This document shows, one piece after another, positions 1 through 64,000 of a DNA stretch of 64,000 bases (within the stretch, counting starts at the first letter, position 1; each line of letters opens with the position of its first letter). The position numbers and the translations under genes were made by a program. The notes under the pieces are model-generated. The model did not search any database, was not told the origin of the DNA, and saw nothing but the letters and a program-made list of their open reading frames with translations. The DNA comes from Desulfuromonas sp. AOP6 (GTDB lineage Bacteria; Desulfobacterota; Desulfuromonadia; Desulfuromonadales; SZUA-540), in contig NZ_AP022810.1 in assembly GCF_009731355.2 (NCBI RefSeq), forward strand, positions 2,446,001 to 2,510,000. Direction: 5' to 3'.

Positions 1-110
1 TGAAATTGGATAACGCGGAAAACGGATGAAAGCGCCGAAGGGCGCCGGCAGGTAGGAAAAACTAGCGTATCTCCAGGAAAAAGGCAAGAAAACAGTGCGC
101 CGGGGGCGAC
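1..110. other. Edge sequence downstream of ispG
   Basis: No ORF that I can support. This is the short stretch downstream of ispG, which reads leftwards; it may hold the leader of a next gene outside the window. Confidence 0.4.
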
Positions 111-1178
111 TCAGCCCTTCACCTTCTGGCGCACCAGCTGCCAGGCTTCTGCCACCAGAGCGTCGGCCAGTTCGGCTTGGGGCACCTTGCGCACCACCTG
201 TCCGTGCCGGAAGAGCAGCCCCTGCCCCTTGCCGCCGGCGATGCCGATATCGGCCTCCCGGGCCTCCCCCGGACCGTTGACCACACAGCCCATCACGGCC
301 ACGGTGATCTTCTCCGGCAGGTCATGCAGACGACGCTCCACCTCTTCGGCCACGGCAATGAGGTCTATCTGGCAGCGGCCGCAGGTCGGGCAACTCACGA
401 ACACGGGACCACGCTCCCGCAACTCCAGGGCTTTGAGAATCTCCCAGCCGACCCGCACTTCTTCCACCGGATCACCGGTCAGAGAGACCCGCAGGGTGTC
501 GCCGATGCCGTCATAGAGCAGCGCCCCCAGGCCGATGGCGCTCTTGATAGTGCCGCTCCAGGTGGTTCCCGCTTCGGTGATGCCGATATGAAGAGGATAG
601 TCCACGCGGTCGGCCAACTGGCGATAGGCTTCTACTGTTCGACGAATATCGGAGGCCTTGAGGCTGACCTTGATCTGGTCGAAGCCGAGATCTTCCAGCA
701 GACGGATATGCCCCAGAGCGCTCTCCACCATGGCTGCCGACGTCGGATGACCGTAGCGTTCGAGCAACTCCTTTTCCAGGGAGCCGCCGTTGACGCCGAT
801 GCGGATGGGCACGGACCGCTCCGCGCAGGCCCGCACGACCTCCTGCACCTTCCAGCGCGCGCCTATATTGCCGGGGTTGATACGTAAACCCTGCACACCG
901 CTCTCCAGGGAAGCCAGGGCCAGCTGGTAGTCGAAATGGATATCGGCAATCACCGGCAGGGGACTGTCAGCGCAGATCCCCCGCAGAGCCAGGGCGGCCT
1001 CTTCGTCGGGGACGGCGCAGCGCACGATCTCGCAACCTGCCTCGAAGAGGCGGCGGATCTGCTCGTTCGTGGCCTGGACATCACGGGTGTCGGTATTACA
1101 CATGGACTGCACCGAAATGGGCGCCCCATCGCCGACAGCGACATCTCCCACGGTAATCCGGCGTGTTTTTCGACGCAT
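111..1178 (-). CDS. ispG: 4-hydroxy-3-methylbut-2-enyl diphosphate synthase (flavodoxin/ferredoxin type)
   Basis: IspG (GcpE) makes HMBPP from MEcPP in the cytosolic MEP isoprenoid pathway. The 355-aa protein has the usual bacterial short-form length. The N-terminal TIM-barrel begins RRITVGDVAVGDGAPISVQSM. The C-terminal 4Fe-4S domain has the conserved cysteines in SCPTCGRCQ and GCVVNGPGEA. The ATG at 1178 is preceded on the minus strand by AAAGGAA at good spacing. It is divergent from rlmD. Identification is by strong family similarity; nothing unusual is seen. Confidence 0.96.
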   Translation of the reverse strand: MRRKTRRITVGDVAVGDGAPISVQSMCNTDTRDVQATNEQIRRLFEAGCEIVRCAVPDEEAALALRGICADSPLPVIADIHFDYQLALASLESGVQGLRINPGNIGARWKVQEVVRACAERSVPIRIGVNGGSLEKELLERYGHPTSAAMVESALGHIRLLEDLGFDQIKVSLKASDIRRTVEAYRQLADRVDYPLHIGITEAGTTWSGTIKSAIGLGALLYDGIGDTLRVSLTGDPVEEVRVGWEILKALELRERGPVFVSCPTCGRCQIDLIAVAEEVERRLHDLPEKITVAVMGCVVNGPGEAREADIGIAGGKGQGLLFRHGQVVRKVPQAELADALVAEAWQLVRQKVKG

Positions 1179-1371
1179 GGGTCGTTCCTTTCAGGCGGAT
1201 GGCCACCCCAGTCCCCCCAGGCGCTTGAGGGCAAGGGTCGGGATGGCAAAAGTGGGCTAGAGTTTACGGCCGGTGGAGCCCCAAGTCAAGGGGCGAGGAC
1301 TGAGCCGTTGACAGGAAAAAGACGACAGGGTAATGTGCCTCCAACTCACAAGCAAAGACAGGTCAAATACC

Positions 1372-2805
1372 ATGGAAAAGAAAAAGGTTTTTCGCCGGGG
1401 GGCCCCCCGGAAACCGCAGCGTCCCCCCATTGAGCTCACCATCGAGCGACTCAACGACGAAGGGGTCGGCATCGGACACTTCGGTGGCAAAGAGGTTCAG
1501 GTGGCTGCCACCCTGCCCGGCGAAAAGATCGCCCTGAGCATCGAACACGAAGGGCAGTATCGCATTATCGGTAATCTGGACCGTGTCATCACCGCCCATC
1601 CCGAGCGGCGCCGCCCCCCCTGTTCTCATTTCGGCCATTGCCTTGGCTGTTCGTTGATTCACCTAAAAGATCAGGCCCAACTCAACTTCAAGACCGAGCG
1701 AGTCAAACAGGCCCTGCAGACCTACGCCTCGCTCAACACCGTCCGGGTACATGAGGTCTGGCCGGCCGCCACAGCTCTGGGCTATCGCACTACCGCCAAG
1801 CTCGCCATGGCCAAGGATCGCGGCAAGGTCAAGATCGGCCTCTACCGGCGTGGTTCCCACAACGTAGTCGATATCGACAATTGCCCCCTGCATCATCCGC
1901 TCATCAACCGCATCGTGCAGGTAGTCAAGCAGGAGGTGGAACGCCAGGGTGTCTATGTCTACAACCCCGCCCGCCAGAGTGGCCTGCTGCGCTACCTGAC
2001 CATCCGGGTCAGCCCGACTTTTGACAAAGCCATGGTCACCTTCGTCACTTCCGAAAAAAACTTCAGGGAAGTCACACACCTGGCTAAGGGCCTGCAGAAG
2101 AAGGTGGCCGAGGTGGTCTCCATTCATCAGAACATCAACACATCAGCCGGCAATGTGGTTTTCGGCCGGGACACCCTGAAAATGCTCGGGGCCGTCGACC
2201 TTATCGACCAGGTGGGAGACATCCGTCTGCGCATCTCCCCGACCTCCTTCTTCCAGGTGAACAACCCGCAGGCCGCCCGCATCTATGAACTGGTCCGCCA
2301 GTGGGCCGCCCTGCAGAAGGAGGATACGGCCATCGACCTTTACTGCGGCATTGGCGGTATTGCCATGAATCTGGCCCGGGACGCTGGCCGTGTCATCGGT
2401 ATTGAGGTCGTGGAGGAGGCGGTGCGCAACGCCAGGGAAAATGCCCAGATGAATGGAATCCAGGGTTGCAGTTTCCGCGCCGGTGACGCCGCCGAACTGG
2501 TGCACGACCTCACCCACGAAGTTCCTGCAGGCAGTGTCGCCGTGGTCAATCCTCCCCGCAGCGGCTGCGCCCAGGAGGTACTCGAAGCCCTGGTGCAACT
2601 GAAGCCCCGTACCCTCATCTACGTCTCCTGCAATCCCGACACCCTGGGCCGCGACCTCGACCTGCTGGCCGGTATGGGCTACCGCACGGAAGAGATCCAG
2701 CCCGTCGACATGTTCCCGCAGACCTCCCACGTCGAATCCGTCGCCCGCCTGGTGCCTGATCGAGACCGACTGCCGCGCAAAAAGAGCCAGCAGTCCTCTT
2801 ATTAG
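1372..2805 (+). CDS. rlmD: 23S rRNA (uracil-1939-C5)-methyltransferase, RumA/TrmA family
   Basis: This is a SAM-dependent 23S rRNA m5U methyltransferase. An N-terminal TRAM domain (about residues 20-75) is followed by 4Fe-4S cysteines in PPCSHFGHCLGCSL, with the fourth in DNCPLHH. The SAM fold shows IDLYCGIGGIAMNLA, and the catalytic region includes VVNPPRSGC and LIYVSCNPDTLGRD with the nucleophile cysteine. The ATG at 1372 (MEKKKVF) gives 477 aa and is preferred over an upstream ATG at 1333, which would add residues not typical of the family. Related paralogues (RlmC/RlmD-like) cannot be separated with certainty from sequence alone. Confidence 0.88.
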   Translation: MEKKKVFRRGAPRKPQRPPIELTIERLNDEGVGIGHFGGKEVQVAATLPGEKIALSIEHEGQYRIIGNLDRVITAHPERRRPPCSHFGHCLGCSLIHLKDQAQLNFKTERVKQALQTYASLNTVRVHEVWPAATALGYRTTAKLAMAKDRGKVKIGLYRRGSHNVVDIDNCPLHHPLINRIVQVVKQEVERQGVYVYNPARQSGLLRYLTIRVSPTFDKAMVTFVTSEKNFREVTHLAKGLQKKVAEVVSIHQNINTSAGNVVFGRDTLKMLGAVDLIDQVGDIRLRISPTSFFQVNNPQAARIYELVRQWAALQKEDTAIDLYCGIGGIAMNLARDAGRVIGIEVVEEAVRNARENAQMNGIQGCSFRAGDAAELVHDLTHEVPAGSVAVVNPPRSGCAQEVLEALVQLKPRTLIYVSCNPDTLGRDLDLLAGMGYRTEEIQPVDMFPQTSHVESVARLVPDRDRLPRKKSQQSSY

Positions 2806-2818
2806 AGCTTCAGCACCC

Positions 2819-2854
2819 AAGAGGCCCTGCCGAAATAGATCGGCAGGGCCTCTT
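2819..2854. terminator. Hairpin between convergent rlmD and lipoprotein gene
   Basis: A perfect 15-bp inverted repeat (2819-2833 with 2840-2854) and 6-nt loop lie just after the rlmD stop and before the convergent gene's stop. There is no long T-run, so it is a probable but not classical bidirectional terminator. Confidence 0.65.
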
Positions 2855-2879
2855 GACATAGAACAGAAAAGCCGACGAA

Positions 2880-3104
2880 TCAGGGCTGCTTGTCCTCGGC
2901 AGCCAGCACCGCCAGCCTCTCCTGCGCCCGCGCCGCATAAGAGGACACCGGATATTTCTCCACCAATTCCGTGTACAGTCGCACGGCCTGGGTTTTATTA
3001 AACTGTTTTTCCTCTAAGGCGGCAGTCTCGTAAAGATCCTTCGCTCGATCCCCGCACCCGGCCAGCACCAAGGCCAGCACGATGACTCCCAGCAATTTTC
3101 GCAT
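2880..3104 (-). CDS. Small tetratricopeptide-like lipoprotein
   Basis: A 74-aa protein with a lipoprotein signal: MRKLLGVIVLALVLAGC, with the lipidated Cys at residue 17. The mature part is one TPR-like helical pair (KDLYETAALEEKQFNKTQAV, then YTELVEKYPVSSYAARAQERL), as found at the ends of BamD/YbgF-type proteins. The ATG at 3104 follows AAGGGGAG. The upstream gene ends at 3107, so the two are probably cotranscribed. Function unknown; envelope-located by inference. Confidence 0.75.
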   Translation of the reverse strand: MRKLLGVIVLALVLAGCGDRAKDLYETAALEEKQFNKTQAVRLYTELVEKYPVSSYAARAQERLAVLAAEDKQP

Positions 3105-3106
3105 GA

Positions 3107-3682
3107 TCACTCCCCTTTGCCGTCAAGAGGCTTTGTCACCGTGAAAGCACCCCGGATATCCCCCGGCGAAAACCCCGTCGCCTGATCCTGCGGGTAAAGA
3201 CGCTTCAGCGCCTCCTGCACGGCGGGGTCGATGTCCTGCCCATGGCAGAGCAGGCAGATAGCCCCCGTTGGGATGGCTTTCATGTAACGCAGCACCATTT
3301 CACCGTCTATCGACACCACCTCGCTATACTCCAGGGACATCGGATCGCTCCCCTGCTGCCGCAGCTGCTTAAACCGCTCCAGCACCTGACGCTCCCAGGC
3401 ATCCGGAGCATTGTCGGGATTGCGCAGTCGCAGGCTGGTGCGGGCAACCTGCCCGCCTGATTCGAGGGATAGCCGCGCGGCAATGGCGGGGGCCTGGCGC
3501 TGACAGACAGCGACCGCCTCAACCGGTCCCTGGGTACGGATCGCCGACTCCAGCTCTCCCTTCAGCTCCGCCATGAAAGCCCCAACGATAGCACGGCTCT
3601 CCGTCACCACCGCTTCTTCCGCCTGGACCGGCAACGCAGTCATCAGCACAAGCAACACCAGGATACCTTTCCAAGTAGCCAT
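3107..3682 (-). CDS. Exported DUF3365-type heme-binding protein
   Basis: A 191-aa protein with a cleavable signal peptide (MATWKGILVLLVLMTALPVQA) and one c-type heme motif CLLCH about 40 residues from the C-terminus. The overall pattern (FMAELKGELESAIRTQGPVEAVAVCQ; RTSLRLRNPDNAPDAWE) matches the DUF3365/Tll0287-like family. These are periplasmic monoheme proteins or sensor domains. The start at 3682 is chosen because AAAGGAG precedes it and the signal peptide begins there; a longer reading to 4228 would run across the divergent yedF. No output domain is fused, so a soluble cytochrome role is likely. Confidence 0.8.
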   Translation of the reverse strand: MATWKGILVLLVLMTALPVQAEEAVVTESRAIVGAFMAELKGELESAIRTQGPVEAVAVCQRQAPAIAARLSLESGGQVARTSLRLRNPDNAPDAWERQVLERFKQLRQQGSDPMSLEYSEVVSIDGEMVLRYMKAIPTGAICLLCHGQDIDPAVQEALKRLYPQDQATGFSPGDIRGAFTVTKPLDGKGE

Positions 3683-3778
3683 ATCAAAACTCCTTTTCAC
3701 AAGGGCAAAACCTGCTTGCAAATCACGCAACGAGAGACTAGTATAGCAGCGTTTTGAACGGATTCGAGAGGAACGGCC

Positions 3779-4363
3779 ATGAACACCCTGGATTGTCGCG
3801 GCAAAAAATGTCCCCAGCCGGTGATTGAAACGCGCAAGGCTCTGCTGGCCAGGCCAGCGGCCAGCCAGCGCGTTCTGGTCAACGACGAGACAGCCCGCCA
3901 GAACGTAAGCCGTCTGGCCGAAAGTCTGGGGCGTTCCGTCATCGTCACCGCGACCGAAGGAGGCTTCGTTCTGGAAATCTCCGCCGGAACAACACCGGAA
4001 GCCACCACCTCGGAACCCGCAGTAAGCGGCAAAACCGTGGTCTTTGTGGGCTCGGACAAAATGGGCAGCGGCGATGACGAACTCGGGCATATCCTGATGA
4101 AAAACTTCATCTTCACCCTGCTCGAAATCAATCCCGTTCCCGATGCGCTCTATTTTGTCAACGCCGGCGTCAAACTGACCACCAAGGGCTCGGACGTTAT
4201 CGAAGCACTGACCAGGCTCGCCGACCAAGGGGCCGATATCGCCTCCTGCGGGCTCTGCCTCGAATTCTTCGACCTGAAGGAAAGCCTCGCCGTCGGTCGG
4301 GCGACCAACATGCTCGACACGGTGGAAACTCTAAGCAAAGCGGGGCGCATCATCCGCCCCTAA
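3779..4363 (+). CDS. yedF: Selenium metabolism protein YedF (TusA-like plus DsrE-like domains)
   Basis: A 194-aa two-domain protein. Residues 1-70 are a TusA/SirA-like fold with the CPxP motif (LDCRGKKCPQPVIETRKAL). Residues 85-194 are DsrE/F-like, with cysteines in the ADIASCGLCLEFF motif. This architecture is the YedF family, which co-occurs with selenium utilisation genes; a sulfur/selenium carrier role is inferred, not proven. It ends 22 nt upstream of selC and reads the same way, so yedF and tRNA-Sec may share a transcript. It is divergent from the heme protein gene, with a roughly 96-nt promoter interval. Confidence 0.88.
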   Translation: MNTLDCRGKKCPQPVIETRKALLARPAASQRVLVNDETARQNVSRLAESLGRSVIVTATEGGFVLEISAGTTPEATTSEPAVSGKTVVFVGSDKMGSGDDELGHILMKNFIFTLLEINPVPDALYFVNAGVKLTTKGSDVIEALTRLADQGADIASCGLCLEFFDLKESLAVGRATNMLDTVETLSKAGRIIRP

Positions 4364-4385
4364 GAATAAAATTCCGTCACCTTAA

Positions 4386-4481
4386 GGGAGTAGGTAGTAG
4401 TCTGGTGACGCTCCCGGTCTTCAAAACCGGTGGGGGGCGTATCCCGTCCCCGGTGGGTTCGATTCCCATCTGCTCCCGCCA
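4386..4481 (+). tRNA. selC: Selenocysteine tRNA (anticodon UCA)
   Basis: A 96-nt tRNA including encoded CCA. The 8-bp acceptor stem is GGGAGTAG paired with CTGCTCCC (one G-U), the long form typical of tRNA-Sec. Anticodon stem CCGGT/ACCGG encloses loop CTTCAAA with anticodon TCA at 4421-4423. A long variable arm and a T-arm with GGTTCGATTCC are visible. It delivers Sec at UGA with SelB. The 3' part serves as the attachment site of the adjacent integrated element. Confidence 0.97.
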
Positions 4482-4482
4482 A
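4419..4482 (+). repeat. Left attachment repeat (within selC)
   Basis: A 64-bp segment from the anticodon loop of selC to one base past CCA, identical to 7969-8032. It is the left copy of the direct repeat bounding the element. The intact tRNA is on this side, so integration restores selC. Confidence 0.93.
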
Positions 4483-4494
4483 TTAATAAAAACA

Positions 4495-4530
4495 AGGGGT
4501 TACGGTTCTTCCGTAGCCCTTTCGTTTTTT
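4495..4530 (+). terminator. Terminator after selC, carried by the element
   Basis: Stem GGGTTACGG (4497-4505), loop TTCTT, stem CCGTAGCCC (4511-4519; one G-T pair), followed by TTTCGTTTTTT. It lies just inside the element, so the element supplies a new terminator for selC. Confidence 0.8.
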
Positions 4531-4554
4531 AATTTTCGCTAATCTTCTTGCCTT

Positions 4555-4583
4555 TTGTGACAAATTTGTGACAATTGTGACAA
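4555..4583 (+). promoter_or_regulatory. Three TTGTGACAA repeats at the left end
   Basis: Exact TTGTGACAA at 4555, 4566 and 4575. The same motif occurs near the right end (7804-7895). Motif arrays at both ends of an integrase-bearing element are what arm-type integrase or excisionase binding sites look like. They also overlap the integrase promoter/leader, so they could be operators. Function is inferred. Confidence 0.6.
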
Positions 4584-4618
4584 ATTCAACCACCACCACC
4601 AAGGCACGAGAGGGGAAA

Positions 4619-5596
4619 ATGGCAACAATCGTTAAGCGCGGAAAAGGGGCCTGGCTGGCTCGAATCCGGAGGAAGGGATACCCACCCCAGGCCAAGACAT
4701 TTGACAGCAAGACAGAGGCCGCAGAATGGGCCAGGAGCGTTGAATCGTCCATGGACCGGGGGCTTTTTGTCGACTACTCGGAGGCGGAGCGCACCACCTT
4801 GACCGACGCCCTTGACCGGTACGAACGGGAAGTTACCAGCAAGAAAAAAGGCAAGGGGCAAGAGAAGGACCGCCTGAACGTGTGGCGAGGGTCTGCTCTA
4901 GCCGCCCGCTCCCTGGTCAGCATCAGGAGCGCGGACGTTGCCTCATGGCGCGACGGCCGACTGGAAGACGGGATCTCGCCGCACACGATCTGCAACGACC
5001 TCTCCCTCCTTTCTCACGTCTACCGGGTAGCGACCACGGATTGGGGCATTGCGGGCCTCACGAACCCCTGCGAGCACGTCCGGCGGCCGAAGCGTCCGGA
5101 GGGAAGAGACAGGAGGCTGGAGGCCGGGGAAGAAGAACGGTTGCTTGCCGCCCTGCCCGCCTCCGTCGGGGCGGTGGTTCGGCTGGCACTGGAGACAGGC
5201 GCGCGGCGCGGGGAGATTTTGGCGCTGAGGTGGGAAAACATCGACCTGGGAAAAAGAACGGCACGCCTCCCTGACACAAAGAACGGGACGGCGCGGGATC
5301 TCCCCCTTTCGACCAGGGCGGTGGAGGTGTTGCGGCAGCAGCCCAGACGGCTGCATGATTCGCGGGTCTTCCAGATCACCCCCGCGCACGTGTCGAAGTC
5401 CTTCCGGGAGGCGTGCGAGCGGGCAGGGGTTGAGGATTTGAGGTTTCACGACCTGCGCCATGAGGCCACCAGCCGCCTGTTTGAAAAGGGACTGAACCCT
5501 ATGCAGGTGGCAGCGATCACAGGGCACAAAACCCTGGTGATGCTGCGAAGATACACCCATTTGCGGGCTGAGGATCTGGCCGCGCTGCTGGGATGA
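4619..5596 (+). CDS. int: Tyrosine site-specific integrase
   Basis: A 325-aa phage-type tyrosine recombinase. The N-terminal arm-binding region (about 1-55: WLARIRRKGYPPQAKTFDSKTEAAEWA) is the AP2-like/Arm-DNA-binding type. A SAM-like core-binding domain follows. The catalytic domain carries R in LETGARRGEI, a Lys in LPDTKNGTARDLPL, H..R in FHDLRHEATS, H in ITGHKT and the nucleophile Y in RRYTHL. All catalytic residues are present, so it should be active. The ATG at 4619 follows GAGAGGGGAAA; an upstream GTG at 4568 lies inside the repeat array and is less likely. It is adjacent to attL and reads into the element. Confidence 0.94.
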   Translation: MATIVKRGKGAWLARIRRKGYPPQAKTFDSKTEAAEWARSVESSMDRGLFVDYSEAERTTLTDALDRYEREVTSKKKGKGQEKDRLNVWRGSALAARSLVSIRSADVASWRDGRLEDGISPHTICNDLSLLSHVYRVATTDWGIAGLTNPCEHVRRPKRPEGRDRRLEAGEEERLLAALPASVGAVVRLALETGARRGEILALRWENIDLGKRTARLPDTKNGTARDLPLSTRAVEVLRQQPRRLHDSRVFQITPAHVSKSFREACERAGVEDLRFHDLRHEATSRLFEKGLNPMQVAAITGHKTLVMLRRYTHLRAEDLAALLG

Positions 5597-5669
5597 CGAA
5601 AAATGGCCTAGGATCGATTTTTAATGGTCAAGGCTAGGGTGGTGGTGGTTGGTTCAATCTTTCTCGATT

Positions 5670-6173
5670 CTAGCCCCCTTTTTGTTCGTTCTGGGACGTT
5701 TTCACGAGGCGAAGGTGACGGCGTTTCTCCGTGGCGCCTTGCTGGAGGGTCCCTTTCCACCCGATACAGGGGTTGAGAGTGTAGCTCTTGTGGGGTCCGT
5801 GCTGCGTCTCCCCGGGGAGGATGACGCCGGCGTCCAGCAGCTTCCTGATGCTGCGGGATAGATTCGGCTGGGAAAGGTTCATTTCCCTGGCCAACCCCAC
5901 CTGATTCACCAAAACCTCATTTCCATGGCGCAGAGCTTTTAGCATCTTGAAAAAAACCTTGAAATCCGCGCCTGTCAGGCTATCGCAAGTCGCCAAATAA
6001 TCCAGTCCCATCGCCCCGTCTCCCTGCCACAAAATCAACCACTGCTCGTCGGTCTTCGCCTTCTTTTCTACCAGCATCAGATTGACGGGGGTAGTGGTTT
6101 TTTCCACCACCCCTTTTTCAATGTGGTACGTGGTTTGCTCTAAATTGTGCGCTATCTCTTTGTTTTTACTCAT
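5670..6173 (-). CDS. RepL-like replication initiator / winged-helix protein
   Basis: A 167-aa protein with a winged-helix core: DFKVFFKMLKALRHGNEVLVNQVGLAREMN, then LSQPNLSRSIRKLLDAGVIL, and the C-terminal SYTLNPCIGWKG. The last part resembles the NPxxxFKG end of RepL-type plasmid replication proteins (PF05732-like). The ATG at 6173 has GGGGAGG upstream. A 36-bp near-palindrome precedes it, suggesting self-regulation or an origin. It might instead be only a transcriptional regulator, but the NP..xxKG ending favours replication. It is the best hint that the element replicates when excised. Confidence 0.68.
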   Translation of the reverse strand: MSKNKEIAHNLEQTTYHIEKGVVEKTTTPVNLMLVEKKAKTDEQWLILWQGDGAMGLDYLATCDSLTGADFKVFFKMLKALRHGNEVLVNQVGLAREMNLSQPNLSRSIRKLLDAGVILPGETQHGPHKSYTLNPCIGWKGTLQQGATEKRRHLRLVKTSQNEQKGG

Positions 6174-6202
6174 GCTTTTTACCTCCCCACCCCTGTTGAA
6201 AT

Positions 6203-6238
6203 GATATGACCTATATCACCTGTGATATGGGTTATATC
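6203..6238. promoter_or_regulatory. 36-bp imperfect palindrome upstream of repL-like gene
   Basis: The block starts GATATGACC and ends GGTTATATC; 30 of 36 positions are symmetric. Nested inside is ATATCAC-CT-GTGATAT. It lies 30 bp upstream of the repL-like start and shares the GATAT/GTGATAT words with the cluster at 7189-7300. A likely operator or initiator-binding site. Confidence 0.6.
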
Positions 6239-6365
6239 ATCCGCGATATACCTAAGTCAAGTGTTTTCAACTGTTTGAGTGCGAAGCACGAGTGTATTAG
6301 AATCAAGATCTTTAACCTTTTTTTGTTTCTTTTTTTACGCACTACTTTACTCAACAATCATTTTC

Positions 6366-6578
6366 CTATTCTTCTACCACCCTTCGAACAATCTTCCCTG
6401 CCCGCCTCAATGCACTCTCCCTCACGAAGACGGACGGCTCCTTTTCTTCCAGCCGTGCGGCCTGCTCTATCTCCTTCCACTGGTCATGGGTGAAGGCCAC
6501 GCTCTTGACTACCCTGAAAGCATCTTCCTTGCGCGGTCTGCCTGGACTTCCTTTCCTATTGCCCATTTTATTGCCCAT
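6366..6578 (-). CDS. Small basic RHH-like DNA-binding protein
   Basis: A 70-aa protein, basic at the N-terminus (MGNKMGNRKGSPGRPRK), then a strand-helix-helix pattern (VVKSVAFTHDQWKEIEQAAR, then EKEPSVFVRESALRRAGK). This is typical of ribbon-helix-helix proteins of the MobC/CopG type. The ATG at 6578 has AGGAGGGG six bases upstream; a TTG at 6584 would overlap the upstream stop. It is translationally close to the 162-aa gene. A mobilisation accessory, copy-control or partition role is possible; none can be chosen from sequence. Confidence 0.7.
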   Translation of the reverse strand: MGNKMGNRKGSPGRPRKEDAFRVVKSVAFTHDQWKEIEQAARLEEKEPSVFVRESALRRAGKIVRRVVEE

Positions 6579-6580
6579 TT

Positions 6581-7069
6581 TCAACCCCTCCTACTGAGCA
6601 TGTTCTTAGCACTGCCTACCAGACCTCCAGCCCTGCGGGTTTTTTCTTCCTTGATGTAGTCCTCCACCGCGCCCAAAGAGTCCACTAGAGCCTTGGCCCT
6701 GGGGAAGGCCAGGCGGAACGCCTTCACCGCCTCATCAACGGCTTCCTTGTTGGTGTTTTTTTCCTCCTGCATGGCGTCAATAACAGATTTGATCTGGCCC
6801 TGTGTGTGGGCGTTGATCTTGTCTATCAGCTTTGCCATCTCAGTTATTACCCTGGTTCTCTCGGCGGTTGCCTGCTCTCTCGCCGCTTCCATAGCTGCAG
6901 CCAGCTTGATATCGATCCGCGTTATCAGCCTTTCTTCAAGCGCCGTCGCCTCGGATTCAGCGGAGATAAGCGCTCGCGCCGCCTCTGTCGGCGTGCAGCC
7001 CCTTTCCTCCGCCAGCTTCATCAAAAATCGAAACTCCCCTTCCCCCATCCTGATATTGATCTGTTTCAT
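6581..7069 (-). CDS. RHH plus coiled-coil protein of the element
   Basis: A 162-aa protein. The first about 45 residues (MKQINIRMGEGEFRFLMKLAEERG, then TPTEAARALI) look like a ribbon-helix-helix or Arc-like DNA-binding start. Residues 50-125 are alanine- and glutamate-rich and predicted coiled coil; the tail is basic (EEKTRRAGGLVGSAKNMLSRRG). The start has GGAGGTGAAGAA before the ATG at 7069. Two AT-rich palindromes lie directly upstream, as for an autoregulator. A plasmid segregation or mobilisation protein is a guess; I do not recognise a named family. Confidence 0.68.
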   Translation of the reverse strand: MKQINIRMGEGEFRFLMKLAEERGCTPTEAARALISAESEATALEERLITRIDIKLAAAMEAAREQATAERTRVITEMAKLIDKINAHTQGQIKSVIDAMQEEKNTNKEAVDEAVKAFRLAFPRAKALVDSLGAVEDYIKEEKTRRAGGLVGSAKNMLSRRG

Positions 7070-7086
7070 TTCTTCACCTCCTTTTT

Positions 7087-7149
7087 GATATTATCATAAT
7101 ATCGAAATTACCCGAAATGTAAAGGCATTTTTCATATTATCGTATTATG
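7087..7149. promoter_or_regulatory. Tandem AT-rich palindromes, probable operators
   Basis: A 17-bp palindrome GATATTATCATAATATC (7087-7103, odd centre) and a related CATATTATCGTATTATG (7133-7149) sit immediately upstream of the 162-aa gene. The spacing and repetition fit autoregulation by an RHH protein. Confidence 0.6.
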
Positions 7150-7188
7150 GAAATGTCATTTTGGTGGCGTCAGACAAATGGCTGACAG

Positions 7189-7300
7189 TGATATCAGAAA
7201 AGGCGTGGGTGGTTGATATCGCGGGCACACGCCGCAAAATGGGCGCTGTCGCCGTTATTGCAAGGGCTGGTGATATCGCTCCCGATATCGCGTGCACACA
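7189..7300. repeat. GATATC cluster with a direct repeat
   Basis: GATATC occurs at 7190, 7215, 7272 and 7284. Two copies extend into a longer direct repeat (GATATCGCGGGCACACG at 7215 and GATATCGCGTGCACACA at 7284, 69 bp apart). Iteron-like; a candidate origin for the RepL-like protein. Inference only. Confidence 0.5.
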
Positions 7301-7334
7301 GCATAGTTGTTGGGCTGGCGGCCCGCTGGCGACA

Positions 7335-7368
7335 GCACACCCTACCACCAAGGGTGAGTAGGGTGTGC
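7335..7368. other. Strong hairpin in noncoding part of the element
   Basis: A perfect 11-bp stem GCACACCCTAC (7335-7345) and GTAGGGTGTGC (7358-7368) around a 12-nt loop, with no T-run on either strand. It could be a replication origin or oriT structure rather than a terminator. Confidence 0.6.
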
Positions 7369-7803
7369 AAGCTAACCATATGTCGCCTTTTCTGGGTCAA
7401 CGTGCTCCTGTCTGGGCTTTTTCTTCCGGCGCGTGGCGGCGGGCGGTGTGTTCATGATCGGGCGATAGGAAAGGAAGATTTGTCGTTTCTCTGCCGCCCG
7501 TTCGCCGAGTCCGGGTCCCGCCTTGCCCCACTATCCCCTTGAGGGATAGCGGGCCTCTCGGCGCTCGCCCTCGCTCGCCCTCCCCCGGAACTCACATGCT
7601 GCCAGGTTGTTGTTTTAGACCTTGGTAGGGAAGGTTCAACTAGCTGAAGGGTCCCTGCCAGGGCTCGATCGCTCGACCGATCACCGACCCCTTCCCCACG
7701 CCTTTAAGCCTTTGACTTGACGGAGCGACGGCGAAGTCACCTCCGCGCCTCGTGGGTCAGAATGCCACCCGCGACTGTCCGCCCGCGAGTTGACAAAGAA
7801 GGG
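7369..7803. other. Noncoding stretch of the element
   Basis: No convincing gene. Short overlapping ORFs here lack ribosome sites and protein-like composition. It holds a 7-bp stem hairpin CTATCCC-CTTGA-GGGATAG (7531-7549) and the small inverted repeat GATCG/CGATC near 7670. It may hold origin or transfer functions, but I cannot assign any. Confidence 0.45.
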
Positions 7804-7895
7804 ATGTGACAATTTGTGACAAAGGAATTTTTGTTCTTTGTGGGCTGGTGTCACGGGATGGTTAAATTTGATGGCTTGTGACAAATTTGTGACAA
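7804..7895 (+). promoter_or_regulatory. TTGTGACAA repeats at the right end
   Basis: TTGTGACAA exact at 7814, 7876 and 7887, and with one mismatch (ATGTGACAA) at 7804. Together with the left array these are candidate arm-type sites for integrase. The pair at 7876/7887 has the same 11-bp spacing as 4555/4566. Confidence 0.6.
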
Positions 7896-7968
7896 TTCTT
7901 TTCAAAAAGTCAAAAAATAACACTCGTAAGTTACTGTTTTAACTGGTGTTTTATTTGGCAAAAACGGA

Positions 7969-8032
7969 CTTCAAAACCGGTGGGGGGCGTATCCCGTCCC
8001 CGGTGGGTTCGATTCCCATCTGCTCCCGCCAA
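7969..8032 (+). repeat. Right attachment repeat (3' fragment of selC)
   Basis: 64 bp identical to 4419-4482, from the anticodon loop to just past CCA. The 5' half of the tRNA is absent (only CGGaCT-like bases precede), so this is a fragment, not a second tRNA gene. It marks the right end of the element. Confidence 0.93.
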
Positions 8033-8080
8033 AAACAAGAAGAGGGCTGCACTCGTTAGGGTGCAGCCCTCTTCTTGTTT
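8033..8080. terminator. Original selC terminator, now displaced
   Basis: A perfect 20-bp stem (8033-8052 with 8061-8080) with an 8-nt loop and terminal TTGTTT. It begins at the first base after the attachment repeat, so before insertion it followed selC directly. It can also act on the convergent M23 peptidase gene. Confidence 0.85.
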
Positions 8081-8126
8081 CAAAAGGCAATCCGCTTTTT
8101 CTTGCTGCCCAGTTGGTAAGCGGGGC

Positions 8127-9512
8127 TCAGGAAGGTGGCGAAGTGGCCTTTGGCACTCGATGGGTCTGCTCGGCCACCCGCTTTGCCGGCTCTGAACCCA
8201 TCACAGGCAGGGCGATGCGCTGGGAAGGAATCTCCATCAGGGCCACCACCTCGCTGACCCGCTCATTGAACTGGGCCAGCTGGCCCTTGGGCACAGCCGA
8301 TGCCATGGGAATGCTGGCAGTAAGGGGGTTGACCGGACGGCCCTTGGCATGCAGCTCGAAATGCAGGTGAGGCCCGGTAGAGCGACCGGTGTTGCCCGAA
8401 AGAGCGATGCGCTGACCGCGCTGCACTGTCTGTCCCCGCCTGACGAGGGAGCGACTCAGGTGCAGGTACCGGGTGGTATAATGGCTGCCGTGTTGGACCT
8501 CGATGTATTTGCCGGCAAAGGGATGATCCTGCACACGGGTGACCACACCATCGCCCGTAGCCAGCACTGGGGTGCCAGTCGGCATGGCGAAATCAACGCC
8601 GTTATGGGGGGACACCCGTCCGGTGACCGGATGACGGCGGGCCCGACTGAAGGTAGAGCTGACACGATACTGGCCCTGGGTGGGAAAACGCCTGAAGGCG
8701 CGGGCCAGGCTTTCGCCCTTGTGATCGTAATAGTTGCCGTCTTCGAAAAGAAAAGCGCTGTAGAGCCGTTTGCCTCGGAAGATGCGTACCCCTTCTATGC
8801 GACTCTGACCCGTCCATTCCCCGTTGACAAACTGCTGACTGCGCACGACCTGGAAGGTGTCGCCGGCGCGAATATCGCGACTGAAGTTGAGCTGATCGCG
8901 AAACAGATCGGCGATATTCACCGTTTCATTCTCGCTGAGACCGACACCCTTGGCGGACAGATAAAAACTGCCGCTGATGGTGCCGTCCAGAAACTCCTGC
9001 ATCCATTCGCCAGGCAGCACAATCTCGTCGTAATCAAAGGTCGAATCATCTACCCGCGTGTAGACTACCCGCCGTCCCGGGTGGATGAAGAGTTCCATAC
9101 TGACCAGCTCGCGGGTCTCTTTATCGAGAGTGAACGTCAGCCGATTGCCGGGGCGCAGCGTATCCAGAGCCAGCACCTGTTCATCGGCGGAGAGAATCTG
9201 ATACATGACGCTCTGATTGATTTCCACCAGGTCAAAGATAGAACTCAGGGTATCCCCAGGGGCGATGTCGCGGCTGCGGATATGGTCCGGTGCGGGCGGC
9301 AGCACGGGCGGATGGGCGATCTCGGCCGTCGACAGGCCAAGAGGAGTGCCGGTATGTTCAGTGTCAGGAAAAGCCGACGAGGAAGAACGGGGAAGAGCGG
9401 TCAGCAGAATTCCAGGGACGGCCAGAAAGAACAGGATGGCCGCAAGCTGCAGCCGGCGTTTGCGGCGCTGGCGACAGCGCTGTTCCTGGGTTGTCAGCCA
9501 AATAGCGTTCAT
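8127..9512 (-). CDS. Membrane-anchored M23 family murein endopeptidase
   Basis: A 461-aa protein. An N-terminal cytoplasmic basic segment is followed by one membrane span (about residues 22-41). An OapA/LysM-like region comes next (DIAPGDTLSSIFDLVEINQS), then a linker domain. The C-terminal LytM/M23 domain has HNGVDFAMPTGTPV, YLHLS and GPHLHFELH, giving the zinc ligands and catalytic histidines. It resembles MepM/NlpD-type D,D-endopeptidases that cleave peptidoglycan cross-links in the periplasm. The ATG at 9512 has only a weak SD (CAGGTCT). Stands alone. Confidence 0.88.
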   Translation of the reverse strand: MNAIWLTTQEQRCRQRRKRRLQLAAILFFLAVPGILLTALPRSSSSAFPDTEHTGTPLGLSTAEIAHPPVLPPAPDHIRSRDIAPGDTLSSIFDLVEINQSVMYQILSADEQVLALDTLRPGNRLTFTLDKETRELVSMELFIHPGRRVVYTRVDDSTFDYDEIVLPGEWMQEFLDGTISGSFYLSAKGVGLSENETVNIADLFRDQLNFSRDIRAGDTFQVVRSQQFVNGEWTGQSRIEGVRIFRGKRLYSAFLFEDGNYYDHKGESLARAFRRFPTQGQYRVSSTFSRARRHPVTGRVSPHNGVDFAMPTGTPVLATGDGVVTRVQDHPFAGKYIEVQHGSHYTTRYLHLSRSLVRRGQTVQRGQRIALSGNTGRSTGPHLHFELHAKGRPVNPLTASIPMASAVPKGQLAQFNERVSEVVALMEIPSQRIALPVMGSEPAKRVAEQTHRVPKATSPPS

Positions 9513-9809
9513 AGACCTGAATAATCAAAAGTTGACGAGCCACACAATCTGGGCTGCGCCTGACAGCGAAGCCCGCACAAAAAAAATCTCTTTGTTTTTG
9601 CCTCATAACCTCACTAAAAGTCAACCCCGATAGACAGATTAAAGAACATAATTTCTGTGCCAGGGATTATTTGTTAATGGCGAAGACACAAAGAGATCTT
9701 CGCGGAAACTTGTCGGAAAGTCTTTTCCCGGGAAAATAGTCATGATAGCCTCTACGGGTTTTTAGACAAATCTTGGCCGAAACCACTTCAAGGAGCCTGG
9801 ATACACGTC

Positions 9810-10610
9810 ATGATCCAACTCGAATCCCTTCTTCCTTTACAGGGAGCGCTGGGGCTCTACCTGGCTGCCGCCCTCTTGCAACTCCGGCTGTTAGGCGGCG
9901 AACGCCGACCCCTACGCCGGATCGCCCTTGGCCTGCCGGCGCTGGCTTTCTTTCTGCAGACCCTCTACCTGGCCGCCGCCTGGCTGCAGATGGGCTACCT
10001 GCCGGTGACCAACCTCTTTTCGACCCTGGTCTTCTTCAGCTGGGCCATGGGGGGCACCTTTTTCTACTTCGAGCTGCGCTACCGCATCGGCGCCGCCGGC
10101 CTGTTCGTGTTGGCGGTGACCCTGGCGCTGCTTGGCAGCGCCATAAAACGCGGGGTGGCGATCTCCCCCCTCATCCCGGCTCTCGACACGCCCCTTTTCA
10201 CCCTGCATGTGGCTTTTTCCTTCATGGGCTACGCCCTCTTCGCCATGGCCTTCTCCGTGGCTATGGCCTACCTCACCCCTGCCGCCCTGCGCCCGCGCAG
10301 CATGCCGCCGCGGGAGTTGCTGCGCCGCCACAACGAGGAAGCCGTCCTTCTCGGTTTCGTCTTCTTCACCCTGTGCATGGTCAGCGGCAGCATCTGGGCC
10401 CATGTCGCCTGGGGCCACTGGTTTTCCTGGAACATCAAGGGGGTCTGGTCCTTTATCGTCTGGCTCTTTTACGCCGGGATGTGCCACGCCAAGTTCGTGC
10501 GGCGCTGGCAGGGTGAAGGCTACGCCATCCTCTCCATCGCCGGCTTCGGTATCGTCCTCTTCACCTACCTGGGCATCGGCCTGCTTCTGCAGAGCAATCA
10601 TCCTTTGTAA
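9810..10610 (+). CDS. ccsA: CcsA-like cytochrome c assembly membrane protein
   Basis: A 266-aa, about eight-span membrane protein of the CcsA/CcmC heme-handling family, acting with ResB to attach heme to apocytochromes outside the membrane (System II). Conserved histidines appear in FTLHVAFSFMGYALF and near the end in GMCHAKF. The tryptophan-rich region reads AWGHWFSWNIKGVWS, whereas the usual WWD signature has WDPKE: Asp is replaced by Asn and PKE by IKG. A paralogue with altered heme handling is possible. It is followed 62 nt later by the ResB-like gene, so the two form an operon. Confidence 0.85.
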   Translation: MIQLESLLPLQGALGLYLAAALLQLRLLGGERRPLRRIALGLPALAFFLQTLYLAAAWLQMGYLPVTNLFSTLVFFSWAMGGTFFYFELRYRIGAAGLFVLAVTLALLGSAIKRGVAISPLIPALDTPLFTLHVAFSFMGYALFAMAFSVAMAYLTPAALRPRSMPPRELLRRHNEEAVLLGFVFFTLCMVSGSIWAHVAWGHWFSWNIKGVWSFIVWLFYAGMCHAKFVRRWQGEGYAILSIAGFGIVLFTYLGIGLLLQSNHPL

Positions 10611-10672
10611 AACAAGGAGGATGAAGACTGTCACCACGCAGAACTCTTAGGCCTTTTTCTGAAAGCAAGGAT

Positions 10673-11734
10673 ATGGCGACGCAAGGAAACAAAATCTGGT
10701 ACTGGCTCACTTCCCTCAAGCTCGCCATCGTACTGGCGTCTCTGGCCACCCTTGTGATCATGATCGGGTCGCTGGTCATGCACTACCATCCGCGCCTTTT
10801 CGGCGACCTCGATGCCGTCACCCTGGGAACCTTCTACCCGGCGGCCGCCCGGCAGGCACCGCTGCTCACCCTGTGGATGCCCGTCGCCGCCCTGCTGATC
10901 ATCGCCTTTGCCGTCAACACCCTCTGCTGCTTCCTCGACTGGTTGCCGCGTCTGCGCAGTCGTTGGCGCAAGACGGGCGAATACCTCATCCACCTCGGCT
11001 TCTGCCTGCTGGTGGTCGCCTTCTTCTGGGGCCAGCTCAGCGGCTATCGCACCGCCGGCAACCTGCTGGCCGTGGGCGAAACCAGGCCTCTGCACCGGCA
11101 TCCCGGTCTCAGTCTGCGCCTTGATGATTTTCAGCCCGTCTTCGACGAAAGCGGCCGTCGCCCCCTCGACATGTTCAACGAACTGACCCTTCTTCGAAAC
11201 GGCGAAGAAATCGTCCGCCAGCAGGTGCGCACCAACCATCCCTTGAGCCATCAGGGTCTGATCATCCTGGCCTCCAGCTTCCAGCAGGAAGCCAGCGGCT
11301 TTTCCTTCCACGCCCCGGGCTTTGGCCGCCTGGATCTGCAAGCTGGCAGCCGGCTTGAACTTCCCGGCGACGCCACCCTCGCCGTCCTGGATTTTCTGCC
11401 CACGGCCCGACGCCTCGGCGAACGCGTGGTCGCCATGGGAACCACCCTGAACGATCCGGCCCTGCATCTGCAACTGACGGGCGGCGACGGCCAGATACGC
11501 TGGCAGGGCTGGTACTTCCTGCGTCAGGGCCCACCCGCAGCCCTCGCCGAGCAGGGCCTCCACCTGCGCCCCCTGCAACCCGTCGTGCGTACCTCTTCCG
11601 TGCTCACCATCAACTACGACCCCGGCGCCAGCCTGGCCCTGACCGGCGGCGTCCTCATGGGCACCGGCGTCCTCATCGCCATCGTTTCCTACTACGCCAA
11701 ACGACGCCGGCAGGACCGACCCTTGATTGTCTGA
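10673..11734 (+). CDS. resB: ResB-like cytochrome c biogenesis protein
   Basis: A 353-aa protein with three N-terminal membrane spans (LKLAIVLASLATLVIMIGSLV; WMPVAALLIIAFAVNTLCCFL; YLIHLGFCLLVVAFFWG), a large extracytoplasmic domain and a fourth C-terminal span (GGVLMGTGVLIAIVSYY). This is the ResB/CcsB topology; the His in LIHLGF matches a conserved ResB heme-related position. It is somewhat shorter than many ResB proteins (about 450 aa). It partners the upstream CcsA-like gene in System II heme attachment. Confidence 0.86.
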   Translation: MATQGNKIWYWLTSLKLAIVLASLATLVIMIGSLVMHYHPRLFGDLDAVTLGTFYPAAARQAPLLTLWMPVAALLIIAFAVNTLCCFLDWLPRLRSRWRKTGEYLIHLGFCLLVVAFFWGQLSGYRTAGNLLAVGETRPLHRHPGLSLRLDDFQPVFDESGRRPLDMFNELTLLRNGEEIVRQQVRTNHPLSHQGLIILASSFQQEASGFSFHAPGFGRLDLQAGSRLELPGDATLAVLDFLPTARRLGERVVAMGTTLNDPALHLQLTGGDGQIRWQGWYFLRQGPPAALAEQGLHLRPLQPVVRTSSVLTINYDPGASLALTGGVLMGTGVLIAIVSYYAKRRRQDRPLIV

Positions 11735-11851
11735 AGGTTCAGACTTTCCACTGAGATTAAATTTCTTTTTTACGAATAATTTCGGATATTTTAATTGACT
11801 TCTGTATGCGGGATTGATATTTTCTCGCAAATTTTATCACAGGAGGGATTC

Positions 11852-12211
11852 ATGAAAAAAATTGCTTTGCTATGCTGTATTGCCTTTGCCCTGACCAGTC
11901 TGACCGGATGTGCCCAGCGATTGACCGATTTCACCATTATTTCATCAAAAAACATTGACCTGTCGCAAGGCGCGGACCTTACCCGAGGCGAAAGAGTCGT
12001 CGGCGAAGACACCGTACCCATTGTTATTGTCCCGATCGGCATCCCCAATGCCAAAGAGGCTATGGACAACGCGATTGAAAAGCATGATGGGTGTGTTGGA
12101 CTTCTCGACGGCGTTCTTGAAAGTGAATATTTCAGTTTTATCTTTGGCTATGTAAAATACCGCGTTAAAGGTACCTGCCTCATGGATCCCAAACTCGTGG
12201 CGCAAAAATAA
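11852..12211 (+). CDS. Small lipoprotein, conserved hypothetical
   Basis: A 119-aa protein with signal MKKIALLCCIAFALTSLTGC and lipid-attached Cys at 20. The mature part (NAKEAMDNAIEKHDGCVGLLDGVLE) resembles small outer-membrane lipoproteins that carry a TRL-like sequence. The ATG at 11852 follows AGGAGGG at perfect spacing. A terminator follows. Function unknown. Confidence 0.78.
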   Translation: MKKIALLCCIAFALTSLTGCAQRLTDFTIISSKNIDLSQGADLTRGERVVGEDTVPIVIVPIGIPNAKEAMDNAIEKHDGCVGLLDGVLESEYFSFIFGYVKYRVKGTCLMDPKLVAQK

Positions 12212-12233
12212 AATTTCCGCACGGGATAATACA

Positions 12234-12286
12234 TTCATAAAAAGAAAGGCCGCCTTAATGCACGAGGCGGCCTTTCTTTTTATGAA
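12234..12286. terminator. Bidirectional terminator
   Basis: A perfect 22-bp inverted repeat (12234-12255 with 12265-12286) with A-runs and T-runs on the two flanks, between the lipoprotein gene and the convergent methyltransferase. It terminates on both strands. Confidence 0.9.
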
Positions 12287-12305
12287 CTTTGATTCGCTTC
12301 CCCGT

Positions 12306-13067
12306 TCAGGGTCGACGGGCGACAAAAAACTCGTAACCGTAATAGTCAGCATAGTGGCGGTGCATTTCCGGCTCTCTGGCGATTTCATCCAAAATGGTCA
12401 GCGCCTCGCGGTCATTGGCGTACTGGTGACGCATTGCTTCAATACGGGCCAGCATGGGCGTGTAGAAATCATCCCACCAGGCCTCGTAGGGCAGGGTGAA
12501 GTGGTCGAGCAGCTCGAAGCCCCCCTTGGCGATGGCAGCCGCTACCTCTGCGGCCCAGCCCAGGGTGGCCCCCTCCTTCTCGAAGGCGTTCCTGACCTCT
12601 TCCGGCGGGTTTCCCTGGCGCCAGACCGCGTCGGTAAAGGCGAGGTATCCCCCCGGCCGCAGAAATTCGAAGCAGATTGGCAGCGCCCTCTCCATACCGA
12701 TATTGTAGAGCGCCCCTTCCGACCAAATGAGATCGAAACTCGCCGGCGGCAGTTCCAGCTGTGCCATGTCGCCGACGCGGGCCTTGACACGGCGCGAAAG
12801 CCCGCGCTCGGCCAGAGTCTCCTGCAGCCGTTCAATGCTGGGGGCATGGCTGTCAATGGCCAGGATAGTGCCAGCGGTCAGCTCCGCCAGGTAAAGAGTC
12901 TGCGCCCCCGTACCGCAGCCCAGATCAAGAATCCTCGGGACCGGCGGCAACTCCCGGCAAAGACGCAGCGCCCTCTCGGCGCAGGCCGGGCTGCCCGGCC
13001 CCTGCCTTGGCAGCGATTCAAAAAGGTCGAGAAAAAGTGCCATAAATCGTGGGTTGTTTTCACTCAT
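12306..13067 (-). CDS. Class I SAM-dependent methyltransferase
   Basis: A 253-aa protein with motif I ILDLGCGTGAQTLYLAEL, motif II around ILAIDSHAPSIERLQE and the acidic DLIWSEGALYNIG. UbiE/Methyltransf_11/25 type. The substrate cannot be told. It lies 9 nt after the DUF4136 lipoprotein gene on the same strand and may be cotranscribed with it. Confidence 0.85.
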   Translation of the reverse strand: MSENNPRFMALFLDLFESLPRQGPGSPACAERALRLCRELPPVPRILDLGCGTGAQTLYLAELTAGTILAIDSHAPSIERLQETLAERGLSRRVKARVGDMAQLELPPASFDLIWSEGALYNIGMERALPICFEFLRPGGYLAFTDAVWRQGNPPEEVRNAFEKEGATLGWAAEVAAAIAKGGFELLDHFTLPYEAWWDDFYTPMLARIEAMRHQYANDREALTILDEIAREPEMHRHYADYYGYEFFVARRP

Positions 13068-13076
13068 GACGTCTCC

Positions 13077-13688
13077 CTACTGCCCCCACTCATCAAATCC
13101 CCAGGACTTGAAGCGCGGCAACCAGGGCGAAGGCTCTTCAATCGGGTAGGAGGATTCGGGCTCCTCGGTGGTCGGCTCCGCTGTCAACGGGGGTGGTTCG
13201 GATTCGGCCGGTGCCACCGCCGGGGTTGAGGTTTTCTCGGAAGACGCTCTCAGGGGGCGCTGGGACTGTTTTTTGCGGATGCCGTCAATAAGCGCTTTCA
13301 CCCCTTGGCTCGGATCTTCCGAAGAAAGCAGAAAATAACTGTTTTCCGCGACAAGGGACTGATCGCTCGTGTCGTAAAAACGGACATGCAGACTCTTCGG
13401 CCGCATGAAGCGGTGCCCCGTCTCATCGATATCAAGACCTTCACCCACGGTAAAGTGAACCCGCACCTGCGCTATGGGCACATCCCCAGATAGCACTTCG
13501 TAACCCATCCCCACCAACTCGTCCGCCGCCACCGCCAGCAGGTCGCCATACATGTTATTTTCCGGCCCCTGCAAGGTCACAGTCGAGACCTGGCTCCAGT
13601 CAAACCCAGGTTGCACTTTCGCATACCAGGAAGCGCAGCCGGTTAACAAAACGATCAGAGCAAGAATAAAAAGACGTAACGCAAGCAT
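13077..13688 (-). CDS. DUF4136-like lipoprotein
   Basis: A 203-aa protein with signal MLALRLFILALIVLLTGC; lipobox Cys at 18. The core (residues 20-140) with YAKVQPGFDWSQVSTVTL and ADELVGMGYEVL fits DUF4136. The C-terminal 65 residues are Pro/Glu/Ser-rich, low complexity and probably disordered. The start at 13688 follows AAGGAGAG; the upstream in-frame start at 13736 would bury the signal peptide. Function unknown. Confidence 0.8.
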   Translation of the reverse strand: MLALRLFILALIVLLTGCASWYAKVQPGFDWSQVSTVTLQGPENNMYGDLLAVAADELVGMGYEVLSGDVPIAQVRVHFTVGEGLDIDETGHRFMRPKSLHVRFYDTSDQSLVAENSYFLLSSEDPSQGVKALIDGIRKKQSQRPLRASSEKTSTPAVAPAESEPPPLTAEPTTEEPESSYPIEEPSPWLPRFKSWGFDEWGQ

Positions 13689-13762
13689 GGCAAAACTCTC
13701 TCCTTGCAGGATGAAAACGAAACTTCTTACAAACAAAGACTGAGACTATGAGCACCCATCTG

Positions 13763-13793
13763 AAAAAAAATCCGCGCCCAAGTCGGGCGCGGA
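13763..13793 (-). terminator. Terminator of the outer membrane protein gene
   Basis: Stem TCCGCGCCC (13771-13779) with GGGCGCGGA (13785-13793), loop 5 nt, and an 8-base A-run on the plus strand that is a T-run in the direction of the OMP transcript. Classical rho-independent terminator. Confidence 0.9.
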
Positions 13794-13819
13794 AAATTCA
13801 GGTAGTGGGTCGTTGAGAT

Positions 13820-14419
13820 TTAGAAGTGGAAGCGCAGACCGACCAGGACGTTATGAGACTGATATTCTGACTCTAGTCCCTCAAAGTCCGGATCATCCGT
13901 GGCAAAGTAGCGGTATTGCACGTCAAGGGATACCTGTTTATTGGCTGCATAAGTGCCGCCAATTGCCACCTGATAAGCAAAAACGTCATCATCCTCGCTA
14001 CCAGCACCGTCAAAATCGAGTTCGACATTGGCGAAACCAAGACCGAAACCTACAAAGGGGGAAAAGAATTCATGAGGCATGAAATCAACATACATGTTCC
14101 CCATCAACGAAAGGGCTGTGATGTCGCCACTAATATTACCGGACCCTAAACCATCAATCGTACCCTTATCGAGATCATTGGCTCGATAGCCAATTTCACC
14201 TTCAAACCTCAAATTATCAGAGACTCTGCCACCGACAGCTGCCAGAAGGCCAACGCCGGCATCATAGGATATTTCCCCTGTGTCAGCACCGGCATTAAAG
14301 TCGGAATCCATAAGGGATACAATTCCTATGTTTCCACTGAAGTAGGGCTGAGCCATGGTGGATACGGCAAAAAAATGCAGAACAAACACGGAAAGAACGA
14401 TTGCCAGAAAATTTTTCAT
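13820..14419 (-). CDS. Outer membrane beta-barrel protein (OmpA-barrel/OmpW-like)
   Basis: A 199-aa protein with signal peptide MKNFLAIVLSVFVLHFFAVSTMA, then eight-stranded barrel-like alternation (YFSGNIGIVSLMDSDFNAG; SLMGNMYVDFM; PFVGFGLGFANVELDF) and a C-terminal aromatic NVLVGLRFHF that fits Bam recognition. The ATG at 14419 is chosen by AAGGAG eight bases upstream. Probably a small porin or surface-exposed barrel; no specific role can be given. Confidence 0.85.
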   Translation of the reverse strand: MKNFLAIVLSVFVLHFFAVSTMAQPYFSGNIGIVSLMDSDFNAGADTGEISYDAGVGLLAAVGGRVSDNLRFEGEIGYRANDLDKGTIDGLGSGNISGDITALSLMGNMYVDFMPHEFFSPFVGFGLGFANVELDFDGAGSEDDDVFAYQVAIGGTYAANKQVSLDVQYRYFATDDPDFEGLESEYQSHNVLVGLRFHF

Positions 14420-14741
14420 GCTCATTTCTCCTTTTTCCTTAGCGACAGAAGGATTTTCACCATGAGTCCCATACCCGTTCATACAGAAGCGTGCCATCAC
14501 AGGTATGAATTTTAAGTCACCACACCATTTTGCAGAGTGCACTCAGAGAGGAGGGCTCAACCCAAACTACCCTATTTCGGTTTATCTACCCGAATCCGCA
14601 ACTTCATAACCCTACCCCCACAACATGGATTCGTCTATCAGAAATCTCCAGATATCAGCCATCATAGAACCGTTTTTCAATCTGCCTTTTTGTGACTCCG
14701 ATAAATCTATCAAATCATTTTGTATCGTCAAATCGACCACC
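14420..14741. other. Intergenic stretch between OMP gene and rubrerythrin-like gene
   Basis: No gene seen. It holds divergent leaders of the OMP and rubrerythrin-like genes. Confidence 0.4.
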
Positions 14742-14769
14742 TTGACAGCCGGGACGCGACCGATAAACT
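14742..14769 (+). promoter_or_regulatory. Possible sigma-70 promoter of rubrerythrin-like gene
   Basis: TTGACA (14742-14747), 16-bp spacer, TAAACT (14764-14769), about 60 nt upstream of the start at 14833. The -10 is only a moderate match. Confidence 0.45.
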
Positions 14770-14832
14770 TGGACTCCTAGAGTCATCTCGACTGTTGATC
14801 AATCCATGAACCCAAGGATAGGGGAGGTCGAA

Positions 14833-15342
14833 ATGAATGTGTTTGAAGTCGCCATGAAAATGGAAGATGACGGCAAGGCGTATTACCAGAAGCTGGCCGC
14901 GCAGACGGCGCATGAGGGTTTGCAGAAGATTTTCCTGCAACTGGCGGAAGACGAGCAGAAGCACCATGACATTTTCAAGAGGCTGAAAGAGAAGGCGCCC
15001 GCCTCCATGCAGAAATCCACGGCCCTGGAGCAGGCCAAGAACGTCTTCGAGACGCTCATCGCCGCCAAAGCGAATCTGACCATCGCCGGAGATCTGGATG
15101 GCTACCGCCATGCCATGAAACTGGAAGCCGACAGCTTTCGTTTTTACGAGGACGCCGCCAAAAAGGAGCAGGACGCCAAGGTGAAGGAGGTGCTGCTGCA
15201 GATCGCCGGTGAGGAGCATAAGCATTTCAATATTCTGCAGAATGTCTACGACTTCGTGAACGCGCCGAACCAGTTTCTGGCTTGGGGTGAGTTTAGCAAT
15301 CTTGGCGAGTTCCGTAATTTCGGCCGCGACAGCACTATTTAA
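14833..15342 (+). CDS. Rubrerythrin/ferritin-like diiron protein
   Basis: A 169-aa four-helix ferritin-like protein. Diiron ligand motifs are recognisable: MEDDGKAYY, EDEQKHHDIF, EADSFRFYEDAAKK and GEEHKHFNILQ. The C-terminal rubredoxin domain of classical rubrerythrin is absent. Likely acts in peroxide reduction or iron handling in the cytoplasm. The ATG at 14833 follows GGGGAGG; the upstream ATG at 14806 is less likely. It precedes the beta-CASP nuclease gene by 41 nt. Confidence 0.85.
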   Translation: MNVFEVAMKMEDDGKAYYQKLAAQTAHEGLQKIFLQLAEDEQKHHDIFKRLKEKAPASMQKSTALEQAKNVFETLIAAKANLTIAGDLDGYRHAMKLEADSFRFYEDAAKKEQDAKVKEVLLQIAGEEHKHFNILQNVYDFVNAPNQFLAWGEFSNLGEFRNFGRDSTI

Positions 15343-15383
15343 CCCGGCTGACTTCTGACCTTGCCCCGCCTGAAAGGATGGCC

Positions 15384-16796
15384 ATGAAGATCACCTTCCA
15401 GGGCGCCGCCCGCACCGTGACCGGCTCCCAACATCTTATCGAGGTCAACGGCAAGGCCATCCTTCTCGACTGCGGCCTCTTTCAGGGTAAACGCAAGGAA
15501 GCGTTTGAGGCGAACCGCAGCGCTCTCTGTGAAGGGAGCTCTATCGACTGCCTCATCCTTTCGCACGCACATATCGATCATTCTGGGCGCATCCCCTGCC
15601 TGGTGCGCAATGGCTTCAAGGGGGACATCTTCTGCACGTCAGCGACACGGGATCTGTGTGCTGTCATGCTCATGGACAGCGCCTTTATTCAGGAGAAGGA
15701 TGTCGAATATGTCAACCGCCGTCGTCAGAGAAAGCGGCAGCGTCTGTTTGAACCTCTCTATACGCGGGAGGATGTGGCCCGTTCGATGGACTGTTTCGTG
15801 GGTCTGGGTTACAACCGCCGCCACCAGCTTTTTCCCGGCATTGACCTGACGCTGGTCGATGCCGGTCACATGCTCGGCAGCGCCCATGTCATTCTCGATA
15901 TCGATGACCGCGAGACGGGGCGACAGCAGCGTCTAGTATTCAGCGGCGATATCGGCCGCCCGGACATCCCCATCATCCGCGATCCGGTGCCGCTCCGCGA
16001 GGGGGCGGACATCCTGATCATGGAGAGTACGTACGGCAACAGAACCCATCCAGCCTACCCTGATTCGGAACGGGAGCTGGAACACATCGTTAACGAAACT
16101 GTCGGCCGTGGCGGCAGCCTGCTAATCCCCGCCTTTGCTGTGGGCCGCACGCAGCAGCTGGTCTACGCCCTGCACAGGCTGCACAACGATGGCGCTATCC
16201 CCGACCTCCCCATTTTTGTCGACAGCCCCCTGGCCACCCGCACCACCGAGATTTTCCGGCTGCATCCCGAAGTCTACGACGCCGAAATCCGCGAGTTTCT
16301 GCTGACAGACGACGACAAAAACCCTTTCGGTTTCGGCATGCTGCAGTACACTCAGACGGTGGAGCAGTCAAAGGCGCTCAACAACCTGAAGGTGCCGGCA
16401 ATCATCATCAGCGCCAGCGGCATGCTGGAGGGGGGACGTATTCTGCACCACCTGCGCAACCGTATTGGCGATGCGCGCAACACCATTTTGCTGACGAGCT
16501 GGCAGGCACCCAACACCTTGGGGCGCAAGCTGGTGGAGCAGGAGAAGGACATCCGTATTTTTGGTGAGGATTTCCACGTAAATGCCCGCATCGAGTTGCT
16601 GACCGGTTTCTCCGGCCACGCCGACCGCGAAGGGCTGCTGGATTTCGTCCGGGTCATGGCCAAGAAGCCGCGGCGGACCTTCATCGTCCACGGAGAGGAT
16701 GAGGCCGCGACCAATCTGGCCCAGGCCCTGCACCAGGAATTGGGCCTCAAGGAGGTCAGCATCCCCGCCCCCCAGCAATCCGTTACTATCGATTGA
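15384..16796 (+). CDS. Metallo-beta-lactamase fold beta-CASP RNA nuclease
   Basis: A 470-aa protein. The MBL motif HAHIDHSGRIP gives zinc ligands. Later metal motifs are DAGHMLGSAHV and GDIGRPDIP; the beta-CASP part includes MESTYGNRTH, RTQQLVYAL and SASGMLEGGR, with GFSGHADREGL and FIVHGE at the end. This is the bacterial relative of CPSF73/Ysh1 and TTHA0252, an RNA nuclease. ATG at 15384 (MKITFQG) is preferred because AAAGGATGGCC precedes it; a start six bases earlier is possible. Confidence 0.9.
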   Translation: MKITFQGAARTVTGSQHLIEVNGKAILLDCGLFQGKRKEAFEANRSALCEGSSIDCLILSHAHIDHSGRIPCLVRNGFKGDIFCTSATRDLCAVMLMDSAFIQEKDVEYVNRRRQRKRQRLFEPLYTREDVARSMDCFVGLGYNRRHQLFPGIDLTLVDAGHMLGSAHVILDIDDRETGRQQRLVFSGDIGRPDIPIIRDPVPLREGADILIMESTYGNRTHPAYPDSERELEHIVNETVGRGGSLLIPAFAVGRTQQLVYALHRLHNDGAIPDLPIFVDSPLATRTTEIFRLHPEVYDAEIREFLLTDDDKNPFGFGMLQYTQTVEQSKALNNLKVPAIIISASGMLEGGRILHHLRNRIGDARNTILLTSWQAPNTLGRKLVEQEKDIRIFGEDFHVNARIELLTGFSGHADREGLLDFVRVMAKKPRRTFIVHGEDEAATNLAQALHQELGLKEVSIPAPQQSVTID

Positions 16797-17153
16797 GGTG
16801 TCTTCACCTTCTGCCATGGCTGAAACCATTCTGGCAGAGTGCGGAGATCTCCTGATCTTTTTTGACCATCTTAACGCTGTAAAACCGGCGCTTTCCCCCT
16901 CTTGTGCCTTCAACATTCGACAAGACCGTATCTTTTGGGGCCACAGATGTGTATTATGTAAACAGTTTTTCTCCTTTCTCTCCCTTCGCCAAGACCCTAT
17001 GCCTCCGCGAGACATACCTTTTCGGAGTGAATCGTCCTGCTGCCATGCTGGAAAACCCTGCATGGCATTCGCCAATTGTGCCCCTTAGAATCCCTCTCTC
17101 TGCTGGATTTTATCGGCCACCATTTGGTCAACCCCAAAACAGGGAGCCCCGTT
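16797..17153. other. Intergenic stretch without a gene
   Basis: Nothing I can support. Small ORFs here lack ribosome sites and protein-like composition. It may contain the promoter of the zinc-ribbon gene. Confidence 0.4.
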
Positions 17154-17543
17154 ATGGAAAGCACCACGATGACGATCGGCAGCACGATCAAGGCCCGCTG
17201 CACCAAATGCCGCAAAAACACGGACCACTCGCTTATCTCTCTGGCCGGAGACACCCCCGACGATGTGCAGTGCTCTGCATGTGGGCGTTCGCATAAATAC
17301 AGACCACCCACGGTGACGAAAAAAGCGGTCACCCTGCAGGAGAACGAGCGTCAGGAGTGGGAGTCCCTGAACACCACGCTGGATCACTCCAAGGCGACGG
17401 ATTACAGCATGACCTCGGCCTATAAGCCCAAGACGCAAATCAATCATCCCCGGTTCGGGCTCGGCTTCGTCATGAGGGTAGCGGGTACGCAGAAAATTGA
17501 AGTCCTCTTCGAGGACGGCCGAAAGATGATGCGCTGCAAATAA
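17154..17543 (+). CDS. Small zinc-ribbon protein, conserved hypothetical
   Basis: A 129-aa protein with a treble-clef or zinc-ribbon pattern: IKARCTKCRKNTDHSL then VQCSACGRSHKYRPP (CxxC...CxxC). The C-terminal part NHPRFGLGFVMRVAGTQKIEVLFEDGRKMMRC is an SH3-like, CarD/PcrA-tail-type segment often found in small nucleic-acid-associated proteins. The start at 17154 follows AGGGAG. Function unknown; a transcription or RNA-related role is plausible from the fold. Confidence 0.72.
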   Translation: MESTTMTIGSTIKARCTKCRKNTDHSLISLAGDTPDDVQCSACGRSHKYRPPTVTKKAVTLQENERQEWESLNTTLDHSKATDYSMTSAYKPKTQINHPRFGLGFVMRVAGTQKIEVLFEDGRKMMRCK

Positions 17544-17606
17544 CGAAAAACAGAATAAGGGGTGAACCTCCGCAGGAGCGTCGCCCTTCAGGGGAATAAA
17601 ACACGT

Positions 17607-17819
17607 ATGAAGATTTGTGAACTGTGTGAAGAGCAGGCAAAAAAATCACGCAACGGCAAGCCCCATGGCGGGCTGGTCAAGATGGATGAGCCCCGATTTT
17701 TCAGGGGGGAGAATCCCCGGGGGTTTGAAGAGCAAGACTACCAATGCCTAAGCTGCCAGGCGAAATTCACCCACAGCACCCATAAGAACGATATTCCCTG
17801 GACGCTCTGGCAGGGATAA
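17607..17819 (+). CDS. Small CxxC protein
   Basis: A 70-aa protein with CELCEEQ at the start and CLSCQAKFTHSTHKND later, a possible zinc finger. The ATG at 17607 has AGGGGA about a dozen bases upstream, so the SD is imperfect. It follows the zinc-ribbon gene by 63 nt and is perhaps in one operon. I do not recognise a family. Confidence 0.6.
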   Translation: MKICELCEEQAKKSRNGKPHGGLVKMDEPRFFRGENPRGFEEQDYQCLSCQAKFTHSTHKNDIPWTLWQG

Positions 17820-17834
17820 GGCGGTTGGCCTGGA

Positions 17835-18905
17835 TCACCTCGCCTGCCGCAACCAGGCTTCGAAGCGCTCACGTGGTCCGCGGGAGAGGATGCGACCGAA
17901 GGTCTGAGGGTCGTAAAGATAGAGGCAGTGACGGATGACGGTATAGGGACTGAAGGAGTTGTCGGGGTTTTCTTCCAGGTAGTCCTGGTGATAATCCTTC
18001 ACCGTTTTAAGGTTTTCGATGAGGCTCTTGTGCAGGTCTGACTTTTGAAAGCCCGGATTCATCTTGAGGATGACCTGCACAAAGTTGTCGACCTTGTAAT
18101 CGGCAAACTCGAAATCCCGAAAGAAATGCCCGACAATGCGCAGAAAGCTGAAAGCGTTGATGGTCTTGCCGCTGACCGCCGCCAGACCTTCGCCGTTGAC
18201 TCCCTCGCCGCTGTTGGCCACATCGCTCACCGGAGTAGCCGTCTCCTGCTGCAGCAGCTCCTGGGTGGCATTGCGGATCTCGCGAAACTCGCGGTCGGCA
18301 AGCTCGAAAAGGGCCGAGAGAACATTGATGCGGCGCTTGAGGTCATTGGGGATTGACTTTTTGTACTTGATCTTATGATCCAGCACGCTCCAGGCATCCT
18401 GAATCAGGGAGCGGATCTGTACCTCGAAAGGATAGGCGGCAAATGTGTGGCTGCCAAAACGAGACGCTATTTCCGTTTTTGGCGCCAAGTCCATATGCAA
18501 ACCCTTGTAGCCGAACAGATCCTCCGTGCTTTCCAGGGCCGTTATTTTGTCGGTGACATCAATAATGCGGAAATGTTCCTTCAGGGATTCGAAAACGGCA
18601 CCAACCTGGTCGTCATAGAGGCAGACGATGCGAATACCGAGCAGATCCGAGATATAGTCCTTGATCTCGTAGGGAATCTCATCAGCTTCGAGCTTACTCT
18701 GATATTTGCGCTGAAACTTCTTGACACACTCTTCCCTCTCCTTGATCCGCCCTTCGATCTTGGTCACTTCCTCGATACCGGAGTCCTTGAGCATGGCCTT
18801 GATGACGCGGATATAGGCGTTCTTGGCCTCTTCAAAATGACTCCTGTTACTATCGTAGAATTTGCGAAAAGCGCGTTTTTCCTGTTCAAAATCGAGCGAG
18901 GCCAA
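17835..18905 (-). CDS. RelA/SpoT-type (p)ppGpp synthetase domain protein
   Basis: A 356-aa protein. A RelA/SpoT nucleotidyltransferase core is visible: ISDLLGIRIVCLYDDQVG, FGYKGLHMDL, PFEVQIRSLIQDAWSVLDHKIKYKK. No HD hydrolase, TGS or ACT domain is present. The C-terminal 150 residues are helical and unassigned. It is longer than RelP/RelQ-type small alarmone synthetases. Likely acts as a stand-alone alarmone synthetase, though some such proteins are toxins or make pppApp. Confidence 0.82.
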   Translation of the reverse strand: MASLDFEQEKRAFRKFYDSNRSHFEEAKNAYIRVIKAMLKDSGIEEVTKIEGRIKEREECVKKFQRKYQSKLEADEIPYEIKDYISDLLGIRIVCLYDDQVGAVFESLKEHFRIIDVTDKITALESTEDLFGYKGLHMDLAPKTEIASRFGSHTFAAYPFEVQIRSLIQDAWSVLDHKIKYKKSIPNDLKRRINVLSALFELADREFREIRNATQELLQQETATPVSDVANSGEGVNGEGLAAVSGKTINAFSFLRIVGHFFRDFEFADYKVDNFVQVILKMNPGFQKSDLHKSLIENLKTVKDYHQDYLEENPDNSFSPYTVIRHCLYLYDPQTFGRILSRGPRERFEAWLRQAR

Positions 18906-19059
18906 GGAGGTCTCCTTCCTGGGAAATCAAGGTATCGGGGATACGGGTCGTGCTGGTGGCACGAAATGACAACAGGAGAAGTATAGCAAGAAAGTCAACG
19001 ATGACATTTTACGGCAGACGACAAGGCAGGGAGGCTACTAAGGGATGAGGCGGGCTTCT

Positions 19060-19185
19060 TTATTCCAGTTCGGTGTTTTCCGGGGTGGCTTCATCAGTCT
19101 TCTGCTTTTTTTTCTCTTCTTTTTTTGCTTTGCGGGCTAATTCCTTCTGCCGCTTTTCATACCCGTAGTTTGGTTTTTTTGCCAT
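19060..19185 (-). CDS. Small lysine-rich protein
   Basis: A 41-aa basic protein: MAKKPNYGYEKRQKELARKA followed by KKEEKKKQ and an acidic tail. The ATG at 19185 has GAAAGGA upstream. Similar short Lys-rich proteins are found next to cold-shock genes in Geobacter-like genomes, from memory. Function unknown, possibly RNA- or ribosome-associated. Confidence 0.6.
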   Translation of the reverse strand: MAKKPNYGYEKRQKELARKAKKEEKKKQKTDEATPENTELE

Positions 19186-19248
19186 AATACCATTCCTTTC
19201 GAGTTATATACCAAGTCCTGGTTGACGAAATAGAGTCAAGCCCCCTTG

Positions 19249-19280
19249 CGAAAAAAAACCCCGCGAAAATTCGCGGGGTT
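19249..19280 (-). terminator. Terminator of cspA
   Basis: Stem AACCCCGCGA (19257-19266), loop AAAT, TCGCGGGGTT (19271-19280), with an A-run on the plus strand that reads as T-run behind the cspA transcript. Confidence 0.9.
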
Positions 19281-19307
19281 CCTTTATAACCGGATGTCCG
19301 AGCTTAT

Positions 19308-19508
19308 TTATACGCGGCGGACATTAGCCGACTGGGGACCCTTTTGGCCCTGAGTTACCTCAAAGCTGACGCGATCTCCCTCGGCGAGTGACTTGAAGCC
19401 GTCGCCCTGGATTTCAGAAAAATGAACGAAAACATCAGGTCCGTTATCCTGCTCGATAAAACCAAAACCCTTTGCGTCGTTAAACCACTTCACTGTACCT
19501 TCTGCCAT
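19308..19508 (-). CDS. cspA: Cold shock domain protein
   Basis: A 66-aa single CSD protein. RNP1 is KGFGFIEQ and RNP2 VFVHFSEI; it begins [19 protein letters not shown] and ends ANVRRV. An RNA chaperone binding single-stranded nucleic acid. The ATG at 19508 has GGAGAAAAAA upstream; an in-frame ATG at 19520 is unlikely. A long leader with a terminator-like hairpin precedes it. Confidence 0.95.
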
Positions 19509-19564
19509 TTTTTTCTCCATGTTCCGCGTTGGGAACTTTCCTGTTGTGCAAATTCTGTTGGTCC

Positions 19565-19605
19565 CAAAAAAGAAAAAACACAGGCCCAAGTGGGCTTGTG
19601 TTTTT
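19565..19605 (-). terminator. Terminator-like hairpin in the cspA leader
   Basis: In the minus direction, a 15-bp stem (19591-19605 with 19574-19588, one G-T pair) closed by a 2-nt loop is followed by TCTTTTTTGGG, about 60 nt upstream of the cspA start. It is either the end of a small RNA or an attenuator. Confidence 0.65.
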
Positions 19606-19775
19606 GATCCAGCCTGACACCTTGTCGAACTGGTGAGCAACTAAACTTACACAAACTTTCTTAAGTGCGGTCACACTATCATGCGCCCCCTCCGATTGCA
19701 ACCTTTAAATCCTTATTTGATAAAAGTTTTTTATTTATCGGAAATTCTCGGCCCGTTAACCGCCACTTTGTCCAC

Positions 19776-21026
19776 CTAGGCCGTGGCAAACAGACATTTC
19801 AGGTAGCGGCTATCGGGAAAGTCAAGAGGATGATCGAGGGCATGGCCGCTCTCCATAATTCCCTGCAGGGGGCGGCCGGCTCGGATAGCAGCGGCGCAAA
19901 CGGCCTCGCGAAAATCCTCAGGGCTCACAGGGTTCGAACAGGAGGCGAGGACTATATTCCCACCGGTGACCAGCAAGCTGACACCCAGGTGGGCAAGGCG
20001 GCCATAGGCGTTCAGCGCTTCCTTGACCTGGCTTCGACGCACGGCAAAGGCGGGCGGGTCGATAATCACCATATCGTACTTTTGGCCCTGTTTTACCAGT
20101 TCGGCCATGGCTCTGAAGGCATCGTCCTGAATGGTGAGATGGCGGGCCGCCGCAATGGCCGGCACCTGGGCATTGAGGGCAAAGTTGCGTTTTGATGATT
20201 CCAGCGCCTGGCCGCTCTGATCGAGGCTGGTTACCTCGACCGCTCCGCCACGAGCCGCGGCGAGGGAAAAGCCGCCGTTATAGGAAAACGCGTTGAGTAC
20301 CCGCTTGCCCCGGGCCAACTGCTCGACCCGGGCCCGGTTGTCGCGCTGGTCGAGAAAGAAGCCGGTTTTCTGCCCGTGAATGGGATCCACTTCGAAACGC
20401 AGTCCGTTCTCAAGACAGGTCAGCATGCCGCTGAGTGGGTCGCCGTAAAGAATCTGACCGTCCCTGAGGCCGTGAAGGTAGGCGGGATGCTCCTGCAGTC
20501 CCCGGCTCAGGCGCAGGACCAGCCGGTCGAGAGGCTGCTGTTCCAGCAGACTCGCCAGGCAGTCGTGCAGATAAGGAATCCAGGCGTGAGTGTAGATTTT
20601 CACTACGGCCGTGGCTCCGTAGCGATCGATGACCATGCCGGGCATCTTGTCGCTCTCGCCATGAACCAGGCGGTAGCCGTCCGTCTGCGTCCCCTGCAGC
20701 GGCAGGCGACGCACCAGCGCGGCGGCGAGACGGTCGGCGAAAAAGGCACGGTCAATGGGTCCGGGTTTACTGGCCCGTAGCACACGCAGACGTATGGGTG
20801 AGAGGGGATCGTATAGTCCCACCGCCACAAAACGCCCCTTGCCGTCATAGACCACGCCAAGATCACCGGGCTGGCCACGATGACTTTCAGCCTTGACTCG
20901 TTCGGCGTAGAGCCATGGGTACCCCCTGTGCAGGCTGGCCATGGCCGAGTTGCTGGCCTGCAGCTTCACGGTCTTGCCTGGCATTCGGGCCAGTTCGGCC
21001 AGGAGGGGATGAAGAGAAGAGGGCAT
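19776..21026 (-). CDS. RlmI-like class I rRNA large subunit methyltransferase
   Basis: A 416-aa protein with an N-terminal PUA domain (LHRGYPWLYAERVKAESHRG), a middle domain, and a SAM domain: NAFSYNGGFSLAAARGG, then VTSLDQSGQALESSKRN, and MVIIDPPAFAV with the catalytic-region motif; CSNPV near the end. RlmI (YccW) methylates 23S rRNA C1962. The start at 21026 is chosen for CAGGATAATCCGT before ATG. Paralogous specificity is not certain. Confidence 0.85.
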   Translation of the reverse strand: MPSSLHPLLAELARMPGKTVKLQASNSAMASLHRGYPWLYAERVKAESHRGQPGDLGVVYDGKGRFVAVGLYDPLSPIRLRVLRASKPGPIDRAFFADRLAAALVRRLPLQGTQTDGYRLVHGESDKMPGMVIDRYGATAVVKIYTHAWIPYLHDCLASLLEQQPLDRLVLRLSRGLQEHPAYLHGLRDGQILYGDPLSGMLTCLENGLRFEVDPIHGQKTGFFLDQRDNRARVEQLARGKRVLNAFSYNGGFSLAAARGGAVEVTSLDQSGQALESSKRNFALNAQVPAIAAARHLTIQDDAFRAMAELVKQGQKYDMVIIDPPAFAVRRSQVKEALNAYGRLAHLGVSLLVTGGNIVLASCSNPVSPEDFREAVCAAAIRAGRPLQGIMESGHALDHPLDFPDSRYLKCLFATA

Positions 21027-21212
21027 ACGGATTATCCTGAACAAGGGGGTTCGTGTTTCTGGGTAGGTCACCTTAGCAGACGTGACCGAAAAGATACCAG
21101 CTAAACCTGAGGGGCAGAAAGACGAAGAAGGTCACACTAGCTGTTTTTCGGAACCTGTTTTGATATGATAGAAGTGAGTTCAACCGATGGATACGACCGA
21201 AGGGAGAACACC

Positions 21213-21788
21213 ATGATTAAAAATATCGGCGAGAGTCCTCTTGAAAAGTTTCAGGCTGACGCCAAACGGTTGGCCCAACTAGACCAGAAGGAGCGCCAGA
21301 GCAAAGCCACGCCGAAGGAAGGAATGCAACCCACCAGACCAGACAGCGACCGCGTTACCCTGGGACAAGCCCCTATTGAGGGCGTTGGCTACACGGACAG
21401 CATAAGGGCCAAGGATCTGAGCACGAACTTCATGCTGTTGCGTGACCTTATCGCCCGCACCCTGGAAGATCAGGGCATCGCTACCCGCATCGCCGTCGAA
21501 GGGGGTGAAATCAATTTGAAAACCCTCTCACCGGAGGAAGCCCAATCCTTGATTGCCGAGGATGGTTATTTCGGCGTCGAAAAAACCTCCGACCGCGTCG
21601 TACAGTTCGCCATCGGCCTCGCTGGCAACGACCCCGCTCGCCTCGAAGCCATTCGCCAAGGCGTCGAGGACGGCTTTACCGAAGCAGAAAAGGCTTGGGG
21701 CGGCAAACTGCCTGAGATTTCCTACCAGACCCGCGACGCCATCATGGAAAAACTCGACGACTGGGTTGTTGGCTTTTCCCAACACTAG
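21213..21788 (+). CDS. Conserved hypothetical protein (possibly DUF5610-like)
   Basis: A 191-aa protein: low-complexity N-terminus (residues 1-50), then a region with TNFMLLRDLIARTLEDQG and YFGVEKTSDRVVQFAIGLAG, and a C-terminus with QGVEDGFTEAEKAWGG and TRDAIMEKLDDWVVGF. The pattern recalls DUF5610-type proteins, some of which have been annotated in databases after unrelated hydrogenase names. I do not assign a function. The ATG at 21213 has AGGGAG upstream. Confidence 0.7.
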   Translation: MIKNIGESPLEKFQADAKRLAQLDQKERQSKATPKEGMQPTRPDSDRVTLGQAPIEGVGYTDSIRAKDLSTNFMLLRDLIARTLEDQGIATRIAVEGGEINLKTLSPEEAQSLIAEDGYFGVEKTSDRVVQFAIGLAGNDPARLEAIRQGVEDGFTEAEKAWGGKLPEISYQTRDAIMEKLDDWVVGFSQH

Positions 21789-21955
21789 ATTACCATCTGC
21801 CCAGGGGGGGCATTTCGCCCCCCTTCTGTCATTGCCCCATTTTTCCCCATTCTGATTACACCTATCGTATCATTCTGTCCCGCCCCCATGCATATAGCGT
21901 ATACATTTTCCCTATTATTTACAGGAATTTAGGCTAGTTACAAAACAGATCCTCT

Positions 21956-21972
21956 TGGCACGGGTTTCGCTT
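21956..21972 (+). promoter_or_regulatory. Sigma-54 (RpoN) promoter candidate
   Basis: TGGCACGGGTTTCGCTT, with GG (21957-21958) and GC (21969-21970) exactly 10 nt apart. It deviates from TGGCACG-N4-TTGCW at one position (TCGC for TTGC). Predicted transcript start about 21982, then a leader of about 87 nt to the ORF at 22069. Confidence 0.65.
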
Positions 21973-22068
21973 TGAACAAATCCTGACAGGCCGTCTTAAC
22001 GGAAACATCTATACACCACAACAGCGGCGGGAGCACAGCCCGCACAACTTTGCACAAGGAGACTGGTT

Positions 22069-22200
22069 ATGGGAGAAGCAGCCAAGGCATTCTGGGTCAA
22101 CGAGGAAGAGGTCGAGGAAGTGTGCGTATCAGAATTCGAAGATATTTCTTACATCTGCACCGGCGTACAGGATGAGCAGTGGAAGTTCGGGACGGATTAA
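22069..22200 (+). CDS. Small acidic protein, hypothetical
   Basis: A 43-aa ORF starting MGEAAKAFWVNEEEVEE and ending DEQWKFGTD; acidic, two cysteines. The ATG at 22069 has AAGGAGAC six bases upstream, so translation is likely. It sits between the sigma-54 promoter candidate and a GC-rich hairpin, making its own unit. It is in front of selA but probably separately controlled. No family recognised. Confidence 0.6.
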   Translation: MGEAAKAFWVNEEEVEEVCVSEFEDISYICTGVQDEQWKFGTD

Positions 22201-22219
22201 TCGCTCGATTGAAATATAA

Positions 22220-22244
22220 AACCGGCGGGCGCAACCCGCCGGTT
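22220..22244 (+). terminator. GC-rich hairpin after the small ORF
   Basis: Stem AACCGGCGGG (22220-22229), loop CGCAA, CCCGCCGGTT (22235-22244). No clear T-run, so a weak or Rho-assisted terminator. Confidence 0.55.
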
Positions 22245-22450
22245 CCGATCGTCTCCACAAAGGACCAAAGTCCATTTCCAGGCTCACAACCCCTGGACCT
22301 TAAACTGCCCTCACCCCACCCCTAAATACCTATTCCCGCTTGTGATTCCCCACCATTCGTGGTAGTTTTCTTGCGCCAGTTTGCCGGACATCCGAACAAA
22401 GATAACTCCGGTGCCATTCCTCGTCCCCCCTGAGACCAAAGAGAGACGCG

Positions 22451-23857
22451 ATGGATAAAAACGAGCTTCTGCGCCAACTGCCCGCCGTTGATCGCCTGCT
22501 GAACGCTCCTGCCCTGCAGGCCATGGCTACTGCTTGTCCCCATGTCATACTGCTCGAAGCCGCACAGCAGACCGTGGCCAGTTTGCGCCAGGCTGTGCTG
22601 GCGACCGACGCACACAGTCAAACCATCGACTTGTCGGTGGACGCCGTAGCGAGTCAGGCGGCCCGGCTAGCGGTCCGCAAGCTGCAGCCGTCGCTGCGCC
22701 ACGTCATCAACGCCACCGGCACGCTGCTGCATACCAATCTGGGCCGAGCCCCCCTGAGCGAGAAGGCGCTGGCGGCCATTGATCAGGTCTCACGCACCTA
22801 CTCCAATCTTGAATTCGATCTGCACACCGGCCAGCGGGGGCACCGCTATTCCCATATCGACGAGCTGCTGTGCCGACTCACTGGCGCCGAAGCCGCCGCC
22901 GTGGTCAACAACAACGCCGGTGCCGTGCTGCTGGCGCTGACCGCGCTGGCCCAGGGCAAAGAGGCTATCGTCAGTCGCGGCGAGCTGGTAGAGATCGGCG
23001 GCGCCTTCCGTGTTCCCGATGTCATGGCGGCGGGAGGCGTCCTCCTCAAGGAAATCGGTACGACCAACAAAACGCACCTGAAGGATTACCGCGCCGCCAT
23101 TGGCGAGCATACCGGGCTGCTGCTCAAGGTGCACACGAGCAACTACCGTATCGTCGGCTTTTCGTCCCTGGTGCCGGCCGCTGAAATGGTCGACCTCGGT
23201 CGGGAACACAACATCCCGGTCATGGAGGATCTGGGCAGTGGCATGCTCTTCGACCTCTCAAGCTATGGCCTGCCCCGCGAACCGACGGTGAGCGAGGCGG
23301 TGGCCGCCGGCATCGACGTACTGACCTTCAGCGGCGACAAGCTGCTGGGCGGACCGCAAGCGGGCCTTATTGTCGGTAAAAAGTGGGCGATTGACAAAAT
23401 CCGCCACCACCCGCTGGCCCGCGCTCTGCGCATCGACAAGTTGACCTTGGCTGCCCTGGAGGCGACCTTGCGTCACTATCTCGACCAGCAGGAAGCCCTG
23501 CGCGAACTGCCGGTTCTGCAGATGCTGGCCATGAGCGCGGAGGAAGTCAAAAAACGCGCCCAGCGGCTGCGCCAGAAAATCCGCGCCGCCCTGGTCGCCG
23601 AGATCGACAGCGCCATCGTCACCGAAGCTTCGCAGGTCGGCGGCGGCGCACTCCCCTTAACGGAACTGCCCGGCTATGCCGTGGCGCTCACGCCCAAGAA
23701 CTGTTCGGTGGAAGAGTTGGCCATCCGGCTGCGTCAGGGAAACATCCCGGTGGTCGGCCGCCTGCAGGAAGGGCGCCTGCTGCTCAATCCGCGCACCATC
23801 TTCGCCGCCGAGGAGGTCCTGGTGGTCACCGCGCTGAAGGAGGCGCTGGAGAACTGA
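22451..23857 (+). CDS. selA: L-seryl-tRNA(Sec) selenium transferase
   Basis: A 468-aa PLP enzyme converting Ser-tRNA-Sec to Sec-tRNA-Sec with selenophosphate. Family landmarks: VINATGTLLHTNLGRAPL, the region VVNNNAGAVLLAL, and the PLP lysine in LTFSGDKLLGGPQAGLI. Length matches the bacterial SelA norm (about 460). It starts the selA-selB-selD operon; selB begins 2 nt after its stop. selC lies 18 kb away. Confidence 0.97.
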   Translation: MDKNELLRQLPAVDRLLNAPALQAMATACPHVILLEAAQQTVASLRQAVLATDAHSQTIDLSVDAVASQAARLAVRKLQPSLRHVINATGTLLHTNLGRAPLSEKALAAIDQVSRTYSNLEFDLHTGQRGHRYSHIDELLCRLTGAEAAAVVNNNAGAVLLALTALAQGKEAIVSRGELVEIGGAFRVPDVMAAGGVLLKEIGTTNKTHLKDYRAAIGEHTGLLLKVHTSNYRIVGFSSLVPAAEMVDLGREHNIPVMEDLGSGMLFDLSSYGLPREPTVSEAVAAGIDVLTFSGDKLLGGPQAGLIVGKKWAIDKIRHHPLARALRIDKLTLAALEATLRHYLDQQEALRELPVLQMLAMSAEEVKKRAQRLRQKIRAALVAEIDSAIVTEASQVGGGALPLTELPGYAVALTPKNCSVEELAIRLRQGNIPVVGRLQEGRLLLNPRTIFAAEEVLVVTALKEALEN

Positions 23858-23858
23858 C

Positions 23859-25775
23859 ATGAGCCTGAAGACCGAACATCACATCATCATCGGCACGGCC
23901 GGTCACGTCGACCACGGCAAGACGGAACTCATCCGCGCCCTCACCGGCAAGGAAACGGACCGCCTCAAGGAAGAGAAGGCCCGCGGCATCTCCATCGATA
24001 TCGGCTTCGCCCCTTTCCGCCTGCCCAGCGGCGAGATTGCCGGCGTGGTGGACGTCCCCGGCCATGAACGCTTCATCAGCAACATGCTGGCCGGCATCGG
24101 CGGCATCGACCTGGTGCTGCTGGTCATCGATGTCAACGAGGGCGTCATGCCGCAGACCCACGAGCATCTGCAGATTCTCGACCTGCTGCAGGTCCCCAAG
24201 GGCATTGTCGTGCTGACCAAGTGCGATCTGGCCGAACCGGACTGGATCGACATCGTTGAGGAGGAAGTACGCGAAGAGATCGCCGGCACCTTCCTCAAAG
24301 ACGCCCCCTGCTGCCGGGTCTCCTCCATTACCGGCGAGGGGATTCACGAACTCGTCAAGACCATCGCCGAGGTCGCCAAAACCCTGCCCAGCAAGGACGC
24401 CGACGGGCCGCTGCGCCTCCCCGTCGACCGGCACTTCACCGTGGCCGGCTTCGGCACCGTGGTGACCGGCACCCTACTCTCGGGTACCGTACGCCCCGGC
24501 GACACCCTGGAAGTGCTGCCGCCGGGGGAGACGACCCGCGTGCGCGAGGTGCAGGTACACAGTAAAAAGGTCGACGCCGCCTTTGCCGGCCAGCGCGTCG
24601 CCCTCAACCTGACGGGGATCGAGCGCTCCCGGCTGCAGCGCGGTGCGGTCGTAGGCACCCCGGGCATCTTCGAACAGACCGACCGCATCGACGTGCGCCT
24701 GACCCTGCTGGCCGATGCCCCTCGCCCCCTCAAATTCCGCGACCCAGTCCACTTCTACCTCGGCACCGCCAAGGTGGTGGGGATGGTCGCCCTTCTTGAC
24801 CGCGACCTCATGGAGCCGGTGGAGAGCGCCATCGTGCAGATTCATCTCGACCGCCCCCTGGTCGCCCATCGCGAGGATCGCTTCATCATCCGCTCCTATT
24901 CCCCCATGACCACCATCGGCGGCGGCAAGGTCATCGACCCCAAGCCCGTCAAGCACCGCCGCTTCCGCGAGGAGATCATGTCGGCCCTGGCCGAGCTGGA
25001 ATCGGGGGAGAAATCGTTCCTGCTGCAGAAGCTCAGCCAGCAGGGATGCGCCAGGGTGAAGGAGCTCGAACTCATCTCCGGCATGGGCAAGGAGCGCATT
25101 ACCGATCACCTGCAGGCCCTGGAAGAGGACAGCAAGGTGGTTCTGCTCGGCGACCAGTGGACCGTCAGCGAGTCGATTCGCTCCTGGCAGCATCAGCTGC
25201 TGGAGGAGACCAAACGGTTTCTCAGCCAGAATCCGCTGCTGCCCGGCATTCCCCACGCCACCCTGAAGAACACCCTGCCGGCTGCCCTGTCGGCCAAGGG
25301 TTTCGAGCAACTGCTGGAGCAGGCCGTGGCGGAGAACATTCTCTCCCAGCAGGGGGAGTGGGTCGCTATTCCCGGCTATGTGCCGACCCCTTCCGAGGCC
25401 CAGGCGCGGGAGATCAATCGCATCGAAGAGGCCTACCGCAGCGCCGGCTTTCTGGCCAAGAACAAGCGGGAGATGCTCGACCAGCTCGGTCTGAGCGCCG
25501 AAAAGGCCGATCCCTATTTTGGCTTCCTCTTTGCCCAGGGGCGACTGGTGCGCCTGAGCGAGGAGACCTTTTTCCACCTCGAAACCTACCAGCTGGCCCT
25601 CGACGCGCTGCGTAAACACTTCGCCAGCCAGCAGACCCTGACCCTGGCCCAGTTCCGCGATATCCTGGGGAGTGCCCGCAAGCAGACGCAGGCTGTCCTC
25701 GAACACTTCGACTCCCTCAAGTACACCATGCGGCGGGGAGACGAACGGGTGGCCTGGAAGCTGCCACCCGCCTAA
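23859..25775 (+). CDS. selB: Selenocysteine-specific translation elongation factor
   Basis: A 638-aa GTPase bringing Sec-tRNA to UGA. EF-Tu-like motifs: GHVDHGKTELIRALTGKETD, DVPGHERFISNML, and VLTKCDL. Domains II-III follow (residues 175-340). The C-terminal half holds winged-helix domains that bind SECIS RNA (VKELELISGMGKERITDHLQ, and RDILGSARKQTQAVLEHFD near the end). Length and order are normal. selA is 1 nt upstream and selD 19 nt downstream. Confidence 0.97.
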   Translation: MSLKTEHHIIIGTAGHVDHGKTELIRALTGKETDRLKEEKARGISIDIGFAPFRLPSGEIAGVVDVPGHERFISNMLAGIGGIDLVLLVIDVNEGVMPQTHEHLQILDLLQVPKGIVVLTKCDLAEPDWIDIVEEEVREEIAGTFLKDAPCCRVSSITGEGIHELVKTIAEVAKTLPSKDADGPLRLPVDRHFTVAGFGTVVTGTLLSGTVRPGDTLEVLPPGETTRVREVQVHSKKVDAAFAGQRVALNLTGIERSRLQRGAVVGTPGIFEQTDRIDVRLTLLADAPRPLKFRDPVHFYLGTAKVVGMVALLDRDLMEPVESAIVQIHLDRPLVAHREDRFIIRSYSPMTTIGGGKVIDPKPVKHRRFREEIMSALAELESGEKSFLLQKLSQQGCARVKELELISGMGKERITDHLQALEEDSKVVLLGDQWTVSESIRSWQHQLLEETKRFLSQNPLLPGIPHATLKNTLPAALSAKGFEQLLEQAVAENILSQQGEWVAIPGYVPTPSEAQAREINRIEEAYRSAGFLAKNKREMLDQLGLSAEKADPYFGFLFAQGRLVRLSEETFFHLETYQLALDALRKHFASQQTLTLAQFRDILGSARKQTQAVLEHFDSLKYTMRRGDERVAWKLPPA

Positions 25776-25794
25776 CCTGAAAATGGAGACAACC

Positions 25795-26835
25795 ATGGCC
25801 GAGAAGATACGCCTCAGCAGCCTGGCCCGCAGCGCCGGCTGAGCGGCCAAATTGGGTCCCGAGACCCTGGCACAGGTTCTGTGCCATCTGCCGACATATA
25901 ACGACGACAATCTGCTGTCCGCCGCCATCCCCTTCGCCGACGCCGGTATCTACCGCCTTGCCGAAGACATGGCCCTGGTGCAGTCCATCGACTTCTTCAC
26001 GCCCGTGGTCGATGATCCCTTTCTCTACGGTCAGATTGCCGCCGCCAACGCTCTCTCCGATATCTACACCGTGGGGGGCCGGCCGCTGACCGCCCTGAAT
26101 CTGGTGGGTTTTCCCACCTGTTCCCTGGGGACGGAGATGCTGACCCGCATTCTGCAGGGGGGAGCCGACAAGGTGCTGGAAGCGGGTGCCGTGGTGGTGG
26201 GAGGACATTCGGTCCAGGATGACGAACCCAAGTTCGGCCTGGCAGTCACGGGCCTGGTCGATCCGCGCCGCATGGTCACCACCCAGGGAGCCAGGCCTGG
26301 CGACGTTCTCGTACTCACCAAGCCACTGGGCACGGGACTGCTGACCACGGCCATCAAAGGGGAAGTGCTGCAGGATGGGGATATTCCCGAGGCGCTGCAG
26401 GGCATGTGTTTGCTCAACCGGCGGGCCAGCGAGATTATGATGGCGGTGGGGATTTCGGCCTGCACCGACGTCACCGGTTTCGGCCTGCTTGGCCACGCCC
26501 TGGAGATGGCCGAAGCCAGCGGTGTCTGCCTGGAATTGGAAGGGGCAGCGCTGCCGGCCTATCCGCGCGCCTTGGAGATGGCCGACATGGGCCTGGTGCC
26601 CGAAGGGAGCTACGCCAACCGCTCCTACTATCTGCCCCGGGTGGAACAGGCGGAGCAGGCCTCCCGCGCCGTGCTCGACTTGCTCGCCGACCCGCAGACC
26701 TCCGGCGGCCTGCTCATGGCCGTACCGGAAGCCAAGGCGGACAGCCTCTGTGCCAAGCTGCGCGAGGATGGCGGCCAGGCTTTCGTCATCGGCCGCGTAC
26801 TGCCAGCGCCGGCGGCCCGCTTGCGGCTGCGCTGA
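25795..26835 (+). CDS. selD: Selenide water dikinase, selenoprotein with in-frame UGA
   Basis: SelD makes selenophosphate from selenide and ATP. Reading from the ATG at 25795 (SD GGAG) gives MAEKIRLSSLARSAG-U-AAKLGPE, with UGA at 25840-25842 as codon 16. This is exactly the catalytic Cys/Sec position of SelD, followed by the KLGPETL segment. The full protein is 346 aa. Further family motifs are IDFFTPVVDDPF, VVGGHSVQDDEPKFGLA and ACTDVTGFGLLGHALEMA. Reading only from the codons after the UGA would truncate it. Translation therefore needs SelB and its own product, a feedback arrangement. Confidence 0.96.
25840..25886 (+). promoter_or_regulatory. Sec UGA and candidate bacterial SECIS of selD
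   Basis: UGA at 25840. Downstream, stem TGGCAC (25868-25873) with GTGCCA (25881-25886) closes loop AGGTTCT, a GGU-type loop as in bacterial SECIS elements. A nearer hairpin GGGTC-CCGA-GACCC (25854-25867) is an alternative or part of a composite stem. Confidence 0.65.
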
Positions 26836-26865
26836 AAAAAAACCGGCGACCTAGAGGTCGCCGGT
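26834..26865 (-). terminator. Terminator between selD and convergent gene
   Basis: A perfect 11-bp stem of an ACCGGCGACCT palindrome (26842-26852 with 26855-26865) plus 8 As on the left, which are Us for the minus transcript. It overlaps the last codons of the minus-strand gene and works for it; it may also serve selD. Confidence 0.8.
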
Positions 26866-27258
26866 GAGTTCCTGCAGTCGGTAAATCTTCGGGTTGAGGT
26901 CGCGCACGCAGGTGACAATCTCCCGCAATCGCTCTTCTTCAACCCCTTCCTCTTCGTCCCGCCCCTGGAAAAACCCATAGCCCTTGGGCAGGGGCGCGTA
27001 ACCGCCGTCCTTCATCAGGGAGACGTCCACCTGGTCGTTGACCCGCCCCGCGGCCTCCCAGGGGTCGCGGTAGTTGAACTGACGGGCGACGACGTGCAAG
27101 CCGAGGCCGTTAGGGAAGAGGGCCTTGACCTCGAAGGAAAACTCCCGCGGCGCGCTGTAGTGTTCGCTGCGCCCCGACCGGGCCATCACCTTGGCTCCCG
27201 CCTCGACCAGCAGGTCACGTACGGATTCCAGCGTCATCGGTTTGATATCGGTATCCAT
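26851..27258 (-). CDS. Hypothetical protein of the MoxR/VWA module
   Basis: A 135-aa protein containing YSAPREFSFEVKALFPNGLG and an acidic C-terminal part (QGRDEEEGVEEERLREIV). No transmembrane or metal motif. It is the last gene of a three-gene minus-strand unit MoxR-VWA-this, 21 nt after the VWA gene. I do not recognise a family. Possibly an accessory substrate or adaptor. Confidence 0.65.
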   Translation of the reverse strand: MDTDIKPMTLESVRDLLVEAGAKVMARSGRSEHYSAPREFSFEVKALFPNGLGLHVVARQFNYRDPWEAAGRVNDQVDVSLMKDGGYAPLPKGYGFFQGRDEEEGVEEERLREIVTCVRDLNPKIYRLQELTGDL

Positions 27259-27279
27259 CTAAATACTCTCCTCTTCGGT

Positions 27280-28467
27280 TCATCCATCCAGTCTCAGTTC
27301 CACGCCCCATGGCGCCGGTTTCTGCCCGTCCCGGGTCAATACCCACAGGGTGGGATAAGCCATGGTCGCGGGGGCTTCACCGAAGCCGTCCGTCAGGTAG
27401 ATGACTGCTGCCGGCGGTGGCTGCATGGTGCGGGCGTAGTCGAAGACGGGGCGCAGATCGGTGAAGCCGCCCCCTTCGTAGACTTCGACCACGGCGGCTC
27501 GGCTGCGAAAGCTGTCGATGCGCTGCACGCGGCTGCCGGCGTAGAGGACGGTGATGAGGCTGTCGCGCCCGTTGGCAATGCTCAGCAGTTCGCGGGCAAA
27601 AGTCTCCCGTAATTCCCGGATATTGGTCGAATCGCTGACGTCGACCCCCACCAGCAGATTGAGGCGGCGACGCTTGCGTTGGCCGGGGGTTTCGTGGGCA
27701 AAGCGGCGATGTTCCCGCTTCCAGGTACTCTGGCGGCCAACGCGACCGGCGGTGGCCACGAACTGGCGCAACACCTGTTTCCAGGGGATGGGCGAGGGCG
27801 CCAGCAGACTTTCCACCAGCTCCCGCACGTCACCGGGCACTTCGCCGTGGCTCTTGCGCCAGGCGTCCTGCACCAGGTCGCGTACGACCTGTTCCGCCAG
27901 GGCGGCCGGGGTGCTGTCGGCCTCCTGCCAGACCTGGTGATCGTCATGGATCTGCGGCTGACTGTTCAGCGCTGGCGCTTCTTTCTTCTGGCCGGCCTCG
28001 GCATGCTCGCCCGCATCCTGTTCGGCGTTGCCCAGCCCCTGCCCTTGCTGGTTGCCGGTGTCAAAGGGGCGCTCCAGCAAACGATAATATTCCTCGGCGG
28101 CCAGCCCCTCTTCCAGCCGCAGACGTTTCGGTAGGGCCGCTTGCGGGGGAAGGTCGGCGATACCCGGGTTGATGGTCAGATCACAGGCCAGGTCCCAATC
28201 ATGACTGTTTCGCTCCTTGCGCCGCAGCATGTGCAGATGCAGGACGTGCTTGATGACGTGCTCCAGCAAGGCTCGCTGCTGCGCCGGTTCAAATGAGGCC
28301 AGTCGTTCGGGGTTGAAACAGAGGGTCGGGATGCCGTTGCGGAAGGTCACCCCCAGCGCCTTGTCCCCCGCCACCTCACGGCGGCGGAAGCCGAGCAGAA
28401 ACTGGCCGTAGAAGGGATGCGTCTTGAGCAGGCGCACCACGGCGTTCTCCAGCACCCGCGCCGTCAT
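27280..28467 (-). CDS. DUF2201/VWA-like metallopeptidase-type protein
   Basis: A 395-aa protein. An N-terminal DUF2201-like region includes the metallopeptidase-like helix LEHVIKHVLHLHMLR with His-rich HxxxH-type spacing. A variable linker follows (residues 140-190). The C-terminal VWA-like domain has LLVGVDVSDSTN, a MIDAS-like DxSxS variant, then LISIANGRD-like and FTDLRPVFDYA. The pairing with the MoxR-like AAA+ ATPase immediately upstream (3-nt gap) is a known combination, thought to assemble or remodel protein complexes. The ATG at 28467 is preferred. Confidence 0.82.
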   Translation of the reverse strand: MTARVLENAVVRLLKTHPFYGQFLLGFRRREVAGDKALGVTFRNGIPTLCFNPERLASFEPAQQRALLEHVIKHVLHLHMLRRKERNSHDWDLACDLTINPGIADLPPQAALPKRLRLEEGLAAEEYYRLLERPFDTGNQQGQGLGNAEQDAGEHAEAGQKKEAPALNSQPQIHDDHQVWQEADSTPAALAEQVVRDLVQDAWRKSHGEVPGDVRELVESLLAPSPIPWKQVLRQFVATAGRVGRQSTWKREHRRFAHETPGQRKRRRLNLLVGVDVSDSTNIRELRETFARELLSIANGRDSLITVLYAGSRVQRIDSFRSRAAVVEVYEGGGFTDLRPVFDYARTMQPPPAAVIYLTDGFGEAPATMAYPTLWVLTRDGQKPAPWGVELRLDG

Positions 28468-28471
28468 GGCT

Positions 28472-29533
28472 TCAGGAGGCCTCCCGACTGATTTCGCTGA
28501 TGGCTTCAAGGATCACCCCGTCGTACTCGTCCTTGCTGAGAGCCTGCGCCACCATGGGGAGGCGTAGCAGCGACTTGACCAGGGCAAAGCGCAGATCGCG
28601 GGGGAGCACGTCGATATAGGCGACGAGGTTGCACTCCTGCGCCAGGGTCATGGTGGCAGAAGTCTCCAGGGCCGTGACCAGGGCATTGAGGGTGGCGGCC
28701 TGCTGATCGTCGCGCTGGCGGGCCGCTTGATCGGCGACGCGGTCCCAGTCGTCGAGAATGTCGGCGGCTGTCAACGGGCGCTCGCTCTGCTCAGCGCACC
28801 AGCGCAAAAAGGCCACGGCCGCCTCTTTGCCGACGATACCGGCATAGACTTCCATCTCCAGCTCGGCCGGAAAACGGCAGTGCCGTCGCAGGGTGCTGAC
28901 CATCTCCCAAGCCCGCTCCGTGGGCTCCATCTGCATGTCGACGGGGCTGCCCTGATGCGCCAGCAGCTGCGGAAAGGCCGCCAGGAACTGCTGTACCCCA
29001 TCATCGAAACCGCGCTGACGGGCATGGCGGGCCCAGCAAGGGTAATCGGTCTCGACGGTGATCATGACCATGCGGTCGAGCAGGGCGCGGTCGAGGGTCG
29101 CCACCTGATAGGTACCGTCGGGCGGATTAATGGACACCACCACCTTATGTTTGGGCGCCAGCTTGTGTGTGTGCAGGGCGCGGCGCTGCCCCTCCGCCGG
29201 CGGCTCGACAAACTGAAAAATGGCCTGCAGGGTGTCCTCCTGCTGGGCCCGATTGAGTTCATCGCAGTGAATGATGGTCGGCTCGTCCTGCTCGGACGGC
29301 CACCAGGAGGGACGCGACCAGTGCATGACCTCGCCCTCGCGGTAGGGAATGCCCACCAGGTCGCCGACCTCCATCTGCCCCAGCCGCAGGGGGACGTACT
29401 GTCGGCCGATCTCCCGACAGACCTGCAGGATACCCGCCGTCTTGCCAACGCCGCGGTGGCCGACCACGCAGGGGGTCAGGTCCGTGCGGGTGAGGATTTC
29501 GCGCAGCACCGTTTTCATCTGTTCGATATTCAT
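28472..29533 (-). CDS. MoxR-family AAA+ ATPase
   Basis: A 353-aa protein. Walker A is GHRGVGKTAGI, Walker B IIHCDELNRA, with sensor-1 region KVVVSINPPDG and the arginine-containing NPP...DRALLDRMV element. It acts with the VWA partner, probably as a chaperone. It heads the minus-strand unit. Residues 200-353 hold the C-terminal lid and an unassigned helical tail. Confidence 0.86.
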   Translation of the reverse strand: MNIEQMKTVLREILTRTDLTPCVVGHRGVGKTAGILQVCREIGRQYVPLRLGQMEVGDLVGIPYREGEVMHWSRPSWWPSEQDEPTIIHCDELNRAQQEDTLQAIFQFVEPPAEGQRRALHTHKLAPKHKVVVSINPPDGTYQVATLDRALLDRMVMITVETDYPCWARHARQRGFDDGVQQFLAAFPQLLAHQGSPVDMQMEPTERAWEMVSTLRRHCRFPAELEMEVYAGIVGKEAAVAFLRWCAEQSERPLTAADILDDWDRVADQAARQRDDQQAATLNALVTALETSATMTLAQECNLVAYIDVLPRDLRFALVKSLLRLPMVAQALSKDEYDGVILEAISEISREAS

Positions 29534-29700
29534 CGCTTTGCCTTTCTGCCGGCTTCCGCTCGGGCGGTGTCTGGCAGCTGAATCATAATGCCTCTGGCCG
29601 GGCTCTGTCCACCCCGGCGGCGCCAGAAAAATCCCGGCTTGCCGTCGGAGCCCCTTTGCCCTAGTATGGCGATAACCCTTTAATCGCCACGGAGACTTTC

Positions 29701-29892
29701 ATGTTCGGATTGGGATTGTTCGAAATTGCCTTGCTCGCCGGCCTCATCATCCTTATCTTCGGCGCCGGCCCGGCCCGCCGGCTGGTGGAGTCGGTCTACC
29801 GGACCTATCGGACAGTGCATCAGACCAAACAGGACATCAAGGACAGTCTCAGTATCGACGCCATCCTCGGCAAAAAGGATCGCAAACCTTAA
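29701..29892 (+). CDS. Orphan TatA-like protein
   Basis: A 63-aa protein with a membrane span (GLGLFEIALLAGLIILIFG), a hinge FGAGPARRL and an amphipathic helix, matching the TatA/TatE layout except for FGAGPARR in place of the usual FGPKKLPEL. No tatB or tatC is nearby. The ATG at 29701 follows GGAGAC. It might be a Tat subunit or a phage-holin-like small protein. Confidence 0.6.
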   Translation: MFGLGLFEIALLAGLIILIFGAGPARRLVESVYRTYRTVHQTKQDIKDSLSIDAILGKKDRKP

Positions 29893-29916
29893 GCCCTGCT
29901 TCCCTTCTTCTAATAG

Positions 29917-29955
29917 AAAAGCCCCCGCCGAACCTCTGGCAGGGGCTTTTTTTGT
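29917..29955. terminator. Bidirectional terminator
   Basis: Stem AAAAGCCCC..GCC / GGC.GGGGCTTTTTTT between the TatA-like gene and the convergent tpx. A-run and T-run flanks allow use on both strands. Confidence 0.85.
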
Positions 29956-29970
29956 ACAGCGCAGCCGCCA

Positions 29971-30489
29971 TCAGGCCAGCTTGCGAACCGCCTCCAGAGC
30001 CGCCTTGTAGTCGGGCTCGGTGGTTACTTCCTTGACGATTTCCCGATAGACGATCTTATCGTTAGCATCCACCACCAGTACGGCGCGGGCGAGCAGCTTG
30101 AGCTCGTCGATCAGCAGGCCATAGTTGAGACCGAAGGAACGGTCCTGGTAGTCGGACAGGGTCTTGACCCGGTCGATTCCGGCGTTTCCGCACCAGCGGT
30201 TTTGAGCAAAGGGCAGATCGACGCTGATGGTATAGACGACCACATCCTCGGGCAGCTTGGCCGCCTCTTCATTGAATTTGCGCGTCATGGTGTCGCAGAC
30301 GCCGGTGTCAAGAGAAGGAACGACAGTGATGAGGCGAACCTTCCCCTTGGAGTCAGCCAGGGTCACCGGCTTGAGGGTGCCATCGACCACCTTGAATTCC
30401 GATGCGGTGCTGCCGACCTTCAGGTCGGGACCAACCAGGGTGACGGGGTTTCCTTTAAAAGTAATGACGCCACTGCGTTTTTCGCTCAT
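29971..30489 (-). CDS. tpx: Thiol peroxidase, atypical 2-Cys peroxiredoxin
   Basis: A 172-aa Tpx. The peroxidatic Cys is in SLDTGVCDTMTRKFNEEAA and the resolving Cys in NRWCGNAG. It reduces hydroperoxides with thioredoxin. Cys, not Sec, is used. Normal length; ATG at 30489 with an SD-like GGAGA. Monocistronic between two terminators. Confidence 0.95.
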   Translation of the reverse strand: MSEKRSGVITFKGNPVTLVGPDLKVGSTASEFKVVDGTLKPVTLADSKGKVRLITVVPSLDTGVCDTMTRKFNEEAAKLPEDVVVYTISVDLPFAQNRWCGNAGIDRVKTLSDYQDRSFGLNYGLLIDELKLLARAVLVVDANDKIVYREIVKEVTTEPDYKAALEAVRKLA

Positions 30490-30604
30490 GAGTCTCTCCT
30501 TTAATCGATTGAGGATTGAATTGGTTATAATTTAAACAGGCTTGCAAAACTTGTCAAGGAGTATAACGCACTCTCCCCTTTTTGCAGCGAAGGTCCGGAA
30601 AAAT

Positions 30605-32329
30605 CTAAACACAAACCCCGCAACGACGGCAACCGGGAAAACAAGGAGGCGTGAGCTGCCCCCTCACGGCACGGCCATACTCACTCCACAGGTAGTCGCG
30701 GCGTACACCGTTGTCGATAATTTCCCAGGGGAAAAGTTCAGATTCGCCTCGCTCGCGGGTGACATAAAAATCAGGGTCGAGATCCACCTCACGACAGGCG
30801 GCCTTAAGGTTCATCCCCTTGGCCAGCAGAGGGAGGGCAGCACTCATCCGGCGGTCGCCACGGGAAAGGAAGGCCTGCAACAGGGCACTGCGCATCGACT
30901 CGAAGATGACCTCGCAATTGGGCATGCGGGCGATGCCGGCCCGAATGTGCTTCATCTTGCTTTCCAGAACCTTGGCGCCGTCCATGGCCGCCCACTGCAG
31001 GGGGGTGAAGGGCTTGGGAATAAAAGGGTTCACCGACAGTGTCAGGGTACCGAGGCGTCCGGACTTCTTCTGTTCCTCCACCCAGACCTCGCGCACTTTC
31101 GCCGTTAATTGTAGCAATTCGTCAATATCGTCCTGCTCTTCCGTCGGCAAACCGATGAGGAAATACAATTTGAGGTTGAGGATGCCACCGGCGGCCAGAA
31201 GACGGGCAGCAGACAGGATCTGACCTTCGTCGATCCCTTTGTTGATGAGATCGCGCAGGCGCTGGCTGCCGGCCTCCGGCGCCAGCGCCAGGGTGCGATG
31301 CCCCGATTCTCTAAGGGCGTCCACCTCTTCGGCGGTGAGGGAATCCATGCGCAGGCTGGCGACGGAGACCAGCCCTTGCCGTTCAAATATCTCCCGGTTC
31401 AGGTCATCGATATCTGAATAATCGGAAACGGCAGCGCCAACCAGACCTATTTTGCGGTGCATGCACAGCCCTTGTTCGACCTGAGGGAGCAGAGCCTGCA
31501 GTGTGCGCTCCCGCGCCGGCAGATAGATGAAGCCGGCGGCACAGAAGCGGCAGCCCCGGGAACAGCCGCGGGAGATCTCGACCAGGGACATGTCGGCAAA
31601 GGCCGTGTCCGGGGTATGCACAAAGGTGCGACTTTCACTGTTATCGAGCTCCCGCACCCACTGGCGCCTGACCTGAGGTGGCGCCCCTTTTTGTGGCATC
31701 ATCGCCGCCAGGGTACCATCCTCGGCATAGCGCACGTCGTACAGGGAGGGAACATAGACGCCGGCGACACCCGCCAGGGCCGCCAACAGTTCGGGTCTGC
31801 TCAGCTCCAGGGTGGTCAACTGCTCCAGCAGGGACGGCAGCAGAACTTCCCCCTCGCCCACGGCGAAGAGATCCATGATGTCGGCGAGGGGCTCTGGGTT
31901 TAAAAAGGCACAGACGCCGCCACAGAGGACCAGGGGATGGCTGTCCCCCCGCTCTGCCGCATAAAAAGGGATACGCCCAAGGCGAAAGAGGGTCGGCAGC
32001 TGGACGTAGTCGTTTTCAAAAGAGATGGAAAAAGCGACGACATCAAAGTCTGCCAGAGGACGCTGGGATTCCAGGGAAAAGAGCGCGGTTCCCGTCTTCT
32101 CATGTTCCTTCAAATCGACCGGATCCGGTAGAAAGAAGCGCTCGCAGAGAACGTCGTCCCGGCTGTTAAGCAGATGATACACAGTCTGAAAACCGAGGTT
32201 GCTCATGGCCTGGAAATAGGTATTGGGGAAGACGAGGGCGATGGTCAGGCGTCCGCCCCAGGGTTTTGCCTGGCTGCCGCGCTCCCTTTCCAGGCGGTTT
32301 TTCATACGAGAAATCAACAGTCGTGACAT
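30605..32329 (-). CDS. B12-binding-type radical SAM protein (TIGR03960-like)
   Basis: A 574-aa protein. The N-terminal half (residues 1-200) is a B12-binding-like fold containing LVFPNTYFQAMSNLGFQTVY and LCGGVCAFLNPEPLADIMD. The radical SAM core has the CxxxCxxC cluster in EISRGCSRGCRFCAAGFIY, then MDSLTAEEVDALRESGHR. The C-terminus ends with a CFPGCRRCGVC Cys-rich motif. It is of the type found near the ribosomal protein L21/Rne-like regions in related bacteria, substrate unknown. Confidence 0.82.
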   Translation of the reverse strand: MSRLLISRMKNRLERERGSQAKPWGGRLTIALVFPNTYFQAMSNLGFQTVYHLLNSRDDVLCERFFLPDPVDLKEHEKTGTALFSLESQRPLADFDVVAFSISFENDYVQLPTLFRLGRIPFYAAERGDSHPLVLCGGVCAFLNPEPLADIMDLFAVGEGEVLLPSLLEQLTTLELSRPELLAALAGVAGVYVPSLYDVRYAEDGTLAAMMPQKGAPPQVRRQWVRELDNSESRTFVHTPDTAFADMSLVEISRGCSRGCRFCAAGFIYLPARERTLQALLPQVEQGLCMHRKIGLVGAAVSDYSDIDDLNREIFERQGLVSVASLRMDSLTAEEVDALRESGHRTLALAPEAGSQRLRDLINKGIDEGQILSAARLLAAGGILNLKLYFLIGLPTEEQDDIDELLQLTAKVREVWVEEQKKSGRLGTLTLSVNPFIPKPFTPLQWAAMDGAKVLESKMKHIRAGIARMPNCEVIFESMRSALLQAFLSRGDRRMSAALPLLAKGMNLKAACREVDLDPDFYVTRERGESELFPWEIIDNGVRRDYLWSEYGRAVRGQLTPPCFPGCRRCGVCV

Positions 32330-32396
32330 CTATATTTTCCTGATTGTTGGCGATCGTTGCACTATGGCATCAATTGAAGATGGGGTAAAGAGGCCC

Positions 32397-32425
32397 CAAA
32401 AAAAAGGGACCGCGATTGCGGTCCC
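32397..32425 (-). terminator. Terminator of the dcw cluster
   Basis: Stem GGGACCGC (32406-32413), loop GATT, GCGGTCCC (32418-32425), A-run 32397-32405 (T-run on the minus transcript). It lies about 200 nt beyond the ftsZ stop. Confidence 0.8.
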
Positions 32426-32618
32426 CGAGACGAGGGAGTCTACCAATTCATTATCGACCAAATACAGCCTGCACGGCTCCTTCTGGCAGCAGGCGGAGAT
32501 CCGCTGTCAGAAAGTATTGCACCGCACGGCACAAAGAAATCCATCTACGGCCAGGCTCTGCGATTATTAAATCGATTGCACCGGGCCGAAAAAGAGAAAG
32601 GTTCCATTTTGTCCGGGT

Positions 32619-33767
32619 TTAATCAACCCGTTTGCGCAGGAACGTCGGGATATCGTATTCCATTTCGCCGCCCCCACCGGAAGCTCTCAGGTTGTAGGGC
32701 ACTTCTTTCTGACGATCCCGAATAAAGGTGGGCAGATCGCGATCAACTTTCCCCATGGTCACCGCCGCTCTGTTTTTCAAGTCTTCGGCAATCCGGCCGC
32801 TCTTCTCGAAAGAAGGTCCGAAACCGGTGGCAATGGCCGTAATCTTGATACAGTCGCCGAGTTCTTCGTTGATGACCAAACCCGTGATGATGTTAGCTTC
32901 CTCGTGCACTTTCTCGTGGATGATGCGTGAGGCCTCGTCGAACTCTTCCATGGTCATATTGGAAGAACCGGAGATATTGACCAGAACCCCTTTGGCACCA
33001 GAGATATCGATATCTTCCAGCAGCGGGCTGCTAATGGCCTGGTGTGCTGCTTCGGCGGCACGCTTCTCGCCTTCGGCCAGACCAATGCCCATCATGGCCA
33101 TGCCGCGCTCGCTCATGATGGCTTTGACGTCAGCAAAGTCGACGTTGATGAGGCCGCTGGTGGTAATCAGGTCGGAAATCCCCTGAACCGCCTGCAGCAA
33201 TACGTCATCGGAAGGCTTGAAGGCGTCGAGAATACTCATGCTCTTGCCGGCCAGTCCCAAGAGGCGGTCGTTGGGGATGACGATCAGCGAATCAACGACT
33301 TCTTTGAGCTCTTCCACCCCTTGCTCTGCCTTTTTCATGCGCTGCTTGCCTTCGCGGGAGAAGGGCTTGGTGACAACGCCAACGGTCAGCGCCCCCATTT
33401 CCCTTGCCACCTCAGCAATGATCGGGGCCGCGCCGGTGCCGGTACCGCCGCCCAGTCCGGCCGCGATGAAGACCATATCGGCGCCGTCGAGAATCTCCAG
33501 CAGACGGGCTTTGTCTTCTCGGGCTGCCTCCCTGCCAACCTCGGGATTGGCGCCAGCGCCCAAACCCTTGGTGAGTTTGGAACCCAGCTGGATTTTCATC
33601 GGCGCCTTGTTGGTTCTCAGGGCCTGTGCATCGGTATTGGCGCAGATGAATTCCACCCCTTCGATCTGCGAGTTGATCATGGTGTTGACCGCGTTGCCAC
33701 CTCCCCCTCCGATGCCGATTACCTTGATTTTCGCTCTCTGGTCGATACTCTCATCAAATTCAAACAT
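32619..33767 (-). CDS. ftsZ: Cell division GTPase FtsZ
   Basis: A 382-aa tubulin homologue forming the Z-ring. The signature [10 protein letters not shown] is present, the N-terminus starts [20 protein letters not shown], and the C-terminal peptide [12 protein letters not shown], which contacts FtsA/ZipA partners, is intact. Last gene of the dcw cluster, 89 nt from ftsA. Confidence 0.98.
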
Positions 33768-33856
33768 AACGCTCCCTCCGTTCTGGTTTGGGGGCCGATT
33801 CTCCGCAACCGGTTATCCCCGTTTATAGTCTCACTTCGCTGATATTTTTGTGCCCA

Positions 33857-35086
33857 TTAAAAAAACTCGTCAAACCACTCTTTCATGCGCCGCACGACCT
33901 TGTCGAACACGTTGGTCTGTCCGATGCTGAAATTGCGGCTGCTCATGTTCCGGCTGCCATATTTCACCAGGCCGACCCCGGTAGCGTAGATGGGCGAATT
34001 GACCACGTCGGTCAAACCGCCGATATCCCGGGGGACACCTCGCCGCACCGGCAGATTGAAGATCTGCTCGGCCAGCTCGGGCATACCGGGCAGGATACAG
34101 GTGCCGCCGGTGATGACCACTCCGGAAGCGATCAGATCTTCGTAGCCGCTGCGCACGATCTCCCGATTTACCAGCGAGAATATTTCTTCTACCCGCGGCT
34201 CCAGTATTTCAGCCAACAGCTGACGCGAGAGCACACGGGGCTCGCGACCACCCACCGAAGGTACTTCGATGGTCTCGTCCTTACCGACCATGGAGGACAG
34301 GCAGCAGCCATAGGCTTGTTTGATTTTTTCCGCTTCGGCCATGGGCGTACGCAGACCAACGGCAATATCGTTGGTCAGGTGATTACCGCCCAAGGAGAGA
34401 ACCGAGGTGTGTTTGATGGCCCCATCCACGAAAATGGCGATATCCGTGGTACCGCCACCGATATCGATAAGGGCGACCCCCAACTCTTTCTCATCGGGGG
34501 AAAGAACCGCTTCCGAGGAGGCGAGCTGTTCGAGAACGATATCGGCCACGTCCACGTCGGCGCGATTGCAGCTTTTAACGATGTTCTGGGCGCTGGCCAC
34601 CGCACCGGTGACGATATGCACCTTGGCTTCGAGGCGCACGCCGCTCATGCCCAGAGGTTCCTTGATGCCGTCCTGGTCATCGATGATGAATTCCTGGGGC
34701 AGGATGTGGATAACTTCCCTGTCCATGGGAATGGCAATGGCCTTGGCAGCGTCGATAACCCGGCGGATGTCATCATCGTTGACCTCGCGGTTCTTGATGG
34801 CGATAACTCCCTGGGAGTTCAATCCTTTAATGTGCCCACCGGCGATACCGGCGAAGACCGACTTGATTTCACAGCCGGCCATGAGTTCGGCTTCGCGCAG
34901 GGCCTTGCGGATGGCCTCCACCGTGCTTTCGATGTTTATCACCACCCCTTTGCGCAAACCCTTGGAGGGACTGGTGCCAATCCCCACGATATCCAGCCCT
35001 TCGTCAGTCATGTTGCCGACGATGGCGCAGATCTTGGTGGTGCCGATATCCAATCCGACGATCAGGTTGTCCCTCTTCGTACTCAT
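33857..35086 (-). CDS. ftsA: Cell division protein FtsA
   Basis: A 409-aa actin-like Z-ring anchor. It begins NLIVGLDIGTTKICAIVG, with ALIDIGGGTTDIA and GVVITGGTCILPG motifs. The C-terminal amphipathic tail (VVRRMKEWFDEFF) for membrane binding is present. It sits between ftsQ and ftsZ. Confidence 0.97.
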   Translation of the reverse strand: MSTKRDNLIVGLDIGTTKICAIVGNMTDEGLDIVGIGTSPSKGLRKGVVINIESTVEAIRKALREAELMAGCEIKSVFAGIAGGHIKGLNSQGVIAIKNREVNDDDIRRVIDAAKAIAIPMDREVIHILPQEFIIDDQDGIKEPLGMSGVRLEAKVHIVTGAVASAQNIVKSCNRADVDVADIVLEQLASSEAVLSPDEKELGVALIDIGGGTTDIAIFVDGAIKHTSVLSLGGNHLTNDIAVGLRTPMAEAEKIKQAYGCCLSSMVGKDETIEVPSVGGREPRVLSRQLLAEILEPRVEEIFSLVNREIVRSGYEDLIASGVVITGGTCILPGMPELAEQIFNLPVRRGVPRDIGGLTDVVNSPIYATGVGLVKYGSRNMSSRNFSIGQTNVFDKVVRRMKEWFDEFF

Positions 35087-35107
35087 AACGTACCCCTTCC
35101 TTTCAAA

Positions 35108-35947
35108 CTAGCCCTTTTGTGTGGTGCGGTTGTCCACCTTCACGATCACACGGTCCAGTACATTGAGATCAATATATTTAAGCCCCTGCAGCCTCGGTTC
35201 GAGCTCCTTGTAGATCTTTTCCAGCCGGTCGAGCTTGGTTCCGTAGTTGGCATGCCCCATATGTACGGGCACGCCCCCCACGTAGGTAAACAGATCAATG
35301 CCGGAGACCGCATCCAGGCGCAATTCGGACACATCCTCCAGGCCGAAACGACTCCTTGTCTGCAATTCCCTTATCAGGTCGACGGCCTCGCGCAGCAGCT
35401 TGCGAGATTCCTCGGGTTTTTCCAGTAGAAAGCTGCGGTCTATCCCGGTAACCACTGGATAATCCAGCCGGTCTTCCGATTCGAGCACCTTGAAGAGCGT
35501 CCCTTCCGAATCCATATAGTAAAGGTATCCGAGACTGACGATGGCCAGAGGTTTCCGCTCTTCGACCCTTATCACCAGGCTTCGGGGTAGAACTCTTTCT
35601 ACCTGGGCGCGGGAGATCCACAGGTTTTCTTCGATCTTGCTGCCGATCAGGGCCAGATCGAGATCAAAAATGCTGGTTCCCAGCTGGATATCGGACAGCG
35701 CCAGAATATCCTCTTCACTGACCCGTTGAGCCTTCTCGATCTGGATGGTTTCAAGGCGAAAATAATCAGAGCTGAAGATCATGCGCAGGCCGATGAAACT
35801 ACCGCTGACGATAAGCGCGACGCTGCCGACAAACACAGTAAACCTCAGCGTGCGCCGGAAGATCTTACTCCAGTCACGCGGCTGCTTTTCACGGCGCCGC
35901 CGGTTCTCCTTCATCCGGGTCTTTTTCTGTCCCTTTAAATCGCGCAT
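35108..35947 (-). CDS. ftsQ: Cell division protein FtsQ
   Basis: A 279-aa protein: a basic N-terminus, one membrane span (about residues 37-55: FTVFVGSVALIVSGSFIGL), a POTRA domain (YFRLETIQIEKAQRVSEEDI) and a beta domain. It recruits the FtsB/L complex. Normal position between ddl and ftsA. Confidence 0.9.
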   Translation of the reverse strand: MRDLKGQKKTRMKENRRRREKQPRDWSKIFRRTLRFTVFVGSVALIVSGSFIGLRMIFSSDYFRLETIQIEKAQRVSEEDILALSDIQLGTSIFDLDLALIGSKIEENLWISRAQVERVLPRSLVIRVEERKPLAIVSLGYLYYMDSEGTLFKVLESEDRLDYPVVTGIDRSFLLEKPEESRKLLREAVDLIRELQTRSRFGLEDVSELRLDAVSGIDLFTYVGGVPVHMGHANYGTKLDRLEKIYKELEPRLQGLKYIDLNVLDRVIVKVDNRTTQKG

Positions 35948-35977
35948 GATCCCTGTCTGAACCGCTTCCGGCTCTTC

Positions 35978-36904
35978 TTATTTTCCCAATCCGGCATCTT
36001 CCAGTATCCGCTGAGTCAGTTCGGAAAAATCCAGTCCGGCGTGTTGTGCCGCCTTGGGCAACAGACTCGTTTCAGTCATCCCCGGAATGGTGTTGGCTTC
36101 CAGGCAGTAAAATTCCTTTTCTCGCACCATGAAATCGATCCGGGCCGCACCGGAACATCCCAATACGCGATAGACCTCCCTAGCCACCTGCTGCACGCGG
36201 TGGTACACGGCATTGTCGAGAGGGGCCGGCAGAATGTACTCCGTCTGCCCGGCGGTGTATTTGGCGTGGTAATCATAGAATCCCCCCTTAGGGGCGATCT
36301 CGATGATGGGCAGGGCTTCGCCTCCCAAAATCCCCACGGTGATCTCCATTCCCTGAATAAAATCCTCCACCAGCACATGATCATCATGCTGCAGGGCTTC
36401 CTGCAAACCCGCCGCCAGGCCCTGCTCATCCCGGACGATGCTGATACCGATCGTCGACCCTTCCCGCGCCGGTTTGACGACAAGAGGAAAGTGACGGCAT
36501 CCTTGCAGGAAACTCTCCAGGTCTTCTCCTTTTCTGTACACTTGAAATGCCGGCGTCGGCAGTTCGTGGTAGAGGAGAATCTTCTTGGTCGTTTCTTTGT
36601 CCATGGCCAGGCTCGAAGCGAGCACACCGCTGCCCGTATAGGGTATCTGCATCATCTCCAGCAGGCCCTGGATAGTGCCGTCCTCGCCAAAGCGTCCGTG
36701 CAGAGCGATAAAAGCAACCTCAATCTGCTCTTCGCTCAGGCGCAGGGCGATATCCCTGCTGACATCCAGGCCCACAGCCTCATACCCGGCACTCTGCAAA
36801 GCGGCGAGAACAGCCTTGCCCGTGCGCAAGGACACCTCTCGTTCAGCGGAGAGTCCACCCATGAGAACCGCTATCTTCTTTGTTTTCAATTGCTGCCGTG
36901 TCAT
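35978..36904 (-). CDS. ddl: D-alanine--D-alanine ligase
   Basis: A 308-aa ATP-grasp ligase making D-Ala-D-Ala. KKIAVLMGGLSAEREVSL at the start, PLVVKPAREGSTIGIS for ATP binding, and YCLEANTIPGMTETSL. It overlaps the murB stop by 4 nt (ATGA), indicating translational coupling. Confidence 0.96.
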   Translation of the reverse strand: MTRQQLKTKKIAVLMGGLSAEREVSLRTGKAVLAALQSAGYEAVGLDVSRDIALRLSEEQIEVAFIALHGRFGEDGTIQGLLEMMQIPYTGSGVLASSLAMDKETTKKILLYHELPTPAFQVYRKGEDLESFLQGCRHFPLVVKPAREGSTIGISIVRDEQGLAAGLQEALQHDDHVLVEDFIQGMEITVGILGGEALPIIEIAPKGGFYDYHAKYTAGQTEYILPAPLDNAVYHRVQQVAREVYRVLGCSGAARIDFMVREKEFYCLEANTIPGMTETSLLPKAAQHAGLDFSELTQRILEDAGLGK

Positions 36905-37827
36905 ATCCGTTCATCCCTGGCAGGCAGCTCGTCGCTGCCGATAATTTTTACTTCAGGTTCGAGATCGACGCCCTGGCTTGCCCGTACCGTCTCCTTGATG
37001 CGCTCAATCAGGCTGAGAATATCCGTGGCCCTGGCCTTCCCCGTATTGACGATGAAGTTGGTGTGTCGCTCGGAGACTTTGGCGCCGCCAACCGTGGCAC
37101 CTCGCAGGCCGGCTTGGTCTATAAGCTTCCACGCCTGCACGCCGGCCGGGTTTTTAAACACCGAGCCCGCATTGGCGCCGCCGACGGCATGGGCCTGGCG
37201 GCGATGCGCGATGCGTTCCCGGTAAATGCGCTGCAGCTCCTGCGGGTCAGCCGTCGTCATGGAGAGGGAGACTTCAACCAGCAGCGACTGCGGGGGCAGT
37301 TCGCACCGACGATAGGCGAACTGAAGGTCACCCCCCGGGCGCCTGATTTCGCCAGTCGCGGTCGCCAGCACTACCTCTGTCACGACTTCTGACATCTCCT
37401 GTCCTCCTGCCCCGGCGTTCATGGCAACTGCCCCCCCCAGACTCCCCGGGATACCAGCCAGCGCTTCCAGACCCTGCAATCCCTTTTCCACACAAAGCCG
37501 GATCAGACGAGTCACAGGCAGCCCGGCCTCGGCAACCACCAGACCATTAGCCAGGAACTGGAGTTGACGAAGATTGGAGAGATTCAGGACGGCTCCCCGA
37601 ATGCCGCCGTCGCGTACCAGCAGATTGCTGCCGCTTCCGACAGGTAACCAGGGGCATTGCGCCGCCTTCAATAAACGCAGCGCCGTCAACACATCCTGGC
37701 GATCCGCCGGCAGGATGAAGAGATCGGCCGGCCCGCCCACACGCCAGCTGGTGTGAGCCGCCATCGGCTCATCCTTCAGGACGCTTCCCCGCAGGGAATC
37801 TTTCAAACTTTCAAAGAGCGATGACAC
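36901..37827 (-). CDS. murB: UDP-N-acetylenolpyruvoylglucosamine reductase
   Basis: A 308-aa FAD enzyme. AHTSWRVGGPADLFILPA and GSLGGAVAMNAGAGGQE motifs, with the C-terminal NAGSVFKNPAG holding the catalytic Ser. The start appears to be GTG at 37827, one base after the murC stop. Normal place between murC and ddl. Confidence 0.93.
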   Translation of the reverse strand: MSSLFESLKDSLRGSVLKDEPMAAHTSWRVGGPADLFILPADRQDVLTALRLLKAAQCPWLPVGSGSNLLVRDGGIRGAVLNLSNLRQLQFLANGLVVAEAGLPVTRLIRLCVEKGLQGLEALAGIPGSLGGAVAMNAGAGGQEMSEVVTEVVLATATGEIRRPGGDLQFAYRRCELPPQSLLVEVSLSMTTADPQELQRIYRERIAHRRQAHAVGGANAGSVFKNPAGVQAWKLIDQAGLRGATVGGAKVSERHTNFIVNTGKARATDILSLIERIKETVRASQGVDLEPEVKIIGSDELPARDERI

Positions 37828-37828
37828 C

Positions 37829-39205
37829 TTAGCCTTTATTCCGCAGGCGTTGAGCGAACTTCTCTCCGACCTGCCAGACGTTGCCGGCGCCGAGAGTGAT
37901 AACGATATCCCCCTCTTTTACAACGGCGGCCAGATGGTCGACCACGGCTTCGACGCCGGAAATATAATGCACATCCTTGTGACCGTGCCCGGCGATTCCG
38001 GCCGCCAGATCCGCGGCCTCCACCCCCTCAATCGCCTCCTCGCCCGCGGCATAGATGTCCATGACCACCAGATGGTCGGCTTGATAAAATGCGGTGACGA
38101 AATCGTCGAACAGCGCCTTGGTGCGACTGTAGCGGTGGGGCTGAAATACCGCCACCACCCGCCGGTCCCAACCAGTGCGGGCTGCCGCCAGGGTCACTTT
38201 TATTTCGGCCGGGTGATGGCCATAGTCATCAATCACCATGACTTTGCTGTCATCGTGGCGGACCTGGAAGCGCCTCTGGACCCCGCCGAAATCATGAAAG
38301 CCCTCGACAATGGTCGCGAAGGGGATGTCAAGTTCCCTGGCCACAGCCACCGCTGCCAGCGCGTTGAGCACATTGTGGCGGCCCGGCATGTTGAAGGAAA
38401 CACGTCCCAGCTCCTCACCACCCTGGTGAAGGACAAACGAGGTTCGATGCCCCTCATGACGGATATCGGTGGCGTGAAAATCAGCCTGGCTGGCCAGTCC
38501 GTAGGTCACGAAACGCTTCTTAACCCTGGGGATCAGGGCCTGGATATTGGCATCGTCCAGACAGAGGACCGCCAGCCCGAAAAAGGGCACCTTATTGATG
38601 AACTCCACAAAAGTGTCGCGAATATGATCCATGTCACAGTAGAAATCGAGATGATCGGCATCGACGTTGGTCACCACCGCAATGGTTGGGGACAGCTTCA
38701 AAATAGTTCCGTCCGATTCGTCCGCTTCCGCCACCAGAAACTTTCCCTGCCCGAGCTTGGCGTTAGATCCCAGAGAATCCAGACGCCCCCCGATCACTGC
38801 CGTCGGATCGATACCGGCGTGGGAGAGAATAGTGGCCACCATGCTGGTGGTGGTCGTCTTGCCATGGGTACCACCGATGGCAATACCGTATTTCATGCGC
38901 ATCAGCTCAGCGAGCATTTCGGCGCGCGGGATAACCGGGATCAAGCGACGGTGTGCTTCCACCACCTCAGGATTGTCTTTGCGCACTGCGGTGGAGATGA
39001 CCACGACATCGGCATCACGAAGATTCTCGGCCTGGTGGCCATAAACGATTTCCCCTCCCAGTCCGGCCAGGCGCTGGGTAATTTCCGACTCGCGCAGATC
39101 GGAGCCGGACACCTGGTATCCGAGATTGAGCAGGACCTCGGCAATGCCACTCATGCCAATGCCGCCAATTCCCACAAAATGAATTTTTCGAATCTTTCCG
39201 TACAT
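37829..39205 (-). CDS. murC: UDP-N-acetylmuramate--L-alanine ligase
   Basis: A 458-aa Mur ligase. [18 protein letters not shown] at the N-terminal UDP-binding site, P-loop [25 protein letters not shown] and the C-terminal [14 protein letters not shown]. Adds L-Ala to UDP-MurNAc. Followed by murB with one base between. Confidence 0.97.
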
Positions 39206-39218
39206 AGAAAACCTTCTT

Positions 39219-40289
39219 TCAGCCGATCACTTCCCGACACTGCTTCAGGATACTATCGGCGGCACCCTCTATGCCCTGAGCTTTGGCCGCACTGGCCATA
39301 GTGACCAATTGGTGGTGATCATAGATCATGTTGCGAATCAGGGTCGCCAGACTGACACCACACAGCTCCGACTGGGGCACCATGAGGGCGGCGCCTTTGA
39401 CGACCAGCGCTCTGGCATTGGCGCTTTGGTGATCCCCAGCCGCGTGGGGATAGGGTATCAGGATGGCCGGGCGGCCACAGGCCGTCAGTTCGGTCAGGGT
39501 CGTCGCCCCTGCCCTGCAGACTACCAGATGGGCCTGACTGTATGCGGCGGCCATGTCATCGATAAACGGCACCACCGCCTCCGAATCCCAACCCGCCTCG
39601 GCATATTGAGCACGAACCTTTTCCAGATCCTCGGTGCCGCTCTGGTGAATAATGACAAGCTTATCGCGCAGATCCTGCAGATGCTGCAGAGCTGCCACCA
39701 TGGCTTCATTGATGGCACGGGCGCCCCGACTGCCACCAAACACCAGAATCGTGGGCTTTCCCTCGGGGGGCGCCGGACACTGCTCCATTCCCTGTCTGGG
39801 CGGGTTCCCCGTCAGCACCGTCTTGCCCTCGGGAAAAGCCTGAGCAGCTTCAGGGAAAGAAATACATATCCTGTCGGCCCAGCGGGAAAGCAGTCGATTG
39901 GTCAGCCCGGGCCAGGCATTCTGTTCGTGCAGAATGAAAGGAATGCCCTTGATCCTGGCCGCGACACCCACCGGACCCGAGGCATATCCACCCACGCCGA
40001 TCACCACATCCGGCTTAAAATCTTCCAGCAACCGCAGGGATTGCCGGATACTTTTAATCAACTGGGGCGCCAGGGCTAGTTTGGCCCCCAGGCCCTTGCC
40101 GACAAACCCACCTATATCAATGGTGGACAGGGGCCAACCGAGGGTTGGCAACACTCTGGCTTCCAGACCTTTCTTCGTGCCGACGAAATGCACGACCGCC
40201 TCCGGCTCCACTTCCAACAGGCGTTCGGCAATCGCCACGGCAGGAAAGAGATGGCCTCCGGTGCCACCGCCGGCCAGAAGAAGTCTCAT
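39219..40289 (-). CDS. murG: UDP-N-acetylglucosamine--MurNAc-pentapeptide transferase
   Basis: A 356-aa GT28 glycosyltransferase making lipid II at the inner membrane face. [18 protein letters not shown] is the UDP/lipid I loop; [14 protein letters not shown] and [18 protein letters not shown] are the GlcNAc-binding motifs. It overlaps the ftsW stop by 4 nt. Confidence 0.97.
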
Positions 40290-41392
40290 ATCCCGTCTCC
40301 TTTCGCCTGACGGGACACGCTGAGCAACACACCCACAGCCAGCAGGGTCGTCACCAGACTCGTGCCGCCGTAGGATAGGAAGGGCAAAGCTAACCCTTTG
40401 GTTGGCAGCATGCCCATCACCACGGCAAAGTTCACAAAGGCCTCCAGACCGATAAGGAGCGATATGCCGAAGGCCAGATATTTTCCGAAATCGTCCGGAG
40501 CTGCCTGGGCCGCCCGGATACCCCGCAACACCAGAAGAAGAAACATGGCGGTGATGACAAAAACACCGGCAAAGCCCAGTTCTTCGCCAATGACGGAAAA
40601 GATGAAATCCGTATGGGCCTCCGGCAGATAAAACAGCTTTTGCCTCCCTTCACCCAGACCGTTGCCAAAGGGGCCACCAGTGCCGAAAGCAATCCAGCTC
40701 TGAATGATCTGGAACCCGGTGTTGGTCGGATCATCCCAGGGATTGAGAAATGCGAAGATGCGCCGGCGGCGGTAGTCGACGTTCATCACCAGAAAGTACA
40801 GAAAAGGCGTCGTCAAAATCATCGCCGACAGAAAATAGACTAGACGTGTTCCAGCCACAAAGAGCATGACCATGGCCACGCAGCCCAGTGTGATAGCGGC
40901 GCCGAGATCCGGTTGCAGCAACAGAAAGAAAAGAAGCAGAGCCAGTACCAGCATATAGGGGAGAAATCCCCAGGTCAGACTCTTGATCTTGCCTTTCTTC
41001 TTGGCCAATGAATGGGCCATATACAGGATGAGTCCCAGTTTGGCCAGTTCTGAAGGCTGAATGGAGATGCCCGCCAGCCGAATCCACCGCGAGGCACCGC
41101 CTGCGCTTAATCCCAGCCCCGGCAGAAAAACCGCCCCCAGCAGCAGGACGCAACCGAACAGGAAGGGCACAGCCAGCCGCCGCAGCACCTGATAATTGAC
41201 ATGCATCGCCGCGGCCATGAGAGCAAAGCCCAAAATGGCATATACCCCTTGACGTTTGAGAAAATAGAAACCATCGGCATAGCGCCTGTCTGCCATGATC
41301 GAGGAGGATGAATAGACCATGACCACCCCCAGACAGGTCAGCACGACCGCCAGCAGTAGAATGGTATTGTCGAATTCTCCCCGCCTCTCCAT
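40286..41392 (-). CDS. ftsW: Lipid II polymerase FtsW (SEDS family)
   Basis: A 368-aa, about ten-span SEDS glycan polymerase at the septum. Motifs include VMVYSSSSIMADRRYADGFYF and the QSWIAFGTGGPFGNGLGEG loop, plus GLEAFVNFAVVMGMLPTKGL near the end. ATG at 41392 (MERRGEFDN) starts one base after the murD stop; an extended reading from 41437 is unlikely. Confidence 0.95.
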   Translation of the reverse strand: MERRGEFDNTILLLAVVLTCLGVVMVYSSSSIMADRRYADGFYFLKRQGVYAILGFALMAAAMHVNYQVLRRLAVPFLFGCVLLLGAVFLPGLGLSAGGASRWIRLAGISIQPSELAKLGLILYMAHSLAKKKGKIKSLTWGFLPYMLVLALLLFFLLLQPDLGAAITLGCVAMVMLFVAGTRLVYFLSAMILTTPFLYFLVMNVDYRRRRIFAFLNPWDDPTNTGFQIIQSWIAFGTGGPFGNGLGEGRQKLFYLPEAHTDFIFSVIGEELGFAGVFVITAMFLLLVLRGIRAAQAAPDDFGKYLAFGISLLIGLEAFVNFAVVMGMLPTKGLALPFLSYGGTSLVTTLLAVGVLLSVSRQAKGDGI

Positions 41393-41393
41393 G

Positions 41394-42752
41394 TCAGTTC
41401 CTCTTCTTTTCCGGCAAATCCATGACCAGGGCGGCAAAACGCTCCCCTCGCTCGATGTAACTCGAGAACATGTCGAAACTTGAACAGCCGGGCGAAAGCA
41501 GCACCGTTCCCCCTGCCGGGGTCAGCTCATGGGCCAGGTGCACCGCTTCTTCCAGGCTTGCAGCCCGTATGGTATGCGTCAGGTTTCCCAGACACTGCTC
41601 GATGCGCCCTGCCGCCTGCCCAATGAGGATAAGATGGCTCACCCTGTCTTTGACCATCTCCACCAGGGGCTGATAGTCTCCGCCCTTGTCCTTGCCACCG
41701 GCGATAAGGGTCACCGGCGCCGGCAGACCGGAGAGGCTCTTGACGACGCTGCCGACGTTGGTGCCCTTGGAATCATCGTACCAGGTCACCCCTCCCAGAG
41801 AGCGGACAGGCACCATGCGATGGGCGAGACCACTAAACTTACAGGTCGCCTGCCAGGCCGTCGTGGCCGGGCAGCCTTCCATCAACGGCGGGATAAGGGC
41901 TGCCATGACGTTTTCCACATTGTGCAGTCCCTTGAGGCGCAGCTCGGCCAGAAGGAATCGATGCGTCTGCCCTTGCCAGTTCCAGACGATATGCGTTCCG
42001 TCAAACCCCATCCCCTCATCAAGGATCCTAGCCGAAGAGAAATAGACTTTACGGGCGGTAAGGCTTTGGCCGAGGGCGCACACAGTGGCGTCCTCGGCGT
42101 TGAGCACGGCCACGTCGTCGGCTGTCTGATTGACAAAGATCCTCGCCTTGGCCTGCACGTAAGCTTCCATATCCACATAGCGGTCCAGGTGATCTTCACT
42201 GACATTCAGCAGCAGGGCGTATCTTGGACGGAAGTGCTGGATCGCTTCAAGCTGAAAAGAGGACAATTCCGCCACCAGCCACTGCCAGGATCCAGCATCG
42301 ACCGCCTCGATCAGCGGCGTCCCCAGATTCCCCCCCACAAAGGTCTTTTTCCCCCAGGCCTGAAACACTTCGCCCATGACCGTCGTCGTCGTCGACTTGC
42401 CATTGGTGCCGGTGATGGCGATCAGGGGAGCCTCGATTTCAGCAAAGGCGACTTCAATTTCCCCAAGCACGGGTACTCCAGCGGCCGCGGCCTTGGCGAT
42501 AGCGGGTACGCTCAAGGGAACACCCGGGCTGATGGCAATCAGGTCGGCTGCCTGAAAAAGTGATTCTGTATGACCGCCAAAATCGGTCAGGGTATCTTTC
42601 GGCAGACTCGCGAGATTTTCGATCCGTTCGGCGGAGCGCTGATCCGACAGGGTCACACGGGCGCCACGGCGGCTGAAATAAGCGCACAGGGCCACTCCCG
42701 TGCGCCCAGCGCCCACCACGACAATCTGTTTTCCCGTGAAATCCCTTTTCAT
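41394..42752 (-). CDS. murD: UDP-N-acetylmuramoyl-L-alanine--D-glutamate ligase
   Basis: A 452-aa Mur ligase. VVGAGRTGVALCAYFSRRGA, P-loop GTNGKSTTTTVMGEV, WYDDSKGTNVGS and LLSPGCSSFDMF. Adds D-Glu. Between mraY and ftsW. Confidence 0.96.
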   Translation of the reverse strand: MKRDFTGKQIVVVGAGRTGVALCAYFSRRGARVTLSDQRSAERIENLASLPKDTLTDFGGHTESLFQAADLIAISPGVPLSVPAIAKAAAAGVPVLGEIEVAFAEIEAPLIAITGTNGKSTTTTVMGEVFQAWGKKTFVGGNLGTPLIEAVDAGSWQWLVAELSSFQLEAIQHFRPRYALLLNVSEDHLDRYVDMEAYVQAKARIFVNQTADDVAVLNAEDATVCALGQSLTARKVYFSSARILDEGMGFDGTHIVWNWQGQTHRFLLAELRLKGLHNVENVMAALIPPLMEGCPATTAWQATCKFSGLAHRMVPVRSLGGVTWYDDSKGTNVGSVVKSLSGLPAPVTLIAGGKDKGGDYQPLVEMVKDRVSHLILIGQAAGRIEQCLGNLTHTIRAASLEEAVHLAHELTPAGGTVLLSPGCSSFDMFSSYIERGERFAALVMDLPEKKRN

Positions 42753-42753
42753 G

Positions 42754-43830
42754 CTACCTCAGCTTCAGGGTGGATAACGCCACCAGAGCCAGAATGATAC
42801 TGATAATCCAGAACCTCACGATGATCTTCGGTTCCGGCCAGCCCTTGAGTTCGAAGTGATGGTGGATGGGCGCCATGCGGAAGATCCGCTTGCCGTAAAG
42901 GCGGAACGAGGTCACCTGAAAGATAACGGACAGCGCCTCGACAACAAATATGCCGCCCACAATAACCAGGACGATCTCCTGCTTGGTAATAACCGCGATC
43001 GTTCCCAGGGCCCCCCCCAAGGAGAGGCTGCCCACATCGCCCATAAAAACCTGGGCGGGATAGGTATTGAACCAGAGAAATCCCAGCCCGGCGCCCACCA
43101 TGGCCCCACACAACACCGCCAATTCGCCAGCCCCCTGGACGCTGCTGATCTGCAGATACTCGGCCAGCCTGGCATTGCCGGCCAGATAGGCAAAGAGCAG
43201 ATAAGTGCCGGAGGCGATGATCATTGGCCCGATGGCCAGCCCGTCCAGTCCATCCGTCAGGTTCACGGCGTTGCTGGCGCCGACGATAACAACCATGGCA
43301 AAGGGAATGTAGAATATTCCCAGGTCGGGCACGACCCCTTTGAAAAAGGGGAAAGCCAGGGTGGTCTGAAATGGCGGATAGACATAGAGGATAGATGCCG
43401 CCACCAGAGAGATCAGCATAAGCCAGAGCATTTTCTGCCTGGCCGACAGACCATCGCTACTCTTGCGCTTCACCTTGCGATAGTCGTCCATGAAACCCAC
43501 TACCCCAAAACCAACAGTAACGAGCAGGGTCACCCAGACATACAGATTGGTCAGGTCTGCCCACAGCAGCGTCGGCCCGACGATGGCCAGCAGGATCAGC
43601 GTCCCTCCCATGGTGGGCGTCCCTTCCTTCTTGAAGTGGGATTCCGGTCCTACCTTGCGTATGGTCTGGCCGATCTGCAGCATCGAAAGCTTTTCGATTA
43701 CCCAGGGTCCTATGATAAAGGCGATCACCAGGGCCGTAATCGTCGCGTAAATGGCCCGAAAAGTGATAAAACGGAACACATAGAGAGCTGAAAACTCTGT
43801 GTGTAATGGGTAGAGCAGATGATAGAGCAT
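42754..43830 (-). CDS. mraY: Phospho-MurNAc-pentapeptide transferase
   Basis: A 358-aa polytopic membrane enzyme making lipid I. Motifs: [26 protein letters not shown] (catalytic Asp), [14 protein letters not shown] and [14 protein letters not shown]. The start at 43830 (MLYHLLYPL) lies 8 nt after the murF stop; upstream in-frame codons are not needed. Confidence 0.97.
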
Positions 43831-43838
43831 AGGCGCCC

Positions 43839-45233
43839 TTACCTTTCCGTTTGGTTTTGGAAAAAATCGGGGGCAAGAAGTGCCGCCGATATCTTTTCCA
43901 TGCGCATCCCTCGCGAACCTTTGATCAGAAGCCTGTCTTCGGGTTGCAGCCATGCCCGCAGCCATCCACACGCCGCCTCAACATTCTCCAGAATGTGCAG
44001 GTGCGCGGCATCAAGCCCACCTTCTCGGGCGCCCGCGGCGACTTTCGCCGCCTTCTCACCCAAAAGCAAAAGATCATCAACCTGTCCGGCCGCCTCACGC
44101 CCGAGCTCTTGATGCAAAAGATCGGTCTCATCCCCCAGCTCGAGCATGTCGCCGAGAACGGCGATCCTGCGACCGTTGCCCTGCAGATCGTTAAGAGCTG
44201 AGAGGGCCGCCCGCATCGAGGCGGGGTTGGCATTGTAACTGTCCTCTATCAACAGAGCGCCATTACCCAAGCTGAACAGCTCCATCCGTCCACGGATGGT
44301 GCGGAAGAGAGACAGTCCTTTGGCGATGATGTCGCCGTCAACCTTCATTGCCACCGCCGCTGCCGCCGCTGCCAGCGCGTTGGCGACATTGTGTCGACCC
44401 GGGACGGACAGGGTGACCGGCCAACGCCCGCTCGGCAGCACCAGATCAAAAACGACTTTATCCCCTTTGGCCGCCACTGCCTCGGCGCGTACATCAGCCT
44501 GCGGATTAAGGCCAAACAGCAGCCGATGGACGCCATTAGCCACCGGCAAGGTAACCACTCTCTCATCATCGGCATTGATTACAGCCGTTGCCTGGGGCTG
44601 CAAAGACTCGAAAAGCTCGCCTTTGGCTCTGGCCACCCCTTCGAGCCCATGCAGGGTTTGCAGATGTGCCGGCCCCACATTAGTGATAATGCCGATTGTC
44701 GGCGCAGCGATCTGCGCCAGCCTGGCAATTTCCCCCCTGGCGCTCATACCCATCTCCAGAACCACCCAGCGATGGGAATCTTCCAGGCGGAACAGTGTCA
44801 GGGGCAGACCGATGAGGTTATTGAAGTTTCCTTCCGTCTTCAGACCGGGTCCTGTTTGTGACAGGATGGCGGCCAGCATCTCTTTAGTGGTCGTTTTGCC
44901 GGCCGTGCCGGTGATCGCCACCAGGGGGCCCTTGTAGTGGGCGCGTACGCCGGCGGCCAGATCGCCGAGAGCCTTGAGGGTATCGTCGACACGGATGATC
45001 GGCACCGGCAAGCCGGCCACGACCTCTTCGCTCAGACAGACAGCCGCGCCGTTCTGAACGGCCTGTCCCAAATAGTCGTGGCCATTGTAGTGCGGACCGA
45101 CCAGGGGCACGAAAAGTTCTCCCGGGCGAATGGTGCGACTGTCCGTGGATACGCCTGTCACCATCTCCTGGGAATGAGGAGGCGTCAGGATTCCCGAAAC
45201 CATGCGGGCTATTTTCTGAACAGGCAGTTCCAT
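43839..45233 (-). CDS. murF: UDP-MurNAc-tripeptide--D-alanyl-D-alanine ligase
   Basis: A 464-aa Mur ligase. [19 protein letters not shown]-loop, [17 protein letters not shown], and [13 protein letters not shown]. Adds D-Ala-D-Ala. ATG at 45233 (MELPVQK) has GAGGAG eight bases upstream; a GTG at 45242 would overlap the murE stop. Confidence 0.95.
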
Positions 45234-45238
45234 GCCGT

Positions 45239-46738
45239 TCACTCCTCGGAGGCCAGTGCTTGACGCAGTTCCTCGCGATCGTCGAAATGGTGTTTTTCGG
45301 TCCCGATAACCTGATAGTCTTCGTGGCCTTTGCCGGCCACCAGGAGAATGTCTCCCTCGCCGAGGGTCGAGACGGCATAACCAATGGCCTGTCTCCGGTT
45401 CTCCAGCACGACAAAGCCCCGTCGCCCGTGCCTGCCATCGGCAAGGCTGATTTCCTGCTGATAGTGCCGCTCAATGCCCGGCCGTATTTCCGCCAGTATG
45501 ACCTGGGGATCTTCCGTGCGCGGGTTGTCGGAGGTCAGCACCACCAGATCGGAAAAGCGGGCGGCGACTTCTCCCATGACCGGACGCTTGCTGCGATCCC
45601 GATCTCCCCCACAACCGAACACAGTGACAAGCCGCCTCGGCTTCAGGTCCTGAAGAGTGGCCAGGACCTTATCCAGGGCATCGCCGGTGTGGGCATAATC
45701 CACGAGGATGAGAGCCCCTCGCTCATTTTCTATACGCTCAAGCCGTCCCGGCACCATGGCCGCCCTGGCAATTCCCTCTGCCACGAGGTGGGCATCCAGC
45801 TTGAGGGCCAGCCCCGCAGCAAACGCACAGAGAATATTCTGCAGGTTGAATTGGCCGACCAGGGACGATCTCAGCTCGATTTCACCTTGAGCCGTGCTGA
45901 TTCTAGCTGTAATGCCGTCAACGCTCAGATGTGCCTCTTTAACCTGTACAGCAGCCTGTTCTGTGCTGCCACAGGTCAGGGCCTCGGGACGTTCTGCCGC
46001 GAGCCGCTTGCCATAAGGATCATCTACGTTGATGATGGCGCACCCGCCACAGGAAGGAAGGAGCCGACGAAAAAATGCCGCTTTGCTGGCATAGTAGCCT
46101 TCCATGTCCCCGTGATAGTCTAGATGCTCAGGAGTCAGGTTGGTAAATATGCCGACGTTAAAATGAGTTCCTTCGACACGGTACTGATCCAGGGCATGGC
46201 TCGAAACCTCCAGAACCAACGCATCGGCGCCCTGAGAGCGAAAATGCGCCAATGTCCTCAGAAAATCGACGGACTCAGGAGTCGTATGGCTGGAGGGATG
46301 CTCGGCATTTCCATAACGGTAATTGACAGTACCAAAGACTGCCGGTTTTTTGCCGGCAGCCTGTAAAATAGCCTCCACCAGATAGGTTACCGTGGTCTTC
46401 CCATTGGTGCCGGTCACGCCGACCACAGGAATATCGGCGGTTGGATCGCCATAAAAAGCATGGGCTGCCAGGGCCATTGCCTGTCGGGCATTTTCAACCT
46501 GGACAAGTGTCAATCCCTCGGGAAGAGTCAGCGGCTTCTCGGCAAAGATAGCCACAGCTCCACGAGCTATGGCGTCCTCGACAAAGAGATGGCCGTCAGA
46601 TTTGATCCCCGGCAGAGCGAAGAAGGCCCCACCCTCGGTCACCTGGCGGGAGTCGTAGAACAACCCGGCGATTTCCTGGGTTTGGGACCCCGCCACCTTG
46701 CAGGCCGGCATCTTTTTGATCATCTCACAAAGTTTCAT
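45239..46738 (-). CDS. murE: UDP-MurNAc-L-Ala-D-Glu--meso-DAP ligase
   Basis: A 499-aa Mur ligase. VTGTNGKTTVTYLVEAIL P-loop; DSRQVTEGGAFFALPG; and TSDNPRTEDPQVI, where DNPR is the meso-diaminopimelate specificity motif. So the wall is an m-DAP type, as in gram-negatives. Confidence 0.97.
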   Translation of the reverse strand: MKLCEMIKKMPACKVAGSQTQEIAGLFYDSRQVTEGGAFFALPGIKSDGHLFVEDAIARGAVAIFAEKPLTLPEGLTLVQVENARQAMALAAHAFYGDPTADIPVVGVTGTNGKTTVTYLVEAILQAAGKKPAVFGTVNYRYGNAEHPSSHTTPESVDFLRTLAHFRSQGADALVLEVSSHALDQYRVEGTHFNVGIFTNLTPEHLDYHGDMEGYYASKAAFFRRLLPSCGGCAIINVDDPYGKRLAAERPEALTCGSTEQAAVQVKEAHLSVDGITARISTAQGEIELRSSLVGQFNLQNILCAFAAGLALKLDAHLVAEGIARAAMVPGRLERIENERGALILVDYAHTGDALDKVLATLQDLKPRRLVTVFGCGGDRDRSKRPVMGEVAARFSDLVVLTSDNPRTEDPQVILAEIRPGIERHYQQEISLADGRHGRRGFVVLENRRQAIGYAVSTLGEGDILLVAGKGHEDYQVIGTEKHHFDDREELRQALASEE

Positions 46739-46785
46739 ATAATCAGGTTATTCCTTGTCCAGGCTGAGGACGTACTTTCATGCGG

Positions 46786-48753
46786 TCAGGTCGGCGGCGC
46801 CAATCTGACCCAGACCTCCTGTTCATACCGAATAGGCTCCCCCGCTCGCGGCGACTGTTCAACGACCCGGCCACTGCCTCTGAGCTGTATATTCAGTCCG
46901 GTCCTTTCCATGGTTTGGAGAACCTGCCGATAACTCTGTCCCCGGCAGTCCGGCATGCGCACGCCTTCGTTGCCGCTTTCATTCCATGCCACCCGGAGAT
47001 TTTTATTCAGTGGAAAGGCCGAAGTCTCCAGGGAGGGTGGGGTAGACGCAACAATGGTCGGTGCCGTAGCCGGCACTTTCAGGTAATGAAGCGACTTGCC
47101 AGCAATCCGTGAGAAGATCGGTGCCGCTACCAGCCCGCCATAGGCTTGACCCTCCGGTTCATCTACGACGACCAGAATGACCAGTTTGGGATCGTTCACC
47201 GGCACCAGACCGATAAAGGAGGAAACCCGTTTATCCGTTGAATATCCGCCCGTTACGGGATCAACTTTCTGAGCAGTTCCCGTTTTGCCACCAACACGAT
47301 AGCCAGCAACCGCCCCCATCGTCCCCGTGCCACCTTCTTCCGTCACTTGCGCCATCATCTGGCTGACCCGACTGGCTACATCCCCTGAAACAACCTGCCG
47401 AACAACCCGCGGATTGTTTTTTTTCACTACCTGTCCGTTTGTATCCACAACCCTGTCGACAACATAGGGTTTCATCAGATAACCACCATTGGCTATGGCC
47501 GCCGTAGCTGCAGCGAGCTGGATTGGCGTTACGGTCAGACCCTGACCGAAAGAGATCGCCGCCAGGTCGATCTCAAACCAGTCGGATGGCTTGCGGATCA
47601 GTCCTTCTACCTCTCCAGGCAGATCGATGCCGGTTTTGCCACCAAAACCAAAATCCCGGATATAGCGGTAATAATTTTCACGCTCCAGGGCCTTGCCTAT
47701 TTTGGCGGAACCCACATTGGAGCTGTACTTGAGGATCTCACTGACATCCAGTTTCCCGTAGGGCCGGTGGTCGTGAATGACCTTGCCCCCCACAGCCAGC
47801 TTGCCTTTCCCACAATCAATCTTCTGGGAAGCTTTGACTACCCCCTCGTTCAAAGCCGCGGCGACCAGAAACACCTTGAAGGTAGAGCCTGGTTCGAACG
47901 CATCGGTAATCGCCCGATTCCTCCACTGAGCAGGTTTGTAATTGAAAAAGGAATTAGGGTTGTAGTCAGGCTGGCTCGCCATGGCCAGTACACGTCCCGT
48001 TTCAGGATCGAGCACGACAACGGAACCCGACTTGCCCTGCACCGCCGCTATGCCTGCTGCCAACTCTTTTTCAGCAATGTACTGGAGGTTCTTGTCCAGG
48101 GTCAGATAGACATTGTACCCCTGACTTTGTTCCTGCAGAGCCTGAACCCCTGCTCCCATACCACGCCCAAGTGCATCTTTTTCCGTAACCAGATACCCCG
48201 ACTGACCAAGAATCAAGGCATCGTAACGAAGCTCAACTCCCTCCAGTCCCTCAGGGTCGAGACCGGAAAATCCGATAACCTGGGCGCCGATCTCCGCATT
48301 GGGGTAATAACGCCGATGCTCCTTGATGAAATCGACGCAGGCCAGCTTCAGTTCTTTTACTTTCTCACTTTCCTTGGGTGAGACGCGCCTTTTAAGCCAG
48401 ACAAAACTTTTGCCTGAACTCAACTTGGCCTTAAGGGCGGCGACCGGCAGCGACAGGGCTCTGGCCAAAGCCTGGGCTTCCCCGTTTAAATCGGTCACCT
48501 TTCGCGCATCGGCATAGATGGAATCGACCTCTACGCTCAGCGCCATTTCCTCGCCATTGGCATCGAAGATAGCTCCGCGTTTGGGCGCCAGAGAGATGAC
48601 CTTCTGATGCTGCCTTTCGGCTCTTTTGCGCCATTCCTCCTGATTTAAAACCTGGATACTGAAGGCACGGACGGAAATCAGGACAAAGGCCAGCAGAAAA
48701 CACAGGCCAATAAACCGAATTCTATAACGTCCCCATTTCTCCTGTTTATCCAA
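46786..48753 (-). CDS. ftsI: Septal peptidoglycan transpeptidase FtsI (PBP3, with PASTA)
   Basis: A 655-aa class B PBP. N-terminal span IRFIGLCFLLAFVLISVRAFS; dimerisation domain; catalytic SxxK in EPGSTFKVFL, SxN in YSSNVG, KTG in GGKTGTAQK. One C-terminal PASTA domain (MPDCRGQSYRQVLQ...VWVRLAPP). The start is TTG at 48753 with GGGAG upstream. Partner of FtsW. Confidence 0.95.
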   Translation of the reverse strand: MDKQEKWGRYRIRFIGLCFLLAFVLISVRAFSIQVLNQEEWRKRAERQHQKVISLAPKRGAIFDANGEEMALSVEVDSIYADARKVTDLNGEAQALARALSLPVAALKAKLSSGKSFVWLKRRVSPKESEKVKELKLACVDFIKEHRRYYPNAEIGAQVIGFSGLDPEGLEGVELRYDALILGQSGYLVTEKDALGRGMGAGVQALQEQSQGYNVYLTLDKNLQYIAEKELAAGIAAVQGKSGSVVVLDPETGRVLAMASQPDYNPNSFFNYKPAQWRNRAITDAFEPGSTFKVFLVAAALNEGVVKASQKIDCGKGKLAVGGKVIHDHRPYGKLDVSEILKYSSNVGSAKIGKALERENYYRYIRDFGFGGKTGIDLPGEVEGLIRKPSDWFEIDLAAISFGQGLTVTPIQLAAATAAIANGGYLMKPYVVDRVVDTNGQVVKKNNPRVVRQVVSGDVASRVSQMMAQVTEEGGTGTMGAVAGYRVGGKTGTAQKVDPVTGGYSTDKRVSSFIGLVPVNDPKLVILVVVDEPEGQAYGGLVAAPIFSRIAGKSLHYLKVPATAPTIVASTPPSLETSAFPLNKNLRVAWNESGNEGVRMPDCRGQSYRQVLQTMERTGLNIQLRGSGRVVEQSPRAGEPIRYEQEVWVRLAPPT

Positions 48754-48777
48754 GCTACACTCCCACCCGTGACCACT

Positions 48778-49050
48778 CTAGAGGTGAATGATCGTTGGAG
48801 GATCGTTATCCTGCTGCGGACGCATCAGATCAGTCGCGCTTCCGGCGTAGGCCGAATCAAAAGGCGTATAGGTTGCCCCCTCCCGGTCGGCCTGATAGCA
48901 GGCACCCAGCACGAGCAGACTGACTCCCATACAGAAAAAAAGGCCCACTACCCCGACCAGGTGGCGCGACCTCTTTCTCTTTCTTATGACCAGCAGCTCC
49001 TGCATTTCGTGCCACAGGTCCTGCTTTTCTTTAGGCTCCAACAATTCCAT
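48778..49050 (-). CDS. Unassigned membrane protein inside the dcw cluster
   Basis: A 90-aa protein: soluble N-terminus, then a basic patch RKRKRSRHL followed by a membrane span (GVVGLFFCMGVSLLVLGAC; residues about 33-51) and a 40-residue extracytoplasmic tail. It fits tightly between ftsL (21-nt gap) and ftsI (24-nt gap) with its own SD (GAGGGA), so it is likely translated. A lipoprotein reading at LVLGAC is possible but the N-terminus is long. It may be a divisome accessory, by position only. Confidence 0.7.
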   Translation of the reverse strand: MELLEPKEKQDLWHEMQELLVIRKRKRSRHLVGVVGLFFCMGVSLLVLGACYQADREGATYTPFDSAYAGSATDLMRPQQDNDPPTIIHL

Positions 49051-49071
49051 AACAACAATCCCTCAATAGAT

Positions 49072-49389
49072 CTACCTTACCGTGATGACCTGTTGCGGAG
49101 TAGGAAACCTCAGGCCAAGCTCATTGACGGCCACTCTTTCGATACGGGCCGGCGTACGCAGGCTGGCAGCTTCCAGACGCAGATTCTTGTTCTCCTGGTG
49201 CATTTCACGCAATCGCTCCTGCTGGCTGGAAATCTGGTATTCAAGGTTGATCACCTGAATACGGGTCCAGACAAAAAAGAGAGAGAGAGCCAGCATCAGA
49301 CCAATAAAAACCATGACGGACATCAGGCCCGGTTTTTTCAGGGTCAACCCGCCAAACCGGGGAAATGCTCTCAAAATAAGTTCAGACAT
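49072..49389 (-). CDS. ftsL: Cell division protein FtsL
   Basis: A 105-aa bitopic protein: membrane span (VMVFIGLMLALSLFFVW), then a coiled coil (EYQISSQQERLREMHQENKNLRL). FtsL pairs with FtsB. Position after rsmH supports the call although sequence is poorly conserved. Confidence 0.8.
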   Translation of the reverse strand: MSELILRAFPRFGGLTLKKPGLMSVMVFIGLMLALSLFFVWTRIQVINLEYQISSQQERLREMHQENKNLRLEAASLRTPARIERVAVNELGLRFPTPQQVITVR

Positions 49390-49413
49390 GATTTCTCCTT
49401 TGCCCTTTAACCA

Positions 49414-50361
49414 TCAGTCCAGACGCCGGGCGGCGCGAAGAACCGCACTGCGTGCTCGGGGATTATCGGCGACCTCTTCTTCACCGGCGCGAACGGCCTT
49501 CCGGGTCAGGATTTCGAGTCTCGCCTCATGCCCGCAGCTGCAATAAGGAAGCTGGGGCGGGCAGATGCAACGTTGTGCCTGTCGTTGAAAAAACTGTTTC
49601 ACGATGCGGTCTTCCAGCGAGTGAAAGCTGATGACCACCATCCGCCCCCCCGTCTTCAGAAGTTCCAATCCCCGGCTGATGCCTTGGGCCACATGATCGA
49701 GTTCGCCGTTGACATGGATTCTCAACGCCTGAAAAACCCGCGTGGCCGGGTGAATCCTGGCAGGCTTGTGCCCACCAGGAACCGTGTCACGAACCAGATC
49801 AGCCAGCTGTTCCGTAGTCAGGAGTGGTTTGTCGGGCCGCAGGGCCACAATACGGCGAGCGATACGTCCAGCCCAGCGTTCTTCCCCGTACTCACGGAAA
49901 ATACGCGTCAACTCCTCTGCACTGGCACTGGCAAGAACATCTGCGGCGGTCTGGCCCGAGGTAGTATCCATCCTCATATCCAGGGGCGCATCAGCGCGAA
50001 AGGAGAAACCTCTTTCCACGGCATCGAGCTGATGAGAGGAAACCCCCAGATCCAGCAGGATGCCATCAACCCGCTCTACACCTAGCGACTGCAGTATCTG
50101 GCTCGCTTCCGAAAAATTACCGTGTCGCAGTACAGCACGGTCGCCAAAGGGGGCCAGAACTTCACCCGCTTTTTTCAGAGCCGCGGGATCGCGATCCAGG
50201 CCGATCAAGCGACCGTCAGGCGCCGACGCCTCCAGAATCAGTCGGGCGTGTCCGCCACCCCCCACAGTGCCATCCAGGTAAATTTCACCTGCCTTTGGCG
50301 CCAGGTAGGCCAACACTTCCTTCGGCATCACCGACAGATGCCTGAACTCGCCGCCGGACAA
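49414..50361 (-). CDS. rsmH: 16S rRNA (cytosine-1402-N4)-methyltransferase
   Basis: A 315-aa RsmH/MraW. Motifs HLSVMPKEVLAYL, YLDGTVGGGGHARLIL, LGVSSHQLD and VVISFHSLEDRIVKQFF. Apparent TTG start at 50361, two bases after the mraZ stop; needed to include the conserved N-terminal HLSV region. Confidence 0.94.
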   Translation of the reverse strand: MSGGEFRHLSVMPKEVLAYLAPKAGEIYLDGTVGGGGHARLILEASAPDGRLIGLDRDPAALKKAGEVLAPFGDRAVLRHGNFSEASQILQSLGVERVDGILLDLGVSSHQLDAVERGFSFRADAPLDMRMDTTSGQTAADVLASASAEELTRIFREYGEERWAGRIARRIVALRPDKPLLTTEQLADLVRDTVPGGHKPARIHPATRVFQALRIHVNGELDHVAQGISRGLELLKTGGRMVVISFHSLEDRIVKQFFQRQAQRCICPPQLPYCSCGHEARLEILTRKAVRAGEEEVADNPRARSAVLRAARRLD

Positions 50362-50363
50362 AC

Positions 50364-50810
50364 CTAAAATCCCAGATCTGACATGAACTGGGGATCCTCC
50401 TGCACAAAGGACACTGCCGTCTGGGTCACTTCGGCGTGCTTATCCTTGCTGTATATTTCAATCCGGTCCGACATGCCCACGACGACAATATCCCTCTCAA
50501 GATTGGCGTGCATTCGCAGCGATTCAGGAATGAGAATCCTGCCCTGCTTGTCGAAAGAACATTCGGTCGCCGGGGCGATAACGAGACGATAGGCAGCGTT
50601 ACGCTGGGGACCGGGAGGGAGCCTCTCCACTTTCTGGCGATTCTCCTCCCACAGGGGCACGGGATAGGCACTGAGCCCGCCATCCCAGTTCTTGGTCACG
50701 ACCAGGCGCTCCTCTCCATGGGCGTCCGCCAGATTTTCGCGAAAACGTGCCGGTATACTGGCTCGCCCTTTGGGGTCGATAGAGTTGTAGAATTCTCCCT
50801 GGAAGCTCAT
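50364..50810 (-). CDS. mraZ: Transcriptional regulator MraZ
   Basis: A 148-aa AbrB-like DNA-binding protein that regulates the dcw operon. It starts SFQGEFYNSIDPKGRASIPARFR and has a second repeat with FDKQGRILIPESLR. First gene of the cluster. Confidence 0.93.
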   Translation of the reverse strand: MSFQGEFYNSIDPKGRASIPARFRENLADAHGEERLVVTKNWDGGLSAYPVPLWEENRQKVERLPPGPQRNAAYRLVIAPATECSFDKQGRILIPESLRMHANLERDIVVVGMSDRIEIYSKDKHAEVTQTAVSFVQEDPQFMSDLGF

Positions 50811-50856
50811 GGCCCTCTTTTGGTCCGATTTGGCACTAAATTACACTTTGTGGGAA

Positions 50857-50885
50857 ACTATATCCGTGGGCCAAACCCTTGTCAA
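50857..50885 (-). promoter_or_regulatory. Sigma-70 promoter upstream of mraZ
   Basis: On the minus strand TTGACA (50885-50880), 17-bp spacer, TATAGT (50862-50857), about 47 nt upstream of the mraZ start. Very good match; probable main promoter of the dcw cluster. Confidence 0.75.
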
Positions 50886-50943
50886 GGAGATATTTCTTTT
50901 CCATTAAGGGTTTAGAATTGGGGGAAGGTCCACATTTGGGCAC

Positions 50944-50966
50944 AAAAAAACCCCCAGGGAAGGGGG
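50944..50966 (-). terminator. Terminator of the CorC-like gene
   Basis: CCCCC (50951-50955), AGGGAA loop, GGGGG (50962-50966), with a 7-A tract (T-run on the minus transcript). It follows the corC-like stop on the same strand. Confidence 0.8.
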
Positions 50967-50998
50967 TAAGGGGTGAAGCTGTCCATGGGGAGACGAGA

Positions 50999-52264
50999 TC
51001 AGGAATCCTTTGGTGACTGGGGCAGCAGCATTTCAATCTCCTCGATACGGCGGTCGACCACCTTGCGCACAGTGAAGAGTACGCCCTCCGACTCACAGGT
51101 TTCCCCTTCCAGAGGTATGGTGCCAAGCGCTATCAGCAGGAAGCCAGCCAGCGTCGTGACATGCTCTTCGGACAGGTTCAAATGGAAGCGCTTGTTGATC
51201 GTTCTCAGCGAGGTGCTGCCATCAACAAGATAGCGCCCCGGGCCAAGTTCCCGCAACATCTCTTCTTCCACATCGTACTCGTCCTGAATCTCGCCGACGA
51301 TCTCTTCAAAAATATCTTCAAGAGTCACAATCCCTTCGACCCCACCATACTCATCCACGACGATAGCCAGGTGCATGCGCTTGCGACGGAAGGACTGCAG
51401 CAACGTCTCGATCCGCTTTGATTCGGGAACAAAATAAGGGGGGCGGGCAATGTCCCGCAGGGAAAAGGTATCGGGTCGCCCCACGAAACTCAGGATGTCT
51501 TTGGAATGGATGATGCCAACAATACTGTCAAGATTTTCGTCGTAGACCGGAAAACGGGAGTGATGGGCTTGCTGCACCTGAACAAGAGCCTCTTCAAAGC
51601 TCGAATGTACTTCGACGCCGACGACCTCGGTACGGGGTATCATCACATCGCGGACCCGCATTTCCGCCAGGTCGAAGATCCCATGCAGCATCTGGTGCTT
51701 CTCCATGTGGACCACGCCAGTCTGTTCGCCAACCGTGATGATAGTGCGGATCTCATCTTCAGAGAGGATCGGTTTCTCCTGCTCACCCGGGATAAGGCGC
51801 GACAGGAAACGAGTGACTCCGGTGATCAGCCAGATTGCCGGCGACAGCAGCTTGATAACGATTCCAATCGGCCTCAGCACAGCGAAGGACATCACCTCTG
51901 ACTGCTTGGCGGCGTAACTCTTGGGCAGCACCTCGGAAAAAATCAACAGCAGGGGTGTCACCAGGAGAATGGTGATCAGCTCTCCCTTTTCTCCATAAAG
52001 CTGGACAAGCAGCCCCGTGGCGAATACAGAGATGGCGATATTCACCAGATTGTTCCCCACCAGGATTCCTCCCAGAAGCTTTTCAGGGCTTTCCAGAAGC
52101 TCCTCCAGGCGCTGGGCCCCACGGCGCTTTTTCTGCACCAGATATTTCAGGCGGAGCTTGTCCAGCGACATCAGGGCCGTTTCCGAGCCGGAGAAAAAAG
52201 CGGAAAGTACAAAGAGGACGGCCAGCAGACTCAGCCGTATCCAGACATCACCAGGTTCAAACAT
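50999..52264 (-). CDS. CorC/HlyC-type membrane protein (DUF21-CBS)
   Basis: A 421-aa protein. Membrane DUF21 part (residues 1-190; FFSGSETALMSLDKLRLKYL), then a CBS pair (MIPRTEVVGVEVHSSFEEAL; HSKDILSFVG) and the C-terminal CorC-HlyC domain (VDEYGGVEGIVTLEDI). A gram-negative magnesium/cobalt efflux-type family; specificity not known. Confidence 0.9.
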   Translation of the reverse strand: MFEPGDVWIRLSLLAVLFVLSAFFSGSETALMSLDKLRLKYLVQKKRRGAQRLEELLESPEKLLGGILVGNNLVNIAISVFATGLLVQLYGEKGELITILLVTPLLLIFSEVLPKSYAAKQSEVMSFAVLRPIGIVIKLLSPAIWLITGVTRFLSRLIPGEQEKPILSEDEIRTIITVGEQTGVVHMEKHQMLHGIFDLAEMRVRDVMIPRTEVVGVEVHSSFEEALVQVQQAHHSRFPVYDENLDSIVGIIHSKDILSFVGRPDTFSLRDIARPPYFVPESKRIETLLQSFRRKRMHLAIVVDEYGGVEGIVTLEDIFEEIVGEIQDEYDVEEEMLRELGPGRYLVDGSTSLRTINKRFHLNLSEEHVTTLAGFLLIALGTIPLEGETCESEGVLFTVRKVVDRRIEEIEMLLPQSPKDS

Positions 52265-52307
52265 CAGAATCTCCCACAGGTTCAGAAATCATAACCATCG
52301 CAAGTGA

Positions 52308-54742
<2,435 letters not shown>

Positions 54743-54781
54743 ATCAGGCGCGACCTGAGTCGGCGTCGTGGCGCAAAGGCG

Positions 54782-55657
54782 CTAATCCTTGCCCAATTCC
54801 GGCAGGCTCAGGCTCTCCCGGTAAACTTCGTCTCCCGGCAAGCCAAAATCCTTGGCTACCCGCTTGACGAGCTGCCGGCGCGTCAACCCGGTTTCCCTGT
54901 GCAGACGCAGCAGGGCTTCCTGCACCGTCTCCGTTGGCTCTTCTTCAATGCTCGGCGCCGGCCCCAACAACACGACAATTTCCCCACGTACCCTGGCCGA
55001 GCTGAAACGTTCGAGAGCCTCAGCCAAGGTTCCGCGAAACAACTCTTCATGCATTTTGGTCAGTTCGCGCGCCACTACGGCCAGCCGCGACTCCCCGCAA
55101 ACCTCGGCCATATCCTTCAGGGTCGCCAACAGACGATGGGGCGCTTCATAGAAGACTAGCGTGCGGCTTTCCTGCTGCAAGGCGGCCAACTGAGCAAGAC
55201 GTGCCTGCTTTTTGGCCGGAAGAAACCCCTCAAAGGTGAAGCGGTCCGTCGGCAGCCCCGAAACGGACAGAGCCGTGATCACGGCCGAGGGGCCGGGGAT
55301 GGGCACCACCTCGATACCAGCCTCCAAGCAGCGACACAGCAACCGGTAGCCGGGATCGGCAATGCCCGGCGTGCCCGCATCGGAGATGAGAGCCACGGAT
55401 CTTCCCTCGAGCAGGGTCGCTAAGAGCTGCTCCCCCTTGCCGGCTTCATTGTGCTGGTGGCAGGACGTCAGTGGCGTACTGATGCCATAATGGGAAAAGA
55501 GTTTGCGGCTGTGGCGGGTATCTTCAGCCGCCACCAGGGATACTTCCTTGAGAATGCGCAACGCTCTTAGCGTAATGTCCTCGAGATTTCCAATGGGCGT
55601 GGACACCAGGTATAAAACCCCGGTTGCACCTACCCCCTCAACGGGTTCGCTCCTCAT
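54782..55657 (-). CDS. rsmI: 16S rRNA (cytidine-1402-2'-O)-methyltransferase
   Basis: A 291-aa tetrapyrrole-methylase-type fold. [45 protein letters not shown] and VFYEAPHRL. Its target base is the same C1402 as RsmH's. Starts 4 nt inside the end of nadE (ATGA). Confidence 0.95.
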
Positions 55658-57621
55658 TGGGGCAAGGACTCCAATTCAGCCAGCCAGAGGTTCACGCTCG
55701 CATCGCTGGGCATGCGCCAGTCTCCACGGGGCGATAGAGCGACACTGCCCACCTTGGGGCCGTCAGGAAGACAGGAGCGCTTGAACTGCTGGGAGAAGAA
55801 GCGCCGGAAGAAGATGCGCAGCCATTTAATGATTTCGTCCGGGGGAAATTCCCCGGCAAAGGCATGGCAGGCCAGAGCGTAAATTTTTCTGGGGGGATAC
55901 TGTAGACGAACCAGGTGATAGAGAAAAAAGTCGTGCAGCACATAAGGCCCGACCTGATCCTCAGTAATCTGCCGGATCTCGTCCCCCTCACCGGGAGGCA
56001 ACAGTTCGGGCGAAACGGGTGTTTCGCAGACATCCCGTAAAACCGCAGACGTCTCACCGCTGAATTCTTCCAAAGCGCACCAGTCCACCAGATAGCGGAC
56101 GAGAGTTTTTGGCACTCCGCTGTTCACTCCATACATGGACATGTGGTCGGCATTGTAGGTACACCATCCCAGGGCCAGCTCGGAGAGATCCCCTGTTCCG
56201 ATCACCAGACCACCGACCTGATTGGCAACATCCATCAGAACCTGTGTGCGTTCGCGTGCCTGCGCGTTTTCATAGGTAATATCGTGCAGCGACTCGTCGT
56301 GTCCGATGTCAGCAAAATGCTGCTTGACCGCCTGGTCGATGGGAATGACCCGCAGCGTCACGCCCAGCAATTCAGCCAATTTTTCCGCATTGCCCCGAGT
56401 CCGCCGCGTCGTACCGAAACCCGGCATGGTGATAGCCTCAATCCCCTTGTGATCCAGCCCCAGTTTGTCAAAAGCCTTGACCGTCACCAGCAGGGCCAGA
56501 GTCGAATCGAGACCACCGGAGATACCGACGACCACGCGGGAGGCGGTCACATGTTTAAGTCGCTTGGCCAAGGCCGTTGTCTGCAGGGCAAAAATTTCAC
56601 GGCAGCGCCGCGCCCTGTCCTGGTCATCTGCGGGAACAAAGGGAGTGCGCGCGATGGGCCGTAATATTCCGGCTGCCTTTTTTTTCATCCCCCCCAACTC
56701 GAAGGGTACCACTCGGAAGACCCTCTCGCTCCGAGCCATGGCGTAACTGTTGTTTTTCACCCGTTCACTCACCAGCCGGTCCACATCAATGTCGGTCATG
56801 GCCATTTGACTGTCGAATTCGAAACGTTCGGTTTCGGCCAGGACAACGCCGTTCTCCGCGATCAGGGAATGCCCGGAGAAGACCAGGTCGGTACTGGACT
56901 CCCCCGGCCCAGCCGAGGCATAGGCGTAGGCTGCCAGACAGCGGGCGGACTGGGCTTCGACCAGGGCACGCCGGTAGCTGTGCTTACCAAGAATTTCCGG
57001 GCTGGCCGACAGATTGAGCAGGAGCGTCGCTCCCGCTCCGGCCATCTCGCCGCTGGGCGGACTGGACACCCAGGCATCCTCGCAAATCTCGATACCGACC
57101 ATACAGTTGGGCTTGTTCAGGGCTTGAAACAGCAGATCCGGACCAAAGGGTATGGCACAGTTTTCCAAAAAGATCTCATCCCCCATTCGGTCCAGCGCGG
57201 AGGAGAACCACCTTTCCTCATAAAATTCCTGCGTATTGGGAAGATAGGTTTTGGGCACCGCCCCGAGGACTTGCCCACCCGACAGAAAGAAAGCGCAGTT
57301 GAACAGACGGCCCTGCTGATAGACGGGTGCCCCGACAACCAGTGCCATATTATGCTCTGCCGTGAGGGTAGCCAACCCGGCGACAGCCCGCAGACTTTTT
57401 TCTACCAGAAGTGGCTGAAAAAAAAGGTCGCCACAGCTGTAGGCCGTTATGCATAGCTCGGGAAAGACCAGGAGCTGGCATTGCTGCGCGGCGGCTTTTT
57501 CCACCACCTGGACGATAGCGGCCGTATTGAAATCCACATCGCCGACCCGCAACTCGGGAGAAGCCACGGCCAGGCGCAGAAAACCGCAATCAGTAAACGA
57601 GACAGGATTCATCATGGGCAT
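55654..57621 (-). CDS. nadE: Glutamine-dependent NAD+ synthetase
   Basis: A 655-aa two-domain enzyme: N-terminal nitrilase/glutaminase ([20 protein letters not shown] with catalytic Cys), C-terminal NAD synthetase with P-loop [14 protein letters not shown] and [19 protein letters not shown]. Last step of NAD synthesis. No clear SD; the start may be one of three near-adjacent ATG codons. Confidence 0.95.
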
Positions 57622-57697
57622 AACTTTCGTCTATTTTTTGCCTGCACTGAAAACCCGCCGCATTCCCTTTGCAAAGAATCCGGCGGAAAACCGTTTT

Positions 57698-58060
57698 TTA
57701 GAGGCAGAACGCATCGGGGATATAGTCGATCTCCGGTCCGTTTGCTCCAGGTGATACCGCCAAGACGTCAAAACGAGGCTGCAGGCCCTGGCCTTTACCG
57801 GAAGCGAGATACCACTGGGCAGAACGAATAATCTGTCGCTGCTTACGAGGCCCTACCGCCTCCTGCGGTGTACCGAAGGCAAGGGTGCGGCGGGTCTTCA
57901 CCTCGACAAAAGCAAGAGTTTTGCGATCCCGGACTACCAGGTCGATTTCACCCAGGGGCGTTCGTAGATTCCGTTCGACGATTTTCATCCCCTTACGGCA
58001 CAGGTAGCGGGCCGCCTCCTCCTCCCCCCAGCGGCCGAGGGACAGGCGCTCCTCGCTCAT
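57698..58060 (-). CDS. YraN-like UPF0102 endonuclease-fold protein
   Basis: A 120-aa protein of the YraN family, a restriction-endonuclease-like fold. RWGEEEAARYLCRKGMKIVERN and GEIDLVVRDRKTLAFVEVKTRR. Unknown role, often next to rnhB as here (4-nt overlap). Confidence 0.85.
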   Translation of the reverse strand: MSEERLSLGRWGEEEAARYLCRKGMKIVERNLRTPLGEIDLVVRDRKTLAFVEVKTRRTLAFGTPQEAVGPRKQRQIIRSAQWYLASGKGQGLQPRFDVLAVSPGANGPEIDYIPDAFCL

Positions 58061-58698
58061 AGGACGCCCACATGCTCCCGTACACCGGCAAAGGTGCACC
58101 GATGAATAGGGCTGGGGCCGAGGCGGGCAATAGTCTCCATATGAGCGGCGCTGCCATATCCCTTGTGGCCGGCAAACCCATACCCAGGAAAACGGCGGTC
58201 GTAAGCGATCATCATCCTGTCCCTGACGACCTTGGCCACCACGGAGGCGGCAGCAATGGAAAGAGAGCGGCTATCCCCCTTCTTCAAAGTCAGTTGCGGA
58301 ACATTCTGCGGCAAGGGAGTAATACCGTCGATCAGCAGATAATCGGCCGAAAAGCGGAGTCGGTTGACGGCCAGGCACATGGCCCGAATGGTCGCCTGCA
58401 GAATATTGATCGCATCAATCTCTTCAGCATGGACAATCCCCACCCCGACGGCCCGGGCCTGCCGGCGTATCAGAGGGAAGAGCTCGTCCCGTTTTCTGGG
58501 GGAAAGTTTCTTGGAGTCGGTCAGACCGGGCAGATCATGCACAGGTGGCAGGATGACAGCCGCAGCCACAACCGGACCGGCCAGGGGTCCCCTGCCCGCT
58601 TCATCGATACCGGCGACAGCCGTATAGCCGTTTTTCAGCGCCTGTTCCTCAAAGTGCAGAGGCGACAGGGTCTCCTCGACGAACAACTTCAGAGTCAT
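58057..58698 (-). CDS. rnhB: Ribonuclease HII
   Basis: A 213-aa RNase HII. Catalytic acidic residues in AGIDEAGRGPLAGPVVAA, and the second block in DSRSLSIAAASVVAKVVRD with YDRRFPGYGFAGHKGYG near the C-terminus. Removes RNA from RNA-DNA hybrids. ATG at 58698; upstream codons to 58755 are unlikely. Confidence 0.95.
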   Translation of the reverse strand: MTLKLFVEETLSPLHFEEQALKNGYTAVAGIDEAGRGPLAGPVVAAAVILPPVHDLPGLTDSKKLSPRKRDELFPLIRRQARAVGVGIVHAEEIDAINILQATIRAMCLAVNRLRFSADYLLIDGITPLPQNVPQLTLKKGDSRSLSIAAASVVAKVVRDRMMIAYDRRFPGYGFAGHKGYGSAAHMETIARLGPSPIHRCTFAGVREHVGVL

Positions 58699-58803
58699 GG
58701 ATGAGCCACCATGGTAAATTTTCCCTTTAATTTTGTCGCGGGGCTTGGTATACAATATACAATATTTGCATGCATAACTCTAATGAATCGAAGGAGAAAT
58801 TTC

Positions 58804-58992
58804 ATGGCAGCTATTTTCATCGGCCTGGCAGTAGTGGGGTATCTGGCTTTTCTGGTGGACTGGAAGGGATTCATGGAGGCTTTCCGTCTGGGAGGATGGG
58901 CAACGATAGCCCTTTACGGCGTTCTTACCGTGCTCATCTATGTTCAACTTACCTCCCATTCGACCGGCACTGTCCCCGGGATTCATCATTAA
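58804..58992 (+). CDS. Small membrane protein, hypothetical
   Basis: A 62-aa protein with two membrane spans (IFIGLAVVGYLAFLV; WATIALYGVLTVLIYVQL). The ATG at 58804 has GAAGGAGAAATTC upstream. Divergent from rnhB; a TTGTCG/TATACA promoter-like pair lies in between. No function known. Confidence 0.65.
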   Translation: MAAIFIGLAVVGYLAFLVDWKGFMEAFRLGGWATIALYGVLTVLIYVQLTSHSTGTVPGIHH

Positions 58993-59041
58993 GGTCTCCG
59001 ACCACGAAGGATATCTGATTTTCTCAGTGGCTGTTGACGAA

Positions 59042-59075
59042 AAAAAAGCCCCGGCTTGTGGCCGGGGCTTTTTTC
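59042..59075. terminator. Bidirectional terminator
   Basis: Inverted repeat AAAAAAGCCCCGGC / GCCGGGGCTTTTTT with a GTG-type loop between convergent small membrane protein gene and rplS; suits both. Confidence 0.9.
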
Positions 59076-59078
59076 GTC

Positions 59079-59432
59079 TTACGCTTGGGCGGCCCGCTTT
59101 TCTCGAATACGCGCTGCCTTGCCCTGCAGGTTGCGCAGGTAGTACATTTTGGCCCGGCGAACGCGGCCGACCATCATGTTCTCAATCTTGTCTACCGTCG
59201 GAGAGTGCAGGGAAAATACCCTCTCAACCCCAACGCCATTGGAGATCTTGCGAACCGTAAAAGTCGAACCGATACCGCGGTTAACCCGCTTGATGCATAC
59301 CCCCTGGTAAACCTGGATGCGCTGCTTGTCACCTTCAACAATCTTCACATGCACGCGCAGGGTGTCACCCGCCTTGAAAGCCGGGATGTTTTTCCGCATC
59401 TGTTCCATTGCCAGTTGATCGATAATGTTCAT
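59079..59432 (-). CDS. rplS: 50S ribosomal protein L19 (bL19)
   Basis: A 117-aa bL19. [22 protein letters not shown] at the start and [21 protein letters not shown] at the end. Last gene of the ffh operon. Confidence 0.98.
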
Positions 59433-59564
59433 CTTTTCCTCCTCTACATCCGCTGATCCGGTTCATTCCTGAAAGGCAAAGTATTTTTACAGGAAGAGGA
59501 CCCGGAGGATTCATGTTTATACTGCAAAACCATTGAATACCGCAATGGTATTTTTACAAATCGT

Positions 59565-60128
59565 CTATTTTTCATCGGGGGCCAGAAGCCGGTCGAGCAT
59601 AATGGCGGCGGCCGCTCGCACGGGCAGGTGGTTGTAGTCGCTATTCCCCCGAATGGGTGCCAGTACGGGCCAGTCTCGCTCAAAGAGCGAGGGGGCAAGC
59701 CCCCAGCCGGTCCCTAGCACGAGCATCAGAGGCCGGGTTTTGGTCAATTCGCGGCATTCTTCATAGCTTAAACCGTCCTGGCGCTGCGCCCCGGTCAACA
59801 GAGGAAGAGGCGTCTCGCCTATCGCTTCACCCCAATCGGTCAAAGCTTCCTGCAACGAGGTCGACACCCGCACCAGACTGAGAGCATCTCCGCGATGGGG
59901 GTTATAATCTGCGCCATGTCCTTGCCGCCAATGATCGAGTATGCGCTGGATCAGGGTCAATTGATCCTGAACGGGTGTCACGAGATAGAAGCGGTCAACC
60001 CCGTAGGTTCTCGCCGTCCTGGCGATGTCGTGAACATCCAGATTGGTCACGGCCGTGGTGACCAGGTCTCCCCGGCGATCCACCACGGGATGATGAACCA
60101 GAGCAACGGCAAGCGGTCGCCGGTTCAT
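59565..60128 (-). CDS. SPOUT-type RNA methyltransferase (PF09936-like)
   Basis: A 187-aa protein with the SPOUT fold: [55 protein letters not shown] and [18 protein letters not shown]. It lies directly behind trmD (4-nt overlap), and this pair is common in related bacteria. Substrate unassigned. Confidence 0.82.
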
Positions 60129-60868
60129 ACGCCCCTCTCGGCCAGTTCCTGGCGAATGGATTCAAGTAAGGCCCGGTCTTCATCAGTGAGCGGCGCCGAG
60201 GCCAACAGGTCGGGGCGGCGGACCAGGGTCCGTTGCAGTTGCTGGCGCCGCCGCCAACGGGCGATAACCTCATGGTTACCTGAGAGCAAAACATCAGGTA
60301 CTCGCATTCCATTGAAATCGGCGGGGCGGGTATAATGGGGGAATTCCAAAAGACCGTCGGCGTAAGAATCTCCATCGGCACTGCCGCTGCTTCCGAGAAC
60401 ACCAGGAAGCAGGCGGGCCACAGCATCGATCATGACCATGGCGGGCAGTTCTCCCCCGGTAAGGACAAAGTCTCCCAAGGAATATTCGACATCGACCATG
60501 CTGCGGATACGCTCGTCAAACCCCTCATAACGACCACAGACAAAAATCAGTCCAGGTTGTGCGGACAACTCACGAGCATCGGGCTGGCAAAAAGTTTTCC
60601 CCTGCGGGGTCATCATAACGACCCGGGACTCGGGTGATTGCCGACGCAGATCCTGAATGGCGGCAAAGACGGGTTCGGGCTTCATGACCATGCCGGCGCC
60701 GCCACCGTAAGGCATGTCGTCCGTCACTTTGTGCCGCCCTTCAGCCCAGTCGCGCAGGTTGTAAGCGTTAAGCTGGATAAGTCTCTTTTCACGAGCCTTA
60801 CCCAGGATGCTGACGGCAAAGGGGGATTCAAACATACCCGGAAAAAGGGTCAGAACATCAAAGCGCAT
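60125..60868 (-). CDS. trmD: tRNA (guanine-37-N1)-methyltransferase
   Basis: A 247-aa SPOUT trefoil knot methyltransferase. [29 protein letters not shown], and [13 protein letters not shown]; the knot binds SAM. Methylates G37 in tRNA. Overlaps rimM. Confidence 0.96.
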
Positions 60869-61391
60869 CGGACTTCTGCACCAAACCTTCCGGCAAATCT
60901 ACGACGATGCATTTCTGCACCCTATCCACCTCGACCAAAAAAGCCTCGACCACGGGAATAAGAACTTCGCCGTAGGAACCATTAACGACGAAGATATCGT
61001 GGGCAGCCGTCGAAAAAGTGTCGTCCAGCGTCCCCAGTTCGCCAAGGCTCACATCGCGAACAACAAAACCCTGGACCTCACCCCAGTAAAATTCATCGGG
61101 TTCAGGTTCAGGGACATCCTGCCGCCGCATCAACACCTCAGCTCCGATAAGGCGCTGCACGGAATCAATATGCTCGAGCCCTTGCAACCGGAGCAGGTAG
61201 CCTCCTTTATGGGAAGCCACACGCGCAGGGATGTGAGCTTCTGGCTCACGATCGGCAACCCTCAGAAGTACCATTTTATCGGCTGACAGCGGGCAAAGGC
61301 CGGCCAAAGGGCGCACTTTCAGATCCCCGCGCAACCCATGGGTTCCGGCCACAGTACCTACCAGCAAAAACTCTTTGTCTATTTTCGGCAT
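60858..61391 (-). CDS. rimM: 16S rRNA processing protein RimM
   Basis: A 177-aa RimM: N-terminal RimM domain ([18 protein letters not shown]), C-terminal PRC barrel ([27 protein letters not shown]). 30S assembly factor. Overlaps khpA by one base. Confidence 0.94.
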
Positions 61392-61624
61392 TACTCCATG
61401 ATTTGCAGGGTAGCTCGCCGATTCTCCCGCGTCGCCTTGGCGTTCAGCAAAGTTCGCATGGCTTTGGCCGTGCGCCCCTGCTTGCCAATTATGCGACCCA
61501 TATCCTCTTGAGCAGCAGCCAGTTTGACGAGAATCGTCCCATCTTCACCCTCCTCCTCGGAGATGACGACCGCGTCGGGGTTTTCCACCAGGGATTTCGC
61601 GATGAATTCGATGAGTTCTTTCAT
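61391..61624 (-). CDS. khpA: KH-domain RNA-binding protein KhpA
   Basis: A 77-aa KH protein with the GxxG loop in MGRIIGKQGRTAKAMRTLL. Typically between rpsP and rimM. Likely RNA-binding in ribosome or division regulation, by analogy. Confidence 0.9.
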   Translation of the reverse strand: MKELIEFIAKSLVENPDAVVISEEEGEDGTILVKLAAAQEDMGRIIGKQGRTAKAMRTLLNAKATRENRRATLQIME

Positions 61625-61684
61625 GGAGTCCGTCCTTCGAAGAAAGGGATGGTTCCCGCCACGACGAGAGGAGATCAGGGTCTC

Positions 61685-61945
61685 CTAGGACTGCTTGAAC
61701 TTGGCCCAGATGCCCTGCTTACGCAGAACCTGACGTACTGTTTCAGTGGGCTGCGCCCCTTTTTTCAACCACTCAAGGGTACGCTCTTCGTTCAAGGAGA
61801 CCATAGGCGGGTCAATTTTGGGATCGTACTGTCCCAGGTTTTCTACAAAACGACCGTCGCGGGGAAAGCGCTCATCGGCAACCACGACCTGGTAAAAAGG
61901 TTTTTTCTTGGCGCCACCGCGGGCCAGCCTGATTTTAACTGCCAT
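61685..61945 (-). CDS. rpsP: 30S ribosomal protein S16 (bS16)
   Basis: An 86-aa bS16: [20 protein letters not shown] and [13 protein letters not shown]. Between ffh and khpA. Confidence 0.98.
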
Positions 61946-62050
61946 TTAACGTTCCTCCTGGGTGTTGCTATACGGTTTCCCGTAGCTGTTGGTTAATCGA
62001 TTTGGTACCACTCTCATTGTTATCATGAAGCAGAAAAGATGCAATAGCCT

Positions 62051-63403
<1,353 letters not shown>

Positions 63404-63501
63404 CGCCCGCCAAGGACACTTTCCCTTTGAAGATTCGCAAAGTTTGGAATATAGGGAAACCCCCTACCCTTGTCAAGCAAAAACCAGAGAACGTTAAAGC
63501 G

Positions 63502-63765
63502 TCAAGACTTCAGGGCGACCTGGACAAACTCGTCCCCCTTGCGGAGGTAGAGCTCGGCGGGCTGCAGCCCCTTACCCCGCAACACAGCGGCAACGACTGT
63601 CTCTTCTGAGCTGGCGTAGCGAATAGCAAGGCCACAATCCGAGCTGAGCTGACGGGGAACTGGAATAAGAAGGATATCCGCGCCGGCAACCTTGAGAATT
63701 TTCTCAGCCTCCATGACTCGATGTACAGAATGAAAAACCGCCACCAGATCGCCATCACGAACCAT
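63502..63765 (-). CDS. DUF3343 family protein
   Basis: An 87-aa protein matching DUF3343 (PF11823, described as Se/S carrier-like): VAVFHSVHRVMEAEKILKVAG, and ADILLIPVPRQLSSDCGLAI. The SSDCG cysteine is conserved. ATG at 63765 has GGGAG upstream; a GTG at 63780 is alternative. It precedes ffh by 98 nt. A link to selenium or sulfur use is inferred from the family only. Confidence 0.78.
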   Translation of the reverse strand: MVRDGDLVAVFHSVHRVMEAEKILKVAGADILLIPVPRQLSSDCGLAIRYASSEETVVAAVLRGKGLQPAELYLRKGDEFVQVALKS

Positions 63766-63913
63766 ATTCCCAACTCCCACATGCAGATTTCGGCAGAATG
63801 GCAGGCTCGCAGCCGACCGAATCTGATTTTATCATGGATTGACAGTCTTTCGACAAAACAGGTAGACTCCTGTCAACTTATATTCGACCAACTTCCAGGG
63901 GAAAGAGACGGCC

Positions 63914-64000
63914 TTGAATCTCACTCTCACCATGAACCACATCAGCCTGATTTCTTTCGCCCTTCTCGCCAACATCCCCCTGGGCTATCTGCGACAGCGG
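63914..64000 (+). CDS. Membrane protein, truncated by window edge
   Basis: Open to the end of the window. It begins with TTG at 63914 or ATG at 63932 (MNHISLISFALLANIPLGYLR). The hydrophobic start resembles conserved small membrane proteins of Geobacter-type bacteria. No function assigned. Confidence 0.5.
   Translation, partial: MNLTLTMNHISLISFALLANIPLGYLRQR

Follow-up and report, generated by a model that had tools for sequence, protein, structure and literature searches.

SelD, the selenophosphate synthetase, characteristically has a catalytic selenocysteine (Sec) or cysteine, followed by a conserved lysine, in its N-terminal loop. Mariotti et al. (2015; PMC4561486) surveyed a prokaryotic reference set and found Sec, always at one position, in 19% of its SelD genes, the others having Cys; they also describe misannotation as usual for selenoprotein genes. 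Zhang et al. (2006; PMC1794560), in their Table 3, list SelD among the selenoproteins of Desulfuromonas acetoxidans, as well as among those of Geobacter metallireducens, G. sulfurreducens, and G. uraniumreducens, and Table 1 of a further report (PMC1242214) contains a predicted read-through for the selenide, water dikinase of Aquifex aeolicus.

Here, we analyzed the selD locus of Desulfuromonas sp. AOP6 in a DNA stretch of 64,000 nucleotides (the window, meaning the whole stretch), together with the complete genome and the selD genes of related bacteria. The comparisons indicate that the in-frame UGA at the catalytic position of SelD itself is very probably read as Sec.

Results

An in-frame UGA codon at the catalytic position of SelD

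The selD gene lies on the plus strand at 25795–26835 and would encode a selenophosphate synthetase of 346 residues with Sec at residue 16. Its start, as read from the sequence, is the ATG at 25795–25797, with a Shine-Dalgarno-like GGAG (25785–25788, plus strand) located 6 nt upstream. The frame contains a single internal TGA, the candidate Sec codon 16 (25840–25842, plus strand), and ends normally at the TGA at 26833–26835. When the internal TGA is read through, the product exhibits a full-length match to the SelD equivalog profile TIGR00476 (residues 6–314, 365.5 bits, cut-off 125), also passes NF002098 (317.5 bits, cut-off 299), and contains the Pfam AIRS domains PF00586 and PF02769. The solved SelD structures PDB 2yye and 3u0o were matched by phmmer, and both the profile and the PDB matches span the UGA codon. 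In the phmmer alignment and in an alignment of six SelD rows, residue 16 corresponds to Cys17 of E. coli K-12 SelD and Lys19 to Lys20; both the catalytic residue and the lysine typical of SelD are therefore present, as U16 and K19. An alignment with Sec-SelD sequences had been proposed in the initial annotation.

The initial annotation had also described an ATG with a Shine-Dalgarno sequence leading into a frame with one UGA at the catalytic position, which agrees with the reading above, and had warned that automatic start calling would miss the active site. The warning holds for the mechanical open reading frame (ORF) finder, which placed the start of selD at the TTG at 25852, 3′ of the UGA, with loss of the active site. 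The complete genome (one contig, 3,269,909 bases) encodes one full-length SelD; apart from it, there is a single weak match (E = 4.7e-6, 27% identity), which lacks an internal stop.

Downstream of selD, a 10-bp inverted repeat with a minus-strand T run (26842–26865) lies between the gene and a converging ORF (26851–27258), for which no Pfam or NCBIfam family was found at E 0.001.

Conservation of the UGA codon among relatives

A match with E of at most 0.001 was obtained in 128 of the 136 genomes of the order that were searched; the matches include weak ones that lack an internal stop. Codon 16 was read in 110 loci from 105 genomes, including the window's own; these comprise 30 SelD loci that were kept (the window's among them) and 80 picked among the matches listed as covering the codon. 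Outside this count, the matches listed include eight codon-covering places, mostly fragments, with one TGA each, and a further one (genome G110) with none. Codon 16 is TGA in 105 of the 110 loci, TGT in 4, and TGC in 1. Within the genus, a gene 96% identical to that of the window (L003) also has TGA at this codon; selD was found in genome G108, and genome G107 (78% complete, 470 contigs) gave a weak match only. In other taxa, 72 loci were read, of which 26 have TGA and 46 have Cys codons. Sec/Cys is the sole exchange at codon 16 across all 182 loci read.

Several loci of the order depart from the single Sec-type gene. The full SelD at locus L023 (genome G131) has Cys (TGT), and the two further genes read in its genus, L025 and L105, have TGA. 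Since L023 groups in the tree with L113 of another family (support 0.988), transfer or contig misassignment is possible. In family f17, a Cys-type SelD is fused behind an Se_S_carrier domain (L177, 558–1817); the domain was identified in L177, which alone was tested (PF11823, 52.8 bits), and L175, L178, and L180 have a similar N-terminal context at the codon. Genomes G109 and G115 each have such a Cys-type gene plus a Sec-type SelD. Two Sec-type selD genes (L017 and L179, 65% and 48% identical to the window's, respectively) lie about 4 kb apart on contig C96 of genome G099, and G124 and G092 have two SelD genes each, all with UGA.

A bSECIS hairpin 3′ of the UGA codon

Folding of the RNA 3′ of the UGA revealed a hairpin of 8 bp at 25868–25886 (plus strand), whose loop, G-U-U at 25876–25878, is 33 nt from the UGA. 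The hairpin lies inside the range 25840–25900, for which SECIS prediction had been proposed initially. The bSECIS model quoted in PMC13188914 has a loop of 3–9 nt, with G at loop position 1 or 2, and an upper stem of 4–16 bp, at a distance of 16–37 nt from the UGA. The selD hairpin fits this model, with a 3 nt loop, 8 bp, G first, and 33 nt, although its loop is near the far limit of the allowed spacing. A hairpin with a CAG-GUN-CUG apex is formed 3′ of the UGA in most genes of the main clade, a term used here for the 86 Sec genes from the order with an identity of at least 55% to the selD of the window. An Rfam search gave no family at 25868–25886 at the gathering threshold.

Covariation was analyzed in the main clade (84 distinct rows); the order's 5 Cys genes and its 19 more distant Sec genes did not enter this set. 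At positions 25872/25882, 36 rows have GC, 18 UA, 14 CG, 12 AU, 1 GU, and 3 CA; the pair thus occurs in all four Watson-Crick types. It is formed in 81 of the 84 rows, compared to a mean of 33.7 in shuffles, none of 2000 of which reached 81, and it has the highest APC-corrected mutual information among column pairs at least 4 apart within the stretch. The pair 25870/25884 is likewise formed in 81 of 84 rows, compared to 72.8 in shuffles (0 of 2000 reaching 81). Six of the eight pairs are near-constant in the main clade and carry little covariation information. Because shuffles ignore relatedness, the changes of pair 25872/25882 were also counted on a tree, built from codon 36 onward with the hairpin codons left out, and 13 parsimony changes were obtained on this one tree. 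Four genes have a C-A mismatch at this key pair.

At the register of the window's hairpin, all 8 pairs are formed in 75 of the 86 main-clade Sec genes; in other taxa, they are formed in 9 of 26 Sec genes and in none of 46 Cys genes. The 5 Cys genes of the order form a mean of 6.0 of the 8 pairs at this register. The covariation, in which pair 25872/25882 is decisive, supports a bSECIS hairpin at 25868–25886.

The folding energies were less discriminating. The 66 nt from just 5′ of the UGA gave a z of −2.33 against dinucleotide shuffles, 4 of 200 of which folded equally well, and the SECIS stretch of the window's selD gave −2.51 against synonymous shuffles, compared to −3.1 in one of the 14 control windows taken from this gene. 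For 57-nt windows after the codon, the mean z was −0.99 in the 105 Sec genes of the order and −0.13 in 1470 control windows; 14 of the 105 genes were below −2, and in 20 genes this window was the lowest of their own roughly 15. The mean was −0.79 in 4 Cys genes of the order (the fifth was dropped for N), close to that of the Sec genes, and −0.75 and −0.19 in the 26 Sec and 46 Cys genes of other taxa, respectively. Folding energy alone, with this modest excess, was rejected as a weak SECIS test, and covariation was used instead. When the register was left free and at least 6 contiguous pairs plus an early G were required, 80 of the 86 Sec genes in the main clade yielded a hairpin; in other taxa, one was obtained for 18 of 26 Sec genes and also for 23 of 46 Cys genes.

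These values bear on an alternative explanation, in which recoding takes place but read-through depends on other signals, the hairpin being a by-product of codon use and of conservation at the protein level. The small folding-energy excess, the hairpins of at least 6 pairs in half of the other-taxa Cys genes, and the near-invariance of Leu25, Gln27, Val28, and Leu29 in the main clade, which fixes several pairs, are all in line with such a by-product. However, the third base of codon 26, which is free to vary, can form a Watson-Crick pair with the first base of codon 30 in 81 of the 86 genes, whereas the same complementarity occurs at 615 of 2800 (22%) like codons downstream in the same genes, which served as the codon-use control. 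Moreover, residue 30 (R in 37 genes, S in 22, C in 13, G in 12, and D in 2) shifts in step with pair 25872/25882. We regard the by-product explanation as very improbable; an RNA element within the coding region appears to steer the amino acid at position 30.

A second, smaller hairpin can be folded in the window's selD at 25854–25867 (plus strand) and is not consistently conserved: its five pairs are formed in 46, 55, 52, 47, and 82 of the 84 rows, and 25857/25864 alone exceeds its shuffles. Its position is closer to the spacing of the SECIS of E. coli fdhF. It was rejected as the SECIS core because it lacks a G in the first two loop places here and its pairs are inconsistently formed. Ranks 2–4 of the mutual information also fall in the stretch 25854–25867 and presumably reflect two peptide types, Gly-Pro-Glu and Ala-Pro-Gly. 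The stretch may represent a second conserved fold.

The 19 distant Sec genes of the order are about 46–50% identical to the window's, except for L181 and L182 (about 39–40%). In 15 of them, the best hairpin is closer to the UGA than in the window, its loop being displaced by 12 nt in ten genes (L159, L161, L162, L167, L168, L171, L172, L174, L176, and L183) and by 16 nt in five (L158, L160, L163, L169, and L170). The register thus varies across the family, which suggests a shift of the SECIS within a single gene family.

Selenocysteine machinery and other UGA-containing genes

Upstream of selD on the plus strand lie selA (22451–23857), encoding the L-seryl-tRNA(Sec) selenium transferase (TIGR00474, 620.7 bits, cut-off 267.9; PF03841), and selB (23859–25775), encoding the Sec-specific elongation factor (TIGR00475, 395.3 bits, cut-off 242.25), in which the winged-helix domains PF09106 and PF09107 were found. 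The three genes are arranged head to tail with gaps of 1 nt and 19 nt, and probably form one operon. The tRNA-Sec gene selC, with the anticodon TCA, is located at 4386–4481 (plus strand; ARAGORN; Rfam RF01852, 77.3 bits), directly 3′ of yedF, which encodes a selenium metabolism protein (3779–4363, plus strand; TIGR03527, 209 bits, cut-off 110). By sequence, the host machinery of SelA, SelB, SelD, and tRNA-Sec is thus complete.

Just 3′ of selC, the ORF 4568–5596 resembles tyrosine recombinases, with NCBIfam matches of up to 79.3 bits, all under their cut-offs. Because this recombinase-like ORF starts just past selC, its position suggests that the tRNA-Sec gene is a present or past integration site.

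The genome was surveyed with six families, five of them for selenoproteins. In four further genes, the frame contains a UGA and the product resembles a known selenoprotein family. Two of the products score above the Pfam cut-off, namely a peroxiredoxin (FTFVUPTELT, 116.3 bits) and a peroxiredoxin-like protein (FTPVUTGEM, 64.8 bits). The third is an FdhA-like formate dehydrogenase alpha subunit (ARIUHSATVAGL), matched piecewise with a best score of 204.4 bits and no piece above the family cut-off, and the fourth a HesB-like protein (GFGUGGPRLG, 24.5 bits, under the cut-off of 26.3). We take the places of the UGA in the peroxiredoxin, FdhA, and HesB-like genes to be the usual Sec places. The names of these families are included in Table 3 of PMC1794560. 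A purely self-serving system, in which SelD would be the sole selenoprotein, was rejected in view of the FdhA-like, the two peroxiredoxin-like, and the HesB-like UGA genes. The survey also found ybbB, the selenouridine synthase gene; FlpD had no match in the genome, and none of six thioredoxin matches has an internal stop. Scanning the window for UGA codons in frame yielded 143 candidate frames and recovered selD (25840); among the long-flank frames listed, no other selenoprotein was recognized by eye.

The composition of the genome also bears on the possibility that the UGA terminates translation, with a working SelD starting at the TTG at 25852, without the catalytic residue, and the upstream frame being a leader or remnant. 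This would accord with the start chosen by the mechanical ORF caller. However, the residues 5′ of the UGA are SelD-like, as shown by Leu7 and Gly15, which are invariant across the six-row alignment, and by the protein start shared with E. coli; the only substitution seen at codon 16 is Cys; and the genome has no second full-length SelD, yet contains selA, selB, tRNA-Sec, and four other UGA genes. There is hardly any chance that the UGA of selD acts as a terminator in this way.

Discussion

The selD gene of Desulfuromonas sp. AOP6 is almost certainly a selenoprotein gene, in which UGA codon 16 would be recoded and a selenophosphate synthetase with Sec16 would feed its own synthesis. This conclusion, which is the central claim of the initial annotation, is drawn from the sequence, through the frame, the position of the UGA, its conservation in the order, the covarying bSECIS hairpin, and the presence of SelA, SelB, and tRNA-Sec in the window. 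A sequencing error at 25840 had been named at the outset as the case that would overturn it; an origin of the UGA from a Cys-type selD, through such an error or through a nonsense mutation of recent date, has nothing specific in its favor, although 5 of the 110 loci of the order have Cys codons. It is already refuted by conservation and has a negligible likelihood, because TGA is found at the same codon in 104 other loci of the order, including that of the same genus, and the hairpin pair has been kept through its 13 changes.

In the recoding mechanism that we favor, ribosomes starting at the ATG at 25795 would encounter the UGA at codon 16, and the product would be a selenophosphate synthetase with Sec16 in place of Cys17 of the E. 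coli enzyme. SelD would make selenophosphate, which SelA would use for the formation of Sec-tRNA(Sec); therefore, SelD would feed its own synthesis. For selD, the steps of recoding, SelB binding, and catalysis are inferred from what is established for SelA, SelB, and SelD in general.

Since the only full-length SelD of the genome would need its own product and is encoded together with SelA and SelB in an apparent operon, the UGA of selD could conceivably switch the entire Sec pathway on and off according to the selenium supply. If so, selenium starvation would lead to less SelD translation, and recovery would be self-accelerating. We consider such a switch unlikely. A literature search on feedback returned mostly unrelated matches, among which no report for bacterial selD was recognized; selenium feedback on selD, which the initial annotation had raised as a potential consequence, is a conjecture from the dependence of SelD on its own product.

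The analysis confirms a recoding call where a plain ORF finder errs, and thereby fixes the start and the active site of selD in this genome. In addition, the covariation of the hairpin provides a clean example of an RNA element in a coding region that apparently steers the residue at position 30. Existing knowledge of SelD is unchanged by these findings.

With respect to solved structures, the best match is A. aeolicus SelD (PDB 2yye, 243.2 bits; also 2zod), with which the window's SelD has in common the stretch GCAAK around the Sec/Cys residue. The PDB chain of the A. aeolicus protein has Cys at the position where the window's SelD has Sec. We take 2yye to be an SelD that natively has Sec, in which the Cys was presumably engineered for expression.

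The Sec-SelD of the window is ordinary, and the arrangement is long known and common in this bacterial group. Sec-SelD was already tabulated for Geobacter and Desulfuromonas by Zhang et al. (2006; PMC1794560, Table 3), so that no novelty attaches to the present case; judged by this listing, the same Sec enzyme occurs there in different species. In the survey of Mariotti et al. (2015; PMC4561486), Sec-SelD is the minority form, whereas Sec predominates in the order sampled here, with 105 of the 110 loci.
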